In this document: piece after piece, positions 1-64,000 of the stretch
How the letters are laid out: each line of letters begins with the position of its first letter
Numbering within the stretch: the first letter of the stretch is position 1
Origin: Botryosphaeria dothidea
Taxonomy: Eukaryota > Ascomycota > Dothideomycetes > Botryosphaeriales > Botryosphaeriaceae
Length of the DNA: 64,000 nt
Direction of reading: 5' to 3'
Assembly: GCA_011503125.2 (NCBI GenBank)
Contig: WWBZ02000016.1
Location: forward strand, 310,001-374,000
Notes under the pieces: generated by a model
Told to the model about the DNA's origin: nothing
The model's input: only the letters and a program-made list of their open reading frames with translations
Database searches by the model: none
Translations under genes and position numbers: made by a program

Positions 1-3000
1 GCATGAAGGGCGACATGTCGAGGTTGTTGAGGGGGAATTCGATGGGGGTGCGGACCTTGCGGGCGCGCTCGGTGTGGGACGCCGAGAAGCGCTTGAAGTG
101 GACGACGAGGTAGTGCGGCGCGCGGGTGATGGTGATTTGCTTGGTGGCCTCGCGCTCCTTCTTGCAGCGCGGACAGCGCCAGACCTCGTCGCCCGAGAGG
201 CGCTCCTCGGAGCAGTAGGAGCGGAGGCAGTCGCGAATGTCGGCGCGGCCGTTGCGGGGGATCTCGACGCTGATGCTGTAAAAGGTCTCAAAGGTTGTGG
301 AAGTGAAATGGCAGGTTGTGCATCGGAGGCGAGACATGTGCTGGCCACCGAAAAGCTCGCTGATGATGGAGCGTTCGCGCATCGACCAACGCATCCATTC
401 GATACGGGCGACGTACGATTTGGGTAAACTTTCTCGACGCGCTTCTTCCTGTTCGGTGAGTGCCTGAGCAGGCGGGTGTGACCAATTGACGTTCATATCT
501 TCGTGCAATACGTCGATCAAGAAGTCGAGGAACTCCTTCGCATCCTGCTGGCGATCTATCCCCCATTCTCGGTTTATGCGAGCGCAAAGTTCCTATATGC
601 ATGTTAGTGGATATGCTCCGTGCGATGCGCAGACCACCTTGAGTTTTGACTTACCCTCAACGTCTTTGGTCTTACAGGCCCGCCGCCTTCTATCCACAAG
701 TTCTGAATGAGTGTTGCGTAATTTTCTGACATGGTTCCTTGTGACCCCCGCCAATTTTGCTTCTGGATATACTTGACAAAGCTGCCATCCTTGTAAATCC
801 TCGTCAACGGCAGGGTAGCGTTGAGGCACTGAATAGTTGCATTCATATAGCAGGTAACGCCGAAATTGATCAGACCAGTCCGAGGTAATCTGATATTTTG
901 TGGAAGTTGGCTAGGCGGGAGATAAGCAGGTAGCTGGGAAGACCGGGCGGTGGCGACATGATTCTGAGGAGCATTCCTGTCGTGGGCACCGCTATAGTTA
1001 ACGCGGGCCGCAGCGGGTGCTGGTCGAGAAGGTATCGAGGGCATCGTTGTTCCGGGATAGTCTGGCACTGTCGGTGCCGGTCGCGAGGGTGGTCGCGAGG
1101 GTGGTCGTGATGAGGGCGCAATTGGAAATGGTCTTGGAGCTGCACTAGTCATTGATTGAGGTCCAATTGCGGATGCGTCAGGAAAGCGCCGCATGAATTC
1201 CTCTGTGCTGTGGTAGTAAGGGATCTCCTCGTCTGCTATGCCGTCTCCCTCGATTTCTTGTGGTGGTACTGTCGGTGGTCTTTCTCCCCTGGCTTTTTCT
1301 AGCCACCTCTTTTCTTCTTCCGGGTCCAATGGGTTGTAATCACGCATCTTCTTCTTTTGCAAGTATAAGCGTGATCCATTGCCGGCCATTGGAGCCCTAC
1401 GAATTGGCCGCCCAACTCTTCCGTTCTGCTGATCAGATACAATTGCAGCTGTGTTGGAGGTCTTCAGTGCGCCTTGGCCAAGGAGATCTGCCCACGCATC
1501 AAGACCACCCATAAGCAGGATCGGTGGTCTTTGTAAGGGTTTGTCGGCATTGAACTCATAAAGAGCATCGTAGAGGAACTTGAGAACTGATTCCTGAGGA
1601 CTTCGGGAAGACTTTTGAAGGAAATCTGCAGTAGGTGTCGACTGATCGTAGTAGACAACTAGGTCGAACTCGTTCCGGCGATCAAACATTTCTTGTTCGA
1701 TATCTGGCGAAATAACGAGAGCCTCTTGAAGCTGATCGGCAGACATGTTCGGTCTCAGAGCGGTAGGCTCTATACACATTATCGAATTAACGTAGACATG
1801 GCCCTCGTCGTAGTCTTCTCTATTCCGGACATCAATGACAAGCACGTTGTATGGTTTCAAGTAGTCGAAGAGTTTCTCGGCGCTGATTTGCCATTCCCGT
1901 GGAGCGTGTAGGGATTTCCTTCTTATGACTGATGATTGTTGACTTGATGGCCTGGGGAAGTACGACTCAGAATCTCCATTCGGAGCTTGAGCAGAAAGAC
2001 TCGAGGTGGGGATGGAGTTTGTCCGGACTAGGCTCCTGGCTGTGGTGCGAGGGGGGTCTATATTAGCCGGCGTCTGCATATTGCGGGCTGGGCTGTAAGC
2101 AGGACTTGGCTCCTTGGGTAGGAAGGCGGTAATGCGGGTATCAAGAGGTAATTTCGGCGGACGCTCAGGCGCAGAAGAACCATTAGGCATAGCTCGAGGA
2201 CCTTGGGGCTTGGGGCTCGCTCCTGGATACATGCCATTGAAATCCAGCGGGGATGGCATCTGCACCGAGACGGGCCGAGGCGCGGGCTGATTCCCCGAAG
2301 CTCGCAAGCGGGCAAAGCGCTCACTCAAAGCATCGCCTTGGCTCGACAAGCCAGAAGGAGACCCGTTTTGCTGGAGGACGCGGCCATGCATGTTTTGTGG
2401 CTTCGGGTTCACAGGAGGCCGTGTCCGCGGCGACTCTACGGAACTCAAGGGCGTGGACCTTCCAGAGAGGCCCTCCGATCCAGTATCCAAAGACCCTCGT
2501 GGGGATTGGCCAGACGTGCTTGTGCCAGTGTCAAGGAAAAGCTCATCGCGCATGGAGAATCTTGGATTCGGGTATACTGCAGGCTCGGGAGTGCTCGATG
2601 CGGCAGGAACGCTGGCGTGGCGGGAATGTGTTTCGCTGGTGCCATTGACGTGGATGGTGGGCCGCACTCCGCTCCGTTTATTATCATTTATTATGATTTC
2701 TTTGATGTTCGAGAGGCGGTCTGCTCTATCGGACAGAAACTGGTCAAAAGTCAGAAATTGCTCGCCACATGGGATTGTTTCACTGTGTACCTTTCCAAGA
2801 GCCCTGTGCCTCTGATATCTTGTGCCTCTGTCCTCCTTCACTAGCGGGGCATCGCGGCAGACTGGGATGCGGTTGAAGACGAGCTCGGAGGCAATGATGT
2901 ACTCAAGATACGCTAGGTCCGGCCGGCGGAAATCAAGAAGGGAATCTATTTGCTTCGCAGACTGCTCTGCTGTCTCGAGCATGCGATCGACCTGATCCAA

Positions 3001-3197
3001 GGGTCAGTATTGGCTACCACAGGCGGCGGCTGACTTACTGTCAGCGGGGCGTTCAGCAGCCTCTCCTCAGCGCGAGCCTTAAGATCATTGATATGGGGCA
3101 TGGCTCGCGGAGTTGGGCTGGGCCCGCCATTGTGTGCGCCATTGTCAGAGCGACTGTGGGAGCCCAAGCCGCTGGAGCTTAGCCTGTAACCGTTCAT
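1..3197 (-). CDS. Ubiquitin C-terminal hydrolase with rhodanese domain (Doa4/USP8-like), 3' end outside window
   Basis: Removes ubiquitin from cargo and recycles it, typically at endosomes (Doa4/USP8 family). Model: exon 1 3197-3039, exon 2 2991-655, exon 3 592 to the window edge; both introns (47 and 62 bp) have GTAAGT donors and keep frame. Start is the ATG at 3197. The N-terminal part is a helical MIT-like segment, then a long Ser/Pro-rich linker. A rhodanese-like domain follows (VIDVRNREDYDEGHV), with Asp where rhodaneses have the active Cys (VVYYDQST). The USP core begins with the Cys box (NFGVTCYMNA). Exon 3 carries QQDAKEF, two zinc-ribbon CxxC pairs (CTTC, CPRC) and a VVHFKRF block. 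The catalytic His box lies beyond position 1. Doa4 versus Ubp5-type naming is inferred from domain order. Confidence 0.9.
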
Positions 3198-4073
3198 GGC
3201 GGGGTTGCGGCGGTTGGCATGAGCAGGCGAATGCGAAACGTCGGCGGCTTATAAAGCAGCACGGCTTGACATGTTCAGATGGGCGAGGTAAGGGAACGGG
3301 TCGGGAGAAGAGGCTGTGTGGTGTCCGGTTGTGGCGATCTACGCGGTAGCAAGCGCCGAGGATACGAATACAGGCCACGACGATTCCGCGGTGAGTTCTG
3401 GGCAGGCGGGCGGCGGTCAGACGTCGAGGCGGCAGCAGGGCGATAGCGAAGGACTGAGGGGCAGAGTATGGTTCGGAGGGGTGTTTTCGCGGAGGAGAAT
3501 CGAGGAGAGAGGGCGCAGGCTTCTGGGGGGCGTGTGGTTGCTGCAGGCGGTCTTGGAGATGGGCCACGGGCAGTGGTCAGTGGGCAAGCTTCACCAGATG
3601 ACGATGCCGGCGCGCCACACGTCGACGAGGCGCAGGCCCAAGTTAATGCGCACGCCGCGGCACAAGCGCATCTGACGCGCATGCAGCTGGGCACACTTTA
3701 AAGCGCGACGGCCCGCCGCTGTTCTAGCGCTGCAGTGCAGGCAAAAGTCACTTAGTCTTGGGCGCCAGGGACTTCTTGGGCTGAGGGGTGCGAAGGCGGT
3801 CGGGCACGGTTGAGCTGTGTTGCTGGCTGGTGCTGGAGCGCGCGATGACGCCGCACTCGTTCGGGCGGCGGCGGTGCAGGCCGCCGCGTCTGGGCCAACC
3901 TTACCTTACCCTACCTTGACCTGGATACCTTCAACTCCTCAACCCATGCCCGTACCATCGCGCCACAGAGCTCGCCGACCTCAACCCACCCCAACAGCTC
4001 GTCGCCCGAGCTCCCTGTGATACCCCAACCTACTCCTCCCACTCTCTCCAGCCCCACAGCTCTCACCGGCGCC
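3198..4073. promoter_or_regulatory. Divergent promoter region between the ubiquitin protease and VPS27
   Basis: About 0.88 kb, GC-rich, with no convincing coding frame (the short ORFs overlap in several frames). It must hold both promoters and 5' leaders. The stretch near 3900-4060 is pyrimidine-rich just before the VPS27 ATG, as expected of a fungal 5' leader. Confidence 0.6.
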
Positions 4074-6438
4074 ATGGCCGGCTGGTTCGCGTCTTCCAAC
4101 TCCGCTCTGGACGAGCAGGTCGAGCGCGCCACCTCGTCCAGCTTGTATGCCGCCCTGCAACATCACCATCGCCACTGCTAACCCGTCCGGCAGAGAGGAC
4201 ATCGCGCTCAACCTGGAGATCTCGGACATCATTCGCTCCAAGACGGTGCAGCCGAAAGAGGCCATGCGCTCCATCAAGAAGCGCATAGGCAACAAGAACC
4301 CGAACGTGCAGCTGGCCGCTCTCAACGTATGGAATTCTTCTGCCTGGAGCCCCACTGCCATGGCCTGACTGCTGACTACTATTGCTGCAGCTGACCGACA
4401 CGTGCGTCAAGAACGGCGGTGACCACTTCATCATCGAGATCGCCTCGCGCGAGTTCATGGACAACCTCGTCTCGCTGCTCAAAGCATACGGCCCCGCTGA
4501 AGTCAACAAGGACGTGAAGGACAAGATACTCGAGCTAATACAGGTCTGGGCTATTGCTGCTGAAGGTCGTCCCCAGCTTGTCTACATTCCCGAGATCTAC
4601 AGGTCGTTGCAACGCGAAGGCTTTCATTTTCCTCCTCGCCAGGAGGTGCTCAGCAGCATGTTCGACAGTAGCGCTGTAAGTCACTCGCACATGCTTCCCA
4701 GATGTTCTGCTAACAGTGTGCCTTCCAGCCCCCGGAATGGACTGATTCTGATGTCTGCCTGCGCTGTCGCACCGCCTTTACCTTCACCAACCGGAAACAC
4801 CATTGCCGCAATTGTGGAGGCGTCTTCTGCGGCTCGTGCTCTAGCAAGAACCTTGCTCTCCCTCATCTCGGAATAATGCAGCCTGTGCGCGTGGACGACG
4901 GGTGCTATATTAAGCTCACCGACAAAAACCGGGGAACCCCCGTGCCTAAGGGTTTCGATGCCGCTAAGCCAGCCAGGACACTTTACCAGGGCTCACTCGA
5001 GCCGAGGAGTGCAAGAGTTGAAGACAGTTTTGATGCAGACCTGAAGAGGGCCCTGGAAATGAGTTTGGAGGAAGTCAAGGCGAACACCAGTGCCGGCTAC
5101 GTTCCTCAGTCGCAGCTGCAGTCGAAACCTGCCAATGGTGCTCAGAATGAGGAAGAAGAGGATGCAGATCTCAAGGCGGCCATCGCCGCATCTTTGGCTG
5201 ATATGGAGGAGCAGAAGAAGAAGCATGCAGCCCAGTTGAAGCAACAGACATCATCCTCGAACGGAACTCCAGTTGCGGTACCACCACGGAATGACTATGA
5301 ACTCAGCCCTTCAGAAGCTGAAAACATAAGTCTTTTCTCTACTTTGGTCGAGCGCTTGCAACACCAGCCGCCGGGGACCATTCTTCGGGAACCGCAGATC
5401 CAGGAATTGTATGAAAGTATCGGGAAATTGCGTCCGAAGCTCGCAAGGACGTACGGCGAGACTATGAGCAAGCACGACACGCTCCTGGACCTACATGCCA
5501 AGTTGTCAACCGTCGTTCGCTACTACGACCGCATGCTTGAGGAGCGCCTCTCCAATACCTACAACCACTCTGGCTACGGATTTCAGCCAAGCATGCAGCG
5601 ACCTGCTTCGAACCTCTACCCTAGCATAGCACCTAGCGCTCCGGATGGCCCCTCCGGAGCAGAGAGCTTCTACACCGGCAATAACGATCCTTACGCTCGC
5701 CCCCAGTCTACATACAACCAATACGCACAACAACCGCAATCGCCCTACGTGCCGAACCGCAACTCGATGCCGCCCCAAGCTTTCCCTCAAGTACAGGACT
5801 CGCAATTTCAGCAACAGCAGTACTACGGCGCTCAACAACCACCACCACAACAGCAGCAAAGTCAGCCGGGTGCACCATACCAGCAGGCTCCACCCCCATC
5901 CAGTTCTCCACAACTCCAGCGGAGGTCTTCAGCCCAACAGCAACCATCAGCCCCACCAGCTGGCGAGTACACGCCTTCGCAACCATCTATCTCCGATGAC
6001 CCGAACGCAGCCTATTATTACAACATCGAGCAGCAGCCGAGCGCCCCTCCCACTGCTGCACCTCAGCAGCAACAGCAGCAGGCCCCTCAGCCCTCTTCTC
6101 CGCAGCTCTACCACCAACAGCCTCCGCCGCAGCAACCTCCTCAGCAGTCGCAAGCGCCACCGCCACAACCCCAGCCACAACAGCAGCAACAATACTGGCA
6201 ACAACAACAGACCCAACAGCAGCCGCCCCAACAGCAGGCTCCATCGCAGCAGTCTCCACCACAGCAGGCGCCTCCGCCTCAACAACAACAGCCCCCCTAT
6301 TGGCAGCAGCAACAAGCACCGCAGCAGTACGCTTACCCACCTCAAGCGTCGGCGGGTGGTTACGCGGCTGATGCTTTCCCTAGTGCGCCGCAGCATCAAC
6401 CACAGGCACCCAAGGAAGAGGCGTTGATTGAGTTGTAA
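4074..6438 (+). CDS. vps27: Vps27, ESCRT-0 subunit (VHS-FYVE-UIM)
   Basis: Binds ubiquitinated membrane cargo and PI3P on endosomes and starts multivesicular-body sorting with Hse1. Exons 4074-4144, 4194-4326, 4391-4675, 4729-6438 give 732 aa. The VHS domain covers about residues 10-150 ([20 protein letters not shown]). The FYVE finger follows ([13 protein letters not shown], with WTDSD before it); the 4676-4728 intron falls just ahead of it. Two UIM-like helices follow ([14 protein letters not shown] and [14 protein letters not shown]), then a GAT-like helical region. The last ~200 residues are Gln/Pro-rich, and the protein ends EEALIEL, resembling the clathrin-box end (LIEL/LIDL) of Vps27. 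Family assignment is secure. Confidence 0.95.
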
Positions 6439-7039
6439 ACATCAAGATCAGGAAGGGCGAGTAGATGGAGGGATGATTGCTCATAGGAAGACTTGGAGCA
6501 GAGAAGATGTAGAATCATGGAATGTTAATGAATGACGGTGAACTTCTTTCTCTAATTCCCCCTTTCATTTGATACAGGTCGGCATTCCCATCATATCGAA
6601 TTTCTCGTTGTAAAGCATATAATCGTCATCAGAACATGTCTCAAATACCAAAAATGGGGAGTCGTTTGTTTCTGACATGGTCGTTTCTAAATTGGGTTGG
6701 GGATGAATTTTTCCCCGGGCGTCTTTTCTTTCCGACGTTTTTCATGACGCTCATTCGATAATGTGGTGGAATGTATGCGAGATTGGGTTCTGGCCTCAAA
6801 GCAGAAAATGCGGAGCCTAATCACTTAAACCTTTGACAGGCGAGCTCGAATGTTGATTAATACCCATGAATGTCGGATCAGCTACCGTTGACAGGGAGCT
6901 CATGAAGAAATCAAATCAAGGCCTCAATTCCACGCTCTCTTCTTTCCCTCGACAGAGTGACAAGCAATCCTGCTCCGAAAAGAAAAAGCATAGCATTCTT
7001 TCATCCACACCTCTCTTTCTCCACCACCATCAAGTCCCA
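6439..7039. other. Intergenic, convergent 3' region
   Basis: Lies between the stop codons of VPS27 (+) and the next gene (-). It is AT-richer than its flanks and presumably holds both 3' UTRs. I see no coding frame or repeat. Confidence 0.6.
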
Positions 7040-7591
7040 TCAAAAGTCCTTATACCACCAAAGCACCCAGTGCTGCTTCGATTCCGTCTGCTTATACTGC
7101 ATCTGCACGCCCCGGCTTGCCACCTTGTCATAGCCCTTCAAATCATTCGGATTCGTCGTCACCCCGACGGCATACACGCGCGCCCCAGTAGTACCCACAT
7201 ACTCCTGCCTCACCCCGGCCAAGATCTTCTCGACATCGTCGCTCAACCTGGCATTCAGCCGCGCCCCGCCCACGTTGTCCTGGTAGTGGCTCTCGCACTT
7301 CAACTCGATGCCGACGCTCTGCACGGGGCCTTGGACGCCGGTCGCCCAGATGTCGACGCGCTGCCCCGCCTTCTTGAAGACGTTGAGCTCGCGCTCGGCG
7401 ACGTAGGCGTGGGCGGACGACTCGGTGATGAGGAAGGCCAGCTCGACCTGCAGCCAGCCCTCCCAGCCGCCCTTCTGCTCCATGATCTCCCACAACTTGC
7501 GGTGGTGGGTGTTGACGAAGTCGACGATGGAGACTAGGATGGGGTCGGTGGGGGTGCCGGGCTGGGCGGAGGGGTTGGCGGGCGCCGCCAT
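7040..7591 (-). CDS. Small protein with PD-(D/E)XK nuclease-like residue pattern
   Basis: Intronless ORF of 183 aa that starts at the first ATG after an A/C-rich leader. I do not recognise an orthologue by name. The middle of the protein reads as an alpha-helix with a conserved-looking Glu (WLQVELAFL, about residue 50), a strand with Asp (QRVDIWATG, about 80), then a strand with Glu-x-Lys (GIELKCES, about 97). That is the order and spacing of E...D...ExK in restriction-endonuclease-fold enzymes. There is no signal peptide or membrane segment. Coding bias (GC-rich third positions) supports a real gene; nuclease activity is only inferred from the pattern. Confidence 0.7.
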   Translation of the reverse strand: MAAPANPSAQPGTPTDPILVSIVDFVNTHHRKLWEIMEQKGGWEGWLQVELAFLITESSAHAYVAERELNVFKKAGQRVDIWATGVQGPVQSVGIELKCESHYQDNVGGARLNARLSDDVEKILAGVRQEYVGTTGARVYAVGVTTNPNDLKGYDKVASRGVQMQYKQTESKQHWVLWWYKDF

Positions 7592-9151
7592 TGTTTTTCT
7601 TGTGTGTGTGCGTGTGCGTGAGAGGCTGTGTGGGAAGGTGACGGTCGTACTAGGCGGGCCTCAGCTCTCTGACCTAGGTAAGCACCGAGATGTGGTGGTC
7701 TCTGCTTGCGACAAGCCAATCAGGTTGGCGTCAGATTAGGTTTCTACAGTTTTGCAGCACGATGGAGTCAATTATAAGATCTGGGCGAGAGGTTCGGCCC
7801 CACCTCGCTTCCCAGATACATAGATGTGTGCATGCAGAAATCAGGTTTCATTCATTGATTTCGTAGGATCCGGTGCTTAGTCAAGTCAAGTCAGCCTTGT
7901 CTCGAGTGGCTTTCAGCTTTGCTTATTCTTTCAGCCAAAAGCAGTGGAATGATCCGAGAAAGTTCCCAAGCAATGTGGACCTCTTTGAAAATTTAGGGCA
8001 TATGTATTATCTCACCATACCATATCTACTTTCCTCCTCACTTCGTCTACCAATGTGAGGAACCATCCGACCTGAATTCATGCAGGAAGCCCTCTGCCAC
8101 TTCCTCCGCTTCCCAATTAGCTCGGTACTCCTCCTTGTCGTATTCTCATTTCTTTAAACTCTCCCTGCAGCACTCGCACTCCGCCACTGCCTCCACTCCG
8201 ACCAGCCCCACTCAGCCCAAAACTCTCTCCCAAAACTCTCTCAGCTCCAAAAAAGAAAAAGGAATTGAAAAACGCACAACAACTGTGCGACTGTACAGCG
8301 GTAAAAAAGGGAAGACACACCACAAAAAGTTCGAAACATAAGTGTTACAGAGCGAGAGAAACAGAAGCCTTCCAAACCTCATCTAGTGTGTATGAAGAAG
8401 AAAGAAGCGACCGGCAAGCCGCACTGAGAACGGCCTTCTTGAAGAAGCGAACGATCTCCGTGAACTAAAAGTCTCTTTAGAAAAAACGATCGCAGGGCCT
8501 GGCGTAGAAGTGAAAGAAGAAATGGCCGGGCCCTTAAAAAAGAATAGCACGGAATAGTGCTTGCAGAAAAAGCTGATCGTACGCTGAACAGCCAGAGAAG
8601 AAGAGAATCAGAAAGTTCTCAGAGAAATCAACACACTGCAGATATCCAAGACACGAAAATTGTAAAGAAACCAAAAACTTGAATTTTCAGAACACCGACC
8701 AACATCCGCTTGCCAGTTGGGATGACATGAACGCCGCCAGGAAAGCTTCCAAAATAATGACGTGCCAACACTGGCACAAACGATGAAAATGTTTTGATCC
8801 CCGACTCAAAAGCCTCCAGCTCCGTGACTCGCTTGAACGGGTTCCGCCGGTGATATAAGATGAATAAGAGTTTCCTGGTGATGATTGGGAACGAAGAATG
8901 ACAATCGTTGATGCGTGGGCGCTGAAAACGTGCCCGGCCTACATGGAAATGTTTGACTCGAGTGAAACTCCTTTCTTTATGGCGCCGGATATTAATTTGT
9001 TCACTGAACTTGGAAATGATGCCTGTCGTCCTCCATGGGAAGTAGACCGAAGAATGGGAAGGTTCGAGGGAATTGCTCCTGAGTTATGATGCTCATGCTG
9101 TCTGTACATGTCGTGTTTTCTCGTACTATTCTTTCAGTTCTGCTCTTGTGA
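7592..9151. other. Intergenic, no gene seen
   Basis: About 1.6 kb. The first part contains the promoter of the small minus-strand gene. From about 8200 to 8700 it is A/G-rich with only short overlapping ORFs. No RNA gene, repeat array or homologous peptide could be recognised. Confidence 0.5.
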
Positions 9152-11121
9152 TCATACATATTCCGGCCAGTGGTTGTACGGCATGAGCTCCGGTCCATTC
9201 CAGGATTCGCCATAAGGGTTGACGCGGGTTCCAGCGAAGAAGGCGTCATGGGCAATTTCCATGACGTTAATCCACGATGAGGGCTCGGGGTGCTTGAGCC
9301 ACTGCATCATAATATTAGCTCTCGGTCACTAAAAAGCCTTTTTTTTGCATAACTGACCTGGTTGTGGATATGGTACGTCCAAGCACCCTTGAAGAAGTTC
9401 TCGAGCGTGCGGTTGTTCGGCGGGAACTTATCCTCTTCAAATCTGTAGTCTGCAACAACCCCCTTTTCCCTCAGTTGCCTCTCTTCAGCGCTGGTTGCGG
9501 AGAACGAGTCCGAAGATATGGAGCCGGGCTTCTGCTGCGCCGCAGACGAGTGCGGTGCGTCGGACTCAGGCCTGCTTCCTTGACCGTCCGAAGTCCGGCC
9601 CTCAACGACACTCTGGGATTCGATCCTGGTCCTAGGCTTCTGCTGAGAAAGATCCACACGATCGAACTGCGGACCATCATAGCTCTGCCATTCATCCTTA
9701 ATCGCACCAGCCTTGCCCTTGAAAGCCTGGCTGTAGTCCGTAAAGCATGGAACAGTGCATCTTCCCTCGCGGTCCCAATTAAATTCGGTCCAGATCGGGT
9801 CAAAAGCAGCTGTCTCAAGCATGAGGAATTCTTGATCACGTCCATCCTTCCAAGCCATGCGTCCGATGACACGCGGATGAAAGTTGACACCCATGCGGAC
9901 ACCGCCGCGGAGCAAATAAGACGAAAGCGACGAATTGGCGGTGAGGGACATAATAGCCGTGTTGTAATCACCCGGGTGGGGATGCGCGGCCCAGCGCTCG
10001 GCAAAAGAATGGTTTTGCGGTAGAAAGAGAGGACGCATATCCCTGAGCATCAGAACATCCATGTCGAAATAAGCGCCGCCAAAGATGTGAAGAATAACGA
10101 AGCGGACAGCATCAGAAACAGCGACAGGGAGGAAAGTCATCTGCTTTGCGGTCAATGCAAGCCATTGTTGGCCATTCTTGTCCTCGATGACGCCATCGGC
10201 AATCGTAACCTCCCCCTTCGCATTAGGCTTGCTGCGCGAGTAACCGATTCCATCAGTGTGGTCGACGTTGCTCGGAAGTGGGATGCGCGAAGGGAACTTC
10301 CAAGGCATGACAGTGATGTCTCCACGCTCAACGAGAGGCAGGAAACGGGCGAAGAGAGGATCGCGCTGCAGCATATCGTCGACAGCGTGAGGGTTCTTGT
10401 CCGCATCCAGCCAAAGGTAGAGGCGCGAGCAGGCCAGGTTCTGGGTGTGGAGGTAGCTCTTGATGAAGACCTCGACTCTCCATGTTGCAGGACCAGTCCA
10501 ATAAGTGTGATAGGGAACAATAGGGCCGGGGCAAGTGCCAATGGACTCCTTGGAAGGCTTAGTCGCGTTAGAAATGGGGGCGTAGCTGGTCAAGGTGTTT
10601 CCGTGGCCATCGGCGTTGTTATATTCAGCTTTCTGAGGGTTCTGCTGGCTCGCTCGCACCCCATCCGGCGGGAGCTTATAATAGCGATCCTCCCCGTTCG
10701 CAAAGAACTGCAAGCAGTCAAAGACGTTCCTCATCTTCTCGATGCCATTGTATGTTCCCCTACACTCCTCTACCAACAGCTTAAGGTCGGCCTCCGTATC
10801 CACGTGGGGACGGGGACCCAGGAAGTCGTCCTTGGGGACCACGGCGCTGTCGGGGCGGTTGAAGACATTGGCGTGCGGGTTGATGGTGATGCTGGAGGGC
10901 GAACCGGCGAACTTGACCTTGACGCCAGACTTGGTGGACTTGATCAGGTCGACGGGGCCTGATTTTCCTAGGAATGCCGGGATGCCAAGCTTGCCAGTCG
11001 GCCGCGAGGAGGGGTTCTTGGCCAGGTTGATTATACTGAGGATGCAAGTGTACAGCAGGGCGGCGAGGAACAGGTTCCGCAAGAGGGTGCAGAATCCCCG
11101 TAACCGACTGCCCTCAGCCAT
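9152..11121 (-). CDS. Type II membrane glycosyltransferase with DXD motif (GT32-like)
   Basis: Transfers sugar from a nucleotide donor, probably in the Golgi. Exons 11121-9358 and 9301-9152 (56-bp intron) give 637 aa. The second exon supplies an otherwise missing C-terminus ending in NHWPEYV. Residues ~12-32 form a single hydrophobic anchor (LFLAALLYTCILSII) after a short basic cytoplasmic tail. The catalytic core has the Gly_transf_sug signature GGAYFDMDVLML with the metal-binding D-M-D. A polar Ser/Gln-rich insert (about residues 500-550) separates the core from the conserved end. Alpha-1,4- or alpha-1,6-transfer cannot be told apart from sequence. It shares a divergent 0.8-kb promoter region with the hydrolase-fold gene at 11915. 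Confidence 0.85.
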
Positions 11122-11914
11122 GCTCGCGGTTTTGGAGAGGTGTTCCGTCGCCGGGGCGCGAAGTATGAGGAGGTCTCCAGGATAAACAAGCGAACTCGGC
11201 AGAAAGTTGGCAGATAAGTCAACCGCGGAGGGCGTGCGGCGCGGGCGGGCTTCCGAGGCGGGGAAAGGACAGCGAGGAGGGATTAGCTATTGAGGCTGTG
11301 CTGTGTCGTGTGCTCGATCGCAAAGTGTCGCGAGTCGGCAGGTAGAGGGGGTCGATCGAGGGCTGGGTTGGCAATTAGGAAGCGACGAGCAGAGCGGCGT
11401 GGAAGCAGCGGTGCTCGGGCTTGTAGTAAAAATTGGCGGGCGAGGGAAGCGGTCAAAGGAGTGACAGTCGCGCCGGAATGGTGCTCGCGCAAGGCTGGGG
11501 CAGTGAAAAGGCGGAGCGGAGCTGAGGACACGGGCCCTCGATGGTCGAATTAATGCGGACAGAAGCAGGCAAGCGCGGCGGGCGGCAGGCCAGTGGGACG
11601 AGGGAGCAGCAGCGGCCTGGCGGATCGCGAGAGAGCGTCGACGGGTCGCCTGCTGGGAGGAAGGGAGGATTTGGGCTGTTCAGGACGACCAACACGGGGG
11701 GCGGATTGCCTCCAAGGGTGCCCTTTCTCGTGGCTGCAGGTCACTTTGGGGGGCGCGCGAGTGGGTGAGACGGCGGAGCTTGGCGCGCACTGGCTGCAGC
11801 CTGGGCCCAGCGCGGCCAATTTCGCGCGAATTGGACGCAGCCTGGACGCCTGCCTGTTGCCTCAAAGCCCGCCTGCGCTCCCTCGCGATAAGCGTTTCCC
11901 AATCTATCGCCTTC
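11122..11914. promoter_or_regulatory. Divergent promoter region, GC-rich
   Basis: About 0.8 kb between the glycosyltransferase and the alpha/beta-hydrolase-fold gene. Six-frame ORFs here overlap on both strands without recognisable peptides, so I read it as non-coding promoter and leader sequence. Confidence 0.55.
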
Positions 11915-13224
11915 ATGCCGCCGCTCAAGCTCCACTGCCCGAGCCTGCTCCTTCCTCCGCCCCGTTCGCTATGCGCACACGCGAAAACGAACACGCCGCT
12001 GTGCCTCGGCGCCCGCCGCCGTCATAACTACTCCACAGCCAGGCACGACGTTCAGGTGCAGTGCCGATCCAACGGGGAAGTTCACTTGAGGTAACCCGTC
12101 GACCGTTGGCCTTGACACAGCCGCGCTTGTGCTGACGCGCCCTGCATGCCTGCAGCATCCTGCACGCCCAATACGATCCCGTCAAGCCCTCGCCAATCCT
12201 GTTGTTTCTGCCCCCAGGTCCCTTAACCGAAACGCCGCCAGGCCATCAAGACACACTCCTCCGCCACCTTCATCAAGCCTCCAACGCCACCGTTGTTTCC
12301 GTCGACTACAGGCTCACCACCCATACCCACCGCTTTCCCACCCCCATTCACGATGTGCTCACCGCTTACGACTGGATCGTCGCCAACCTGGCCCCACTGC
12401 CTCAGTACTCCTCGCAACGCAGGCCGCACCAAGCTCGCATCGGCGTCTGCGGCGAGCTCATCGGCGGCAGTCTTGCTACCATGCTTGCCCTGACCGAGTG
12501 CCGAATGGGAACCCATCGCATCGTCGCCGCTGCTGTGAACAATCCTATCGTCGATTGGATTTTCCCCTCGGACCTGCAGCAGCACGACGCAGATGCCGAG
12601 TCAGAAAATGCCTCAGACGATTTTGATCATGTTTCAACCGCCTTTGCAGATGACGGCGCCCGCCCCAATAAGCTCAAAAAGACCCCAGCCGCCCACCTTT
12701 CGTCCTGGGATAGATACGCGGCCAACCCAGCCCTGCCCAGTTCGGTACTTGCACATGCCCGCGACTCGCTATTCCCCAACTCTGACGCCTATTTCGACCG
12801 CTTTGCATCGCCAGTTCACTTTTTCCGAACGCCTGGAATAGAATATATTGTCCCTGTGAAGACTGAAGATGACCTCGCCTCAGAACTTTCCAGCGAAGTA
12901 GATGAGATTAATGAGCTCCAGCACGTTCTCGAGAAGAGGCGCAGATCGCACCGCCTATATCCGCCCACGGGCATGGGCCTGAAACTACCGCTGCTGAGCG
13001 TCAGCCTTGGAGAAGAGTCAGTGTTACGAGATCAAGGAGAAGAACTGGTGAAATTGGTCAAGAGGAGCGTTATCCGGGACGCCCGGAGCGAGGATGAGGC
13101 GGGGCGTAGAGTTGGCCTCACTCTGAGACCAGGCGCGGGGTTGTGGAGTGGTCCGTTCCGGGAGCCCGACTGGCGCGAGGAAGTAGAGGCCATTGGCGCA
13201 TGGTTTGGCAGGGTCCTGTCATGA
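11915..13224 (+). CDS. Alpha/beta-hydrolase-fold protein lacking the nucleophilic Ser, probable mitochondrial presequence
   Basis: Exons 11915-12090 and 12156-13224 (65-bp intron) give 414 aa. The junction reads GEVHLSILHAQYDP, continuous with the family. Residues 1-45 are Arg/Ser-rich with few acids (LGARRRHNYST), like a mitochondrial targeting peptide. The fold-3 hydrolase landmarks are present: VVSVDYRL, then AYDWIV, then the nucleophile elbow. The elbow reads GVCGELIGGSLA, so the Ser of GDSAGG is Leu, and the HGGG oxyanion motif is replaced by LPPGPL. It is therefore probably not an esterase in the usual sense; a structural or binding role is an inference. A charged insert (about residues 205-235) and a C-terminal helix (REEVEAIGAWF) are intact, arguing against a decaying gene. 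Confidence 0.75.
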
Positions 13225-14223
13225 AGAATTGGATTGGCTGGCTACGGACAGCAGATTGCAGATTTGTTCTGCGACCATCTGGAGGCTTGGATCTCATGCG
13301 CCACGTACTGCACGAGAAACGATTTACGAGTGCGAAACCGGTGTATACGCGTTCACCCTTTAGCGTGTAAGAGCTGCCACAAATACCCAATATGCTCTCA
13401 TATTTGCTTCACATACACTATTGCAACAAGAGCTCTCCTGTTATATGAAGCTGAAGCATTCGCCCGGACAATCAATGCAACACACCTCACTCCTGCATTG
13501 CTTACCTACAGAATGCCGCTTTGGTTCGTTTGTGTCCTTTTCGAGCTTCCTGACATAAGTCTGAGCAAAAAGGTAAGCACGAAAGCGAGGGATTTACCTT
13601 GACAGGAAACGATGTGTCTAGACGTATCGGTGCCTCCGGAATCCTTCTGTCGAAATCACCTCACTGAAATCTGCCTTCAGTCTCAGGCATCACGGCCCCC
13701 GGAGCTTCAGACATTCCGAATCTTCAACCTTCTTCTAAACTCAGCTTTTCAGCAAGTTGGACACATCCACCAGTGATTAATCACTTTCTCTATTTATATC
13801 GCTATTCGAAAAGAGATGCGATTCTCATTCGATAGACGGCCGCTTCACTAAGAATTCGAAATATTGCCAGGTTGCAGTCCGCTTGCTAGGCCATATCACG
13901 ATAACGATTGACGTACGAGTCCCGGTCAGCAGACTATATCCACCAATCTCTATGCTCCCTTTCTGAATGGAACTTCTACATCAACATGAAAACTTTGATT
14001 TTACTAGAAATCTTCTCAACATGACCGCCGCCAGCTGCAGAATAGTAGTGGTGTCTCCATCTCTGCACACAACGTACTCGTCACGTGGTGACAATTAGTC
14101 AGCCCAACCAAGTGGAGAATCGGACCCTGCGATATATATACCCGACAATTTCGCAGATCATCATGGCAGTTCTACACTCCTTCAGTTTTCAGCCAAATTT
14201 GGCGTTCACCTCAACCTTTTCCT
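13225..14223. other. Intergenic, promoter of the Zn2Cys6 gene
   Basis: About 1 kb and AT-richer than the flanks. It contains a TATA-like run and a copy of the cluster element near 14140. No coding frame is supported. Confidence 0.55.
14135..14145 (-). promoter_or_regulatory. TCGG-N-TATA-Y-A element in regulator promoter
   Basis: Reads TCGGGTATATA on the minus strand, 78 bp before the proposed start of the Zn2Cys6 gene. It matches the four elements at 19236-19334, suggesting autoregulation. Function is inferred. Confidence 0.45.
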
Positions 14224-16651
14224 ATGGTTGATCAATCACAATTGAATACTTCCGGTGCGTCATCAAACCTCGGCGGCAGCCTTGGTCGAAGGCTTTCCGT
14301 TGGCTTCGCAGGCCAGACAGGCTACTTCTCAGTCGGGGAATAAATTCATGGTGACGCTTGTCTGCTGATCCACCCATATTGCACGGGTCGAATTCACAGC
14401 CGAATAAGCAAGGAACCTCATTGATTTTACATGGCAGCAACTAATCATTTGAACGGACAGACTCCGACGGAAAGTTGAGAATACCGAAAGCTTGCGAAGG
14501 TAATTTTTGGGCTCATGACTTTGCAGATTTCCCTTTTCAGTATCTGACAGAGATACAGAATGCCGCCGTAGAAAGCAAAGATGTAATGGCTTGACGCCTT
14601 GCAATGTGTGCTCTCAGCGTGGAAGCCCATGTAGATATCGGAGCTTCGTTAGGAACAGGGCCTCAAAAGCTACGCTGGCCCGTAGACGAAACCAGAAAAG
14701 CCAGACCAATCAACAGTAGCTGATTCCGAGGACGTAGGGATTCATTCCACTGGATCGGAGGGCATGAAAGCTGATGGTGAAATCCAACCTGGACCACTTC
14801 GGGGACGCATCTTCAACAATGTCAGGGCCACTTATACCCCTCCCGAAACACCTATGTGCTTGTTCCAGCTTTACTACGGACCTTCGTCCAACTTCTCATT
14901 CCTGCAGCACATTCACTCGCATCTGACGACACGACGAGCATCTCAGTCAATCAGCGAGGGCAATGATGGAGATGAGGGAATTGACAAATTCAAGTACAAA
15001 CGCATCGTATTCGGCAGTGTGACGAGCCAGGGCCGCAACGGTTCACCAGTTTTCCTCCGTTACGAACTTGCAAGATCCTTCCTGCAACACTATCTTTCGA
15101 CAACCCACCATTTCATGCCACTTCTCGATACGGAGCGGCTGTGGTCTACGTTCGAAAGGCTATACAACTCCAGGAACAGGGGATACCCTATTGAGCCTCT
15201 GGACAAGGCTTCCGTAATCATAACGATGGCCATGGGTGCCATTTCCACGGAGGAAGAGGACTGGAGAGAAACGCTTCTGGCTCAAGCTCGAACAGAAGCC
15301 GAATCAGTGCGTTACCATGTGAACGTGAAAGCTGTGCAAATTGCTCTACTCATGGCTCACTGCGAATTTGCGACGGGTCATCCGAATCTCGCATACCTTT
15401 GCCTTGGTAGCGCCGTCACCAAAGCCCTCGCGGCAGGTATCCACAAGGGAAGTCGCGGCTCTGACAGTCATTCTGAAGCTAGCCAGACAATGTGGAACGT
15501 ATTTTGCAACGAGAGTATCTCTTGTCTAATGATTGGACGGCCTTACCTGCTTGATCGGGATAATATCACTGTTCCAGTTCCGACAAGACGATCATTCATG
15601 GCAGCCCTTATTCAACTCTGCATGACTATTCGTCGCACACATCGACTATACTTCCATCATGAAGTGTCAAGCATCTCTGGTCTGATTCGTTCTGCTCACG
15701 ACATCCGCCGAGAACTTGAAAGCTTCTCCGAGTTGGTCAAAGAAGATATCGGCGTATCGATTGGAGGAACAACTGGTCCTGTTGCTGGAGGGAAGTTGAT
15801 ATGGCACATTGTCACAAATTACTGTATGTCTCTTGCTATTTACTTGCAAACAAACTAACAACATCCTAGTGTATTTTTATACAATGCTCCTCGCCTTCCG
15901 GCCTTTGCTATTGCTACAGATCGAGCTCTCCAGACTCGCCAACGCAGAAACGAGCAGCGACAGCAGGCCAAAGACCAACCATCACAAAATGCCATTACTC
16001 CTCGAGGCTCGCGAGAACTGCATCTGCGCAGCACGGTCCATCGTATCGTTCTCAGAATCTCTTCTCCTCACAATCACCGGCGTACAGGCAAACTTCACCC
16101 TCTCTCAGGACCTCACGTCCAACATGCTGACTACGCACCAGGGCGTCTGCAACCACGGCTACTTCCTCGAAAGCGCCTGCTTCGTCCTCGTCCTCGCTGC
16201 TGTCCAAGACACAGGTCCCGCAGCAGCCAGTCACGTCCAGTACATCACCCGCGGCCTCACGACTTTGCGCAAACTTGTCCAGCGGGAGCCGGTGCGCAGC
16301 GTTGTTGCTGCGTTGGAACGTATGATTGAGAAGCTCAACGCCCGTCGAGAGGGGTCGGACACTCTGACGACGGCGGAGGAACAGTACGATAACACAATGA
16401 GTGGTTTCCCGGCTACATTTCAGATGGAGGAAGAGGTGCCATCAGAGCTACTTGCGCAATCAGGTAATGTTGCCCAGAGCGGCTTTTGGACGGACTTGAA
16501 TCAAGGGTTCCTCGATAGCGTGGGTGGAGATGGCCTACTCGATGACTTGATGTGGCCGAATATGGACTGGGGTGTTGACTTCTCGGTGCTGGATGTTGAG
16601 GAGTTCGTGTCAGTGTTGGGGAGCCAACAGGGTTCTCAAGGGATGTTTTAG
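14224..16651 (+). CDS. Zn2Cys6 transcription factor with fungal_trans domain
   Basis: Proposed exons 14224-14254, 14461-14499, 14559-14681, 14738-15823, 15870-16651 sum to 686 aa. The zinc cluster is only visible after splicing. Exon 2 ends at PKACE and exon 3 begins ECRRRKQRC, giving Cys spacing C-x2-C-x6-C-x5-C-x2-C-x6-C. The 206-bp first intron, and so the exact N-terminus, is the least certain part. The middle-homology region spans about residues 210-400 (FLQHYLSTTHHFMPLLDTERLW; ALLMAHCEFATGHPNLAYLCLG). The C-terminus is acidic and Trp-containing (LMWPNMDWGVDF), a likely activation domain. It sits beside an MFS exporter, a PRISE reductase and a lactonase whose products it may control. Confidence 0.82.
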
Positions 16652-16718
16652 CGGCAATATATATTGGAGGCGCACAAGTAATGCATATTCTAGGAGCAGA
16701 AGTTCAAGATGAGATCCG

Positions 16719-16805
16719 CATGGGCAGTAGAAGCATTCATCCGGACGCAATTGTAATTTATTTTTCGGAACACTTGCGTCCGGATGGATGCTTCTGCTGT
16801 CCATG
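16719..16805 (+). repeat. Near-perfect inverted repeat / RNA hairpin, 32-bp arms
   Basis: Left arm 16719-16750, loop of 23 nt, right arm 16774-16805. Arms match at 29 of 32 positions. All three differences become G.U or U.G pairs in a plus-strand transcript (they would be A.C mismatches in the opposite transcript). The element starts 68 bp after the stop of the Zn2Cys6 gene and lies 131 bp beyond the stop of the convergent MFS gene, so it is probably in a 3' UTR. A miniature transposon remnant is the main alternative. Confidence 0.85.
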
Positions 16806-16936
16806 ATGATGTGTGCTTTGAGACACTTCAGGGAACGGTTTTCAATTCAAGTTACATCAAAGCTGATTGAGTAGGATCCACGCAAATGGAATTTATATTC
16901 TCTATGTATCATAATTTGAATAAACAAGGTGCCTTC

Positions 16937-18930
16937 TCAGGCATTCTCGACAGAATCGGGAAGGCTGGATCTTTTCTGAACAGCAGCAGCTGATGCCGCG
17001 GCTATTGCTGAGTACTTGCACTTCCTGCGTATCCTCTCACCAAACCGGTAGAAAAGGAAGGGGAATGGCAGACATATGAGCGCGAGAAAAGCAGGGATTG
17101 TGGAAGCCCAGTGTATACCTGGTGGGGGGAGCGGTGTTAGCAGGAAACGTAATCAACATCTCTGGATGAGAATGAAAGCTTCTTACCGAGACCGCTGTAC
17201 ATTTGCCGGGTGAATAGAGGGAACACGGCGCCAAAGACCGCTCTGAATACGCTGTTTGCGGCAAGAACTGATGCAGCATAGATAGTATAGGAGTCCACCA
17301 GGTAGTTCATGATCGCTGTCAGACAGTCAGCAAGATTTTTCCAAGTCCGCGTTCGGCTTAAGAATGAAAATTTTAGGAAAAGACTTACAAAGGAAAACCA
17401 GAACCATGGCAAAGCCGAATGGCGCCCCCGCTATGACACTTGGAGCCCACGGCAACGAAGGACTGTTGGTCCAGGCAAATACAAATAACCCCACAGGTAG
17501 TGCCACAGCTCCAACCAGGCCAGAAGGCAATCGAGCCTCGGGCGGTGCAGCGCCATTATTCTTGTCGACCACACGCAGGTATCTCGGATTGTCTACCCAG
17601 ATACTGTATGCCACCGATCCGAGCATACCGATTGCAACTCCGATGAAGGGTAGACCGGCAACTCCCGGGCTCCAACCACGATATTGGTGGTACACGATTG
17701 GGTATGCACCGAAGAGCATGTAAAGCGTCCCGTAGATGACAGCCATGTAAAAGCTCAACAACAAGACAATTGGTTCTTGGAACAGAAGGATCCAGGGTCT
17801 TGAGAGATTGGTGTATAGCGCTTCTTTGAGAGTCACTGGTTCCTTCCCGGCGTCTAACTTGCTCACGTAGACGTTACCAGTCAGTTCGCTTAGTTCCGCT
17901 GCTCTACGCCTGAGAAGGACCGGGCAGTATGTCTCGGGCACGGCGAGCGAAACAAAAATCCAGACCACACCGGAGAAAATGGCCATGACGCCTTGGATCC
18001 AGCGCCAACCCTCGGTCTCGCCAAGAAAACCGCCGACCAGAGGACCAATGACTATAGAATATGTCAATCTCCTTCTCTTATTCCGTAGCATGAAACACTG
18101 GGGCTCCGCTGATGGAAGGACTTACCAGGACCCATGAACGGCGCTGCAGCAAAGATACTCATCGCGAAGCCTCTATCTCTGGTATTGAAAATATCCGCAA
18201 TGACGCCTCCTGCGTTGGTGAAGGGCGAAGCACCGAAGGTACCTCCTAAAAATCGTAGGACTATGACCGTTTCAATGTTCTGAGCAGCCGCTGTACCCGC
18301 GTTGAAGCAGGTCAGGGCCAGGAAAGTCATGAAGAAGATAACTCGTCGGCCATACATCTCGCTCAATGGTGCCTGATAACCTTTGTCAGTTCCAGTATTA
18401 CTTCAGATACTTCATCTAAATGTGCAATTTCCAGTGTCTTGTAGGGCCATTGGTTAGAGATGGTGGTTCATACCCAAATCAACGGGCCTATACCAAAGCC
18501 AAGGACGAACAAGGAAAGCCCGACCGTGGCCACCTCATGACTGGCATTTAAATCTTTTTGAATGCCCTCAACACCTGTGATACAGAGTGAGTTCCGGGCA
18601 AGTGATTCTGAGCAAAGGAAGCTGGTAGACAAGAAAGAAAATTTTCCTTGGTGGCTTACCTCCCGAATATGCAGATGAGCAAAATGACACACAAAGCGTC
18701 GTGGATGCCACGCTGAGTGCAATGAGCCATTTGTACCAGCTCTTCCAGAAGAGTGGATTTCCGGAGTCATTGGTTATCCATTCCACGATGTATGGATCTT
18801 CTGTGGTTCCCGTTCCTTCGTACTGCCAATTCAAGACATCAGCATCAATGGTTGCTCCAGTAGCTACCAGTCCTCGCTTGGGGATGCAAGTTTTCCCGTC
18901 CTGTTTGCTGATTATCTTCTCCTCATTCAT
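16937..18930 (-). CDS. MFS transporter, DHA1 (polyamine/drug exporter-like)
   Basis: Proton-coupled plasma-membrane exporter. Exons 18930-18660, 18574-18474, 18372-18126, 18051-17389, 17315-17187 and 17118-16937 sum to 530 aa. A polar N-terminus of about 70 residues with ...DPYIVEW precedes the first helix. The TM2-TM3 loop has the MFS motif ([14 protein letters not shown]), TM5 has the antiporter-like motif C region ([14 protein letters not shown]), and TM4 has [13 protein letters not shown]. Twelve helices are expected; the last two exons encode TM10-12. Residues resemble TPO/DHA1 family multidrug exporters. It is divergent from the PRISE gene across an 818-bp promoter with four shared elements. 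The substrate is unknown. Confidence 0.88.
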
Positions 18931-19748
18931 TTCGTTCGCCCGGAAATCGGACCTGGCTACCAGGTAAAGTAATGGAAGAGTAAGTAATCCGAAGCGAGGA
19001 TGATTCGATGACAGTACGGTGAGCCTCCTTTATGACAGCTGCCAAGGTAGAAAACGAAGAGCTCATGCAAACTCCTGCCCGATTGCGAACCGACTGCATT
19101 TCGAATGATTCTGCTTACCACTCTGGTGGCGACTGCAGGTGGGAGCTCGAACTAAAGGTTGCGCGATATTACGAGACGCCGGCACTGGCTTCCCGATGAC
19201 AACATGTGGAGTGAGTTACCCATTCGAGAAGTCTCTCGGATATACATTTTCTACGTATCGGCTATACAGAGCAAATGCTGATTTGCAGCCAATCATTCGC
19301 TTAGGTATATATCCGACCGAGCGTGTATAGCCGAACTTGGTCCCCACCGCGCCGTCATAAAGCGGAGGGCCTAAGGTCCCAAGACAGTTTCTAGTAGAAA
19401 AAAGCCCATCTGTGGGGATGGGTATCCATTTTCCTTTTCCTAAACTAACGAAGGGCCGAATTACAGGTGCAAATCCTCAGCCTACATTCAGCAAGAGACC
19501 ACCCTTAGCTCCCCCGCCGGAGATTCTGGCCTCATCACACACATCTTAGGATCCACACTTTCTTGCCCCTTCAACGACCTAACGGAGCTATGGAGTTTCG
19601 TGCGAGGCGATATTCTCTTACGGATGGGAGGATATGTTGGTGCATATAAAGAAGAGGGTTACAGAGGCTGTTTGGACGCTACCAAATCCAACCACTTCGC
19701 TTCTTCAACATCTCTCTGATTATACAGAAAGCCACATTTCCAGGAAAT
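18931..19748. promoter_or_regulatory. Bidirectional promoter with four TCGG-N-TATA-Y-A elements
   Basis: Elements at 19236-19246 (+, TCGGATATACA), 19258-19268 (+, TCGGCTATACA), 19306-19316 (-, TCGGATATATA) and 19324-19334 (-, TCGGCTATACA). Two face each way, about 20 bp apart within each pair. CGG half-sites are what Zn2Cys6 proteins bind, and such a regulator gene lies nearby at 14224. Confidence 0.6.
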
Positions 19749-21180
19749 ATGAGTGCTCTTCATGTTCCCAGCACTGCCAAGGTGGCCTTCGTCAGCGGCG
19801 CCAACGGCATAAGCGGCCACGCCATTGTTGAGCAACTGATCCGAAAGCCCAAGACGGGATGGTAATTTCAATTTCTTTACCCCTAATGAATCCCTCGAAA
19901 TACGAAGAAGATCTTTGACTAATCGCTCAAACCAATCGAAGGCGCAAGATTGTTGTCTCCTCCCGCCGTGCCCTCCCAAACTACTGGATTGACCCTCGAG
20001 TTGAATTCATAGCTGTCGATTTCCTGGACCCAAAGGAGGAGACCACAGCAAGATTGGAGCATATCTGTAAAGATGTGACACATGCTTTCTTCACTTCGTA
20101 TATCCACGACGATGATTTCAAGAAGCTCAGGGAAAAGAACGTACCCCTTTTCAAAAACTTCATTGACGTTATCGATGCGGTTTGCCCGAAGTTGGAAAGG
20201 GTTTGCCTTCAAACCAGTAGCAAGGTATGTGATATCGTCAGAGTAAATGAGGTCATTAGATATTTGTTGACAAAAGGGGTCTATAGCACTACGGAGTCCA
20301 CCTGGGACCCGTCAAGGTCCCAGTGACCGAGGATATTCCTCGTTACGACGATAACAACGCCAATTTTTATTACCCTCAGGAGGATTACCTTTTTGAAGTT
20401 CAGAAGAGGCGTGGTACCTGGACCCACAACATCATCCGCCCGAACGGGATCGTTGGGTTCACCCCTCACTGTGGGCTCCCTGCCATTCACAACTGATGCT
20501 GAAAGAACCCAAAACTGACAAACGTGGCGTAAAAAGCAAATGGGATGTCTGAGGCTTTGACCGTGGCACTGTACTTCCTCATCTGCCGAGAGATTGGCAC
20601 CGATGGAATGTTCCCTGGAAACAAGTACTTCTATGACCAAATCGACGACATGTCGTACGCTCCCAGCATCGCCGACATGTCTATTTGGGCAGTGACGCAA
20701 GACCACTGCAAGGATGAAGCCTTCAACCACTGCAATGGCGATGTCATTGTGTGGCGGTACTTTTGGCCGCAGCTGGGCAAATACTTTGGCTTGGAAGTAG
20801 GAGTCCCGGATTTACCCTATCTGAATCATGCTTATGGTTAATAGGTCGCCGACCCTCACTTCGAGAAGACCAAGGAGAGGGCGAATACCCTTGACAACGA
20901 GATCGATATGTACGAGTGGGCCAAGGACAAGAAGCCCGTCTGGGAGGCAATCGTGAAGAAGTATGGCGGCGACCCGCAGGCCATCGAGTGGGGAACCTGG
21001 GGCTTCTTCATGTGGGCAACCGGAAAGAGCTGGCTCACCATCGGCAGCACTGCTAAAGCTCGCAAATTTGGTTGGACCCGAATCGATGACACCTACGAGT
21101 CCTGGATCGAGACTTTCAGGTCTTTGGAGAATGCCGGTATCATTCCCAAGATCTCTGATTTGATTGCCAAGAAAAAGTGA
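19749..21180 (+). CDS. PRISE-type NAD(P)H-dependent reductase (SDR family)
   Basis: Progesterone 5-beta-reductase/iridoid synthase-like enzymes reduce the C=C bond of enones; fungal members often sit in secondary-metabolism loci. Exons 19749-19861, 19942-20224, 20287-20470, 20537-20796 and 20845-21180 give 391 aa with all junctions in frame. The N-terminal dinucleotide motif is SGANGISGHAIVEQL. The family lysine is in LQTSSKHYGVHLGP, formed across the second intron. The family tyrosine is in NFYYPQEDYLFE. The C-terminal half keeps WGTWGFFMW. Start is the first ATG, immediately before the nucleotide-binding strand, so there is no targeting sequence. Confidence 0.88.
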
Positions 21181-21535
21181 TTGCGGAGGATTTGATCGAT
21201 GTATTTGTTTTGATATGTGGCAATAGAGATAAGAGATAGAATGGTCTGCGGTATGAAAGGAAAATGTAGTCCTCACTCGATGAATGTAATCGTGAAATGC
21301 AATTACCCTTTCGACTACGAAGCCCGAGAGCTAAGTCGAATGAAGCTTAGATGGAGAAACAGATCTTGGCCGCTTTAAATGTGAGGTGTCCGTGTGTCCC
21401 CGTTCCAAGGAGTGGATCAGGCGCTCCTTTCCGTGAGTGCCGCACCTGGACCTTGCGCCATGCTCCACAGTGCTATAAAAGAGATCAAGTGCTGCATCTT
21501 TGAGGTCCCTCCGCATGACTTCTGGCAGACCACCG
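21181..21535. other. Intergenic between PRISE and lactonase genes
   Basis: About 355 bp. It contains the PRISE 3' UTR and the lactonase promoter. No copy of the TCGG-N-TATA element was found here. Confidence 0.5.
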
Positions 21536-22873
21536 ATGATGTGGACTTCTTTTATTGCTCAGCTTTTGATATTCTCCGGTGCACGCTGCGCTCGGACCAG
21601 CATCCCAAGAGCCTGCGATGAACCTTCTGCTGCAAACATAGCCTGCGTGGCTCGATATGACTCAGTCACGAGTTATCCCTTTTCTTCAGTGGCGGGAAAT
21701 TCTACCACGACATACTCCACGGGCCTCTCCTCACCCGCCGTCCAAAATGCATCCTTCGTTGTCTTCGATGGCCGTGGGCGCAAGATCCTCGGTCCCGATC
21801 CCTCCCTGGAACAGATATTCTCGACAACGCCCGGCGTGATTCAGGAAGCGCCTGTTTACGTTCCTGGGCTGAACGCCATCATCTTCTCGACCTTCACACC
21901 GGAAGTTTTCCCTCAATCAATCATCTACCTCAACGGTACGGAACCAAGACTGGACACATTCTACGCCGATCCGCCGGTTTGGGGTGTGAATGGAGGTCGT
22001 TACCGCAATGGCAAGGTTTACTGGGCTGTCGCCGGCTCCGGTGTTGTCCGCTCACCGAATCGAACCGTCAACCAGGCACCGGGAATCTATGCGCTGGACC
22101 CTATCACCATGAAGAGCTCTGTGCTGGTGAACAACTACTTCGGCGTCCCGTTCAACAGTCCGGACGATCTCGTTGTCGATGACGACGGTGACATTTTCTT
22201 CACGGATCCATGTAAGCTATCCTGCCTTCTTCGTGGCATGTTCGCATGATTGCTGAGGCGTAGTTTAATGCAGGGTACGGCTGGGCTATGGGGTACTCTC
22301 CCACGCCCGAACTGCACCCCTCAACATGGCGCTTCCGCCCTTCCACCGGCGCCGTCTCAGTGGTGGACAGCACCGTGGACCAACCCAATGGCATCGGCAT
22401 GTCACCTGATGGCAAAACGCTCTACCTGACTGACACCGGCAATGACATTGTCAACGCCTCGATCAGTGGCATCGTCTACAACTCGACCAACACGCACTGC
22501 GTCTGGGCCTTCAACGTCAGCCCCACCCCAGCTGGCAGTTGGCTCAGCCACAGGCGGCCGATGTGGTGCACGGAGGCGGTTGGTCATGATGGTTTTCACG
22601 TTGCATCAAACGGCTACTTAGTGGGAGCTTCGGGCACTGGGTATGAAATGATTCCTCTCGCGTTATCGTGACTATCGGGCTGACTTGGGTTCGATCTACA
22701 GTGTCGACGTCATCAGCGAGTGGGGAGAGCTGCTTCTCCGCATCCAGACTGACTTCACGGTTAACAACGTCCAGTTTGCTGGGCCCCAGCTTGATGAGCT
22801 TTGGTTATTTGGCATGGGGAGTATCTCCAGGGTTCGGTGGAATCTCACTGGCATTGCTCATGCCAGGAGTTAG
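21536..22873 (+). CDS. Secreted SMP-30/gluconolactonase-like beta-propeller
   Basis: Hydrolyses sugar or other lactones, or acts on related substrates, in a six-bladed propeller. Exons 21536-22211, 22274-22640 and 22702-22873 give 404 aa. The start at 21536 gives a good signal peptide (MWTSFIAQLLIFSGARC). In-frame ATGs at 21515 and 21539 are alternatives. Propeller landmarks: FNSPDDLVVDDDGDIFFTDP (Asn/Asp metal site), QPNGIGMSPDGKTLYLTDTGND, and the late strand VNNVQFAGPQLDELWLFGMG. Several N-glycosylation sequons fit export. It is near the PRISE reductase and MFS exporter in the same orientation. The natural substrate cannot be deduced. Confidence 0.85.
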
Positions 22874-23420
22874 TCGTATGTAATGAGGACAAGTGATTGA
22901 GAGCAAGCTTTAAATACGTAAAGAGCCTTTGTACGCTTAATTTATTCTCGCGTGAGGTCGAGCAACGTTGTTTGGGCAGCGAAATCACAATAATTGAAAG
23001 TGCATTTTCATAATTTCCTTGTTTGAGCTACCTCCCTGTCACAACATAAACAAAAGTGTTGGATTTGGCAATTTAGCTGTCTACTGGGATGCCGTAGCTG
23101 TTCAAAGTCTGAAACAAGAGTGGTTCTGTGTGAAGGTGACCAGAAGTCCGACGGGGGCCGAGATAAGGATATTCATCCTCATAGGGGCTCCGGCCTCTGG
23201 ACATGATTTTAATTGACGTGCGGAGCTGATGCGATAAGGTAGGTGGGTGATGCTCAGATTTAGCATTTTCTAGAAGAAATCCATACTTTCCCCCAGTATA
23301 AGATTAAAAGAGTGCAAAACAGTGTATATGCATATGCTTAGCCCGACAACTTGGCTTTCGAGAAAACCCCACAAAAGGCCATGAGTAAGAAAAAGGCAAA
23401 CCAGCTCTGCCTTACAAAAA
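22874..23420. other. Intergenic, convergent, nothing recognised
   Basis: AT-rich, no coding frame longer than about 65 codons, no repeat. It holds the 3' UTRs of the lactonase and of the small gene on the other strand. Confidence 0.5.
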
Positions 23421-23783
23421 TCACGCACCCCCAGCCTCGCCGCTTACACCAGCGCCCCCAGCGCCCTCGCCCACCGCAGCAGTACCCGTTTGGGGCAACG
23501 GGCCGGACGGCGGACCCTTGCTATTGTTGCTGCTCCGGCTACGGTGCCTGGGCACCCTACGGTATGGCGACGGAGAGCCCGAGTCCGAGTCGGAGTTGGG
23601 GTAGTACCGCTCGTCCCACCAGCGGGCGCGGAACACGGTCGGCGGCCACGTTGGACCGTCGTAGCGAGGATTTCCAGCATCGGGCTCGAAGCCGGCGGGG
23701 AGAGGTGGGGTATAAGTAGCAGCGTTGCTTGGGGCGACGCTCTCGGTGGTGAAGATGCCCCAGGGGCCGATGATGGTCGGCAT
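23421..23783 (-). CDS. Small Pro/Ser/Gly-rich hypothetical protein
   Basis: Intronless ORF of 120 aa. I do not recognise it. The first 70 residues have a mixed composition typical of coding sequence (MPTIIGPWGIFTTESVAP; YDGPTWPPTVFRARWWDERY). The rest is low-complexity Ser/Asp/Arg then Gly/Ala. There is no signal peptide or membrane helix. The promoter side has a T-rich tract directly before the ATG. Three alternative frames overlap it, but only this one has a balanced N-terminal composition and a clean ATG context. Confidence 0.5.
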   Translation of the reverse strand: MPTIIGPWGIFTTESVAPSNAATYTPPLPAGFEPDAGNPRYDGPTWPPTVFRARWWDERYYPNSDSDSGSPSPYRRVPRHRSRSSNNSKGPPSGPLPQTGTAAVGEGAGGAGVSGEAGGA

Positions 23784-24398
23784 ATTTTTTTTTTGCGCTG
23801 TGTGGGTGTGGTGTGTATGTGCTTAAGGGGTACTGTGGAAGAGAAAACCTGAGTTCGAGGTTTGTGATGAGGATGTAGGAAGAGTAGAGGAGGTGTGGGT
23901 GTGTTCCGTATATATGTAGGCATAGAAGTCACTGAAAGTCTCTTCCCACTGCGTGGCAGACAAAGGACATCAGTACATCTAAAAACAGGTCGTCAGTTGC
24001 CACGAAAGTCATACATACATACAACACATAGCACTGGGCAGCCAGCTTTTACAGGAGACTTTGAACACCGCAGTGGTTCAGAAATTCCTTCAAAGCGGAG
24101 CGAATACGGCTGACCCATTCTCAATGGGCAATGGTGTTGATACCAGCGGTGTTGTAGTGACATGCCTGCGTAGAGGATGACAAGGGGCTGATCAGACGTC
24201 ATGAATTTCACACAGTACATTTCCTCACGCAGACAAGACCTTTCAAAGAGATGCAGAAGGAAGTCCTCGATCGTTGAAGAACTAGTAATCCATTCTATTA
24301 CATTCTCGCAAGGAGCAAAGACAGCCATATTCCCATAAATACGTCAAGAACATCCCCAACTTACATACAACAACCGCGTACGGATATCAAGGCATCGC
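23784..24398. other. Intergenic, promoter of small gene and 3' region of MET10
   Basis: About 0.6 kb with no supported gene. Short ORFs on both strands overlap one another and lack recognisable motifs. Confidence 0.5.
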
Positions 24399-27300
24399 TT
24401 AGTAAACCTCAAGTACGTACCTGCCCTCCTCCTTGAACTCCTCAATCACCCTCCTGCTATCCACCTTCTTGCCCGCAACCTTGGCCTCAGCCTCGATCGC
24501 CTCCTGCAGCACCTCCGTGACATCGGGAACGGGCCAGGTGGGACCGCACAGGTAGAAGCTGCCCTCCTCGGACAGGTAGGCCTGCTTGATCTGGTCGAGC
24601 GTCTGGCGCATGCGGTCCTGGATGTAGATCTTCTCGGGCTGGTCACGCGAGAAGGCGCGGCCGAGCAGCGTGATAATACCGGCGTCCTGGTAGGCCTCCC
24701 ACTCCTCACCGTACAGGTATTCCTCGCGCTGGTGACGCGAACCCATGTACAGCATGACGGCGCCGATCTCCTCGCCGGCCTGCTTTTGGCGCGCGCGCTC
24801 CTGGACAAAGGCGCGGAAGGGCGCGAGACCCGTACCCAGACCGGCCATGATGATAGGCGCGGTGGTCTTCGGTGGCAGCTTCATGACCGATGGCTTGACA
24901 GACACGGTCACAGGGGCGCCGACGGGGAGGGAGTTGAGGTAGCGGGTGGCCTGGCCGAAGCGGTCGCGGCCCTTGGAGTCGACCCAGCCGACAGTGACGA
25001 TGAGGAGCGAGACCGAGTTGGGGGTGACCTTCTGCGACGAGGCGATCGAGTACTCACGGCGCTTCATCGGGGTGACGATGCGGATGATGTCGTGGAACGA
25101 CGGGTGCGCCGACTTGAACTCCAGAAGGACGTCGGCGAAGGTGATGGTGTCGACCTCAGCGCGGCGCTTGAATTCGGTGGCACCATCGGGAGTGACCAAG
25201 GTGAGCAGGGACTGCTTCTCCTTCTCGTCGGAGGCGAACTCTGCGAGGGCCTCGTAGAAGCGCTTGGGCGGGCGACCGAAAATGTCGACATTCTGGATGA
25301 GTGCCTGGTAGACGGTGCGGTTCTCCAGCACGTCGGGATCCTCACGAGTGGGGACTTCGACAATCTCATCAGGGTTGAGGCCGTACCACTCGATGAACTC
25401 CTGGACCATCTTGGGATCGTTCTCGGCGTGAATACCAAGAGCCTCACCAATGTCGTACTTCACACCAGAGTCACCAAGATCGAACTCGATGTGGAAGATG
25501 TTACGGTCATAGTCGGGAGGAGTGAGGCGGCGACGCTCCTTGACATGGACAATGGCGGTCTTCACGCCGAGGTCGGGACGAAGAGCATTCTTGGTGCCAT
25601 AAGCCTCCTTGAAGGCAAGACCCTTGGCAGCAGTGACCCAGTTCTTGAGGAGAGTCGGCGGCTCGGGATCGATCTTCTGGAAGGAGGCAAAGCTGTTGAC
25701 GTTGATGTCGGTAGGAAGAGAGACGCTCTCAACCTCGGGTTCAATGGTAGCCCACGACTCAGGAACATCAATCTTGCGAAGTGCCTGCTCGACGTCCTTC
25801 GCAATGCTGTCCAGAGAGCCACCGCTCAGAGTAGCGAGCTTCTGGGAGAGGGTGTCAAACTTGTCAGCCTCAGCGACCTTGAGAAAGGCCAATTCAGCCA
25901 GGTAGGTCTCAAGAGCGGCATCCTCTGCAACATTCTCAGAAGCAGTGGTGTCGAGGACAAACAAATTGACCTTCTTGCCAAAGATTCCCTTGCGGGCACC
26001 GACGGGCAGACGCTTCTCAAGATCCTCGTCCTTGATACCAGGGAGCTGGGCGATGAGAGTACCGCCCTCCTTCAAGCTGTTCAGGACATCGAACTCGTTG
26101 AGAAGTTTCTCGTTACCGACCAAGGCGACATCTGCAGCATCCACAGAGTAGGCAGCCTCAAGAGACTTGCTGGCCTTGCGAATATCAGTACGGACAACAC
26201 CACCCTGGACGAGGTTGTCATGACCGGTGCGGACGGTCACGTTGCTGGCAGAATCCTTGGCGAACAGCTGACCCAAGACAATGGGGGCGCCGACAGCGAC
26301 AGACTCATCAACATTCCAGAAGGTGTACTGCTTAGCAGAAGCATCGGCAATGGAGAAACCGGCCTGGGCAGCCTCGGAGCTGAACTTCGAGAAGAGGTTG
26401 ACGAACTTGGTGGGAGTCCAGACATCCTCACGTGCGTATTTGACGTCAGCCACAGAAGCAGAGCTGGCAGCGGAGAAGCTGACAGCAGCGAGGACGTCGC
26501 TGTAGAGAGCAGAGTGGATGCTCTCGTCGGACACAGCAGCGGAATCATGGACTTGTCCGAGAACGGCAATGGTCTGGACAGACTTGGGCAGAGTCTCGAG
26601 GAAGACCTCCTCAACGAAGGGGCGGTAGACGCGAACGTTGATCAGACCAACCTTGACGCCCTTGGCAGCAAGAGAATCGGCAATCTGGGCACCCAGAGAG
26701 GCTTCGATAGTGCCGAAAGCAACAACGACAGTCTCCGGGGCGGCATGACCGTGATACTCGAAGAGCTTGTAGTCGAAGCCAAACTCGTCATTGAAAGCCT
26801 TGAGCAGGCGGACGACCCTTCCTTCATTGTCGGAGTGCTTGCCCTCAACATTGGAGGTGGCCTTGAGAATAGCGTTGTAGTTGTTGATCAAACCAGACTT
26901 GTCCATAGCATCAACGACGCGGGTCGTCTCACGGCCAACGGTAATTCCGTCATAGGTGTGAATGGTAGGGACAACGCTGGCCAGGAGGGTGGCAAAAAGG
27001 GACATGTGCTGGATCTCATAAGCAGAAGCGCTGGAAACAAGACCCAGACCAAGCTCCTCGGCAAGAGTGAAGCTGGTAGAGTAATCAGTGACCAGGCCGG
27101 TAGAGGAGCCAGCAGCGTAGTCAACGGCGGCAATGTGGGCAACCAGAGGATTCGAGACAGAGTAGAGGAGCGAGAGCTGGTCCAGAGCAGGCCTCAGCTG
27201 GCGCAGGGTGGAAGAAGAGGCAACAATGGCCTGAGGAATATGCCTCTTGGACACGTCGAAGTCCTTGGAGAAAATGTAACCCAGAGCAATGTTACCGGCG

Positions 27301-27611
27301 CCAGTGCGGGTATCGAGAGAGAAGACGCCAGTCTTGTATCCAAAGGCATTTGCCTCGCCCTTCGACTGCCATTCCTTCAAGGCGACATCCAGATCGAATG
27401 TGTCGGGCGAGTAGGCGAAGACCTTGTCGGAGAGGGCGAAGGCGACCTGTTGAACGAGGGTCTGGGCGGTCAGGTAGGTAGGGCCGGAGATGGAGGACAG
27501 GGCGACATGGTCGCCGAAGGGCAGGCTCGAGGACTTCTGGGCGAATTGCTTGAGGGCGGTCTTCTGGGCCTCAGCCTGAGGGCCGGCGGATTCGGGAAGC
27601 TGGAGACGCAT
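24399..27611 (-). CDS. met10: Sulfite reductase [NADPH] flavoprotein alpha subunit
   Basis: Passes electrons from NADPH to the sirohaem beta subunit, which reduces sulfite to sulfide in cysteine and methionine synthesis. Single exon, 1070 aa, the usual length for fungal Met10. The N-terminal ~600 residues resemble pyruvate:ferredoxin oxidoreductase-type domains (YLTAQTLVQQVAFALSD; VVVAFGTIEASLGAQIAD). The C-terminal half is a ferredoxin-NADP reductase module: FAD site RREYSIASSQ (about residue 850), NADPH site MAGLGTGLAPFRAF, then LYMGSRHQREEYLYGEEW, ending in an aromatic RYVLEVY. It has no FMN flavodoxin domain, as in yeast Met10. Start is the first ATG. Confidence 0.96.
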   Translation of the reverse strand: MRLQLPESAGPQAEAQKTALKQFAQKSSSLPFGDHVALSSISGPTYLTAQTLVQQVAFALSDKVFAYSPDTFDLDVALKEWQSKGEANAFGYKTGVFSLDTRTGAGNIALGYIFSKDFDVSKRHIPQAIVASSSTLRQLRPALDQLSLLYSVSNPLVAHIAAVDYAAGSSTGLVTDYSTSFTLAEELGLGLVSSASAYEIQHMSLFATLLASVVPTIHTYDGITVGRETTRVVDAMDKSGLINNYNAILKATSNVEGKHSDNEGRVVRLLKAFNDEFGFDYKLFEYHGHAAPETVVVAFGTIEASLGAQIADSLAAKGVKVGLINVRVYRPFVEEVFLETLPKSVQTIAVLGQVHDSAAVSDESIHSALYSDVLAAVSFSAASSASVADVKYAREDVWTPTKFVNLFSKFSSEAAQAGFSIADASAKQYTFWNVDESVAVGAPIVLGQLFAKDSASNVTVRTGHDNLVQGGVVRTDIRKASKSLEAAYSVDAADVALVGNEKLLNEFDVLNSLKEGGTLIAQLPGIKDEDLEKRLPVGARKGIFGKKVNLFVLDTTASENVAEDAALETYLAELAFLKVAEADKFDTLSQKLATLSGGSLDSIAKDVEQALRKIDVPESWATIEPEVESVSLPTDINVNSFASFQKIDPEPPTLLKNWVTAAKGLAFKEAYGTKNALRPDLGVKTAIVHVKERRRLTPPDYDRNIFHIEFDLGDSGVKYDIGEALGIHAENDPKMVQEFIEWYGLNPDEIVEVPTREDPDVLENRTVYQALIQNVDIFGRPPKRFYEALAEFASDEKEKQSLLTLVTPDGATEFKRRAEVDTITFADVLLEFKSAHPSFHDIIRIVTPMKRREYSIASSQKVTPNSVSLLIVTVGWVDSKGRDRFGQATRYLNSLPVGAPVTVSVKPSVMKLPPKTTAPIIMAGLGTGLAPFRAFVQERARQKQAGEEIGAVMLYMGSRHQREEYLYGEEWEAYQDAGIITLLGRAFSRDQPEKIYIQDRMRQTLDQIKQAYLSEEGSFYLCGPTWPVPDVTEVLQEAIEAEAKVAGKKVDSRRVIEEFKEEGRYVLEVY

Positions 27612-29287
27612 GTTGCAGTCTCGCGAGGGGCAGCGCGGCGGCGAAAACAGGAACTTTTGGGTGGTATCTTAAAGAAAGAAAATCAACGGCGCTGTACAGC
27701 AAGGAAAACGGCGCGCCCTGCAACTGCGAAGGTCAGTGGATTCGCAGCGGTCTTCTTTGTGTACGGGCGGGCGCGTAGAGAAGAATGACACGGCGCAGCG
27801 GCGGTTTGGCGGGGAGAAAAAGTAGAATCTAGCCCCGGTATCGCTGAGCAATCATGGCGCGAGCACGGGCGAATGAGGGCGGTCAGCGCATTGCGACGAG
27901 CCATGGCTGGTCAAAAAGTTGGGCGAGTTCCTCGAAAGAATGCCCGAAAGGGAATCGTGTCGATGGCGTGCTCGACACGTCCCCGAAAAAAGATGCCGCC
28001 GCCTCGGGATGACTCGGTCCGACGGACGATTATTCAGCACATGCCTGTGAGAGCAAATGCCGATGATGCCGCCACTCGCTCTCTGCTCCTGCATGATCGC
28101 ACGACGACGCGCACGACCGCCGTTGTCGATATTCTTACCGTCTGTTCACCAGCTGATCTCGCGTGACGAAAAAGTTGTCGAGCCCTGTGCTGAACGACGA
28201 TTGCCAATTCCGGTTACTTGCGTGTCGGCAGCTGCAAGCGGTTCCAGGATCCAAAGTAAGCTCGACATCATGCGGCGCTATGTCGATATTTGTGTTCCTG
28301 CATTTCCGAGGGGCCTTGCCACCTTCCTATGCCTCGGACCCTCTGTGTATTCGAGTCTTACCAATTTCCGTGTAGAAAATGGTCGTGTCGCGCTCCTTGT
28401 AGTCCCCGCTCCGGGTATTTATCTTATCGTCAGCCTTATGATGGGTGTGCTGACTCGAGTGCTGGACCCTGGAAATGGCAAGCCGATATCGGCAAGCCAT
28501 TTCGGGTCTAGCGGGTTCCCTCCCAACTCTTGACCTCTCCTCCGCACTCTCCACTTTCCGCTTTCCACTTTCATCCCGCCCATCCGCGCCTTTCCATGCG
28601 ACCATCTTCTCAATCCCCGTCTGAGCAACTCAACCCAGGCCTTGGCGTTGACCCTGTACGACAGTCGGACGTCACCACCGAAGTGCACTACTTGCAATGG
28701 CCGACGTCATTGTGAACCCGCGCGGAATTCTTCCACATCCCTCAATCCAATCCCGCCCTCAAAGCACGTAGAAAAAGCAAAACTTCCGTTCATTGAAGTG
28801 AGATTCTTGTCCAGCCAAGACATTGGAGGAACATCTCGACTGCACCCGATCAAATGAATCGTACATGTTGTAATGCCAGCTTACTGTTTCAGTATCTCGC
28901 AGCCATGTTTGAGGCCTGTCTTTCTAGTCATGACTCTGGTGACGAACATATCAGGTACGTCGTGCAAGTGCGGGGGCCGCGGGATTCTATCTCAACGCCG
29001 CGGGCAACCTCCGCCCTGCCAGATATCTACGCCCTATCGACCTCCACTCTTGAATCAAGACCACAACAGAATTTGTGCTGCATACGAATGAAACTCGTGG
29101 CGCATTACCGAATATCCGGATGAGGGGTAGTGCCTCTTATCAATTTCAAGATAAAGGTTCTCCAATTCTCATTATGTCTTTCCACTACCTTTTGCAACGT
29201 CTACACCTCATTTCTATTTACTCTCTCTTATTTCACACAGGATCCCGTACAATCCCATTGGCTTGTTGAGTCAATTGAAGAGGAACC
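27612..29287. other. Intergenic between MET10 and amidase
   Basis: About 1.7 kb between divergent genes. An ORF of 158 codons (28057-28533, +) lies here, but its composition changes along its length, other frames overlap it and no motif is seen, so I do not call it. Pyrimidine-rich leader sequence precedes the amidase ATG. Confidence 0.5.
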
Positions 29288-30970
29288 ATGACAAAAAGAC
29301 CTTTTCCTCTCATCCAAACCAAACCGGTACCTGCCGGTGATGCCGCATGGGAAGCCAAGCGCAAAGCTATCCTAGAAGAATTCATCAGCAAAGTTCCCGA
29401 AGAATATTACATCCCTCAGCGTTATGTCGACAATCCGCCGCTGGACGTCAGGGGCATCCCGCGAGAATGCGGTATCCTCACCGCGGAAGAGCTTCACATC
29501 ACGGAGGACTACGATGCCGTCGGGCTGGCCGCCGCCATTGCCGCCCGCAAGTACACCTCCGTCGCCGTAGTCACTGCATTCTGCAAACGTGCCATCATTG
29601 CCGACCAAGTCAGCTGCTGCTTGAGTCAATGGTTCATGGACGAAGCCGTAGCCCGCGCAGCAAGCCTGGACGAGCACCTTGCGCGGACAGGTGAGACAGT
29701 AGGGCCGCTGCACGGCGTGCCCGTCAGCATCAAGGAACACATGGCCATCGCAGGCCACACCTCCTCGTACGGCTACGTCAGCACGACCGAGCACATGGAC
29801 GCCGACGCTCAAATGATCGGCATCCTGCGCTCCCTCGGCGCCGTCTTCTACGTCAAGACCAACCAGCCGCAATCCATCATGCACCTGGAATCCGACTCGC
29901 ACCTCGGCCGCGTCCTCCTCCCACACAACATCAACCTCTCCGCCGGCGGCTCCACCGGCGGCGAGGCCGCCCTCATCGCCCTCCGCGGCTCCGTCCTCGG
30001 CGTCGGCACAGACATCGGCGGCAGCGTGCGCGGCCCCGCAGGCTTCTGCGGCATCTACGGCTTCAAGCCAACATGCTACACGCTCCCGATGGAAGGCTTC
30101 CTCCCGCACGGCTTCGCCGCCGAGCTCAACGTGCTCTGCTCCACCGGCCCGATGTGCACCTCCCTGCGCGACATGGACTTCTTCATGCGGCTCGTCCTCT
30201 CCACGCAGCCACACCTCTCCGACCCGCTCGTCTTCCCCACGCCCTGGACCGGCGCCAAAACACCTCTCCCCGCCCACCGCCCGCTCCAAATCGGCCTCAT
30301 GCTGACCGACGGCGCCATCACGCCGCAACCGCCCGTCACGCGCGCGCTCCGCTGGGCTCAGCAGCGCCTCGCGCCCCTCAGCACCGTCGCCCTCAAGCCC
30401 TACGTCCCCCACCGCGCCGCCCACGCCATGCAGCTCATCCGCCGCATGTACTGGCCGGACGGCGGCGCCGCGGTCAGGCGCGCGCTGCAGGCCGGCGGCG
30501 AGCCCATGCACGCGCTCACGCAGCACGTCCTCGCCGACGCCGAGGCGCCCGCCGAGCTCTCGGCCACGCAGGTCTCGGCCCAGCGCGTCGAGCGCGACGC
30601 CTTCCGCCGCGCCTTCGCGCGCGACTGGCGCGAACAAGACGTCGACGTCGTGCTGTGCCCGGTGTTCGTCGGCCCGGCGTGCGCGCACGACTCCGCGCTC
30701 TACTGGAACTACACGGCGCTGTGGAACTTCGTCGACTATCCGGGCGCGGTGTTCCCGACGCCGGTGGTTGCCGGTAGGAAGGGGGAAGAGAGGTATGGGG
30801 AGGCGGAGGCGGGGGTGCTGAGCGAGGAATGCGCGCATGTGAGGAGATTGTGGGGGGAGACGGATTTTTTGGGCGCGCCGGTAGATTTGCAGCTTGTGGC
30901 GCCGAAGCATTTTGATAATCTGTTGTTTGGGGCGTTGGAGGTGGTGAAGGAGGCGCTGGAGCTGCGATGA
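29288..30970 (+). CDS. Amidase (amidase-signature family)
   Basis: Hydrolyses C-N bonds of carboxamides, releasing ammonia. Intronless, 560 aa, the normal length for fungal acetamidase-like enzymes. The Ser-cisSer-Lys triad is complete: Lys in VPVSIKEHMAI (about residue 150), cis-Ser in NLSAGGSTGGEAAL (about 225), nucleophilic Ser in GTDIGGSVRGPAGF (about 248). YGFKPT follows, as in the family. There is no targeting signal. The start ATG follows a short purine run (GAGGAACC) and precedes the family's N-terminal helix (AAWEAKRKAILEEF). Substrate unknown; aliphatic amides, formamide or indole-acetamide would all fit. The third-position GC content is very high in the second half. Confidence 0.93.
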   Translation: MTKRPFPLIQTKPVPAGDAAWEAKRKAILEEFISKVPEEYYIPQRYVDNPPLDVRGIPRECGILTAEELHITEDYDAVGLAAAIAARKYTSVAVVTAFCKRAIIADQVSCCLSQWFMDEAVARAASLDEHLARTGETVGPLHGVPVSIKEHMAIAGHTSSYGYVSTTEHMDADAQMIGILRSLGAVFYVKTNQPQSIMHLESDSHLGRVLLPHNINLSAGGSTGGEAALIALRGSVLGVGTDIGGSVRGPAGFCGIYGFKPTCYTLPMEGFLPHGFAAELNVLCSTGPMCTSLRDMDFFMRLVLSTQPHLSDPLVFPTPWTGAKTPLPAHRPLQIGLMLTDGAITPQPPVTRALRWAQQRLAPLSTVALKPYVPHRAAHAMQLIRRMYWPDGGAAVRRALQAGGEPMHALTQHVLADAEAPAELSATQVSAQRVERDAFRRAFARDWREQDVDVVLCPVFVGPACAHDSALYWNYTALWNFVDYPGAVFPTPVVAGRKGEERYGEAEAGVLSEECAHVRRLWGETDFLGAPVDLQLVAPKHFDNLLFGALEVVKEALELR

Positions 30971-32181
30971 AGAGAAAGGGAGGGTGTTGTGCAGGGCTGT
31001 TTTTTGGACGAGGGGAGAAGGGTGGAAAGCGGGAATAATGAGAATCGGAGGACGACGGGAGGGTGATCTAATTGGTGATGTGCATTCCTGATACGTGCGC
31101 CCCTGTCTAGCGTGCGTGTGTTCTGTGGGGCAACAGCTTGGTTGCTCTGCTTGTGCCATTCACATTCGACTGTCTTTTGCTGATACAGCGTCTGTGTTTT
31201 GAGGTTCGTTGCTTGGTCCTGACAAGCTAAACCGGAAATTGAGACGTGCTTCTCCAACGAGGCGACCAGACGGCTGGCACACTTCCGTAAACGGTTAGGG
31301 TTTCAGATGCAGCCTAGTCGATTGCGCGTACGGGGTTAGTGGGGAAGCGTTCATGCCTTTGCCTGAAGCAGTAATTGTTTGGAATGGTGGCAGCAAGTGG
31401 CGTGTAGATGTTCGTCGTTCGATATGTGCGGGAAGTGACTGGCTGCCGTGCAATACCTTTGGGGAAAGCAAATATGGGGCCAGCGATTCGCATAATGATG
31501 GAGTCTCGAGATCGCACAGGAGAAACTGTAGGGCTTGCACATGCTGAGTGATTGGAGCGAGTCGATAGGCTGAGGACAACGACGAGATTGGGAGGTGACG
31601 AATGAGGTGCTGATGCAGACGCGTGGTTGATGGCATGCAGAGAATAGCGATGGCTCATCCTGATTCACGTCAGTCCGCTAAGCCGCAATAGGAAAGTGCG
31701 TCCAACATCCCTCTTTGGCGTCACTTCCTGAATCTCAAGATGCGGAGATAAAATAGGCTATGGAAGAGTTCTGTTGTGCGACGCCAGAATCACGATATTG
31801 CTCCGCCCTCGCTCGCATACAACAGCAAAGCTTGAACGTCGCAGCACTCCAGAGTCTTGGGTCGCCTTGGTATGTGCATGCGCTACCACTGTCTCAGCAT
31901 CTGTGACGTCCTCCTGTCTATCATCCCTCCCATCACCACCAACACAAACACGTGCACAGTCTGGGCATTTAAAGCAATCTGCTAATCGTCGACTCCAGAC
32001 TCGGCAGAACGACAACCTTATTATTCATCCATCGCAATTCCATATCCTTTGTAATCCTTTGCCTTTCTCGACCACGCTTCCGGGTTTACATCATTCTATA
32101 ATTGGAATCCGCTCTCTTGCTTCTACATTATATCTCGTCCTCCCTCTTCTCCCCCATCATCAAAGCACAAACCCACCCACC
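30971..32181. other. Intergenic between amidase and SDR genes
   Basis: About 1.2 kb. Three minus-strand frames overlap between 31295 and 31668 without motifs. The last 200 bp are pyrimidine-rich and serve as the SDR leader. No supported gene. Confidence 0.5.
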
Positions 32182-33185
32182 ATGTCCTCCGATCCCCGCG
32201 TCTCCGCCATGGACAACTTCACGCCCACAACCCACAGCTCGCCCGGCCCGACCCTCCAGTCCGCCCTCTCCCTCCGCTCCCCCTACACCGTCTGCATCAT
32301 CGGCGCCTCGCGCGGCATCGGCGCCGGCGTCGCCCTCTCCTACGCCAAAGCCGGCGCGACAACCCTCGTCCTCTCCGCGCGCAACACATCCCAGCTGGTC
32401 GACGTGGCCGCGCAGTGCAGCGCCATCAACCCGTCCTGCGCCGTGCTCACCGCGCCCTGCGACATCGCCAGCCCGACGAGCGTGCGCGCGCTGGCCGCCT
32501 TCATCCGCGCGAAGCTGAAGGACGACGGCCACCTCGACGCCGTCGTCGTCAACTCCGGCTACTCCGGGCACGTCGAGCTGGAGGTGACGCAGGGATCGCC
32601 CACCAGCGACGGCGAGTGGGCGCAGGCGTTCGCCGTCAACGCGCTGGGGACGTACCACGCGGCGCACTACCTGGTGCCGCTGCTGCTCAGCGCGCCGGCG
32701 GGGGCCGGCCGCGCGTTCTTGGTGGTCGGCAGCATCGCGGGATGTATCCGCACGGGGGTGATCGCGAACAGCAAGTGCTGCATCAGTAAGATGGCGCAGG
32801 TGCGGATCGTCGAGCACGTGGCGGAGCAGTTTGGCGCGAGGGGCGTGCTGGCGCTGGCCGTGCATCCGGGCGCGGTCGAGACGGAGATGGCGGCTGAGAC
32901 GGCGCCGGAGGAGTTTAAGAAGTGTGAGTTCTGCCCTTTTCTCTGTCGTCATCGCTACATGTGTTTGCGAGGAGTCATGGCTAATGCAGAATCGATGGAG
33001 CAGATCTCGTGGACGACCCGGAGCTGTGCGGGCATTTCCTCGTGTGGTTGACCAGGGAGCCCGGCAGCTTTAACTGGCTGAACGGGAGATTGGTGAGCGC
33101 GAATTGGGATCCGGATGAGCTGGTGGAGGCGAAGGAGCAGATCATCGAAGGAGATCTGCTGAAGTTTGAGGCGAAGACGGAGTGA
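32182..33185 (+). CDS. Short-chain dehydrogenase/reductase lacking the catalytic Tyr
   Basis: Exons 32182-32921 and 32990-33185 (68-bp intron, GTGTGA donor) give 311 aa. The cofactor motif is CIIGASRGIGAGVALSYAKAG; VLSARN follows the second strand. The active-site Ser is in VVGSIAGC. The Y-x3-K motif reads CCISK, so Tyr is replaced by Cys while the Lys is kept (codons TGC TGC ATC AGT AAG). C-terminal landmarks are normal (HPGAVETEMA; then DDPELCGHFLVWLTRE from exon 2). It may therefore bind NAD(P) without standard SDR chemistry. The upstream frame is open back to 31774, but the ATG at 32182 matches the family start and an ACC-ATG context. Confidence 0.82.
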
Positions 33186-33293
33186 TTTTGGATAGATAGA
33201 TGGACCAGCATGACGTTGACGGCCGAATCTGGAACTAATTGGGTACATGCGGGATCATTTACAACGGCTAGACCTGATAGATTAATCAGATCT

Positions 33294-35738
33294 TCAGATG
33301 TCATATGTTTGCGCCAAGAAGAGCAAGTTCTCAAATGAGCTGACGTTTTCGAAGTTGCCACGAGGAGACAGGAGGTCACTTGAGACTCCAGTCCGTGAGC
33401 GTGTCCGATCTTGGGCCTCTTTCAGTAACCTTTCCGTATAAGACAAGTCAACATCAGATGATCTTTCGACATTCTGAGCGTTTGATTGCGGATCGGACGG
33501 CGTCGCTGAAATAGTCACTGGGTCAGCAGGAGTCTCTTGCCTGGACAGGGCAGCTGGTGTCTGGCCGGCTTCGCCGCAGAATCTCTTTATGAAGGAGGCC
33601 ATATCAAACTTCCGCTGCCTCTTTATTCCACCTATCAAGCTGGAATCGGCGGCCTTGCGTTTTCGGGGATTTTCGGCGTCAGGAGTATATAACTTGTCGG
33701 CCTCCGAGAGCAAGGCGCTCACAAGGCGGACTCCGCGTTTGGCGATCATGCTTCCGGTCACGTTTCGGAGGATCTCGACCGCTTCTTCAATTAGTTTTCG
33801 ATGCTCTGCATACCTCTGATCTTCAGGATCGAGGTGAAGTAGATCAAAGCAGAGTATTATCTGACGAATGTTAGCGAACTCCCACAAGATCCCCAAATTC
33901 GTGCCGTTTTCTTTTTCCTAGAAGTAGGTGCGGACTTGGGCTATCCAATAATAAAGTTGAGTCGAGCACTTACGCAAGCGGTGACACTAAACGCATCGTA
34001 GATCCACAAATGCGGCCCCTCAGTGTCATCTGCCTGTTTCTGCTCTTTCAGGATTGTCTTCGCCGCAGCGACACATGTCTTCCTCGTGATACTGAAGGCC
34101 AAGTTTGTGAAGCTCTGGCCGAGGAACTGCCTATGTATCATGATGATCTTGTGAGCAGAGCTGATAGTGAGACTTCTCCTTCCCCAGGGCACCCAGGGGG
34201 GCCATTCCGGCTCAATCGGGGCGTTCGAAAGGAAAAGCGGCCGCTGAGTGTTTGCCAAGGCTCTCATGCGCATGTCGTATTTAATGACTTGTTCGTATTT
34301 GGTGTATACCGTGTTGGAGGAGAGCATGCCATCTTGGAGCTGCGGCATGAGCCTGGCGATGTCGTAGAGGAACCTTGGGTAGGCGGCGCGGGTTGGGACG
34401 GAGCCCGACAATTCGGCCAGGTCGTCCTCATGGCAGTTTGTGGGCTTGCTTGTTTGTGAGTAGAGAGGGTTGATGGTGTAAGACTCCAAAAACGGAATGC
34501 CGAACCAGTCTTGCGTACAAAGCTGACACCAGACCCGCCGGCCTCTTTCTGTGGCCGGGTCTTTGGCACTATTACTAAGTCTGTGCAAACCTAAGCTTTG
34601 GGCTATCCTCACTGCTGATGCCAGGAGAACAGATTGGTTGTTGGAACATCCAAGGAGGTGAGCAGGCAGCGTCAAGGTCGCAATAGCTTCACAGCTCACG
34701 AGTTTGTGGCGCGTCATGTAATCACCCGCGTGAAGGCATGTGAGGACTGCCCGGTGCCATTGTTTTGACAAGGTGGATTTTTCGCTGTCCTGAAACCCCC
34801 AGCTTCTGATATGTTGGGAAGGAGCGCAGCACATGCTTCCAGTCATAATGGAGAAAAGTAAAGCGGCCCATTGCAGATCGACACCACGGTGCTCGATGTC
34901 TCCATTGTGGTCATCGAAGAAGGAAGCAAGCTGCTCTCGAAAGACTGGAGGGAAGAAAGAACCATGGTACCAAAGCAGGCAGTCCTCGTGATAGGCTACC
35001 AATTGCTCGATCTGGTGGCGGCTTGGGAAAAGCGTCTGAAGGAGACTGATGTGGGGATCGGCTTCGAAGGTGGCAAGGTCAAAGCAGTCTCCGGCTTCAA
35101 TATCCCCAATGTTATGGGGCAAAGAGCTTGACGATTTGGGAGTCGCGACCACGTGGCCATCTGGTTTTCTCCGGCCCCATGCTAAGAATTCCAAGATGGA
35201 AGCCGCTTCGGAGTCAGCAGAAGTGGTGTTTAGGATCGCTGTGGCTGAAGAGAGCGGACTGATAACACCATGGGCTTCTGAATCGAGACGTGAGAAGCCG
35301 GGTCCAGGGGTCACAGCCGGCGATGAATAGGACAGTGTGGAAGTTGGAAGGTGGTGTTGCTCTTTCGGCCGAGCCGGCGTAGGGTCAGATCGTGTCTCCT
35401 TCACAGCGTTTTCGAGCTCAGCTAATCTTGCTGACAGTGAGGTAACCAATGCGGCCAAGTCGGTCACGGAACCCTGCTGCGGCTGGACTGAAGACCTGTC
35501 CTCAACGGAGGCCACCGCAGCAGACAGCTGGCGGGAAACATCGGACTCTCGGCCGCGAGTGCAAGCATCTTGCAGACCTCTGGATCGCTATCAGGATTCT
35601 TCGGCTATCGAGAATCAAGGCCGGGGCCACTGACCGCTTGGTGCAATTTGAACAAGGGACCGTCTTGTCGCACTTGATTTTCTTCCGGGTGCATTCGTCG
35701 CAGGCAAGTCGTTGACGGCCGGTAGGGAGTAGACTCAT
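33294..35738 (-). CDS. Zn2Cys6 transcription factor with fungal_trans domain
   Basis: Exons 35738-35635, 35579-33974 and 33917-33294 give 777 aa. The cluster is at the extreme N-terminus: ACDECTRKKIKCDKTVPCSNC, with the sixth Cys supplied by exon 2 (GLQDAC), spacing C-x2-C-x6-C-x5-C-x2-C-x8-C. A short coiled coil follows (LAALVTSLSARLAELENAV), the usual dimerisation element. The middle homology domain is visible (YHGSFFPPVFREQLASFF; AVRIAQSLGLHRLSNSA). The C-terminus has a basic stretch (PRKRKAADSS). Targets are unknown. It ends 108 bp from the SDR gene, and the two are convergent. Confidence 0.88.
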
Positions 35739-36065
35739 GATTGGAAAGAAGGCGCGACAATGCAGCGGCGTACCGGCTGCCAAAGTGCAGCTTAGCTGAG
35801 CAACGCCAGAGAGCTGTAAAGGTAGGGAAAACGAGTTGAGGAGATGAGCGGCGACGGCCGGGCTGCCTCGGGTTTGTCGGCCGAATCGCCGCCATCGGCA
35901 TTGAGCACTCCGCTGACTACTTACCCGTCGTGATGCGGGCTTTCTCGATGCACACTACATGATAGCTGTATGTTTTTGTATTAAGCACTTATTAGAACAT
36001 CACGCCTCGCTCTTATATACTCTATCTTCTGACTGTATCTTGCGTCCAGGTTCTCAAAAGAATCG
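35739..36065. other. Intergenic, promoter of the Zn2Cys6 gene
   Basis: 327 bp that also contain the 3' end of the deaminase gene. AT-rich around 35980-36040. No gene or repeat seen. Confidence 0.5.
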
Positions 36066-36881
36066 TTACTCGTCATCAGCTGCACATGAGTCCTCAGACC
36101 TCGAGCATCCAGCCGGGCACGCATAGTCTGGATTGTACTGCCACAAGAAATACGGATCCGTCTCGTTCGTCAAAACCTCTGCAATCAGTCTCGACTGGGT
36201 CGGCAGGTCGAAGGACTGGCGGAAGATCTCCATCGACGACATGCGGATCTGACCCCAACCCTGCTCCACGAGCGTCTCAATGCTGGTGCCGTAGATATAC
36301 TCTTTAAAACCTGCCCATCGGATCGCGGAAGCACACTGCAGGCCATCAATGCCAATTCTCCCTACAGAGCAATTTAGGGGCAGTGGTCCATATTTACCAT
36401 CGAACAGCTCTCGGCATTCGTGTACAAGCTCAGCTCCGCAAACGCATCCAAGGCTTCGCTCGCCGTGAGGTTGTACGACCCGCTCGGATCCGTCAGCACA
36501 GCCGTGCAGTTCGCAATCGCAGCCATCTCCCTACCACACGGCCAATTCATCAACATCTTCGTTCCATTCACACGAGAAGCGCGTCGCCTACCCGTGCAGC
36601 GTCGGATTGCCCGTCTTGCTGTTCGCATTGGCGCCGATGCACACCAGCTCGCCCAGGCCGGGGGCGGTGTGGTTCACAATGGCGCTCCCGAACGCGGCGA
36701 AGGGGCACGGGGAGCCCATGTCGGCGAGCGCGGCGTTGGCGCGGCGCATCCAGTGGGCGCGCGTGCTGTGCGGGATGCCGTTGATGGCGAGCGCGGGCGA
36801 GGCGACGGCATCCTGGAGGGTGTGCCCGCCTGCCAGCAACGAGAACAGGGATAAACGCGTCACGAAGTAAAAGGAACGCAT
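36066..36881 (-). CDS. Predicted secreted cytidine/nucleoside deaminase-family protein
   Basis: Zinc deaminase fold that removes amino groups from nucleosides or bases. Exons 36881-36592, 36530-36398 and 36335-36066 give 230 aa. The N-terminus is a signal peptide (FYFVTRLSLFSLLAGG). The first zinc motif H-x-E (NPTLHGEMAAI) is assembled across intron 1. The second, ESCSMCASAIRWAGF, is completed across intron 2, so the usual PCxxC appears as SCSMC. Both metal Cys are present. Several N-glycosylation sequons (NHTA, NCTA, NLTA) and a Cys-rich tail (CPAGCSRSEDSC) also suggest an exported, disulfide-bonded protein. An exported deaminase is unusual; guanine, cytosine or adenosine as substrate cannot be told. 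Confidence 0.82.
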
Positions 36882-38807
36882 GGTGAGAGGCTACTGCAGG
36901 ACAGGTGGTCCATCTCGGTTGCAGAATATGTAGGGTGGAAGGGTGTTCGTTGCCCGCTTTCCGTGGGTGCGGGAGGGCGCGATAAGAGATACGCTTATCT
37001 GCTTCGGCCGGGGCGGCCGAGTGCCGCATTAGGAAATGGTTGATTGTTTTGTGCGCCGGCAAGACCAGCGAATCAACAGCCAATGAGAACGATAGCTTTT
37101 GGACCTGGCAGTGCGCAGAGGAGCTAAACTCTGCAGAACTGACCCGCGTCGCCTGGCGTTCCGAAACTTCGTGTTTTGAAACGTTGAACCCTCTCTAAGG
37201 CGGACGAAGAGCATCCGTCTGAGCTCTAAGCTAGTAGTTTTGGGCGCCGGTACTATTGAACGGCTAGCTTTGATCGGCAAGCCACACCCGACGACGTTCT
37301 TTGACTCGGCAGAGGGCAAGAGAGAATGGAACCAGCATTTCATCGCAACAAGCACGTGTATGCCTGGATGCGAGGGGCTGACAGTGTTGGAGAAAGGCTG
37401 TTCAACTGAGAGGTTTGTCATTGGTGATGGAAGGTGGATAAGAGCGTCGGGAACATCGTCGGGTACGTTTGGTGCCTGGTGCCTGGTGCCTGGTGCCTGG
37501 TGCCGCAACCCGTGCCGCGCCGGCATGGGTGCAACATCCGAACCTGCCCGTAGGATAACGATGCAACAGTAGCACAGGCTAGGAGCTGCAGCATGGCGGG
37601 AATCACTTCGACCAACTAGAAATACGGGACCCGCGCGCTCCGCGTGCCAAGGTAGCCGCTCGGGGCCCATCTTGGCGGGCTCCAGCTTCAGGGACGCTAA
37701 AGCGACATTGTGCCATGGAAATCGTATTGTGCCCAGACCCTTGTACCGAGAGCCCATCTATGTGACGGGCACTCCGAAGCTGACACACGTCTTGGTGCAG
37801 CTGAGTCGCTGCAATGCGTCTCAGAAGTCGTGGTCTCCCCTGCTACTTCGGAAACGTACATACGCAGCCAACTACCGAAAAAGACGTAAAAGACCAGTAT
37901 CCAAAGCACTCAGTCTAACTTATCGTAGCAAATACATGTGTGTACTTTCGACCTTGGTGGCGGAAAATTGGTAGGCCCACACTTGTGCGATAGGACACTA
38001 CTGGCTAATTAGCGCCCAACTTTCAACAACTGCCACAATAACTCCGTTCAGGGTATTGATCTATCAAGCAGCTTCAAAGAAATACAGAGCATTGCCCTTA
38101 TGCTAAAATTTGCGGGCCACTAAATTTCGTTCCCTACACAGAAATTTAAAGTTTCCGTCATGCCTCTGGTTGTCTCCTTCTATTCTACAAAACCATTCGG
38201 TCGTCATTACTTAAGTGAGTCCAAGATGGCACTTCCTCGAAAGCCAGTGAAGTCCAATGATCGTGTCTTAAACGTGGTGTACAGTCTCCCTCTTGCCAAG
38301 TAAAGCCCCTTGGCCGAGTGGTGATCGGTCCTATTTGAGACTCCACATCCCCTATTGATTGGGTCAGCCAAGCATGAGGGATGCACTCCAAGTCTTGCAC
38401 TCGGTGTTTTCTTATGGATCCTGTTATTCGACATGTCTCTCAGACCATCTGAAGCCTGCACATCTTTACTTCTTTGACGTACGTAGACCCACTGGCGGTG
38501 ATGCACTGGTGCAAATCGGACTCCGCATGTCCTCCGCATCACCGATGACTAAAGCTCCGCCCCCGACCCAGAATGGCCATGGTCTTTGTTGCACAACTGT
38601 AAATTGACCCTTGGCAGTAGGATTCTTTGCCACGTCTCACACCTATTGCGGACGGACTGAGCTTCAACCCCGAGAGTCCGAGTAATGGAAGGCACATAAT
38701 TCTTAAAGTGACCTGTTCAACGTAGCGAAATCCATGCTTAAAATTGTATCTCAATCCAATAAACTCAAGACTAGAGGCCTTTTTTTCATTGTATTCTTCT
38801 CCGCGTC
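36882..38807. other. Intergenic, gene-poor
   Basis: About 1.9 kb. A 242-codon minus-strand ORF (37029-37757) crosses a heptamer repeat and has no motif, so it is not called. The promoters of the deaminase and P450 genes lie at its ends. Confidence 0.5.
37471..37504. repeat. Heptamer tandem repeat (GGTGCCT)n
   Basis: Just under five perfect copies of GGTGCCT. A minisatellite-like repeat in non-coding sequence. Confidence 0.9.
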
Positions 38808-40560
38808 ATGACTGCACTCGGCGACTTCAGTACTACCCTCATTTATGGAGCGGTAGTAGCTGCTACGTTCATTTCGGTCTGGATGGGGCTGAACACCTCT
38901 ACTCTGAGTATCCCTATTGCACTTGCGGATGAATTTCCAAACGCAAAGAAGAGGCTTGAATACTATACCTTCAATTCAAGAAAGGCGCTTGTGAAAGACT
39001 ATTCCCAGGTAAGAAAGTCATGTACGTTTTTGTCCTCCACACACTGACGTCGCCAAGTTCAATGACCAAGTCTTTGCTTTAGCAACCAACGGAGGTAGGT
39101 TTCGAGACATTTCCTCTCCTTCCGTTCTCGACTGACTTTGGCCGTACAGGTGTAAATTGTGTCATTCCTCGAGAATTTTTGGACAACCTTAAGAGCCACA
39201 AAGAACTCAGCTTCGCAGCCACCCTTGAAGATGTAAGTAATGCACTCCGTTGTCCTTTGGTAGCATGGACTAAACAAGTCCCCAGGTGGCTCAACAAAAG
39301 TACACGTCCGTCGGAGGCCTCCCTGACTTTGGCGTCAAAGTGATGACAGGGAAGCTCAACCCAAGTCTCAGTACGTTTTCGCAGCTCTTCCCCCCCCCCG
39401 AGAGCCATCACGCTCACGCCCTCCACAGCCGCATACACGCCGATAATCCACAACATGGTCCGCGAAAACTGGCCCGAGTGCTTCGGCGGCGCGGAATGGA
39501 CGTCGATCAACGTCTACACGCCGCTACTCCGCCTCGTCGCGCAAATCAGCGGCCGCGTCTTCAACAGCACAGAAGCCAGCAAGAGCGAGCAGTGGATCCA
39601 GCTGGCCACCGTCTACGTCTCCGAGGTCATCCCGTACGCGCACAAGCTCAAGACGTGGCCCGAATGCCTGCGGCCCTTCGTGTCGCGCTACATCCCCGGC
39701 TACGAGGCGCTGCACGCGCAGCGGACGTCGGCGAAGGAGATGATCGCGGCGACGCTGCGGCGCAAGAAGGAGAGCGGCGGCGCGCCCCTCGAGGATCCGC
39801 CGTCGATGCTGGATCACCTCGCCTCGGGCAAGCACGCCGACCTGATCGACGACCTGGAGCAGCAGTTCTTCCTGCAGATGACTCTGATCGTCGCGAGCGT
39901 GCACACGTCCGCCTCAACCACCACGCAGAGCCTGTTCGACCTGGCCGTACACTCCGAGTGCATCCCCGAGCTGCGGGACGAGGCGCGCGCCGTGCTCGCC
40001 GAGAGCGGCGGCGTCTTCACGCGGGCGGCGCTGGCGAAGCTGAAGAAGCTGGACAGCTTCATCAAGGAAGTGCAGCGCTTCAACTCGCCGGACCTGAGTA
40101 AGTTCCCCCCGCACCCTGGCAGCAGCATCGTCCTGACACGCCCGCAGCGACCTTCCAGCGCATCGCGCTCGCCCCGCTCACGCTGCCCAACGGCCTGCAC
40201 GTCCCCAAGGGCACCAAGCTCGAGCTCGCCACCGGCGCCATCAACCTCGACGACGACGTGTGGCCCGACGCGCGCACCTTCGACGGGCTGCGCTTCTACC
40301 GCATGCGCCAGGCGGACCCGGAGCGCGAGGCGAAACACCAGTTCATCAGCGTCAGCAAGACGGAGCTCGCGTGGGGGTACGGGCGGCACTCGTGTCCGGG
40401 TCGGTGGCTGGCGGACATCGTCATCAAGACGATCCTGGCCGAGTTCCTGCTGCGGTGCGACATCAAGAATCCGGAGGGCCGGGGCCGGTGGGAGAGCCTC
40501 GAGATTGATGGGAACATCCTGCCGAATGAGGAAGGAGAGGTGTTGGTGAGGAGTCTGTAG
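38808..40560 (+). CDS. Cytochrome P450 monooxygenase (membrane-anchored)
   Basis: Haem monooxygenase of the ER. Six exons (38808-39008, 39058-39094, 39150-39232, 39286-39370, 39429-40097, 40148-40560) give 495 aa. An N-terminal anchor (LIYGAVVAATFISVWMG) is followed by the YYxFNSRKALVKDY region. The I-helix reads VASVHTSASTTTQSL, the H-T-x form seen in fungal ent-kaurene-oxidase-like P450s. The K-helix ExxR is EVQR, and the haem loop is WGYGRHSCPGRWLAD. The first residue of the haem loop is Trp instead of the near-universal Phe. Exons 2-4 are very short (37-85 bp), as is common in fungal P450s. Substrate unknown. Confidence 0.9.
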
Positions 40561-43500
40561 GTGATTGGCGAGGCGCAATAATGCATTGTGGTTTCTCCAC
40601 ACACGTGAGGGCGTGCGAGGTTCCTGTACATGTGATCTCTTTCTTGTTCGGCGTGTTGAAACGGCGTTGGAGCGTTGTGCGCGCGGTGGTGTCGATCCGG
40701 GTGACTAAAACTAGCGTGGAGCATTAGCACGGCTGCCCGAGTCCACGCAACCCATGGAAAGGCCCAACGCGTGCACTCCGCCAGGTCTTCTAGAGGCATT
40801 CTCGATCCTCCACGTCACCATGGGTCAATTGACGTTTTTGCGTTTCAGATGTTGGAGATCGTCGTGTGCTAACGCCGGCCTTCTCGCTGTGCTTCTCGTC
40901 CGGAGTGAGCTATTTTGACTCTCCACAAACAGTGTTATGCCGGCGGTTTGGCGATGGCTGTACGAACGGGATGATGTATGATCCGGAAGATCCTTTTTTT
41001 TTTATTGGCATCACAGACAAAACTTTGAAGTCAAACTCTTGTCCGTATCTCATTTTCTTCGTGACGGAAACGGGATCCGTGGTGCGTCTTGGAAGAGGTT
41101 GTGCAGAGATGCGGCCTGGAACGCACTCAAAGGCACTGGGCGTCTTGCAGTCGTTGCCGGGCCGCGGCGCAGGATTTCCAGGAAGAGGCAGATCTGGTGA
41201 AACGATGAATCTGGCTAGTGCTCTGATTTTCCGCGTGGATTATGGGTAGCGTGCTGATCTGCGATGCTCTGCCGCAACGCGCGGATCCAAAGCCAACTAC
41301 CGCGATCGACACTCGTAAGGCCCACTGCTTCCCAATGCTTACGCTGTCACGAACTCGACGGCGTCGGGCTCACAACGCCTTGCGCGCTCGAACGTCGGCG
41401 TTCCCGTCTGGGAAGTCCGCGCGAACTCGCCCATCTCGGGCTCGCCGTCCCACCCCCTCTAGCGCGTATACCCGCCCTTCTTGGTTCGCGGCGACCGGAG
41501 ATAGCGGAATTACGTCTTCCATACCGCTGACCGACGTCGTGTTTGTCCGGGCCGCCGTCCAGGTATACCGTCATGACGCCGCCGTTTTCTTGCGTGACTA
41601 GCACCTATACACATCGCGGATCGTCAAGGAGGTCGGACATGGCGGCGATCTTGCTCTCGGGCGGTTCTGGACGTAGCGAGCGCGGATGTTGGATGTGGAG
41701 TTGTCGACGCAGTGGATGCCGAATTCGCTTCCCTGTTGAGGTTCAAGATGGGTTGGTCCAATTGATGTGGTATGCCAGTTGCTGGCCTGGGGAACTAACC
41801 TCGTCGTTGTGTCGGCGAAAGTAGGTACATGCCGCAATAGCCGTTCCTTCCTCGAGGTTCGTCTCAGTGGTATTCACTTCAGACAGACCATACCCGCTGC
41901 CGGACCTATCCATGTCCAGATCGACAGTCCAGATGCGGAGGAAATCGTCTTGAAATCAGACTTGAGAGTGCTTCCGGTCTTGCGCGTCCGTGTAGGTTAT
42001 TCAGAGTAAAGGGTATCCGGACGGGAACAAGACCAGGCTCGCGAGCACATGTTGCCTTATACACAGATCAGTCAATCGCGGAATTGGCTGTTCGCGACCT
42101 GCCAAGGAACCAGATCCCACCAAAAAGGGGCATGTTTCCATATTTGGAAGTGGTTCTGCTACAGCAGAGGTGACGCCTGAAAATGCGTGATGCGGTAGGG
42201 TCGAATACATGGTTGGCGATGAACATAACCAGTCTCCCTACAAACCAGGTGTTAACTAGAGAGGGAGAGAGTGCATGTGGGCATCTGAGATTCACCTCCC
42301 CTGGAATGGTAAGACGATTCCCTGTTCCCACAAAGCACCTGCTCCAGTTGCCTGTATGAGTTGCCAAAACCGTGAGGCACCTGGCAGTATCTCACAGCTC
42401 TCCGATGGAACAAGAGAATATTTTCCAACAGCCTTTCGACACTTATCAATTCCTTTGCGGTAGGGTTGTGAATGTGTGACATTTTAACGCGGAGATTAGC
42501 TGCATTAACCCAACGGTGATCATTAGGTATATCATGTGTAGTTCTGCAGAAGAATCAGTCATGATCAACACTTGTAGGTGGGTTCGAAATGCAGTATTAC
42601 CAAGGTGGTCAGATTCCGCGTGGATTAGTGACCTGCACCGTTTGCCTCCCGCTCAGCTGGAGAAGGGGGGCAGTCACAGGAGGTATGCTACACCACATGC
42701 CGAGGAAGAAGGAAACACTAAGAAGACACGGAGAAGACTTGGGCAAAAATAGAAAATCATACATATTCCCAGGGAGACGTGCATTTTGGGTTGGGCCCGG
42801 GCGAGCTTTCCTCCTCGTGGTTTTCGGGAAGGTGGCGCCGGAGGGTCGTGCAGATCAATCTCATGGCGAGGTACTCCTTGCATGTTTCACCATTGTGAGC
42901 CACATTGAGCCATGTATGTAGTTCCGCATGCGGCCCATCCGCATTAGCTTGCAGCGGGGGCTGCTCATATCAAAACTAATAAGAAAATTCTGACCGTCCC
43001 CTTTTAGTCCTCGGCAGGTGGCTTCACTGCGTAATTGCACGCGTTGGGCCAGGGATTTCGGAGTATGCCTCTGGATTTTTCGTGCCATTTACATTTAATC
43101 TCCGTCTCGCTCTCAGCGGATTAGTAAAGTTGCTATAGCTCATGAGCCTCAGAAGTGAGGCCGAAGCTTGTCAGCCACCACCGAGCGCTTGGATACACAT
43201 TTATTCGGGTTCGCATCTGGCCGGTGCTGATCTTAGCATGGCCACGATCCTCGAGCTAGCACCTGGTGGGTCGCGTTCAGGGTCCACTAGGAAGCTGCAC
43301 CTCGAAGACGAGAGACCCGCCTCGCTCCCCGGATACGATCCCATTGGCGGTGCCAGGATGCGGTGTGCGGCTGGATGGGAAGTACGGGACCAGGTCCTGC
43401 ATCTGAGAGGATTGGATCTACGGTTCAAAGGAGAACCGGCTTCGGGAAGCGGTCTCACGTCGGCCGCGCGGTCGCCCGTCAACTTCCTTTACCTGTTGTC

Positions 43501-44432
43501 AGCCGGCAAACCCCGTTGATAGAGAAAGCCGCATTTGTCCGTGCGGGTGCGGCTCCGGAGGGCGTGTGCTCCAAAGGATTATAAGAACCTGGCAAAAGAA
43601 ATTTGAGCAGAAAAGTGTGGCTGCGGAGAGAGAGGCTAAAAGCCCATGCGTAGATCTCCCGTCGTCTGCGGGGGATGCTCTTGCGGCTGGCGATCCAGAG
43701 CTTGGTGAGACGACTTGGGATCGGGATGTCCATTTGGAATCCATAGCGGTAGTGCGAGTGCGACGCAGGCTAGGCTGTAAGATGGGGGAGGAAGAGGAAC
43801 AGCGGAAGGGAAGGCGCAGGCGGAGGGGAGCAGGACGCCCTGATGCCGTCACCGCGCAGGTCGGCCAAATGGCACCAAGGTTCGTATCACCAGCAGGGCT
43901 CCCTGCCGTTGCAAGCCAACGCGGCCTAACTTCCCTTAGCACTCCACAGGACTTCTATTTACAGTAAGAAGTGTTATTGTGAATGGAGACGAATGGTCTA
44001 AATGGCACCGGCAGCTGGCGTTAGCGTGAAACTAGACGGACCCACTGACATCGACGGCTGGTTAGCCTTCCAACAATTACGTGGTCTAGCCCCCTTAATT
44101 TTCTAGCACTACTCGGCGCCTGCACGAGTCCGATCCCCACCGGAACCAAGGGGACGAGCAATCGGACCTTGACTGCGGGAGCTACCGGTGTTTCAGAAAT
44201 TCCCCGGCCCAGCCCGCATTAGTGCCGCTGCACTTTCCGCTCCTTGGCCGCGATCTGGGTTCATGCTTGCAACAGCGCAATCGGGGCGTTCTAAGCACTG
44301 CAGGGGAGGTAGGGGAGTGGGGTACTAACGTGCTCGTGTGCGCGGGCGAAGAGGTATATCTTGAAACAACTCCCCGAGTTGGACACTTCTCCCGACAACC
44401 CTCACGCTTCCGCTTCTCTCCCTCTCTTCACC
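40561..44432. other. Gene-poor tract of 3.9 kb
   Basis: Only short overlapping ORFs in all frames. None shows a protein motif, and plausible ones (43142-43519 +, 43499-43942 -, 43566-43967 +) cover the same bases in conflicting frames. I see no terminal repeats, transposase remnants or RNA genes. The last 200 bp are the leader of the TTL gene. Confidence 0.5.
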
Positions 44433-45797
44433 ATGACGGAAACCATCACCCAAAGATTTGCCCATATCTCCATCTCTGGCAGCCGGACAAAGGTCTACTG
44501 CCTTGTCAAGCATGACGACCCCTTGATGCAGTCAGCCATTGAGTCTGGCTTCAAGTCGCGTCTACCCAAATCTTACAAGGTCATCAAGTCCATGGCTGAG
44601 TACCCCGGTGGTCCTCTGCTGCAGGTCGGCTCCAAAGATGCCCTGGACTTCGACAAGGCTTTCCACCAGCCCCGTATGCTCATCAGCAGCTACGTGACCC
44701 GCGATGCTCTGACACGGAAGCACCTTCTGGGAAAGGTCTACGCCCAGAGGATCGCGAAGCACCCCAACTCGATGCTCAAGACCAACGTCAAGACCATCGA
44801 GAACCTCGACATGACCCACTCCTCCTCGCTGTTCGACATCCTGGACGACACCCTCCTGGGCGAGACCCTCCAGACGAACGAAGACAAGGCACCGGCGGAC
44901 CGCGTGTGGTGGATGCTGCGCCCTGATATGGAGGGCGGCTCTCAGGACCTCAGCCTGTTCAGCACCGTCGACGAGCTGCAGGCAACCTTCGACCAAATGG
45001 ACAACGACGGGGAGAAGCCCCACTCTGAGGAGGAGCAGAACGTCCACACAACCCTCGACCACGGCAAGAACGCATCCCACAGCGACCACGCCGCAGACGT
45101 CGACCCGGAAGCCATCTCTGGCAACGGCGGCTGGAGCTCCTTCATGCACATCACCGTCACCACCGAGGAGAGGGTCGAAGAGGACAAGCCCCAACGCCAC
45201 GTCATCGCCCAGCGCTACGTCTCGCGGCCGCTGACCTTCGACAGCCGCAAGTTCCAGGTCAGCGCGTACGTCATGGCCGTCGGCGCGCTCAAGGTGTTCG
45301 TGTATCGGCCGATGCTCGCGCTGTTCGCCAACTCGGCCTTCTGCGCGCCGTGGGACACCAAGGCCGGCGCCGACCTGCAGTCGCACTCGACCTTCGAGGG
45401 CAAGGTGCGCCAGTTCTGGCACCTGCCCGACCAGCCCCGCGGCTGGAAGGAGGCCGTCTTCAGCCAGATCTGCGCCATCACCGGCGAGGTCTTCGAGGCC
45501 GCCGCTTCCCGCGAGATGAAGGCGCACTTCCAGCCGCTGCCGCAGGCGTTCGAGCTGTTCGCCGTCAACTTCGCCGTCGACTGCACCGGCAAGGCCATGC
45601 TCGCCGACATCCGCGCGACGCCCGACTTCCACCACCAGACCGAGTGCGGCACGAAGCTGGGCAAGATGGTCGAGGGCTTGTACGAGGAGGTTGCCGAGTA
45701 CGCGGTGAAGCCATTCTTTGAGGGGGAGAACGCGAAGGCACCAAAGGCCTCTGGCAGGCTGGTGAAGGTTGTGGACATTGATACCAGACGGATGTAA
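44433..45797 (+). CDS. Tubulin-tyrosine ligase (TTL) domain protein
   Basis: ATP-grasp ligase fold, possibly related to the yeast P-body protein Pby1 or to tubulin-modifying enzymes. Intronless, 454 aa from the ATG in ACC-ATG-ACG. The N-terminal segment (RMLISSYVTRDALTRKHLL) matches the YxxRKALIRKH region of TTL proteins. The central part has an acidic polar insert (about residues 190-240). The ATP-grasp landmarks follow: HVIAQRYVSRPL, RKFQVSAYVMAVGALKVFVYR, then FELFAVNFAVDCTGKAMLADI. Tubulin as substrate is not established from sequence. Confidence 0.85.
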   Translation: MTETITQRFAHISISGSRTKVYCLVKHDDPLMQSAIESGFKSRLPKSYKVIKSMAEYPGGPLLQVGSKDALDFDKAFHQPRMLISSYVTRDALTRKHLLGKVYAQRIAKHPNSMLKTNVKTIENLDMTHSSSLFDILDDTLLGETLQTNEDKAPADRVWWMLRPDMEGGSQDLSLFSTVDELQATFDQMDNDGEKPHSEEEQNVHTTLDHGKNASHSDHAADVDPEAISGNGGWSSFMHITVTTEERVEEDKPQRHVIAQRYVSRPLTFDSRKFQVSAYVMAVGALKVFVYRPMLALFANSAFCAPWDTKAGADLQSHSTFEGKVRQFWHLPDQPRGWKEAVFSQICAITGEVFEAAASREMKAHFQPLPQAFELFAVNFAVDCTGKAMLADIRATPDFHHQTECGTKLGKMVEGLYEEVAEYAVKPFFEGENAKAPKASGRLVKVVDIDTRRM

Positions 45798-46119
45798 CAG
45801 ACTTTCTTTTACCTTTCTTTTTCTCATCATTCATTAGCGAGTAGGATTTTCTTATCCCCATTTCGGTGCATGAGGGGGCTTTTTTTCTGTACAAAGGATA
45901 TCCACGACGTATTTCTTATTCCACTTTTAATCAAAAAGAATCATTCAAGATTGAAGATAAGATCACAAACTGCCCCGGAAAGTGTTGCCATCGAAGTTCA
46001 GCCGGAGTAATCCGCGATTGTGCGTATTTCGCTATCCCAAGTGCAGACGCCACCAGCAACCAACGCGCTATCAGCTACTAACCTACTAGCTAGCCCCTGA
46101 GCATAGCGTATGCAGGTTC
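45798..46119. other. Intergenic, convergent 3' region
   Basis: 322 bp between the stops of the TTL and carboxypeptidase genes. T-rich at the TTL end, consistent with 3' UTR and polyadenylation sequence. Confidence 0.5.
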
Positions 46120-47993
46120 CTACAGCGGAGGCGGAGATACTTCCGTATGCGTCGACTTCTCAGTCCCGTTAGTAGCGTAGGTATCGGTGATGACGGTCCG
46201 CCCCTCAGCGACGTCCAGATTCGCCAGAGCGCGGCGAAAGATCTCCAGCGTCGCCAGTGGCTGGTAGTACGGCGTCATGTGCCCGGATTCGTAGAGGCGC
46301 GTGAAGCTGAAATTTCCGTACTCCCTCACCGCTCCGTACTCGTGGCCGCCGAAGACGATCGGCGCGTAGCCCGCGGCGCGGAAGTGATCTGAATGGGTGT
46401 AGTTCAGCTCCAGCGACACGGCCTCGCCGCCTAGCCAGTTGCAGACGTAGTCGGAGTCGCCGTACTGGAGGAGCACGCGGGTGCCGCTGTTGAGGATTTC
46501 CTCGAGCGCTTCGAGCGCGTTGGGGTACGACATGTCTCCGGTTTGCTCGAAGCCGCTGCTTACGTTCCGGTTGCTGGTTGTGTAGTTGTTGCTGACGCCC
46601 AAGATTTCTTGGGTGCTCGCGAGGTTGAGGAAATGTACCCAATGTTCTGCCGCACGGAAGAGGTCAGAGATGCTCTTGCGCTTTCAGTTTGATGGACTTA
46701 CTCGGGGTTGTGTAGTTTTCGTCCACACGCATGTCGTACGGGTCTCTTTTACTGAAATCATAGTAGGGGCCTGCCACAAACGTGCCACATACACTTAGAG
46801 ATGTCGAGCAGGTGCTGAAAGTATTGTCGGCAGTGGGCTCCTTTTTCAAGTCCTTTGCGCACTCATCAAGCATATCTCGGCATCCGCTCGGGAGGCTCCA
46901 AGCTTGCTTCGTGAAAGTGTATATACTTTCGTTGATACCTTTGATGCCGTATGTGTTATTCACTGCCATTTCGGGATAGTGAGGTACCTCAATTTTGGAG
47001 TTGATGCACCCGTTGATGATGCCCAGCGTGCCCATGTCCAGGGGGTATCCTGGGACTGACCCGTTGAGGATTGCGTTATTTTGCTTCCTGAAATAATTAT
47101 AGAACACGGGTCCATCTTGTTTCTCGGGCAGGCTCGGTTAGCCGTGGAACTGATTGTAGAGACAAAGGTATGCTTACAATGACCGCCGTAGGACTCCGTC
47201 CACAGATGGAAAGTTCTGTTTTGGATTTTGGGATTCCCGGACTCCTCAGAAGCACCCAACAGAGCTTGAACGACATTCCAAACATCGATCGCTGCAGTCG
47301 CCGTGTTATTAACTCTGTCGGGGTCTGTCAAAGACCAGCGGCCCTCCGGTTTGGCCTTCGGGACGGGAGCCACCTCTCCCGTCTCGTTGTCGTAACTGCC
47401 GATGACGGTGGTCGCATATGAGAACCCCACGCCGACCGGCTGAGACAGGTAAAGCATGTTAGAAACCTCGTTCCAAGAGTAGGGATTCCATTGGGTCTTC
47501 AGGTCCTCGGTGACGTTGCAGGGTCCGTGCTCTTGGAATAACCCGTAGAGTGAGTCGCTACCCGGGCCTCCGTTCAGCCAGCTTGCAGCCGTATCAGCAC
47601 TCAAATTAACTTTCGGGAGCCGAGCATGGATGCTTACAGAGTAACTGGTTTTCCTGCGGGGTTGTCGCGAGCTTCGAAATACCTGGACGTCCGCTTCAGT
47701 TGCAATCACATTCGAAGGGGATTTCCTTACCAGAAAAATATGTTCGTTTCGTTGTTCAAGGAGACGTAACCCGCATAGTCTTCAACGCCCTTTTTGGTCT
47801 CGCAGATTCCGTGTTTTCCGGGCTGTTTGTACGTGATCTTGACGCCCTGGGGCGAGATCACTTGAGTGACCCCCGAAGGAGTTTTCGGTATTTTGGGTAT
47901 TTCTCGCTTGGTGACACGCCATGGAATGTCCTTCGCATAGCTCAATGAGCATCCAAAGCATAAAGTAGCGGCAAGTTCAGAGAAGAAAAACAT
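46120..47993 (-). CDS. Secreted serine carboxypeptidase (S10 family)
   Basis: Removes C-terminal residues from peptides in the vacuole or outside the cell. Exons near 47993-47731, 47684-47637, ~47590-47178, 47115-46702 and 46646-46120. Signal peptide [17 protein letters not shown]. Oxyanion-site motif [15 protein letters not shown], catalytic Ser in [11 protein letters not shown] (across intron 3), Asp in [13 protein letters not shown], His in [12 protein letters not shown]. About ten N-glycosylation sequons. One problem: the 3' end of intron 2 has no AG at the point that would restore VTLWLNGG (the bases there are AAGCT|GG), so either a non-canonical splice or a small lesion is present. All later junctions are in frame. 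Confidence 0.85.
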
Positions 47994-48674
47994 CTTCGGG
48001 AAGTGGCTTCGGTGCTGATAGCTGTCGACCGTATAGCGTAAAGACGGGGGCAGGGGTTTGATGTAGGAATTTCCTTTGTTAGACGAGATTGCGGGGTTGT
48101 TGAATCGTGTTCAGCTATGTGATACCAGTGGCGTTGGAGGTTTTCGATCCGTGTAACAGGCTCGGAGAGGAGAATGTAGGCAGTTGCAGATCGAATGCGC
48201 TGGAATGCGGGACCGCGGGTGTTTGAATGCCTTCAAAATTATTAACTTCAATGCTGGACGCATTGTCCTCCTCATTGCCGGCATTGCAATGCCTAATATT
48301 TCCTTGTTCTCGCCAAATGGAAACTGTACACGAGAGGTGACATGGTACAAGGTACTCGGTGTTGATGGCGTGGGGCAGCGAAACAATAAGCTTAGACAAG
48401 TGCAGGCTTCAGATCCGGGCGCTCCACCAATACCCGGTGTATCTGCTGGGGTCATTTTCTTTTCAGACATGACGTCGGTCTCAACGGCATCGCAACGGCA
48501 TGCGAAGGGTGAGTTGAAGCATCGACCTGGATGTAACCTTTGAAATTACTTGCATTCAGTTTTCTAGGAATTCTTCAATCCCTGGCACCGCCAGATTTGA
48601 CTGTCCAAAATCCAAATACAGGAGACGTTTCGTTGCGTAGCTCTTCATGCATCATGTACTTCCATAACTCATGC
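47994..48674. other. Intergenic, carboxypeptidase promoter and 3' region of lactonase A
   Basis: About 0.7 kb. Contains one TGCGGGG (48090-48096), the reverse complement of the CCCCGCA motif seen in the cluster to the right, 97 bp before the carboxypeptidase start. No supported gene. Confidence 0.5.
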
Positions 48675-49748
48675 TTACAAGTATGAATCCGGCGCGCTCT
48701 TGTATTGTGACAGCGTCTCCACACAATGCCCCAATATCACCTTCGCATTCGTTCGTTTCGCCAGCCTCTTTATCATCTGGTTGCTCTGTACCCATGAGTC
48801 ATGTTCCCTGGCAAGCCACCCTTGGGGAATTGAGCTCTCCCAGTTCTCCTTCACGTGGTACATGTCCGAAGTGAGGATCCAAGTGCCACTCTCTCGCAAG
48901 TTGATTTGCAGAATGCACAACCCCGGGGTATGGCCAGGGGCGTGATGAATGTTAAGCCCAGGCGCCAGCTCGAGAAATCCACCATGGAAAGTCTGCCAGT
49001 TTAGGTCGAACCGCAGATAATGAGGAAGGTAACACCCTGTCCACTTGTTATTCAATCTGATCATCAACTCTAGAATCGCTTGCGTGTACCGTAATCGGAA
49101 CCCGTTGCCACAGAGTAGAATGCGTTCTTGAGTTCCTTTTCATGGACGTATATTGGAACATTCGTTCCGAAGAAATACTCCAGACCGCCCGCATGATCAG
49201 TGTGGAGATGGCCCAGAACGACTGCCTTGATGTCTTTCACACTGTGTCCTGTCTTTGCAATAGCTTTGTCGAGATCCTGTTCTTCGTCATATTCGATTTG
49301 AGCAAAAACATCGTTCGTTTGAGGCTATTGGCGGCGTGTCAGAAATACCCAGGTTGTTACTATGAAGAAAGTGCAAACTGACTCCTACTACCTCTGCACA
49401 GAGCAATCAGTCTTGACATCCAACTTCAAGTAAGTAATCTATCCTACCTGGATAGTTTTTCCCAGTTCCAGTCTCAAACAGTACGAGGCCTTCTGTAGGG
49501 TGTTCTATCAAAGCTGAGATGGCCACCAGCTTTCGTCGTGCGCGTGGCGGGTTTGGATTACTTCGAGTAGAGAGATTGCCTCCCCCCTGAAGAACATCAG
49601 AGTCTATTGACGACGGTTGCAGGTGGTGTAACAAACGTTCTGGAATAGGAAGCCAACGTCGCATTCCAAGTATCCAAGATTCAGAAGCTTGTGTCACTCC
49701 TATCAGATTCGACTAGCGCACGGAGATGGTTGGGGGGACTGCACCCAT
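48675..49748 (-). CDS. Metallo-beta-lactamase-fold lactonase A
   Basis: Zinc hydrolase of the AHL-lactonase-like group. The metal motif is complete: VVLGHLHTDHAGGLEYF (HxHxDH), then HHAPGHTPGLCIL, the bridging Asp in LTSDMYHVKEN, and the last His in ILGHCVETL. Probable start is ATG 49748, with a 45-bp intron directly after ATG-G giving MGVTQASESW. An in-frame TAG excludes reading straight through. The final intron (53 bp, before CYLPHYLRFDLNW) is clean. The junction around 49330-49450 needs a weak donor (GAA|GTTGGA) to stay in frame, so this model is tentative there. Divergent from the MFS gene at 50333, which suggests co-regulation. Confidence 0.72.
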
Positions 49749-50332
49749 AGTTTCGTTCCCTATACATGTCAGCGCAAGTACAGCACACCATGACGGCAGA
49801 GGCACACCTCCGGAGCACAATTAACCAGGTCCAGACAGTTCGCCATAATGGTCGGAGCTGGAGAAGATGCCAGAATTACCTAAGGTCCTTTCGGAACAGA
49901 CGCATATCCTGGCAAAAGATACAGACCCACTTTTGGGCAGTCGAGGGAACATATACCGTGAAGGAATGAGGCGCGACTACCGGCACTTGCATCGCAACAG
50001 TATTATCCGAATGGATCCTGGTGCCAATGCCTGGAAGAGCGGGGCATGGTTGATGGCGCATCTTCCCCGCATTTTGGGGTCTCACAACCTTCGGGGGACG
50101 GGTAGATCCAGCCTACCCATCTTGACCTCCGAGCCGGCCTTGCCACTTCTCCCCCATGAGTCAGACGCTGAGCACAAAGGAATAGATGAACATGGTGAAA
50201 GCAGGAAACTGGTAGCTGCAAGATTGATGATCGGCTAAGAATTTCCCGTGCTTGTCACACTGTGTTACCTATATCTCGCCCGACCTGGAGGTCGTTGGGA
50301 TTTTTCATTCTCACCCTCCATCTCTCCTCAGC
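49749..50332. promoter_or_regulatory. Divergent promoter, lactonase A / MFS permease
   Basis: 584 bp. A 123-codon plus-strand ORF (49867-50238) is present but has no motif and sits where two promoters are needed, so I do not call it. It holds one CCCCGCA element. Confidence 0.5.
50065..50071 (+). promoter_or_regulatory. CCCCGCA element
   Basis: Flanks TTCCCCGCATT. It lies 262 bp before the MFS start and 317 bp before lactonase A. Part of the set shared by all promoters of this cluster. Confidence 0.55.
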
Positions 50333-52103
50333 ATGACTACCTCCGTTGCGGACGAAAAACTTGGCGCCGAGTTTCAGGAATACGCAAACGATGAATCTGT
50401 GCATGATGTGGCGCTGAGAAAAAGAGAGGCAGCGCTGGTGCGGAAACTGGATTGTTTCATCGCACCAGTGATGATGCTTCTCATGCTTATCAGTTACCTG
50501 GATCGAGGCAATATTGGCTTTGCTGCAACACAGGGTATGGCGGAGGATATTGGTCTGAAGGGGTCTCAATTGAACGTAAGTGCATCGCGCAAGAGTCATC
50601 AACACCGTAATCTAATGAATCGGGCATGATAGACGGCGGTGTCGGTCTTCTACATCTTCTACATCCTCGCAGAATTCCCGACATCCATCCTCGTCAAACG
50701 GCTCCAATTCAATCGTGTCATCCCTACAATAACATTCTGCTGGGGCATCGTGTGTCTGTGCACTGGATTCATCCGTGGGTTCGGTGCGCTTGTCGTGACG
50801 CGGATATTGCTGGGGTTCTTCGAAGGTTGTCTATTTCCATCCATGACACTGTTCCTCTGCAATTGGTACAAGCGCGAAGAGCTGGCGGTCCGTGTATCAT
50901 ATCTGTTCAGTAAGTACTGTGCGGTGGAACGGTTGAAGGGCTCACAACTGACAACGATCCAGTTGCATCTGCGCTCTCCGGTGCGTTTGGTGGCCTCCTC
51001 GCCTGGGCGATCTTGTACATGGACGGAGTATCTGGATATCCAGGATGGCGATGGTAAGGACCTGTCACGCCACTTTGCAAGTCAATATCGCTCACATCAT
51101 ACCAGGTTATACATCATCGAGGGAATCATCACTGTCATCTGGGCCGCGATATGCATCTTCGTGGTGCCAAAGAATTACGAAACAGCATATTTCCTTAACG
51201 ACGAGGACAAGGCCTTGATGAGGCAACGTGCCGAACACATGGAAGCCTACAGTGGCGGTTCTGGACATTACGGGAAGAAAGACATCAAGGAAGCGGCCAC
51301 TGATGTCAAGAGTTGGCTTCACGGAGTAATCCAAATAGCAGCAGTTACAATTCTGTACGGCAAGTCTTCACCCTACCCGTTCCACATCACAATCCGGCTA
51401 CTGACTCTGGTGAAAGGCTTTGGCACGTTTCTGCCAATCATCATCAAGAACGGATTCCATTACTCCACCGTGCAAGCACAATACCTGGTGATTCCCGGTA
51501 TGCTGTATGATCCTTATGTCCGGCACACTACTGACAAAATTCATAGTCAATCTGTGGGGAGCCCTGGTCTACGCCGTGGGTGCGTTCTTGAGCGACAGGT
51601 ATCAAACGCGTTTCTATCCCTTGATCATCTGCGCTCCGTTTGGCATCGCTGGCTACGCGATATGCCTCGCACCAGTCTCAGCCGGTGTGCAGTACTTCGC
51701 AACATACCTCATCGCTACCGCGTGCTTTCTCTGCACGGGCGGGAACATGTAAGACTGTCCATCCGAATCTCGACTATCTCCACTGACATCTGGCAGCGCC
51801 TGGCTCTCAGGAAACTGCGCACCGGACGGGAAGCGGGCAGCAAGTTTGGGGATTCTTCTCACCCTCACGAATATTGGAGGTGTGGTCGCCGGCCAGATTT
51901 ACCAGACGAACGCTGCTCCTCGCTTCTTCCTCGGCCATGGCTGGTCACTCGGGTGTCTTGCCTTTGCGTGGTGTGGGTGGTGGGTAGTACGGTTGATTTA
52001 TAAGCGGAGAGAGGCATGGAAGGATAATGCATTGGCAGAAAGGGTTATTGTCCCGCCAGAGCAATATACTGACAGGGCTCCCGATTTCAGGTACATCATT
52101 TGA
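50333..52103 (+). CDS. MFS permease, allantoate/anion:cation symporter type (Dal5-like)
   Basis: Imports organic anions such as allantoate, carboxylates or vitamins by proton symport. Seven exons (50333-50575, 50633-50909, 50963-51053, 51106-51359, 51417-51497, 51547-51748, 51797-52103) sum to 484 aa. TM1 ends in the family signature ISYLDRGNIGFA. Motif TAVSVFYIFYILAEFPTS and LLGFFEGCLFPSMTLFLCNWYKREELAVR are typical of Dal5-like carriers, and LTLTNIGGVVAGQIY marks TM11. The fourth intron (51360-51416) has a GC-AG boundary with a good TACTGAC branch site. The N-terminus is acidic and cytoplasmic. Importer class plus neighbouring hydrolases suggests uptake of the cluster's substrate. Confidence 0.9.
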
Positions 52104-52200
52104 AGCGGAGAGAACAGGACTGGTCGGAAGGTTGTGAACCATACGCTTTGACTGCATATATTTTTACGTACACAACGGATGCACTTTTTCTGCGGCCCAA

Positions 52201-53039
52201 CTAATGAGGAGTCGAGGTAGCAAGGATTGGAGCTGCGACGTGTGCAGTGTGCAAACTCAGAAGTGAAGCAATCTCAAGCACCTCTGTGATCTCTTCTGGG
52301 GTTGCCCCGTACCCCAGCGCGTTCTTCATGTGGAGCTTCAATCCTGGCACGTAGAGATGTGTTGCGGCGCAGTCGAAAGCGCAGTACATCAACTCTTTGA
52401 GCTGTTCCGATAATAAGCATTGATCATAACCGTGAAGTGACAAAAGGTTACCTTGGGCTCTAGCGCTCCCTTTCCAGACCCATTCACGTCTTTTGTCCAG
52501 GGCACGGAGGAGAAATCCAAGTAGGCCTCGAAGAACTCCGGATCCAGGCACAGGAAGTCCTCCCAGAATTGGTGCCAATAGCCCCTCTTTGCGGTGAAGT
52601 CAGCTTTCAGCCTCTCTCGATACTCATCGAACGGGGCACCGGCGGTAGGGTGCTTTTCGTAGATTCCTTCCTCCTTCATAACTTCGACCAAGAGAGGCAC
52701 TCCGATGTTGCAGGCATGGATACCCAGCGAGCTTGTCAACTCGATTACTTCCATCACCTCATCCGTGGTGGCGCCCTCTTTCAATGCCTCTTTGATATGG
52801 GCCTGGATTCCCGGCACGTACAGGTGGGTGGACGCACTGTCGACGGCTATCGATATCAAGTGCTGGACTTTGAGTGGGAGATGTCTCTTCTTCCTCGGTA
52901 CGGCTCTGAACTTCATGCCGGCTTCGAAGAGCTCCGGGCTCAACTGCAAGACACTTTGCCATCCATTGTCGAATGCTGCGTCTCCAAATTCCTTCTTGAA
53001 CTGATCCTTCAATCTGGCCTGATCTGTAGGTGAGGTCAT
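52201..53039 (-). CDS. Double-domain carboxymuconolactone decarboxylase (CMD/AhpD-like) protein
   Basis: Exons 53039-52452 and 52401-52201 (50-bp intron) give 262 aa. The protein is two tandem CMD domains. Each repeats the signature A-x-T-H-L-Y-V-P-G: DSASTHLYVPG in the first half and DCAATHLYVPG in the second, each followed by a helix-rich segment (EGATTDEVMEVIELTSSLG and GATPEEITEVLEIASLLS). There is no CxxC pair, so peroxidase activity is unlikely and decarboxylase- or isomerase-like chemistry is an inference. The first ATG (53039) is used; an upstream GTG is in frame. Its promoter has three CCCCGCA copies. Confidence 0.87.
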
Positions 53040-53169
53040 TTTGGTTTCTGCGATTGCTTCTGTCACAATTGGGGAAAATGGGCATTCCCAAAGGACTACG
53101 AAATCTCACGATCCTGCTACTTACTTTCGTCGTGGACTGTTAAACTATTGCCCCACCCTCAACAAATTA

Positions 53170-53186
53170 CCCCGCATCACCCCGCA
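53170..53186 (+). promoter_or_regulatory. Two CCCCGCA elements spaced 10 bp
   Basis: Copies at 53170-53176 and 53180-53186, one helical turn apart on the same face, about 130-150 bp before the double CMD start. Confidence 0.6.
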
Positions 53187-53266
53187 GTGGGTCCGGATTT
53201 CCTCATGCAGTAATCGACGGCCATGTGAAAACAGATCCCTACACACCCTTCTCCATCTCTCCATTG

Positions 53267-53273
53267 CCCCGCA
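53267..53273 (+). promoter_or_regulatory. CCCCGCA element
   Basis: Third copy in the double CMD promoter (TTGCCCCGCATG), 228 bp before its start. Confidence 0.5.
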
Positions 53274-53507
53274 TGAACTGCGTTTACCAGAGTCGTGGTC
53301 ACGCTGCACGACGCTCGCTTACGCAGCGGATCCAAGCAGCCGCGCCAGACACACACCCGGCGAACGCACGCAACACCGCATCCAGTACCACATTTCCCCG
53401 GTACAGAGAAAAAACACACCCAAACAGAACCCGATAGAAAAAACACGCCCTCCCAAAAAAGAACACACCCAGCCCACCCCTCCCACCACTCGTTCCCCAT
53501 CGCCCCA

Positions 53508-54540
53508 TCACCCGCGCCCCGCCCCGAAAAACCGGGCCCCCTCCCGCCGCTCCCACTCCACATCGTGCGCAAACACCACCTCGACGCCCCTCGCCTCCAG
53601 CCCCCTGATCCGCTCGATCGTCGCCTCCGCCTCCCGCCGGTCCGCGTGGATGCAGCACACCGCGCCCCGCTCGTCCCGCCACTCCCCGATCGCGCGCTCG
53701 CCGCGCAGGATCCGGCGGTCGTGGCACGCGTCGCCCGCCAGGTACATCCACGCGCCGGCCGTGCGCGTGAGCAGGTTGACGTGGCCGGGCAGGTGGCCCG
53801 GGGCGTCGACGACGAAGAGGGCGGCGTCGCCGAAGACGTCGAGGGCGTGCGGGAGGCCGAGGGCCGGGAGGGGGCGCCAGGTGCCGGTGGGGAAGGCGAG
53901 CTGGGCGGCGTCGTGCGGCGAGGGCAGCTCGATGGTGCGGCGCGGGTCGAGCAGGTCGCGCTCGAAGAAGGAGTGCCCGCCGCGCAGGGCCGGCGCGTGC
54001 GTGCCGTCGAGCAGGGCGAGCGCGCCGTGGCCGGTTATGAAGGTCGTGTGCGGGAAGTCGCGCGGCTCGCCGATGTGGTCCCAGTGGACCTGTTGCGGGA
54101 GGGTTAGTTGGAGGGGAGGGGAGGGGAGGGGAGGGGAGGAGCAGGGGGAGGAGGTCGTGTACGTGGGAGTAGATGATGTAGTCGATGTCGGAGGGTTTCA
54201 GGCCGCCGGCTGCGAGGCTCTTGACGACGTCTGGGTCGGTGGACAGGGGCTGGCGGGTGGCGACATGGCGGCGGATGGGGTCTGCGTAGCGGGAGATGTC
54301 TCGTCGGATGCCTAGGTCGAAGAGGATGCGGGTTCTTTTGCCGGTCTTGGAGTCTACGTGCTGAATGAGGAAAGCGAGGGACGGGACGGTGTTTCGGGCT
54401 TTGTCTGAAGCTGGGTTGACGAAATGAGCCTCTGGAAGAGTGAGATGGCCTGCAGAGAGAGCGTGGACTTGGACGGTGGCTTTCTCGTCGAGAGTAGGGA
54501 ACAGTGGGTGCTGTGTTTCGGTCACGGCTATGGAAGACAT
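53508..54540 (-). CDS. Metallo-beta-lactamase-fold lactonase B
   Basis: Zinc lactone hydrolase of the AHL-lactonase-like group. Exons 54540-54163 and 54089-53508 give 319 aa. The N-terminus matches the family (VQVHALSAGHLTLPEAHFV). The 73-bp intron falls inside the metal motif: exon 1 ends IIYSH and exon 2 begins VHWDHIGEP, so HxHxDH exists only after splicing. Then VVDAPGHLPGHVN, YLAGDACHD (bridging Asp) and VVFAHDVEWE (last His). Reading through the intron gives a 416-codon frame whose second half is nonsense Arg/Pro/Ala. Clear paralogue of lactonase C at 60515. Divergent from the CMD gene at 55379. Confidence 0.9.
54110..54140. repeat. (GGGGA)n microsatellite inside lactonase B intron
   Basis: About six GGGGA units on the + strand. 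On the transcribed (minus) strand it forms the pyrimidine-rich tract near the intron's 3' splice site. Confidence 0.85.
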
Positions 54541-54613
54541 GGCGAACAAAGCAGTCTATTCATCTTAGCGTCCCCCAACCTGGAAGGAGTGAGCATTTAT
54601 CGTTCCAATTGCG

Positions 54614-54620
54614 CCCCGCA
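54614..54620 (+). promoter_or_regulatory. CCCCGCA element
   Basis: 74 bp before lactonase B start (GCGCCCCGCAAA). Confidence 0.5.
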
Positions 54621-54678
54621 AATTGTGAGCGCTGAGAAGCTAAGGGAGTGGCCTACGGGCAATGGTGTACGGACTTTG

Positions 54679-54685
54679 CCCCGCA
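54679..54685 (+). promoter_or_regulatory. CCCCGCA element
   Basis: 139 bp before lactonase B start (TTGCCCCGCAGT), the same local context as the copy at 53267. Confidence 0.5.
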
Positions 54686-55167
54686 GTAGGGATCAGCAAA
54701 ACCCGAGACACATCCCGTACTTGTTCCCGTAGACTATTTCCACGGCGGGTGTAAAAAACGGGCTTCCTGGCTCGGACGGGCAGTTTATCCCGGCATCCAA
54801 CTGAACGATCATTCGAAAGGCTTGATGTGAACCACATTTAGTGGTAAGATTTCTGATTGGCACCATGGTTCCCTGAGTTTCCGTGTGTATAATGGTGGAA
54901 TTGATTGGCCAAGCACCGTGTTACACGTCGTCATAACAGTGCCATGCTAGCCGCTAACAGTACACAAAATGGCCCTGGGTATGCCGATCAGAGGACGGGC
55001 CTTGCAGAGTATAAACATTTGAGACCGTCCCTACATCAAAATACGGTTTCCCGGGCCCCGGCGATGATTCGGTTTGCAATGTTAATCTATATTACTCTTG
55101 GAATGGTTGTGATTCCTCATTCCATTGGTATTGGTGTCGTCATTGGTCGAAGTGGGGCTCGGGGTAA

Positions 55168-55174
55168 CCCCGCA
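55168..55174 (+). promoter_or_regulatory. CCCCGCA element
   Basis: 205 bp before the CMD start. It sits in a small palindrome, GGGGTAACCCC. Confidence 0.5.
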
Positions 55175-55378
55175 GCCGACAGAAATGACCCCCCTCCCCA
55201 AGCCTCTCAGCCGCGAAAGTCATAGAGTTAAACGCCTTTTCGTAGCCAAAAAGTTTCTTGTTCAGTCCCCAGTGCTTCACCGGACGAGCCGTTGACCTCG
55301 ACTTTTACCACATCTATTGCGACTATTCAGGGCCACTCAACACTTTCCAATAATTCTTTGCACACAAAAGCCAGCACC

Positions 55379-55825
55379 ATGAGCACAGAGCCCAAGCTGG
55401 ATGCTCTGCACAAGCAGCTCTTCGAAGAAGGGCTCAAGATGCGGCGCAGCGTCGTCGGCGACTCCTACGTCGACCGGGCGCTCGCCAACGGCTCGACCGA
55501 ATTCTCCAAACCCGGGCAGGAATTGACCACCGAGTGGTGCTGGGGCTACGCGTGGACGCGGCCGGGGCTGGAGAAGAAGCAGCGGAGCTTGCTGAACATC
55601 GGCATGCTGATGGCGCTGAACCGCGCGCCGGAGCTGGCGGTGCACATCCGCGGCGCCAGGAACAACGGGCTGACCGAGTTGGAGATCCGGGAGGCTATCC
55701 TGCATTGCACGACCTACTGTGGCGTGCCGGCGGGAGTGGATGCAATGAAGACGGCGGAGAAGGTGCTGGATGAGATGGCCGAGAAGGGCGAGAAGCCGCG
55801 GGAGCTTGGGAAGAAGATTGCGTGA
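55379..55825 (+). CDS. 4-carboxymuconolactone decarboxylase-type protein (single CMD domain)
   Basis: The family converts gamma-carboxymuconolactone to beta-ketoadipate enol-lactone in aromatic catabolism. Intronless, 148 aa, the normal PcaC length. Landmarks: [18 protein letters not shown] at the N-terminus, [19 protein letters not shown], and [19 protein letters not shown] with [11 protein letters not shown]. The open frame extends back to 55292, but without an ATG; the ATG at 55379 (ACC-ATG-AGC) fits the family start. Divergent from lactonase B, followed by the C2H2 regulator in the same direction. Use in a different lactone pathway is possible, since fungal clusters recruit this fold widely. 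Confidence 0.9.
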
Positions 55826-56218
55826 GAGCACGGATGCAGCCGCATGAAACCTTCAGCATAAAGAAAGGCCCACTATGCCTGTAATTAGACCCAAGGAAAA
55901 TTCATCGCAGGCCCTTCATGGGAGGAAATCACCAGGATCCGAGATACGGAGAGCTGAAGTGAATGATCGGATGTGTGTTCCGTCTCACATGTGTGTGCCT
56001 TTGACCTCCCATTGCTCAACGAGCTGGCCGCTGCAACAATCGTCCAAACGGAGACGCACGAAGGGCCGAAACTGCAGATCACTGGACGTGGCCAGTGCCG
56101 AGGCGGAAAGAAAAACGCCTCCGCAGCCGCAGAATGTTTTACATATGGTTCCCCGCATCTCCGCATTCCTCCCCAACGACGCCCTCCGCTCCTTTCCTCG
56201 CCCCATCTCACCTCAGAT
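55826..56218. promoter_or_regulatory. Promoter of the C2H2 regulator
   Basis: 393 bp between the CMD stop and the regulator ATG. Contains one CCCCGCA copy close to the start. Confidence 0.5.
56151..56157 (+). promoter_or_regulatory. CCCCGCA element
   Basis: 68 bp before the regulator start codon, so the regulator may control itself. Confidence 0.5.
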
Positions 56219-58917
56219 ATGCCCCCGACGGAATTGCTCGACGGGGTAACTGAGCATGAGGAGGCCCGACCGGCTCCCAAGAAGCCCAAGCGCTTCCAGT
56301 GCCGCCGGTGCCAGAGGCTCTTTGCCCGCCTGGAGCACTTGCAGCGCCACGAAAGAACCCGTACGCCCTAGCGCCATCCTCGATGAGGCCGCCTGACTCT
56401 TACGGATCGTAGATACACAGGAGAAGCCATTCCTATGCGATCAGTGCGATTCTCGCTTCACCAGAAGGTACAGAAGAACGTTGTTGCGTGTGTGGCGAGC
56501 AGCCTTGCTGATGTATCTGCCCGTGCAGCGACCTCTTGATCCGTCATGAGAGGCTCTCGCACAACAAAGATGTCTCCAAAAGGAAAGCCAACAGGGAATA
56601 CGTGGCCGAGGACTCAGGCTCACAGAAGAGCGACAAACGGGTGAGAATTGCTTCCACCGGCAATGGGGACCGCTCTGACTCGCCGTCTTTGAATTTGCGA
56701 AACTCGCCATTCCCGGCAACCCTGGCTTCAGGTCCGGCCATGTCCATGGAAACAAGCTTCCACTCGCCGTTGGTGGCCCTTTCTTTCGCTGCAGAGCAAA
56801 GCGCCTTCCAGGATGCCCTGGCTGCATCGTCTCCCCATCCCTTCGGCGTGGCCTCAGACACCTTTCAGCAAATCGCACACGTGGATTCCTTGCCCCAGTC
56901 AACAACGGTAGGAGGCTCTGCGCCACCTGCAGAACCAGACTTCTCCGAGACACTAGACAGCCTCGCGGCTTTCCTCGAAAACGAGCCACTCTCATCATAC
57001 CACTTCTCATCCACCATCACTGCCGAACAACCTGTGCCGTTCTTCTCACCCGAGTCCATCCTAAACTCCACCGAGTTTGACACCCACTATGGTGCACACG
57101 CACACCCGGCCTTTAGCCAAAGCCACAATGCAGAAGAACCAAACTCATTCTCCCGATTTGGATCGCGGCTCCCGTCACTTCAACCGGAGGAACAGCCAAC
57201 TGATAAAGGTCATCGGCCGACAGCTGCACGTCCCATCTCAGACATCTCAAACGAAGATAGACAGAGCATCCTTGATCGGATGGCCGAGTTTACTTCTGTC
57301 ATTCCACCAGACTTTCGGCTTCCGTCGCGATTGGCTTTGTCACGATACATTGGCGCCTACATCAACGGCTTTCACGAGCATCTGCCCTTCCTGCATATAC
57401 CCACCATGACTGTTGAAAATACCGCAGTGGAACTCCTCTTGGCACTGGCGGCTGTTGGCGCGCAGTACTGCTTCGAAGCTGAAAAGGGAGTTGAACTCTT
57501 CCACACTGCACGAGCAATTTCGAACCAACGCATCAGGAGAAGAGATGCAAGCCTGGCGTGCCCGAACAGAGACTTCGACTTCCTCAGTCGACCGAGTCCC
57601 GGCCAATCTCGACAGCACTCGAGCCGGAGCAGCTCCGTCAACGGGCCCCTCGGTCTACCTTCTGATCTGGAGCAGCCAGCAGCCAAAGACAACCTGATCC
57701 CGACGGCACAGGCGCTCCTCATCCTCATGGCCATGGCAACGTGGGCCAAGCACAAGGAGATCCTCCGCGAAGCCCTGGCAATCCAAAGCATCCTCGCCAC
57801 CCTCGTCCGCGACGACGGCCTGCGCAGCCCACCCATCCCCGCGGACATCACATGGGAAGAGTGGGCGGCGCAGGAGTCCCGCACGCGCACCAAATTCATC
57901 GTCTTCTGCTTCTTCAACCTGCACTGCATCGTCTACAACATCCCGCCGCTCATCCTCAACTCCGAGCTCAAGATGCGCCTCCCCTCCAACGCCACCGAGT
58001 TCAAAGCCGCCTCCGCCGCCAAGTGGCACGAAGCCCGCAAGCGCACCACCCCCACGCCCGGCAGCAGCCCCGACTTCCCCTCGGCGCTGCGCCGCCTCTT
58101 CTCGCGCGGCGGGCGCGACACGGCCGAGTGCACCTCGTCGCTCGGCAACTACATCCTCATCCACGCGCTGATCCAGCACATCTTCTTCGTGCGGCAGACG
58201 GCGCGCTGCCGCTTCGCGTCGGCGGGCGAGCTGACGCCCGACGACGTGGCCTCGCTCGAGCACGCGCTGCGCAGCTGGCAGCTGGGCTGGAAGCGCAACC
58301 CGGAGTCGTCGCTCGACCCGCTCGACCCGAACGGGCCCGTCGCCTTCAACAGCACCGCGCTGCTGCGCCTGGCCTACATCCGGCTGAACACGGACACGGG
58401 GCCGGGGCGCGCGCTCGACACGCGCGACCCGGCCGCCGTCGCGAATGCGCTGCGCGACGCGCCCGACGTGCGGCGCACGCCGAAGCTGGTGCGCGCCGTG
58501 CTGCACAGCGCGCACGCCCTCAGCATCCCCGTCAAGATCGGGATCCGCCTGGTCGCGCGCACGCAGACGTTCATCTGGAGCATCCAGCACAGCCTGTGCA
58601 GCCTGGAGTGCGCGTTCCTGCTGAGCAAGTGGCTCGAGGCGCTGTCGCGGCCGCGGCCGGAGCCGCCGGTGAGCGAGGACGAGAAGAGGATTGTGGGGCT
58701 GGTGCGGACGATGCTGGACGAGACGGAGTTTGCGGTGCCGGCGGCGTTGGGGCTGGGGGAGCGGGGCGAGGAGGAGCTGCCGGAGCTGGCGAGGCGGTTG
58801 AATGCGGGCGTGTTGAGGGTTTGGGCGACGATTTTCAGGGGCGCGCAGACGTGGGCGCTGGTGGATGTGATTGGGAGTTCGTTGAACATTTACGCGGATA
58901 TGCTGGAGCCGGGGTAG
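56219..58917 (+). CDS. C2H2 zinc-finger transcription factor with fungal_trans domain
   Basis: Likely pathway regulator of the surrounding cluster. Exons 56219-56360, 56413-56467 and 56529-58917 give 861 aa. Two tandem C2H2 fingers at about residues 22-75 are assembled from three exons: CRRCQRLFARLEHLQRH, linker HTQEKPF, then CDQCDSRFTRSDLLIRH. A basic stretch follows (SKRKANREY; KSDKRVR), a likely nuclear signal. The fungal_trans domain begins near residue 330 (LSRYIGAYINGFHEHLPFLHIP) and runs to about 700 (LRLAYIRLNTD). Two adjacent C2H2 fingers usually bind GC-rich sites of 5-7 bp, which would suit the CCCCGCA elements. Third-position GC is very high in the last kilobase. Confidence 0.92.
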
Positions 58918-58925
58918 TGCTGTGG

Positions 58926-58998
58926 GGGGGGGGTGGTGATGAGGCATCTGCATTCTGCATTCAAGGATACCAAAAAGAAGAGGGGGGGGGGGGGGGGG
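58926..58998. repeat. Poly-G tracts
   Basis: A 9-10 nt G run from 58925 and a 17-nt G run at 58982-58998, just downstream of the regulator's stop. Length is prone to sequencing error. Confidence 0.8.
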
Positions 58999-59152
58999 CT
59001 TGTGGTCTTTCGATGAAGTAATTCACTTCGCTACGGGGAAGTGAAGCAAACGGTCAGCTCCAATTCTATATAGTGACATACAGGACGTCCACGTTTCGAC
59101 ACTTTCTTTTCACCCCACAGCAAGCCTACGCATACCGCCACGAACAGCCTCC

Positions 59153-60222
59153 CTACTTCCTCTCACTCTCATTCAACCACTTATACACCACCCGCGCATC
59201 CTTCCCCCTATACCGTTCATCCGCACTCGCCTCCCCAAACGCCTCCAACGCCACCCCATCCAACACCGTCCGCGCCCCCACATCGCCCGCCAACTCGCTC
59301 CCCATCTTCAGCACCTTCCGACACAGCTCGATCCTGAACCCGCCCTCGTACCCGCGCGAGCTCGGCACGCCCTCCTGCACGCCCGGCACGGGGTTGCTCC
59401 TGCTCGTGACCCAGCACTGCCCGCCGCTCGCGTTGATCACGTCGGTCAGGACCTTCGGGTCCAGGCCCATCTTGACGCCGATGTTCAGCGCCTCCGCCGC
59501 CGCCAGCGACGTGATGGCCGACAGGTAGTTGTTGATGATCTTGAACGCGGTGCCCGCGCCGACCGCGCCGCAGTGGAAGAGCGCGTCGCGCTTGCCCATG
59601 TGCGCGAGCAGCGGCGCCGCGCGCGCGAAGGCGGCGGGCGTGGGCGCGCCGACCATGAAGGTGAGGGTGCCGGCGACGGCGCCCATCGGGCCGCCCGAGA
59701 CGGGCGCGTCGACGAAGGTGGGGCGGTGCGGGGCGGGGAGGGCGGAGACTGCGGCGGCGACGGAGAGGATGGTGGCGGTCTCGATGGTGCCGCATTCCAT
59801 GAGGAGTTTGGAGGAGGGGGAGGAGGACGTGCCGGCGAGGATGCCGGTGGCGGGGTCGAGGTAGACGGCTTTGACGGCGGCGGAGTCGGGGAGCATGGTT
59901 ATGATGACGTCCTGCGGGTGGTTAGGCTGTTGGTGGTGGGGGACGGGTGGCTTTTACTGCTGCTTTGGCGGCTTCGAGGCCGTTGGTGATGACTTGGACG
60001 GGGCCTTGGTCGGCGGTTTCCTCCTGGAAGCGGGTGATGGCGGCTTGGTTGACGTCGCAGATCAGGAGGGTCTGGTCGGGACTGAGCCCTTTGCGCAGGT
60101 TTTTGGCCATTGGGTAGCCCATCACACCGAGGCCTGCAGTGAAGTTAGCAAGTGAAGAAATTCGATTCGCAGGAAAAGCTCATGGTACCTATAAACGCCA
60201 CTGTGTTTGCTGGAGAGGCCAT
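59153..60222 (-). CDS. Beta-hydroxyacid dehydrogenase (3-hydroxyisobutyrate dehydrogenase-like)
   Basis: NAD(P)-dependent oxidation of a beta-hydroxyacid to the semialdehyde or keto acid (or the reverse). Exons 60222-60189, 60133-59958 and 59911-59153 give 322 aa. The first 11 codons (MASPANTVAFI) are a separate exon that completes the dinucleotide motif with GLGVMGYPMAKNL. Substrate-binding signature DAPVSGGPMGA, catalytic Lys in GAGTAFKIINNYL, and an intact C-terminal helix domain. No mitochondrial presequence is visible, unlike the valine-pathway enzyme, so a cytosolic pathway-specific role is inferred. It converges with the C2H2 regulator; a CCCCGCA copy lies 171 bp before its start. Confidence 0.92.
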
Positions 60223-60392
60223 AATGTGGACAGTATGTGCAGGTTTTCGATCACTTTGATTGTGAGAATAATATGGATGAGGGTCTGAACAAGGTAGCTC
60301 AGTGCTTGCTGGGTGAGCAAAGACAGTGGTATGCATGTTTTGTTCGTGCATTTTCCGTAGCAGGAGCTCTGTGCCATGTGGAGGATGCATTA

Positions 60393-60399
60393 CCCCGCA
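60393..60399 (+). promoter_or_regulatory. CCCCGCA element
   Basis: 171 bp before the beta-hydroxyacid dehydrogenase start, in the 292-bp gap before lactonase C. The gap holds nothing else recognisable. Confidence 0.5.
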
Positions 60400-60514
60400 C
60401 CACCGAAGGCGGGGACTACAGGGTATTCACTTCCAATCATTTTCAAATCCATTGGACGAGTGCAAAGATTATAATGGTCATCTTGCTGGCTTGACTGAGG
60501 TCTATCAAAATCTC

Positions 60515-61477
60515 TCATAGATGCCCAGGAAAGAACCTATGCCCATTCCCCTCCCTCCACTTCTTATCATGCGCCACCACGACCTCCACCTCCGCCGCCT
60601 CCTCCCCACCGACCCTCCCCTCGCTCAGAAACTCGCCAATCCGATCCAGCGTCGCCCTCGCCTGCTCCGTGTCCACATGCACGCTCCTCAACCCACCCTT
60701 CCCATCATCATACAACGCGATCCCCTTCTCCCCCGCCAGAATCCGCGGATCATGACAGCAATCCCCACCTAAATACACCCACCTCCGCTCGCCCACCCGC
60801 GCCAGCACATTCACATGCCCGTACAGATGCCCCGGCGCATCCACGACCCACAAACTCCCGTCCCCAAAGTAATCAATCGCGGCCTCAAACCCGCCCAGTC
60901 GCACCCACGCGTGCCCCGTCCGCTTTTCCTCCGGGGCCGCCCGCACCCGCGCACCGCCGGGCGCCCCCTCGTCCGCAGCCCCGCCCAGAACGGGAGGCAG
61001 TTCGAGAGTGCGGTCGAGCGGCAGCTCGTCGGCGTTGAAGATGGCGGCCGGGTAGAGCGGGCCGGCGCCGCGGGCGAGCACGTCGAGGGTGCCGGGGCCG
61101 ACGACGAAGGTGGCGCGGGGGAAGTCGGCGGGCGTGCCGACGTGGTCCCAGTGCACGTGGCTGAGGAGGACGGCGGTGATGGCGGCGGCCGGGTCGAGGT
61201 GGCCGGCGCGCAGGCTGGCGGCGACGTCGGGGGCGGTGGTGAGAGGGCGGCGCTGGTCGATGTGGTGCTGCTGGGCGGGGGCGTAGGCGGCCAGGTCGCG
61301 CTTGAGGCCGAGGTCGAAGAGGAGGCGGGTCGAGGTCGGGGCGTGGTGGATGAGGAAGGAGAGCGAGGGGACGGTCGTGCGGGTGGTGGGCGGGGCGGAG
61401 GCGATGAAGAGGTTCTCGGGGAGGGTGAGGTGGCCGCCGTCGAGGGCGGAGACGGTCACGGTGGTCGGCGACGGCAT
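60515..61477 (-). CDS. Metallo-beta-lactamase-fold lactonase C
   Basis: Intronless, 320 aa. Same architecture as lactonase B: VTVSALDGGHLTLPENLF, TTVPSLSFLIHH, LLFDLGLKRDLAAY, metal motif LLSHVHWDHVGTP (HxHxDH), DAPGHLYGHVN, bridging Asp in YLGGDCCHD and the last His in VVAHDKKW. All five metal ligand positions are present. It lacks the intron that divides SH|VHWDH in lactonase B. No signal peptide. A Gly/Ala/Arg-rich insert (about residues 170-185) differs from B. Divergent from the zinc alcohol dehydrogenase across 380 bp. Confidence 0.93.
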   Translation of the reverse strand: MPSPTTVTVSALDGGHLTLPENLFIASAPPTTRTTVPSLSFLIHHAPTSTRLLFDLGLKRDLAAYAPAQQHHIDQRRPLTTAPDVAASLRAGHLDPAAAITAVLLSHVHWDHVGTPADFPRATFVVGPGTLDVLARGAGPLYPAAIFNADELPLDRTLELPPVLGGAADEGAPGGARVRAAPEEKRTGHAWVRLGGFEAAIDYFGDGSLWVVDAPGHLYGHVNVLARVGERRWVYLGGDCCHDPRILAGEKGIALYDDGKGGLRSVHVDTEQARATLDRIGEFLSEGRVGGEEAAEVEVVVAHDKKWREGNGHRFFPGHL

Positions 61478-61558
61478 GGTGGTCGGCGGGTTGCTGGGAC
61501 GGCGGGCATGGTGTTGGTGATGGCAGTGGGTGGGTGGTCAATTGCCGAGTTGGTGGAT

Positions 61559-61565
61559 CCCCGCA
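61559..61565 (+). promoter_or_regulatory. CCCCGCA element
   Basis: 82 bp before lactonase C and 293 bp before the alcohol dehydrogenase start (GATCCCCGCATT). Confidence 0.5.
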
Positions 61566-61736
61566 TTGGATGGGACGCAAGTGTTGGAGAAAATCCGGGG
61601 AGCGCGCGGGAGATCGGCGGTGGGGTCTTTGCCTTCCCCTCATCGTCGCTGCTTCTCCCGATCATGAACTCATGGACGAGGAAGCATTGAGGGTCGATTT
61701 CAGGCTAAGTGCACAATTCCATCTTACCAATCTCAG

Positions 61737-61737
61737 C

Positions 61738-61772
<35 letters not shown>
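61737..61772. repeat. (CT)n(CA)n microsatellite
   Basis: About eleven CT units then about seven CA units in the ADH leader. Likely polymorphic in length. Confidence 0.9.
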
Positions 61773-61857
61773 ACACCACTCCCTTCAGCGGGTCTCTTCA
61801 ACTGACCATCTTACAATTCCATCATTCCAATCAACCATCCACCAACAGCCAACAACC

Positions 61858-62997
61858 ATGCCATCACTCCCGCCCCAAATGCGCGCCCAAGCCCTCACCG
61901 CCTACAACGAACCCTACACCCTCCTCACCACACCTCTCCCCACCCCGACCGCCCCCAACGACATCCTCATCAAAGTCACCGCAGCCTCCTACTGCCACAC
62001 CGACGCCGTCCTCGCCTCCGGCCAAATGCCCAACCTCCCCTCGTCCTTCCCGCACATCGGCTCCCACGAATTCGCCGGCACCGTCCTCGCCCACGCCCCT
62101 TCTCCCTCGCCGCTCGCCACGTCCCTCGCCCCCGGCACCCCCGTCGGCGTGCCCGGCCGCTCCTTCCGCCCCTGCGGCACGTGCTTCGAGTGCGCGAAGG
62201 CCGCCGCGAACGCGCAGGACGACGACGCAAAGGGTTACTCGGTGTACTGCGCGGGCGGCGCCGAGAACCTCGGCGTCAGCGTCGACGGCGGGTTCAGAGA
62301 GTACGCCGTCGTGGATGCGCGGCAGGTTGCGGTGCTGCCGGACGGCGTGAGCGGCGTCGAGGCGAGCGTGCTGATGTGCGCGGGCGTAACGGTGTTTGCG
62401 GCGCTGAAGCGCGCGGGCGTGGGGCCGGGCGGGAGGGTCGGCGTCGTTGGCTGTGGCGGCGGGCTGGGGCATTTGGGGTTGGCGTTTGCGGTGGCCATGG
62501 GGTTGCGCGTCGTGGGCGTTGAGAGCGCGGATGCGCCGTTGGCGCTGGCGAGGGGACTGGGGACCGGGGCGTGGGTGGTGGATGCGAGGGAGGTGGAGGC
62601 GGCCGAGGTGGTGGAGAAGGTGGGGAGGGAGGACGGGAAGGAGGAGCGGGAGCATATGGGGCTGGATGCGGTGATTATCCTGCCGGAGAGTCAGAAGGCG
62701 TTTGATTATGGGATGGCGTTGTTGAGGCGGCACGGGAAGTGTGTGGTTGTGTCGTTTCCAGAGAAAGGCTTCCATGTCTCTGCAAGAGATCTGGTGTTTC
62801 GGGACATTTCAGTTGTGGGGAGTCTGGTCGGGAGTAACAAAACGCTGAAGGAGATGTTGGAATTTGCAGCCAAGCATCAGGTCAAGGCTAAGATCAGGAC
62901 ATTCCCGTTGTCACAGCTGAATGAGCTCGTGGAGGAATATCATAAGGGAGGAGGTGGAAAGCTGGTCATTGACATGTCTCTTGAAAATGGCGATTGA
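61858..62997 (+). CDS. Zinc-dependent alcohol dehydrogenase (MDR superfamily)
   Basis: Oxidises an alcohol or reduces an aldehyde with NAD(P)(H). Intronless, 379 aa from ATG 61858 (AACAACC-ATG). Catalytic zinc ligands: Cys in AASYCHTDAVLASG and the His-Glu pair in HIGSHEFAG. Structural zinc cysteines: RPCGTCFECAK with a further Cys at SVYC. The Rossmann motif is GVVGCGGGLGHLGLAFA, followed by the charged GLRVVGVES. C-terminal landmarks are normal (DISVVGSLVGSNKTLKEML; GGGGKLVIDM). Divergent partner of lactonase C, so a hydroxyacid or aldehyde released after lactone opening is a reasonable but unproven substrate. Confidence 0.94.
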   Translation: MPSLPPQMRAQALTAYNEPYTLLTTPLPTPTAPNDILIKVTAASYCHTDAVLASGQMPNLPSSFPHIGSHEFAGTVLAHAPSPSPLATSLAPGTPVGVPGRSFRPCGTCFECAKAAANAQDDDAKGYSVYCAGGAENLGVSVDGGFREYAVVDARQVAVLPDGVSGVEASVLMCAGVTVFAALKRAGVGPGGRVGVVGCGGGLGHLGLAFAVAMGLRVVGVESADAPLALARGLGTGAWVVDAREVEAAEVVEKVGREDGKEEREHMGLDAVIILPESQKAFDYGMALLRRHGKCVVVSFPEKGFHVSARDLVFRDISVVGSLVGSNKTLKEMLEFAAKHQVKAKIRTFPLSQLNELVEEYHKGGGGKLVIDMSLENGD

Positions 62998-64000
62998 GCG
63001 GGAATTTCTCAAAAATCCTCAATCTCGCGTTTCTTGCGTATTTCACTGGCTACGCCGGGAGAGTCCAATTCTGTTTCTCCTGATGTGCTGAGGCTTGCTT
63101 CCATGCACTTTTCCACACAATCTCCATCAGCAGAAGATTACTCTTCTTTGATCCAGGCTTATCAATTGTTTGATCAGATACCAGCCTTACAAGCAGCCGA
63201 GCCAGGCTGAAACTTCATGCGGATAGCAGTCCGTTGCATCTTATCAGCTATGAGGGCTGGAGACGGCACAGTCAGCCGATATCAAATTGGCACGATTGGT
63301 TTGGCCTTATGTTATTTGCTAGGACTGTAGTATTAAAAAGAACTTAGATATAAATCTATAGGTACATACATGGAAACGGCCGGTGCGGCATTAGTCAGCA
63401 GCCCTTGAAAGCTGTCCCCCGCCCCGTCGCTCTTCGTCTCGCTCTTCTCGACAAACTTCATCACTCTGGTACTCCTCCTCACGCCACTATCTGCCTTGCG
63501 CACTTTGAAAGAGCCTAGGCAACCGTGCCCCACTCGTAGCCTCATGTTACCACCCTCGATGAACGCGATGCAGCCGCACTCCGGCCACGTCATCTCCGAT
63601 AGTCCGTGTTGATGCTCAGCCACAACACTGCTCAACGAACAACGGCCTATCATAGCAGCGCTCCTCCAGATATTCCGCTCAGCCTTGCCATGATGTGCTG
63701 GTCGAGAGCACAGGGCAGGTTCTGCAGGGAAAAAAAACCCCCCCCCCCGGTCTTAAAGCGGGCCTTGGTAAGTTTTTAAACAGTTGCCCTTCCTCCTCGT
63801 ACATACATTTTGCTGTTTTCCGCCGCTTTGTTCGTCAATTTTCCCCGCCATTGTACTTTTATCTTTGGCATTCTCTCTTACCTCACGAGCCTGCCGTCAA
63901 GTGTGCACAACAGTTATCCGTGCGAAGCAACGCAGCCATGCCTTAGGCAGAAAAGGGGAAGGGGAAGGCATTGGTTAAGAACCTGTGTGATGTGTGCCGT
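62998..64000. other. Intergenic to window end
   Basis: About 1 kb. A 106-codon minus-strand ORF (63333-63653) lacks motifs and is not called. A poly-A/poly-C junction lies near 63731-63748. No gene supported. Confidence 0.5.

What the first reader, a model, noticed from the sequence alone, without database searches (positions are those of the whole stretch)
50065..61565. A shared 7-bp element, CCCCGCA, in every promoter of the lactonase cluster
Ten exact CCCCGCA copies lie in the non-coding gaps of the 49.7-61.9 kb block: 50065, 53170, 53180, 53267, 54614, 54679, 55168, 56151, 60393, 61559. Together these gaps are about 3 kb, where well under one copy per strand pair is expected. My manual count over the rest of the window found roughly eight on both strands in about 60 kb, near chance. 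Every gene of the block has a copy upstream, all ten are on the + strand, and two are one helical turn apart. The block contains a regulator with two C2H2 fingers, a type that binds short GC-rich sites. I infer this is its operator and that the block is one regulon.
Basis: partly seen in the sequence, partly recalled or inferred. Interest (0 to 1): 0.86.

Follow-up and report, generated by a model that had tools for sequence, protein, structure and literature searches.

The report
Shared promoter element in fungal catabolic cluster
A seven-letter DNA word recurs ten times in the promoters of one fungal catabolic gene cluster, far more often than chance, and it matches the known type of site bound by two-finger zinc-finger regulators such as the one encoded in the cluster, though the general glucose repressor reads the same word.

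Summary
All ten CCCCGCA copies are where stated, on the + strand, in intergenic DNA, at least one in each of six promoter regions. In those 3,036 bp, 10 copies stand against 0.26-0.45 expected; it is the most over-represented 7-mer there, and none of its 21 one-base variants exceeds 2 copies. The host is a filamentous ascomycete, probably Botryosphaeriaceae. The regulator at 56219-58917 has two C2H2 fingers and a PF04082 domain. The word is not new: Mig1/2/3 are reported to bind CCCCGCA (PMC3534124), S. pombe Rst2 binds CCCCGCAC (PMC6827382), and the site predicted for the cluster regulator HxnR, GHGGGG (PMC8478523), includes its complement. So 'its operator, one regulon' is plausible and has a precedent, but is unproven: CreA, present in this genome, reads the same core. 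I favour an auto-regulated activator sharing its sites with CreA, as proposed for Rst2 and Scr1 in S. pombe (PMC6440086). No DNA of orthologous clusters was found, so conservation is untested. Ordinary in kind; useful as a sharp, testable regulon prediction.

The parts
50065..50071 (+). CCCCGCA copy 1, between lactonase-like gene 3 (-) and the MFS gene (+); 268 bp upstream of the MFS start
   Evidence: exact match; distance
53170..53176 (+). CCCCGCA copy 2, 131 bp upstream of CMD-family gene 1 (-)
53180..53186 (+). CCCCGCA copy 3, 10 bp from copy 2
53267..53273 (+). CCCCGCA copy 4, 228 bp upstream of CMD-family gene 1
54614..54620 (+). CCCCGCA copy 5, 74 bp upstream of lactonase-like gene 1 (-)
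54679..54685 (+). CCCCGCA copy 6, 139 bp upstream of lactonase-like gene 1 (-)
55168..55174 (+). CCCCGCA copy 7, 211 bp upstream of the PcaC-like gene (+)
56151..56157 (+). CCCCGCA copy 8, 68 bp upstream of the regulator's start codon
60393..60399 (+). CCCCGCA copy 9, about 170 bp upstream of the HIBDH-like gene (-); the only one of the ten that reads CCCCGCAC
61559..61565 (+). CCCCGCA copy 10, 82 bp upstream of lactonase-like gene 2 (-) and 299 bp upstream of the Zn-ADH (+)
56219..58917 (+). two-finger C2H2 + PF04082 regulator; exons 56219-56360, 56413-56467, 56529-58917; 861 aa
   Evidence: open spliced frame, 862 codons with stop; PF04082 E 1.1e-12; orthologues
48675..49665 (-). lactonase-like gene 3 (metallo-beta-lactamase fold), hand gene model
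   Evidence: PF00753 E 0.0012, under its cut-off; AiiA/AhlS-type models E 2e-14 to 4e-13, under cut-off; both on the exon 48675-49139
50333..52003 (+). MFS transporter gene, hand model with several introns (3' end approximate)
   Evidence: PF07690 E 1.5e-14 on 50633-52003
52201..53039 (-). CMD-family gene 1
   Evidence: PF02627 E 1e-8
53508..54540 (-). lactonase-like gene 1, intron(s) present
   Evidence: 47-51% identical to gene 2; PF00753 E 0.0067, under its cut-off
55379..55825 (+). PcaC-like 4-carboxymuconolactone decarboxylase family gene
   Evidence: PF02627 E 3e-19; TIGR02425 135.6 bits, cut-off 155.7
59153..60222 (-). 3-hydroxyisobutyrate-dehydrogenase-like gene
   Evidence: PF14833, PF03446; TIGR01692 212.5 bits, cut-off 291.6, on one exon
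60515..61477 (-). lactonase-like gene 2
   Evidence: PF12706 E 1.6e-6; AttM model E 1.5e-12, under cut-off
61858..62997 (+). zinc-binding alcohol dehydrogenase gene
   Evidence: PF00107, PF08240

Best explanation
The ten CCCCGCA (5'-TGCGGGG-3' on the other strand) are a homotypic set of binding sites for two-finger C2H2 proteins that read a G-N-G-G-G-G core. The likeliest arrangement is that the cluster's own regulator (56219-58917) binds them, activates the nine genes when an inducing (probably lactone or aromatic-derived) substrate is present, and reinforces itself through the copy 68 bp before its own start, while CreA occupies the same sites when a better carbon source is present. Shown here: the excess, the positions, the exact word, the two-finger + PF04082 architecture and its helices, a CreA orthologue in the genome. 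Taken from print: that Mig- and Rst2-type proteins bind this word and that the two types may compete in S. pombe. Inferred: binding by this protein, activation, the inducer, the competition here.
For: Top-ranked 7-mer, 10 against 0.35 expected; none of the 21 one-base variants above 2 copies. Nearest copy 68-400 bp upstream of each of nine gene starts. Fingers RLEHLQR / RSDLLIR. In the 120 listed orthologue sequences (of 633 hits), my pattern saw a first finger in 48, reading RLEHLQR in 43 (three of the other five are finger-2 helices caught by the pattern), and a second finger in 38, reading RSDLLVR 23, RSDLLIR 10, RSDLLTR 3, RRDLLIR 2. HxnR, a pathway-specific C2H2 + PF04082 regulator of a catabolic cluster, has a predicted site GHGGGG found upstream of all its target genes but one, and upstream of itself (PMC8478523, passages); GHGGGG is 18 against 5.9 expected here, 10 of the 18 being TGCGGGG. 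Rst2 is listed as the binder of CCCCGCAC and as orthologue of budding-yeast Adr1 (PMC6827382, passages). Scr1 and Rst2 share promoters and may compete there (PMC6440086, passages). The regulator-lactonase pairing is old: 25 longest-contig lengths are shared between the 119 regulator hits with a contig and the 120 lactonase hits that were listed, with locus tags 1-2 apart in five species, and some annotated proteins fuse the PcaC-like and/or HIBDH-like gene with the regulator (P0004, P0005, P0065, P0094). Two close paralogous regulators have copies before their own apparent starts (C12 about 236 kb: 64 and 174 bp; C10: about 415 bp; worked out by hand).
Against: No binding or expression data. 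Helix position 3 in finger 2 is leucine, whereas CreA has glutamate there, the residue that by the textbook code (recalled) reads the C of GCG; the predicted GAGGGG and GTGGGG forms are near background (3 each against about 2), so the cluster's word is narrower than the prediction. Over seven other 20-kb neighbourhoods of relatives of the regulator there are 22 copies, about 21 expected at the genome rate; only two (7 and 8, about 3 expected each) are raised, the next closest relatives have 0 and 2. A region without such a regulator in what I examined (C4 788-808 kb) also holds 7 copies, but it was picked for its paired sites.
Confidence: 0.58

Rival explanations
1. The sites are CreA sites only: the cluster is a set of genes under general carbon catabolite repression and its own regulator binds elsewhere.
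For: Mig1/2/3 are reported to bind exactly CCCCGCA (PMC3534124); CreA consensus SYGGRG contains GCGGGG (PMC8844935); a CreA orthologue is at C58:790689 with a 98% identical finger region and helices RLEHQTR/RSDELTR. Glutamate at the key position of finger 2 fits the C in GCG better than the cluster regulator's leucine (recalled code).
Against: The seven other SYGGRG hexamers together are at background in these promoters: 15 seen, 14.9 expected. The SYGGRG consensus does not ask for the A after CCCCGC, yet 10 of 12 CCCCGC here have it and CCCCGC[CGT] is at chance. Ten sites over six promoter regions of one small cluster is far denser than the genome rate.
Confidence: 0.25
2. The sites serve another of the two-finger C2H2 factors of this genome, for instance a relative of the regulator, a Klf1/AN6733-type or a stress factor.
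For: At least five further loci match the regulator over its PF04082 part, several with similar finger helices; the CreA finger query has 29 matches in the genome.
Against: STRE-type AGGGG is not raised (3, expected 4.75), so a Msn2-type factor is unlikely. The cluster encodes its own two-finger factor next to the likely targets, and the linkage of regulator, lactonase and PcaC-like gene recurs in other fungi.
Confidence: 0.12
3. The excess is chance or base composition picked out by eye.
Against: Survives correction for all 7-mers, a Markov null and the genome-wide rate; one-base variants are flat; flanks beyond the word are not alike, so it is no duplicated segment.
Confidence: 0.03

Closest known systems
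HxnR and the nicotinate (hxn) regulon of Aspergillus nidulans
   Same: A pathway-specific C2H2 + PF04082 regulator encoded inside the catabolic cluster it controls; a site of GHGGGG type predicted upstream of all its genes but one, itself included (PMC8478523, PMC5746545, passages).
   Different: Different enzymes (nicotinate breakdown against lactonases, CMD/PcaC-like, HIBDH-like); the hxn site was predicted from the fingers, here the word stands out from the DNA itself and is narrower (TGCGGGG). Orthology between the two regulators was not tested.
Rst2 (S. pombe) and Adr1 (S. cerevisiae)
   Same: Rst2 binds CCCCGCAC (PMC6827382, Table 1) and CCCCTC (PMC6440086); the ADR1 finger structure is among the sequence matches of the window's fingers (2adr_A, E 4.2e-15).
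   Different: Rst2 is a carbon-starvation regulator of many genes, not a cluster-borne one; only 1 of the 10 sites here carries the eighth base C.
CreA / Mig1 / Scr1 carbon catabolite repressors
   Same: CreA and Mig1 bind SYGGRG (PMC8844935); Mig1/2/3 reported to bind CCCCGCA (PMC3534124).
   Different: General repressors with a degenerate site (CreA: 2,182 target sites in PMC8844935, about half with SYGGRG); the other SYGGRG forms are not enriched here.
AmdA and AmdX of A. nidulans
   Same: C2H2 regulators (AmdA with two fingers) acting on amdS or positively, by the titles seen; an orthologue of the window's regulator is named 'related to C2H2 transcription factor (AmdA)' (P0010).
   Different: I saw reference-list titles and one list naming AmdX; their sites could not be read here, so no site comparison was made.
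FDB1/FDB2 detoxification clusters of Fusarium verticillioides
   Same: Fungal clusters for breakdown of lactam/lactone-type xenobiotics; both papers mention lactamases (PMC4726666 and PMC10512309, listing and abstract starts only).
   Different: Gene content not compared; neither paper holds the words carboxymuconolactone decarboxylase.

Membership tests
Regulon with a shared cis-element | Element over-represented in the promoters of the group against the genome | tested here: met
   10 in 3,036 bp, P 7e-11 by genome rate; top 7-mer
Regulon with a shared cis-element | Element conserved in orthologous clusters | not testable with these tools
   No orthologous fungal DNA found: 0 relatives in viral contigs and genome contigs with alignment A1 of 8 regulators; metagenome scans are capped at 0
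Regulon with a shared cis-element | Genes co-expressed and dependent on the regulator | not testable with these tools
   No expression data
HxnR/ADR1-type two-finger C2H2 + PF04082 regulators | Two C2H2 fingers with helices R-x-E-H-x-x-R and R-x-D-L-L-x-R (pattern taken from this genome and recalled ADR1), followed by PF04082 | tested here: met
   Spliced protein; PF04082; orthologue P0002 annotated PF13465/PF00096 + PF04082
HxnR/ADR1-type two-finger C2H2 + PF04082 regulators | Predicted GHGGGG site in target promoters | tested here: met
   18 against 5.9 expected, 10 of them TGCGGGG; the other forms 8 against about 5.6; relaxed GNGGDG 38 against 27.2
CreA regulon | Excess of SYGGRG in general | tested here: not met
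   Only GCGGGG raised (12, expected 1.9); the other seven forms 15 against 14.9
CreA regulon | CreA present in the organism | tested here: met
   C58:790689-790859, 98% identity over the fingers
Adr1 site TTGGRG (recalled consensus) | Excess of TTGGRG | tested here: inconclusive
   7 against 4.1 expected
Mig1 site | AT-rich flank next to the GC box | tested here: inconclusive
   Flank counts at +7 to +14 show no consistent AT tract; the rule was recalled and a title on it seen in a reference list

The most novel reading that the evidence does not exclude
The PF04082 two-finger regulators borne in catabolic clusters (HxnR-like) have evolved a strict heptamer, TGCGGGG, that is also a CreA site, so that each cluster carries one element read alternately by its own activator and by the general repressor: a built-in induction/repression switch on a single word, kept in every promoter of the cluster.
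Probability: 0.3. Interest if true: 0.55.

Novelty: new member of a known kind. Interest (0 to 1): 0.36.

Why it matters
The sites of HxnR were predicted but not determined by experiment in the paper read here (PMC8478523, passages). This cluster gives, from the DNA alone, a sharp candidate word for a cluster-borne regulator of that architecture, and a short list of probes and promoters. It would help to assign targets to similar fungal regulators and to test whether pathway activator and CreA share one site.

Tried and rejected
Chance and composition were tested three ways and rejected. Duplicated promoter segments: flanks share nothing evident beyond the 7-mer. STRE (AGGGG) is not raised. 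Other shared words in the promoters: simple repeats (ACACAC, TCTCTC and longer) rank near or, at lengths 6 and 8, above it. Orthologous cluster DNA: none found in viral contigs or genome contigs (the tool says that records very near the window's genome may be left out); the phage, plasmid and E. coli collections were not searched. Near-identical copies inside the assembly as a conservation test: C4/C11 are 100% identical over 19,339 bp and C3/C12 99.8% over 19.5 kb, so they look like assembly redundancy and carry no information. A region of paired sites without the regulator (C4 788-808 kb: ankyrin, HET, FMO-like, amidohydrolase ORFs among six scanned, and no C2H2 finger pattern) shows that the word also clusters elsewhere. 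Pathway identity: not settled; the search for a published cluster of this gene content listed four papers, none of which I opened. Background limits: my local background was 149.6 kb (window 1-48600, 63001-64000 and ten 10-kb loci, the latter flanks of the regulator's relatives and not random), its non-coding share 34.7 kb by a crude ORF mask; it holds 14 copies where the genome rate would give about 22, and the backwards word 26, so the genome rate is the more cautious yardstick. Duplicates L027/L028 and the loci L021, L022, L029, L030, L037-L040 were left out of it. The genome rate is for all DNA, not for promoters alone. Gene models are by hand.


Full report
Setting. The window is G000:C12:310001-374000 of a 51.68 Mb assembly in 78 contigs. 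It is a filamentous ascomycete: genes have introns, and the closest named relatives of the regulator are Neofusicoccum parvum (81%), Macrophomina phaseolina (81%) and Diplodia (68%), so it is probably a member of the Botryosphaeriaceae. The best hit of all (99%) has no name.

Observation. CCCCGCA occurs 18 times in the window: the ten listed and eight others. All ten listed are on + and lie in intergenic DNA of my hand-made gene models: between lactonase-like gene 3 and the MFS gene (1), before CMD-family gene 1 (3, two of them 10 bp apart), between lactonase-like gene 1 and the PcaC-like gene (3), before the regulator (1), before the HIBDH-like gene (1), between lactonase-like gene 2 and the Zn-ADH (1). 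The nearest copy is 68-400 bp before each of the nine start codons, counting shared divergent promoters.

Chance. The genome holds 3,780 + 3,962 copies, the backwards control word 2,744 + 2,924. At that rate 10 in 3,036 bp of promoter has P 7e-11, 11 in 11.5 kb P 2e-6, with 0.009 such 11.5-kb windows expected in the genome. Against a 149.6 kb local background CCCCGCA is the first of 2,366 7-mers (10 against 0.35; P 5.5e-12), and none of its 21 one-base variants exceeds 2 copies. Simulated promoters never reached 10 (0 of 2,000), and their best 7-mer never exceeded 7 (300 simulations). The local background is not a random genome sample, and the genome rate is for all DNA, not for promoters alone.

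The regulator. With introns 56361-56412 and 56468-56528 the gene at 56219-58917 reads through as 861 residues with two C2H2 fingers whose helices are RLEHLQR and RSDLLIR, followed by PF04082. In the orthologues in which my pattern found them these helices vary little (43 of 48 and 38 of 38 of the expected type). By sequence the fingers match many solved C2H2 proteins, ADR1 among them.

What the word is. It is a known one. [quoted passage not shown] S. pombe Rst2 binds CCCCGCAC, and Rst2 is given there as orthologue of Adr1 (PMC6827382, passages). HxnR, a pathway-specific C2H2 + PF04082 regulator inside the nicotinate cluster of A. nidulans, has a predicted site GHGGGG, not determined by experiment in that paper (PMC8478523, passages; PMC5746545, passages). 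CreA reads SYGGRG (PMC8844935, passages). TGCGGGG satisfies all of these, save that 9 of the 10 copies lack Rst2's eighth base.

Which protein. For the cluster's regulator: position next to the likely targets, the right finger class, a copy before its own start, the precedent of HxnR, and old linkage to the lactonase and PcaC-like genes (25 shared longest-contig lengths between 119 and 120 listed hits; locus tags one or two apart in Mollisiaceae sp., Plenodomus lindquistii, Kalmusia sp., Exophiala sideris, Rhinocladiella mackenziei; annotated proteins fusing neighbours with the regulator in Diplodia, Kalmusia and Stemphylium). Against it: leucine at the middle contact of finger 2 and little or no excess of the other predicted forms. 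For CreA: exact match and presence in the genome. Against CreA alone: the other seven SYGGRG forms are at background, 15 against 14.9. The two are not exclusive; in S. pombe Scr1 and Rst2 may compete at shared promoters (PMC6440086, passages), and that is the model I prefer.

Internal replicates. Besides the window's own gene, the regulator search gave matches at C10, C12:1.97 Mb, C3 (with a near-identical copy at C12:3.18 Mb), C12:234 kb and, more weakly, at C1, C36 and C18. Counts of CCCCGCA in 20 kb around them, in that order and without the near-identical copy: 7, 0, 2, 8, 3, 1, 1, together 22 where about 21 are expected. The two raised ones belong to the relatives with the highest identities (43% at C10; 42-55% over pieces at C12:234 kb, against 38% for the next), each with copies before the relative's own apparent start. 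The C10 locus also holds an ADH 47% identical to the window's, with four copies in the roughly 850-bp gap to the next ORF upstream (6115, 6337, 6396, 6714 of L021). This is suggestive and was noticed after the fact.

Verdict. It is a new member of a known kind.

Noticed in passing
window 50065-61565: All ten copies are on the + strand although the genes they precede run in both directions (two-sided P 0.002, seen after the fact). No mechanism known to me explains it.
   Followed up: partly
window 48090-48096 (- strand): A further copy lies about 100 bp before the apparent start of the neighbouring gene on the left, which looks like a serine carboxypeptidase by eye (not tested).
   Followed up: no
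L029 2302-2323 and L030 2158-2274 (G000:C12 about 226 and 236 kb): About 74 kb left of the window a related two-finger regulator has two CCCCGCA before its apparent start, and a nearby carboxylesterase gene has a pair 15 bp apart.
   Followed up: partly
G000 C4:788-808 kb against C11:263-283 kb; C3:1466-1486 kb against C12:3166-3186 kb: Near-identical stretches on different contigs (100% over 19,339 bp; 99.8% over 19.5 kb); C36 and C78 give equal hits too. The assembly appears to hold redundant contigs.
   Followed up: partly
L038 4547-4566 and L037 4654-4802: A region with an FMO-like and an amidohydrolase ORF and no two-finger regulator in what was examined also holds paired CCCCGCA (7 copies in 20 kb; picked for its pairs).
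   Followed up: partly
proteins P0004, P0005, P0065, P0094: Annotated proteins of Diplodia, Kalmusia and Stemphylium join a PcaC-like and/or HIBDH-like domain to the regulator; most likely gene-prediction fusions, they suggest that these genes are neighbours there too.
   Followed up: partly
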